From an uncultured Ruminococcus sp. (GTDB taxonomy: Bacteria; Bacillota_A; Clostridia; Oscillospirales; Ruminococcaceae): DNA of 7,135 nucleotides. Each line of letters starts with the position of its first letter. Position 1 is the stretch's first letter. The stretch is taken from positions 1 to 7,135 of the forward strand of contig CALFMA010000395.1 of assembly GCA_937880065.1 (NCBI GenBank), in the 5' to 3' direction. This document shows, piece by piece, positions 1 through 7,135 of the stretch. The position numbers were made by a program, and so were the translations under genes. The notes beneath the pieces are model-generated. The model saw nothing but the letters and a program-made list of their open reading frames with translations. It had not been told where the DNA came from and made no database searches.

Positions 1-1
1 G

Positions 2-76
2 GTCAGCACAAGTGAAACAGTGCAGAAATGCTATGAAGAGATGGCTGAAAATATCAGCAAAGCACGCTTATATTGA
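2..76 (+). CDS. 3' end of an unidentified protein gene (partial)
   Basis: An open frame enters from the window edge and runs 24 codons to a TGA stop. It encodes a polar, charged C-terminus ending in ENISKARLY. The stop lies 4 nt before the AAGGAG that serves mtnN, which is typical of neighbouring genes in one operon, so this is probably the end of a co-transcribed upstream gene. The piece is too short to assign a family. Frame 1 is closed by a TGA within the first 15 nt. The call rests only on the open frame and tight spacing, so it could still be a chance frame. Confidence 0.5.
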   Translation, partial: VSTSETVQKCYEEMAENISKARLY

Positions 77-95
77 TATAAAGGAGTAAAATTAA

Positions 96-773
96 ATGAA
101 AAAAATCGCTGTAATCGGTGCTATGCCCTCAGAACTTGCCGACATTCGTCTTATGCTTGGTGAGGCTGAAATCAAGAGAATTTCAGGCTTTGACTTCTAC
201 ATAAATGAGTACAAGGGAAATAAAATTATCAATGCCTGCTGCGGTATTGCTAAGGTTAATGCCGCACTTTGCACACAGGTTATGATTGACAATTTCTCAC
301 CTGATTACGTTATAAACGCAGGTGTTGCAGGGGGTATGAATACTGCTGTTAAAGTATGCGATATCGTTATTTCAACAGAAGTTCTCCCCCACGACCTTGA
401 CCCTCATTTCCTTGCGGATTATCCCCCATATTGTGCAGTTTTCAAGGCTGATGACAAGATTATGGATACTGCCGAAAAGGTTTGCGGTGAATTTTCTGTA
501 AATTCTTTCCGTGGACGTATCGTTTCAGGTGAACAGTTTATTTCAGATAGTGCTGTAAAAGCCGCTATACAGGAGAAATTCGCTCCTTATGCCGTTGATA
601 TGGAAAGTGCAGCTGTAGGTCATTGCTGCTTCCTCAACGAAATGCCCTTTGCAAGCATCCGCTGCATTTCCGACAATGCCGACGACGAAGGTGCAATGTC
701 ATTTGATGAATTTGAAAAAATTGCTGCAAAGCGTGTGGCTGAAATCGTTCTCAGAATGACGGAATTACTGTAA
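96..773 (+). CDS. mtnN: 5'-methylthioadenosine/S-adenosylhomocysteine nucleosidase
   Basis: This cytosolic enzyme hydrolyses the N-glycosidic bond of S-adenosylhomocysteine and 5'-methylthioadenosine, releasing adenine; the family also acts on 5'-deoxyadenosine. It belongs to the activated-methyl cycle and methionine salvage. The 225-residue length is normal for the PNP/UDP phosphorylase superfamily. Visible landmarks are the N-terminal IGAMPSE with Glu13 (equivalent to E. coli Glu12), the GVAGG turn at 76-80, SGEQFI at 144-149 (purine-stacking Phe148), VDMESAAV with Glu170 (ribose-binding Glu174 equivalent), and ISDNAD with Asp193 (catalytic Asp197 equivalent). All key residues are present, so it should be active. 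The start is supported by AAGGAG at 81-86, 9 nt upstream. It follows the partial gene closely and precedes the scaffoldin gene by 39 nt, so partial co-transcription is possible. No luxS is visible here. Confidence 0.95.
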   Translation: MKKIAVIGAMPSELADIRLMLGEAEIKRISGFDFYINEYKGNKIINACCGIAKVNAALCTQVMIDNFSPDYVINAGVAGGMNTAVKVCDIVISTEVLPHDLDPHFLADYPPYCAVFKADDKIMDTAEKVCGEFSVNSFRGRIVSGEQFISDSAVKAAIQEKFAPYAVDMESAAVGHCCFLNEMPFASIRCISDNADDEGAMSFDEFEKIAAKRVAEIVLRMTELL

Positions 774-777
774 AAAA

Positions 778-791
778 CTCCCATACGGGAG
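778..791 (+). other. small intergenic hairpin between mtnN and the scaffoldin gene
   Basis: CTCCC, a four-base loop ATAC, then GGGAG form a perfect 5-bp stem that begins 4 nt after the mtnN stop. It is followed by ATAAATAAAGGAG rather than a T-run, so it does not look like an efficient intrinsic terminator. It ends 7 nt before the AAGGAG of the next gene. A role in mRNA processing or partial attenuation is conceivable but not shown. Confidence 0.4.
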
Positions 792-812
792 ATAAATAAA
801 GGAGAAATAATT

Positions 813-2162
813 ATGAAAAAATCACTTTCAATTTTATCCGCCGCAATCCTTACGGCTTCCTGCCTGCCACTTACAGTAGCTAATGCCGCAGAAGCTCCTG
901 CATTTTATATGACAGCAGGCGAATCCGACAAATATGAGCTGTCAAACGGCGGAAAAAACATTTCCATTGATGACCTTTCAGAGGATATTACTGCAACTGC
1001 AAATATTTATTTTGCAGACTCCGCTAAAGGTGCATGGAGTGTTTCACCAAAGTGGAAGTCAAATTCCGAGCATATCAAAATTACAAATGTGCATAATCCC
1101 CTTGAAGATGGAAAACTCAAGGAATTTGCTTATGCTGCAAAGGACGCAAACGGCAATTTTACAAGTTCAAAATGCACTTTTGATTTAACAACAAATTCTA
1201 ATTATAATTCCAAGAATTTCACAGTAAGAAGCAACGACGGAAAAGCGCTTGTTCCATATGGTGAAAAGTCCGACTCATACCCTCTTGTATCTTTTGATTT
1301 CTCAATTTCCAAGGATACTCCCGACGGTACATATGAAATCTTCTTCACAGATGATGAGGACAATGCTACAAGATGTGCTATGGACGCAGCAAACGGAAAC
1401 ACAATCTACACATTCCCTGACAATCCTCCAAGCCTTTCAAATCTGAAAATCACTATCGGTGCAGATGAAGCAGCAGGCGACATTTCCTTACAGGGCAAAC
1501 CCGTTGAAGCTGCACCGGGAGAAAAGGTTGAAGTTGATTTTGTAATCAACGCTCCCGAAAATACAAAATCAGGAATAAGCGGTGTATTCTTCAAGGTTGA
1601 TACAGATGAAAAGCTTACTTTTGTTTCCGCAAAATTCGCTGACGCTTTCAATCCTTATGGCATTTACAATACAAAAACAGGCGAAGTTGCTTTTGCAAAT
1701 CCTGAGGGAAAAGATGTTTCTGCATCAAACGGAGATACTTTAGTTACATTGACTTTTGAAGTTCCCGCTAATGCAGCAAAGGGCGATGTTTATAAAATCG
1801 GAATAAACGGACTTGAAGTAGTAAATACTAACGGTGTTAATGTTACTTCAAATGCAGCTGTTCAGCCTGCTGAAATCAAGGTTTCCGATTCACTTAAACC
1901 AAATATCGGAGATATAAACCTTGACGGTAAGGTTGACTCCTCTGACGCATCATTGGCTCTTGCTGATTATGCTGCAATTGCAACAGGAAGCGGCTCAAGT
2001 CTGAATGCTCAGCAGAAGCTCAACGGTGATGTTAACTTTAACAATTCAATCGACTCTACAGATGCTTCAGATATTCTTGCTTACTACGCTTATACAGCAA
2101 CAACAACTGACAATCCTGTAAAGACATTCCTTGAATACTTCAACAGAAAACTCCCTGTATGA
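813..2162 (+). CDS. secreted scaffoldin-like protein with cohesin-like module and C-terminal dockerin
   Basis: Residues 1-25 are a Sec signal peptide (MKKS, hydrophobic core, VANA cleavage site). Residues 29-216 form a beta-rich module whose last third (PLVSFDFSISKDTPDGTYEI, then LKITIG) follows the cohesin pattern. Residues 224-357 are a better cohesin match: a GEKVEVDFVI strand, an SGISGVFF segment, TLVTLTFEVPANAAKGDVY and a closing strand ending in EIKV. Residues 365-431 are a type I-like dockerin with two F-hand repeats; the calcium-loop residues are D367/N369/D371/D375/D378 and D406/N408/N410/D414/D417, each followed by an Ala/Tyr-rich helix. A cohesin binds dockerins of other proteins and the dockerin binds another scaffoldin, so an adaptor role in a cellulosome-like complex is inferred, similar in layout to Ruminococcus flavefaciens ScaC. 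No catalytic domain, SLH repeat or LPXTG anchor is seen. AAGGAG at 799-804 supports the start. Confidence 0.85.
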   Translation: MKKSLSILSAAILTASCLPLTVANAAEAPAFYMTAGESDKYELSNGGKNISIDDLSEDITATANIYFADSAKGAWSVSPKWKSNSEHIKITNVHNPLEDGKLKEFAYAAKDANGNFTSSKCTFDLTTNSNYNSKNFTVRSNDGKALVPYGEKSDSYPLVSFDFSISKDTPDGTYEIFFTDDEDNATRCAMDAANGNTIYTFPDNPPSLSNLKITIGADEAAGDISLQGKPVEAAPGEKVEVDFVINAPENTKSGISGVFFKVDTDEKLTFVSAKFADAFNPYGIYNTKTGEVAFANPEGKDVSASNGDTLVTLTFEVPANAAKGDVYKIGINGLEVVNTNGVNVTSNAAVQPAEIKVSDSLKPNIGDINLDGKVDSSDASLALADYAAIATGSGSSLNAQQKLNGDVNFNNSIDSTDASDILAYYAYTATTTDNPVKTFLEYFNRKLPV

Positions 2163-2176
2163 GAATAGCAAAATTT

Positions 2177-2210
2177 AGGGACGTTCCGATTTCGGAGCGT
2201 CCCTGTTTTT
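2177..2210 (+). terminator. intrinsic terminator after the scaffoldin gene
   Basis: A 12-bp stem pairs 2177-2188 with 2193-2204 (AGGGACGTTCCG / CGGAGCGTCCCT, one G-T wobble at 2184/2197) around an ATTT loop, followed by G and five T. It begins 14 nt after the scaffoldin stop. In the opposite direction the stem has one A-C mismatch and is followed by AAATTTTG, so it may also weakly terminate the convergent kinase/regulator operon, whose last stop codon is at 2222. Confidence 0.92.
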
Positions 2211-2221
2211 GTGCCGTAAAT

Positions 2222-2845
2222 CTATACGAGATTATTTTTTATTGCATATACCGCAAGCTGTGTGCGGTCTTTAAGTTTTAGCTTTTCCAAAAGCCTTGAT
2301 ATGCTGTTGCGGACAGTTCCCTCTGCAAGAAAAAGTTCTGCGGCAATTTCTTTATTGTCGTATCCCTCGCATATCAGACGGAGAAATTCCACTTCACGTT
2401 CAGTTAAATCAAGATTTTTCGGAGCTTGCTTCACAGGCTCTTTTTTTATTGCCTGAAAAACATTGTCGCAGAATACATTAATTCCCCCTGCCACAGCTTT
2501 GATTGAATTTATAACCTGTGCACTGTCCATTTCTTTGAGAATATAGCCGTCTGCACCGCTTGCCATAGCCTTTTCAACTGTTTCCTTATCGTCAAATGTG
2601 GTGAGAACAAGCACCTTTATGCCTTTCAGCTTGTCCTTAATCTGACGTGTACCGTAGCCTCCGTCAAAATCGGGCATACGCATATCCATAAGCACCACAT
2701 CGGGTTCAAGCCGCAATGCAAGTTCATATGCCTCCTTGCCGTTGCCAGCCTCCCCCACTACCGTAATATCGGGTTCGCCTGCAAGCACAGCCTTTAAGCC
2801 CATACGCAAAACTGCCACATCATCTGCAATAAGCACCTTAATCAT
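2222..2845 (-). CDS. NarL/LuxR-family two-component response regulator
   Basis: This 207-residue DNA-binding regulator should be phosphorylated by the kinase encoded just upstream. Residues 1-118 are the receiver: acidic pair Asp8/Asp9, phospho-acceptor Asp54 in LMDMRMP, Thr82 in LTTFDD and Lys104 in YILKE, all of the conserved switch residues. A short linker (about 130-145) leads to a LuxR/GerE helix-turn-helix at 146-205, with LTEREVEFLRLICEGYDNKE and the recognition-helix region EGTVRNSISRLLEKL. Domain order and length match the LiaR/VraR/DesR group of Firmicutes regulators. The start ATG lies 4 bp after the kinase stop and its ribosome binding site is inside the kinase gene, implying coupled translation. 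The repeats at 6996-7030 are the best candidate target site, which would make the operon autoregulated; that link is inference. It ends 12 nt from the scaffoldin terminator, in convergent orientation. Confidence 0.93.
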   Translation of the reverse strand: MIKVLIADDVAVLRMGLKAVLAGEPDITVVGEAGNGKEAYELALRLEPDVVLMDMRMPDFDGGYGTRQIKDKLKGIKVLVLTTFDDKETVEKAMASGADGYILKEMDSAQVINSIKAVAGGINVFCDNVFQAIKKEPVKQAPKNLDLTEREVEFLRLICEGYDNKEIAAELFLAEGTVRNSISRLLEKLKLKDRTQLAVYAIKNNLV

Positions 2846-2849
2846 ATTA

Positions 2850-4445
2850 TCATCCTTTCTCTACGGGAATTTTCATCATTGTAGTAAATCCCTCGCCCTC
2901 TACAGAGGAGAATTTCACCGTTCCGCCTAAATCCTCTATGCGGCGGCGAATACCGCTTAATCCGTTGTTTTCCTTAATTTTACCGCAGCCCTTGCCGTTG
3001 TCAAAAATGTAAAGTTCCAGTCTGTCGCCAAGAAATTTTATAATTATATCAATTCTCTCCGCCGATGAATAACGCATTGTATTTGTAACGGTTTCCTTGA
3101 CGGAATCATAAATCTGTCGAATACAGAAAGCATATCGGCTGTCCTCCGTACCCTGCACGCACACGTCAATATCAACAGTCCGCACCGCATCTGTTACGGT
3201 TTTAACTGCCCTTGTTACAGAGGTCATAAATTCATCATCACGGAGATTATTTATAGAGCATCGAAGCTGTGTAATTCCGCTTCGGGATAAGCCGTCAATT
3301 TCCGCTATATATTGCGGAATTTCCGTAAGTTTTCCGCTTTTCAGTTCCGTCTGCGTAATCTTCGCAAGGGAACTTATCATTGTAAATGTGTGACCTGCGG
3401 AGTCGTGAATTTCCTGTGCAATTCTGTTTCGCTCATGCTCAATTGACAGCTTTTTCTCTGTCTGTGCCAGTTCAAAATATTCGGTTATGTTGCTTATAAG
3501 AACAATTTCTGCAATTTCAGTTCCCAATTCATTTAAAATCAGACTTTTTTTCACGCTGTATCGCTCATTTTCCACAGAAAATTCCGCTGAATTTCCCGTA
3601 AAATCAATGACCTCGCCCGAAAGTTCCGACAAAGCCGAACACAGTTCCGAAATATGGCTGTATTCCGCAGAAACAAGAGTTTTCATTGCCTTATTTCTAT
3701 ATGTCACATTTCCCTCAGTATCGAATACTGCCGCCGCCGTTTCAATATTGTCAAAGGTGTCCTGAATGGCTATCTGATTAATGTCAAGAAGTCCGTAACG
3801 CCTTATCGCCACAAGCACCATTATAACAGAAAAGGCAAAAAACAGCGGTGTAAGCTCGATTTCAGATTTAATTACACCGCAGAGAGTCAGCATATTTATC
3901 ATAAGCGGAACAAGTGCCGCCAATGCTAAAAACATTGACTGGGCGGAAATTACTTTTCCCTTTGAATGGCGGATAAACATAAGGGAAATTCCCCATATAA
4001 TGAATATGTAAAATAAAAGCTGAAAAACGTAAAATAACATTCCATAGCTTATGCCGTTTATGCCGAATTCCCTGTAATACAGCCTATGAAGCGGATTTGT
4101 GACAATTGCGGCATACATTACAACGGACAAAATCGGAAGAAAAGCTGCCATTTTTCTGAATTTCGCCGATGTTTCCGAATATTCCGCTGAAAACATAAGC
4201 CAGAATGACGGGAAACAGCATATTCCCACATAACCTATAAGATAGCTGATTTTAAGCTGCATATCATTGACGGAAAATAAAATAAGAAGCTGGGACACAA
4301 GCCACATCACAATTGACATCTGACAGACAATGAAAAGCCGTGTCATTTTATTTTTATTTCCTCTGGACAAAATCCAGCCTACCGTCCCCAGCATACCTGT
4401 AAGACCTATAATAAGCAGGGCTGTCGCCAATATTTTTACCGCCAT
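2850..4445 (-). CDS. 7TM sensor histidine kinase (HisKA_7TM-PAS-HisKA_3-HATPase)
   Basis: This 531-residue membrane kinase is the presumed partner of the downstream response regulator. Seven hydrophobic segments (about 5-27, 36-58, 67-87, 99-116, 132-156, 169-190, 197-215) fit the 7TM N-terminal sensor region found in many Gram-positive kinases. A PAS-like domain follows at about 225-322 (TAAAVFDTEGNVTYRNKAM), then a short helical linker. The HisKA_3 motif ERNRIAQEIHDSAGH places the phospho-acceptor at His347. The ATP-binding domain (about 445-528) shows the N-box ETVTNTMRYS (Glu451, Asn455), the G1 box DNGKGCG (482-488) and the G2 region GLSGIRRRIEDLGG (495-508), so it should be catalytically competent. 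AAAGGA lies 8 nt upstream of the start. The signal is unknown; a ligand or membrane state sensed in the bilayer is plausible. By eye, codons such as ACG, GCG and TCG look more common here than in the neighbouring genes. Confidence 0.93.
   Translation of the reverse strand: MAVKILATALLIIGLTGMLGTVGWILSRGNKNKMTRLFIVCQMSIVMWLVSQLLILFSVNDMQLKISYLIGYVGICCFPSFWLMFSAEYSETSAKFRKMAAFLPILSVVMYAAIVTNPLHRLYYREFGINGISYGMLFYVFQLLFYIFIIWGISLMFIRHSKGKVISAQSMFLALAALVPLMINMLTLCGVIKSEIELTPLFFAFSVIMVLVAIRRYGLLDINQIAIQDTFDNIETAAAVFDTEGNVTYRNKAMKTLVSAEYSHISELCSALSELSGEVIDFTGNSAEFSVENERYSVKKSLILNELGTEIAEIVLISNITEYFELAQTEKKLSIEHERNRIAQEIHDSAGHTFTMISSLAKITQTELKSGKLTEIPQYIAEIDGLSRSGITQLRCSINNLRDDEFMTSVTRAVKTVTDAVRTVDIDVCVQGTEDSRYAFCIRQIYDSVKETVTNTMRYSSAERIDIIIKFLGDRLELYIFDNGKGCGKIKENNGLSGIRRRIEDLGGTVKFSSVEGEGFTTMMKIPVEKG
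2854..2860 (-). promoter_or_regulatory. ribosome binding site of the response regulator inside the kinase gene
   Basis: On the minus strand AGAAAGG lies within the last codons of the kinase gene (GAG AAA GGA TGA), 8 nt before the regulator ATG. Ribosomes finishing the kinase would expose or reload at this site, which supports translational coupling and a roughly fixed kinase-to-regulator ratio. Confidence 0.7.
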
Positions 4446-4463
4446 ATTTTCATTCCTTTCAAT

Positions 4464-4497
4464 GGCAATGCCGCACGTATAGAACGTGCGGTATGCC
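4464..4497 (-). other. long intercistronic hairpin in the kinase leader
   Basis: CCGCACGT (4471-4478) and ACGTGCGG (4484-4491) pair perfectly around the loop ATAGA. The stem extends outward through G4470-T4492 and T4469-A4493, and, past a single bulged A4468, through GGCA/TGCC (4464-4467 with 4494-4497). That gives about 14 pairs. No T-run follows on either strand, so it is not a standard terminator. It sits only 4 nt upstream of the kinase AAAGGA in the 101-nt gap after the large membrane-protein gene. It could set the expression ratio of the membrane protein to the kinase by RNA processing, stability or access to the ribosome binding site. Confidence 0.7.
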
Positions 4498-4527
4498 CTG
4501 ATATTTAGGGAACCTCTTTAATTTTTA

Positions 4528-4542
4528 CCCCGATTCCCCGAT
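4528..4542 (-). repeat. short tandem CCCCGAT repeat after the membrane-protein stop
   Basis: CCCCGAT occurs twice with one intervening T (4528-4534 and 4536-4542) and is flanked on both sides by TTTTTACC (4522-4529 and 4544-4551). On the minus strand this lies just after the TAA stop of the large membrane-protein gene. No stem with a T-tract is formed, so no terminator is claimed; it may be simple slippage. Confidence 0.45.
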
Positions 4543-4546
4543 GTTT

Positions 4547-6904
4547 TTACCATGTCCAGTCTGAAAATGTCTTTGAAACTGTCGCCTTGATTGATTCGCC
4601 CTTTTTGCGTGATGCCTCGTTAACAGCGGCAATTGCGATGAAGATAACGCCTACTGCAAGGAGATATACCCACCAGCCTGCTGATGTGAAATACTTAGCT
4701 GTGAGGAGAATTGTGAGAATTAAAAGGGCGATTGAAGATACGCTGAACCATGTCTTGCTCTTTGCGTAGAATGAGAAGATGAGAACCGCTGCTGTTACTG
4801 CAAGTACGAAAATTCTGTTGAACATATTGTCGTGGCCGATTCCGTCAACTATAAGTCCTGCAAATGCAAGGATAAACATTATTGTTGAGATAATTCTTGA
4901 AGCGTCCTTGTGATTTCTCCAGATAAATCTGTATACCACACCAAGGAGAAGAATAATTCCGAGATTGATTTTGCTTGAAACGAGAGATGAGTCAAATACA
5001 AAGAACTGTCTTGTGATAAATGCAAAGGCTACAAAAAATGCTGATACTGAAAGAATAACTGCCGCTGCATTTTTATTTGTGTTTTTCTTGATGAATGCTG
5101 CTACAAATACAGCAATTGCAATGTAAATGAGGAAGCTTGTTACGTTGTCAATTCCTGAGATGCCGAATAAAGCGATTACTGATACAGGAAGAAGTACGTC
5201 AATGTTAATTCTGTCATTCTTTTTGCAGATTAAAGATTCGGGGAATATAACTCTTGATGCAATTACAAGAACTGCAAATAATCCGAACATAAGGTAATCT
5301 GAAATTCTGTCGCTTACGATATTTTCATCGATAATTTCTTTTAATGTAACTACCAATGCAATAACTGAACCTGCTGCTGTGATGTTGCATTTCATTAAAC
5401 AGGAAATGATGAAATGTAATACGATAACTGAAAGTGAAATAAAGCAGAATTCTGTATATCCCGTGATTGCAAAAAGTGCAATTACTGCGGCTGTCATAAG
5501 GCTGTATGATGCTGTGTGTGCCTTTACAGGGTGGTTTGCATGGAAACCGAATGATATTTTAGGAAGAAACAGGAAGAATGATGCCATAACCACATACAGC
5601 AATGCGAGAATACCATATACTGCAACATAAAGCTTATCTGTTGTTTCATTGTATACGTATAAATTGGCATATATATTATATGCCATACAAATTGGCATTA
5701 TCGGAAGTGCGATTCCTGCAACAAACTGAATATCCTTTGAGTTGTGGAGGCAATATCCCATTATAAATACTGTGAGGATAAATGGGAAAAGAAGATTTAA
5801 TCCGTATACTGCGTCAAAGTTTGCATTAAGGGCAACAATTGAACCGATGATAAATCCGATGAATGAAACAACCTTTGATGCTGTGAGATTTTCGGGAATT
5901 AAGCAATTGATAAGGTAAATCACAAATGTGATTGCTCCGAAAAGAAGCATTGCCCAAGGCTCACCGATTTCGCCCTCAAATCCGCCTGTTACTATGAGAG
6001 CTGTGTAAAAACCGATAATATCTGCAAAAATGAACATCCACTTCTGATTTTTAAGAAAACCGTAGCCGAAAAGCTGAACGAGAAGTATGCCAAGAACTGC
6101 AAATGTATACCATGTAGCGTCAATTGTTGTTGCAACTACATAAGCCATAGCAATAATCTGATAGAGTACAGCTGAGATGTCGCTGATGATTTCAGCAGGA
6201 TTTTCAAACGCTGTACCCTTATGAGGCTTGAAGATGAGAATAACTGCTGTAATGACAAGCTGTGCAAATCCGATAAGAACTGCATACTGATCAAAATTGT
6301 CTGAAAACTGCATACAAAGGAAGATGATTGCAATTGAAATAAATGAAAATCCTGTGTAGTAGAATGAGGGATGCTTGTAGAAGTTCTGACCTGCAAAAGC
6401 AGATACAGCTGCAAGTGATGCCATAACTGCAAGGAACATTCCGCAGCCAAGTCCGTCAAAGCTGAACCATTCGCCGAAAAGGTTGTAATAGCCTGCTGTG
6501 CCGAATGCAACGATTGCAATAAGCGTACCAATCATATAAAATGCTGATGAAGTCTGTACAAGCTCTGAAGCCGCTTTCATAACTCCGCAGATTGCAAATG
6601 CGATAACCGCCGCACCTGCAAGGGCGAATACTCTTGTTACAGGCTCCATATTAAGCCAGTTTGCAGCCACAAATGTGATTGAGGACAGCATAATGAAGAT
6701 TGTACCTATTATAAGCATAACGGAAGATGCGGACATCTTCTTTTTAGGCGGCTTAGGGGCTCTGTAAACAGGTCCGTAAACCATTGATTTTTGCTGAGAT
6801 TTCTTTTTTTCATATTTTACAAGTGCCATAATTGCCAGAACAATACCAACGGGAACACCAATGAAAAGAATTATCAGCAATGCTAAAAGTAATGTAATTG
6901 TCAT
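4547..6904 (-). CDS. large polytopic membrane protein of unknown function (about 27 hydrophobic segments)
   Basis: I do not firmly recognise this protein. With the start at 6904 it has 785 residues. The first membrane segment (about 2-29) is followed by a basic, proline-rich cytoplasmic stretch at 30-56 (KYEKKKSQQK, then RAPKPPKKK). From residue 62 to about 765 there are some 26 further hydrophobic segments joined by very short loops, and a soluble tail that ends in SDWTW. The segment around 62-91 (LIIGTIFIMLSSITFVAANW) recalls DUF2157-like and other uncharacterised clostridial membrane proteins, but this is only resemblance. No enzyme motif, transporter signature or soluble domain is visible. 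It is the first gene of an operon with a sensor kinase and a response regulator, under a promoter with a two-box operator, which suggests a role in envelope function or signal input. The longer start at 6922 is rejected because the ribosome binding site would lie inside the coding region. Confidence 0.85.
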   Translation of the reverse strand: MTITLLLALLIILFIGVPVGIVLAIMALVKYEKKKSQQKSMVYGPVYRAPKPPKKKMSASSVMLIIGTIFIMLSSITFVAANWLNMEPVTRVFALAGAAVIAFAICGVMKAASELVQTSSAFYMIGTLIAIVAFGTAGYYNLFGEWFSFDGLGCGMFLAVMASLAAVSAFAGQNFYKHPSFYYTGFSFISIAIIFLCMQFSDNFDQYAVLIGFAQLVITAVILIFKPHKGTAFENPAEIISDISAVLYQIIAMAYVVATTIDATWYTFAVLGILLVQLFGYGFLKNQKWMFIFADIIGFYTALIVTGGFEGEIGEPWAMLLFGAITFVIYLINCLIPENLTASKVVSFIGFIIGSIVALNANFDAVYGLNLLFPFILTVFIMGYCLHNSKDIQFVAGIALPIMPICMAYNIYANLYVYNETTDKLYVAVYGILALLYVVMASFFLFLPKISFGFHANHPVKAHTASYSLMTAAVIALFAITGYTEFCFISLSVIVLHFIISCLMKCNITAAGSVIALVVTLKEIIDENIVSDRISDYLMFGLFAVLVIASRVIFPESLICKKNDRINIDVLLPVSVIALFGISGIDNVTSFLIYIAIAVFVAAFIKKNTNKNAAAVILSVSAFFVAFAFITRQFFVFDSSLVSSKINLGIILLLGVVYRFIWRNHKDASRIISTIMFILAFAGLIVDGIGHDNMFNRIFVLAVTAAVLIFSFYAKSKTWFSVSSIALLILTILLTAKYFTSAGWWVYLLAVGVIFIAIAAVNEASRKKGESIKATVSKTFSDWTW

Positions 6905-6912
6905 ATGAAACG

Positions 6913-6918
6913 CTCCTT
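6913..6918 (-). promoter_or_regulatory. ribosome binding site that fixes the membrane-protein start
   Basis: AAGGAG on the minus strand lies 8 nt upstream of the ATG at 6904. An in-frame ATG at 6922 is upstream of this site and has only A-rich sequence and CCTCTC before it, so translation most likely begins at 6904 with MTITLLL. That start places the hydrophobic segment directly at the N-terminus. Confidence 0.9.
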
Positions 6919-6924
6919 TCATTT

Positions 6925-6950
6925 TTGAGAGGTTTTCTTGAGAGGTTTTC
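6925..6950. repeat. 13-bp perfect tandem duplication in the operon leader
   Basis: TTGAGAGGTTTTC occurs twice in a row (6925-6937 and 6938-6950) with no mismatch. On the minus strand this gives two copies of GAAAACCTCTCAA in the 5' untranslated leader of the membrane-protein gene. Each copy supplies a CCTCTC that can pair with the single GAGAGG at 6950-6955. Confidence 0.9.
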
Positions 6951-6955
6951 CTCTC
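6940..6955 (-). other. leader hairpin GAGAGG-AAAA-CCTCTC
   Basis: On the minus strand GAGAGG (6955-6950), an AAAA loop and CCTCTC (6945-6940) form a perfect 6-bp stem near the predicted 5' end of the operon transcript. The second CCTCTC (6932-6927) is an alternative partner. No T-run follows, so it is not a terminator; a 5' stabilising or switching structure is possible. Confidence 0.6.
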
Positions 6956-6966
6956 CCTGTGACTAT

Positions 6967-6995
6967 ATTATACCATATCTGTACAATTTTGTAAG
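6967..6995 (-). promoter_or_regulatory. promoter of the membrane-protein/kinase/regulator operon
   Basis: On the minus strand there is a consensus -10, TATAAT (6972-6967), preceded by TGG, which gives an extended -10. A weak -35, CTTACA (6995-6990, 4 of 6 matches), lies 17 bp upstream. Transcription should start near 6960, leaving a leader of about 55 nt. The poor -35 directly next to a repeated operator suggests activation by a bound regulator. Confidence 0.8.
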
Positions 6996-7030
6996 ATGTC
7001 ATTCGTCACTTTATGAATGACATTTGTCAC
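6996..7030. promoter_or_regulatory. putative two-box operator for a response regulator
   Basis: ATGTCATTCGTCAC (6996-7009) and ATGACATTTGTCAC (7017-7030) match at 12 of 14 positions and are spaced 21 bp apart, two helical turns. The second box contains a perfect dyad, TGACA-TT-TGTCA. Independently, ATGTCATTC (6996-7004) and GAATGACAT (7015-7023) form a perfect 9-bp inverted repeat with a 10-bp spacer. The block touches the operon's -35 and its right box covers the -35 of the opposite promoter. The NarL-type regulator encoded in this operon is the obvious candidate to bind it, but that is inferred from context. Confidence 0.7.
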
Positions 7031-7053
7031 ATTGTTATACCAATCCCTAAAAT
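7024..7053 (+). promoter_or_regulatory. predicted promoter of the RNase P RNA gene
   Basis: TTGTCA (7024-7029, 5 of 6 to the -35 consensus) and TAAAAT (7048-7053, 5 of 6 to the -10 consensus) are separated by 18 bp. The predicted start near 7060 is about 66 nt before the conserved GAGGAAGTCC, close to the roughly 62 nt seen in E. coli RNase P RNA. The -35 lies inside the right-hand operator box. Confidence 0.6.
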
Positions 7054-7059
7054 GTTAGT

Positions 7060-7135
7060 AGACAAAGATGATGAGCATAGATGATGTATGTCAAGGCGGA
7101 CGACGAAAGCATACTGTCGTATGGTGAGGAAGTCC
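7060..7135 (+). ncRNA. rnpB: 5' end of bacterial RNase P RNA (partial, cut by window end)
   Basis: This is the catalytic RNA of RNase P, which removes 5' leaders from tRNA precursors. The window ends in GAGGAAGTCC (7126-7135), which resembles the conserved region I signature GAGGAAAGTCC with one A fewer. Directly before it, CATAC-TGTC-GTATG (7110-7123) forms a hairpin in the position expected for helix P3. The distance from the predicted transcription start fits the family. The pairing partners of the 5' stem and the rest of the core lie outside the window, so class A or B cannot be decided and the exact 5' end is approximate. Confidence 0.65.

Follow-up and report, generated by a model that had tools for sequence, protein, structure and literature searches.

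Organisation of the locus

The window, by which we mean the whole 7,135-nucleotide stretch analysed here, carries a three-gene unit on its minus strand: a gene for a large membrane protein (4547..6904), then a sensor kinase gene (2850..4445) and a gene for a NarL/FixJ-type response regulator (2222..2845). A tandem operator and a promoter of the extended -10 type stand before the unit. All of these features were located where the initial annotation had placed them. The membrane protein reading frame is open from 6922, and a Shine-Dalgarno sequence (AAAGGAG, 6913..6919, minus strand) backs a start at 6904, which gives the 785 residues originally stated.

The promoter (CTTACA-17 nt-TATAAT with TG; 6967..6995, minus strand) has a weak -35 element that adjoins the operator and lies partly inside it. 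Dyad 1, GTGACAAATGTCAT, is found at 7017..7030 of the minus strand and differs in its last base from the perfect GTGACANNTGTCAC; dyad 2, GTGACGAATGACAT, lies on the same strand 21 bp away (6996..7009) and is followed by CTT (6993-6995). The window thus has GTGACA-N2-TGTCAT with a second dyad at 21 bp, and its relatives mostly have GTGACA-N2-TGTCAC. The composite pattern is RTGACAWWTGTCAY-N7-RTNAC with a 21-bp step; this step was the same in the relatives read by eye and was fixed by construction in the later searches. A TATAAT-like hexamer (at least 5/6 matches) stands at offset 58 from the operator start in 11 of 43 operators and at offset 59 in 29.

Between the membrane protein gene and the kinase gene there is a hairpin (4468..4494, minus strand) that was not scored as a terminator; similar hairpins occur at four related loci (L001, L002, L003, L005). 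A scan of 4430-4570 gave no promoter- or terminator-like site, and so the separate promoter in 4446-4546 that the initial annotation had named as evidence against its reading was not found; the regulator therefore probably controls its own operon in the window. Past the regulator gene, a hairpin at 2176..2205 (given without strand) was scored as the terminator of a convergent plus-strand gene and is possibly shared by the two. An Rfam search of the whole window returned no family. Visual inspection had suggested an RNase P RNA near the right end; Rfam gave no match there at E up to 1, and the stretch in question is a dispersed repeat. The window had no match in a plasmid collection searched in near mode.

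The membrane protein is DUF2157-like

The protein is polytopic, as first described, but in place of the 27 segments claimed the AlphaFold2 model (pLDDT 72.5, moderate confidence) gives 26 helices of at least 16 residues. Solved structures gave no match by sequence and no convincing match by fold. Nor is the protein of an unnamed kind: its N-terminal part resembles DUF2157 (PF09925; E 1.5e-7, 31.7 bits, just under the gathering cut-off of 32.4 bits). Pfam found DUF2157 at E up to 0.01 in 21 of 21 aligned homologues, and PF09925 is in the precomputed annotation of 37 of 43 homologues, including one that is 98% identical. Since DUF2157 was the only domain found in the 21 homologues, no LiaF C-terminal (DUF2154/Toastrack) domain was found, and LiaF-like membership was set aside for this reason. 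At the C-terminus there is a weak similarity to SCO7613_CTERM (NF047321; residues 654-783 of a 791-residue reading; 23.9 bits, E 2.7e-5), well below the 45 bits set for membership of that family. We know of no function for the membrane proteins of either family. In a full-text literature search the name DUF2157 was nearly absent: it turned up in a single paper, PMC11237479, where it denotes the membrane part of LiaF.

The kinase and the response regulator

The kinase has HisKA_7TM (PF16927; E 4.5e-30, 105.6 bits), HisKA_3 (E 1.2e-11, 45.4 bits) and HATPase_c (E 6.5e-7, 30.2 bits) domains, all above cut-off, which places it among the HisKA_7TM kinases. The PAS domain included in the original 7TM-PAS-HisKA_3 description is only marginal (PAS_8, E 0.056, 13.8 bits against a cut-off of 21.8). 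H347, in the HDSAGHT box, is invariant. The best NCBIfam kinase scores were for UhpB and then LiaS, both far below cut-off, and the top solved kinase by sequence was DesK (28.4 bits).

The regulator is complete, as had been claimed: Response_reg (87 bits) and GerE (65 bits) are both above cut-off and D8, D9, the phospho-acceptor D54, T82 and K104 are invariant in 20 sequences, as expected of the NarL/FixJ type. Its recognition helix, EGTVRNxIS, has GTVRNxIS in common with the DesR structure 4ldz, while that of VraR reads KTVKTHVS. Over the whole length VraR (152.8 bits) is the closest solved regulator, ahead of DesR (112.3 bits). When the comparison is confined to the 32 residues around the helix, DesR comes fifth (23.9 bits) and scores below GerE (26.7 bits), which also has TVRNxIS; the helix does not, therefore, single out DesR. 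Mean column identity is 85% for the regulator (20 sequences) and 63% for the membrane protein (21 sequences), the two sets being different.

Conservation of the unit

A neighbourhood comparison bore out the proposal that the three genes form a unit: all three are present in the window's order at 23 of 28 related loci, and at L011 the membrane protein and kinase genes are present and the contig ends after the kinase. All 27 genomes that carry the membrane protein gene (27 of 27) also have the kinase. It had been held that homologues usually lacking the pair would speak against a unit; close homologues adjoin the kinase at 24 of the 28 loci, yet of the 24 family genomes in which some relative of the membrane protein occurs, 19 had no kinase match at E 1e-40. 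Adjacency was also seen in G123 and G145, with distant relatives. A literature search, with most subscription journals outside its coverage, turned up no description of the three-gene unit.

The arrangement of the pair does vary. In a scan of the gap between the membrane protein gene and the kinase, covering the window and five relatives picked by eye (L014, L015, L016, L018, L019), each relative had a promoter-like site with 11-12 of 12 matches, where chance would give 0.6-0.9 sites with at least 9 matches per gap. At five loci (L009, L011, L012, L017, L026) the gap is very short or the genes overlap, starts being taken mechanically. In four genomes (G020, G021, G023, G027) the kinase/regulator pair is unlinked from the membrane protein gene, and the 7.9-10.4 kb read around these pairs held no operator. 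Control of its own operon by the regulator, as originally inferred, is thus probable in the window but not general, given these five loci and four genomes.

Distribution of the operator

The operator lies upstream of the membrane protein gene at 26 of 26 assessable loci. It is kept at L021 and L022 (in G020 and G021), where the pair is unlinked, and at the five loci with a promoter-like site before the kinase. The operator exceeds chance: a search of 27 genomes gave 30 perfect dyads, and the reversed pattern gave 5. With up to three mismatches allowed, the composite pattern returned 68 rows, a figure that includes the mirror rows of palindromes, and the reversed control returned 8; mirror rows were not counted as sites. 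The pattern was derived from membrane-gene loci, so finding it again at those loci, and in G001 and G020, involves some circularity.

At no more than one mismatch there are 40 sites in the 27 genomes, 25 at the membrane protein gene and 15 elsewhere. The latter precede 13 genes for small membrane proteins (35-179 residues, with 1-4 membrane segments predicted by simple hydropathy) and two for PlsC-type acyltransferases, these in 2 genomes only; the automatic choice of reading frame was wrong or missing for some targets (L051, frames under 40 residues) and was replaced by a later reading. Three of the small proteins were scanned with Pfam and gave no family above cut-off. Left outside the 15 were L055 (in G018), a perfect dyad that lacks an evident partner in register and is flanked by a small membrane reading frame and a phosphopantetheinyl transferase gene, and L057 and L058 (in G027), which have a 22-bp spacing. 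L052 runs off its contig. In the nearest relative, G001, the sole perfect dyad of the genome precedes a 292-residue lipoprotein-like reading frame and not the membrane protein gene; among the rows read at 2-3 mismatches, G001:C90 likewise precedes a 292-residue lipoprotein-like frame and not a small membrane protein. Few of the targets are lipid genes: apart from PlsC, one genome has a 3-mismatch site at an SDR reductase gene, which we take to be FabG. No desaturase was among the operator targets read. Three 3-mismatch rows (G015:C193, G016:C30, G026:C43) were left unread and are probably chance.

In G062, which was left out of pattern building, a 2-mismatch site accompanied by a -10-like hexamer precedes a small hydrophobic reading frame and another frame that resembles, by eye, the 110-residue family. 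Among 197 family genomes, sites with up to two mismatches occurred in 4 of 6 with the kinase and in 1 of 191 without it; in the one exception, G116, the site is a long intergenic palindrome that looks terminator-like by eye. Two genomes with the kinase, G123 and G207, lack any site under 3 mismatches. When 3 mismatches were allowed, the family genomes gave 31 rows against 13 for the control, mostly chance. From the co-occurrence of kinase and operator we infer that this regulator reads the operator.

Discussion

The 7TM kinase would sense a membrane state and, given that its catalytic residues are intact, would phosphorylate the regulator. The regulator may bind the two adjacent dyads, the second of which is next to the weak -35 region, and the position and conservation of the operator suggest that it activates transcription. 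Its main conserved target would be the giant DUF2157-like protein, in the position of des in des-desK-desR, joined in several relatives by small membrane proteins and in two by a PlsC-type acyltransferase. Co-transcription of the pair with this target, and hence autoregulation, is probable in the window. The last step is a guess: working in the membrane, the giant protein would most likely bring the sensed state back. The initial annotation left its role between sensor, modulator and output; because operator type and gene order match des-desK-desR, by analogy it is most likely an induced output in the desaturase's place rather than a LiaF-like accessory. A DesKR-like membrane-homeostasis system is, on balance, the reading we consider probable. 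More tentative, and rather less probable, is the wider proposal of a Ruminococcus membrane-homeostasis regulon whose principal effector is a protein of about 26 helices and not a lipid enzyme, with dedicated small membrane proteins, the shortest of 34 residues, backing it in some species, one 7TM kinase setting them all, and a regulatory context that points to the role of this DUF2157-family protein.

Alternatively, the giant protein could be an accessory like LiaF or VraT, holding the kinase off and sensing the signal in an envelope-stress system of the LiaFSR kind. The gene order would suit this, as would the DUF2157 helices described for the N-terminus of LiaF (PMC11237479), the closeness of VraR over the whole regulator, the second place of LiaS, below cut-off, among NCBIfam kinases, and the short or overlapping gaps at five loci, which suggest balanced synthesis. 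We nevertheless think it unlikely: Pfam found no Toastrack domain in the 21 homologues, the operator belongs to the DesR type, conservation is higher in the regulator than in the membrane protein, a promoter-like site precedes the kinase in five relatives, and the pair is unlinked in four genomes. To a similar degree we doubt that a toxic compound induces the protein as a transporter or lipid flippase, in a detoxification switch like pneumococcal TCS11. Its many helices fit such a role, and the DesR-type RR11 was found to control no operon but its own, which includes two ABC transporters (PMC11034029); against this, it matches no solved structure convincingly, the further targets are mostly small membrane proteins (three scanned, no Pfam family), and no ATPase partner is encoded among the window's genes. 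We regard it as very improbable that chance alone put these genes side by side and that the operator belongs to a different regulator. Unrelated downstream genes are indeed kept as well (a dockerin protein at 10 of 28 loci and an MTA nucleosidase at 7 of 28, several loci being short) and the kinase is missed at E 1e-40 in most of the family genomes where a relative of the membrane protein occurs, but its presence in 27 of 27 genomes that have the membrane protein gene, its co-occurrence with the operator and the adjacency in G123 and G145 all argue otherwise.

Three things make the role of the giant protein testable: its dedicated kinase is conserved, its operator can be read, and the small membrane proteins that are candidates for co-regulation are few. 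If the DesKR-like reading is correct, DesR-type control would reach beyond lipid enzymes and ABC transporters and include, in gut bacteria, a giant membrane protein.

The closest parallel is des-desK-desR, the membrane-fluidity system of B. subtilis, where des lies directly upstream of desKR (PMC11237406). The two share the order target-kinase-regulator with a membrane protein gene as main target, a HisKA_3-type kinase with a polytopic sensor, GTVRNxIS in the recognition helix and a DesR-type dyad with a second site. Unlike that system, the present one has a giant DUF2157-like protein in place of a desaturase, a 7TM kinase with a marginal PAS domain where DesK has five helices, a regulator that, compared along its full length, is nearer to VraR, and a dyad of the form GTGACA/TGTCAC where the DesR motif is ATGACA-N2-TGTCAT (PMC11034029); in several Ruminococcus relatives the operator stands before small membrane proteins too. 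The candidate motif of pneumococcal RR11, ATGACATTTGTCAT-N7-AGTGACA in the same source, contains a like dyad at nearly the same step, but its own operon is the only specific target found there. LiaFSR and VraTSR, the original analogy, likewise combine a membrane protein with a HisKA_3 kinase and a NarL-type regulator, and theirs includes the closest solved regulator, VraR; on operator type and gene order they match less well than DesKR does. The Toastrack domain was not found here, the kinase carries a 7TM domain, and both the VraR helix and the published VraR motif differ. The membrane protein resembles the DUF2157 proteins in its N-terminal part, with a score just short of the Pfam cut-off, and weakly resembles the SCO7613_CTERM proteins at its C-terminus, where the score is far below the NCBIfam cut-off.

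Gene order and the membrane protein

The unit lies on the minus strand and opens with the gene for a 785-residue, DUF2157-like membrane protein (4547-6904), upstream of which are a promoter of the extended -10 type (6967-6995) and a tandem operator of two adjacent dyads at a 21-bp step (6993-7030). Domain search identified the other two products as a HisKA_7TM-HisKA_3-HATPase_c kinase (2850-4445), whose PAS domain is a marginal match only, and a NarL-type regulator (2222-2845), in which D8, D9, D54, T82 and K104 are invariant across 20 sequences. One genome per species was scanned, and relatives turned up at 28 loci, nearly all labelled Ruminococcus. In 23 of the 28 the membrane gene is followed, in the same orientation, by the kinase-regulator pair; in L011 the kinase is present and the contig then ends, and in L021, L022, L024 and L028 the pair is not near the membrane gene. 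Two near-identical contigs (L006 and L007) come from a single genome, making the independent count one lower. The kinase was found in all 27 genomes carrying these loci (split across two contigs in G010), and in the four with an unlinked pair the pair is intact elsewhere: in G021 on the contig of the membrane gene at a distance of about 20 kb, in G020, G023 and G027 on a different contig. L013, on a contig labelled Alistipes, has a typical Ruminococcus unit and the same neighbours; its source is probably a mislabelled metagenome-assembled genome.

In a family draw of 197 genomes, a membrane-protein relative (E up to 0.001) was present in 24, the kinase (E up to 1e-40) in 6 and both in 5, with the genes adjacent in the nearest relative (G001), G123 and G145 and apart in G020 and G062; G207 has the kinase and lacks the membrane protein. 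Since the relatives in the 19 of 24 genomes without the kinase are mostly distant and longer, pairing with the kinase is the mark of one subfamily and not of DUF2157 as a whole. The window protein itself scores 31.7 bits against the DUF2157 cut-off of 32.4; all 21 aligned homologues match the family at E up to 0.01, and DUF2157 is annotated in 37 of 43 homologues. At its C-terminus there is a weak match to SCO7613_CTERM, under the family cut-off. An AlphaFold2 model (pLDDT 72.5) has 26 helices at least 16 residues long; a sequence search of solved structures returned no match, and fold comparison of the model no convincing one.

By eye, an ORF of 98-99 aa, probably encoding a membrane protein, lies between membrane gene and kinase in L001, L003 and L005. 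Its apparent last bases are retained, again by eye, in L002 and in the window, where 4517-4539 is a probable remnant of its 3' end. Upstream of the membrane gene in L002 (3810-5701) are two ORFs that by eye resemble bPH2-domain (YdbS/YdbT-like) proteins. The window also encodes a dockerin type I protein (813-2162, E 7.4e-6) with a signal peptide and cohesin-like region by eye, possibly a cellulosome-type component, and an MTA/SAH nucleosidase (96-773) above the NCBIfam cut-off, whose gene follows the unit in 7 of the 28 loci, several being short.

The operator

The operator precedes the membrane gene in all 26 assessable relatives, as GTGACAWWTGTCAC or a near copy, 7 bases, a second dyad starting RTGAC and a tail near CAYCTT; left out were L024, which is cut off, and the distant L028, which has a perfect dyad but 22-bp spacing. 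Among 43 distinct operators gathered with a relaxed expression, a TATAAT-like hexamer (at least 5 of 6) occurs at offset 59 in 29, 64 in 14 and 58 in 11, the matches at 64 being an overlapping register of TATAATATAAT; in 35 of the 43 the best hexamer matches at 4 or more of its 6 positions and falls at offset 58-63.

Perfect dyads number 30, in 22 of the 27 genomes (single copy in 17 of the 22), against 5 for the reversed pattern used as control. The only one in G001 is not at the membrane gene, whose own copy ends in T like that of the window. Both dyads together, with up to 3 mismatches, were matched in 26 of 27 genomes (68 matches, mirror images of the palindrome counted in, vs 8 in the control). 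Sites of no more than 2 mismatches turned up, in the family draw, in 4 of the 6 kinase-bearing genomes (G001, G020, G062, G145) and in 1 of the 191 lacking the kinase (G116); the pattern was derived partly from G001 and G020, and G062 and G145 had no part in it. At 3 mismatches there were 31 matches in 23 genomes against 13 in the control, and these are mostly chance. In G145 the site precedes the membrane gene; in G062 it is away from that gene, in front of a small hydrophobic ORF, and another ORF there resembles the 110-aa family by eye. The intergenic G116 site has the appearance of a terminator-like palindrome. Adjoining that palindrome (L135, G116:C191) is a 229-aa membrane ORF (1426-2115, minus) with some likeness by eye to the membrane part of LiaI/LiaF.

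Window positions 7037-7135 are the end of a short, dispersed MITE-like repeat that stops six bases from the operator. When complete it is about 160 bp, with terminal inverted repeats ATACCAATCCCT...AGGGATTGGTAT; it has 26 matches in G001, 25 in G002, 26 in G003, 6 in G004, 1 in G005 and 14 in G022, and is missing at this position from L001 (98% identical).

Role of the membrane protein

The membrane protein is more probably an output induced by the pair, in the place of the desaturase of des-desK-desR, than a partner of the kinase, as LiaF or VraT would be. A promoter-like site (11-12 of 12) lies between membrane gene and kinase in L014, L015, L016, L018 and L019, where terminator-like hairpins were also scored (L014, L016) or seen by eye only (L015, L018, L019), and all five keep the operator at the membrane gene. 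So do L021 and L022, whose pair is unlinked, and no operator was found in the stretch read around the unlinked pair of the four genomes. Across these arrangements it is the operator at the membrane gene that is conserved, and not co-transcription of the pair with that gene. Within the window unit no second promoter or terminator was found, so autoregulation of the pair, as the initial annotation had proposed, is likely there. What speaks most strongly for a closer partnership of membrane protein and kinase is that the genes overlap or nearly touch in L009, L011, L012, L017 and L026. The accessory reading is also kept alive by the description of DUF2157 in the membrane part of LiaF (PMC11237479).

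Other genes behind the operator

With at most 1 mismatch the 27 genomes hold 40 sites. Of these, 25 are the ones at the membrane gene; the other 15, which lie away from it, were inspected one by one for downstream genes of a putative regulon. Behind them are proteins of 35-37 aa (G007, G008, G009), 110-114 aa (G007, G008, G010, G025), 103-125 aa (G007, G025 and, at a contig end, G010), 179 aa (G002, G022) and 80 aa (G027), and in G006 and G026 a PlsC-type acyltransferase gene followed by one for an AMP-binding enzyme (by Pfam for G006). Simple hydropathy predicts 1-4 membrane segments in the 13 small proteins; three that were scanned (L053, L054, L098) gave no Pfam family above cut-off. Sites with 2-3 mismatches precede more small membrane proteins in G006 (twice), G011, G025 and G026, a 292-aa lipoprotein-like ORF in G001, and in G021 an SDR reductase, presumably FabG, followed by an apparent FabF. 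In each of six genomes the operator is followed by a conserved protein of 34-42 aa with one hydrophobic segment, beginning MKxIKxFxIET (L097, L103, L104, L106, L109, L112); three of these operators have 2-3 mismatches.

Comparison with known systems

The recognition helix of the regulator, EGTVRNxIS, shares GTVRNxIS with DesR (4ldz) and is unlike that of VraR (KTVKTHVS). Over this stretch GerE (TVRNHIS) outscores DesR, and over the whole regulator VraR does. The operator dyad and its step are close to the DesR motif ATGACA-N2-TGTCAT and the pneumococcal RR11 motif ATGACATTTGTCAT-N7-AGTGACA, as given in PMC11034029. In PMC7726353 DesKR homologues are reported, the regulator of one acting on the des promoter; the type of operator alone therefore does not name the regulator. 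According to PMC11237406, des lies directly upstream of desKR, the transmembrane domains of DesK number five, and DesR, once phosphorylated, binds as a tetramer. The unit thus has a DesKR-like organisation, in which both effector and sensor are different, and is not a strict member of DesKR.
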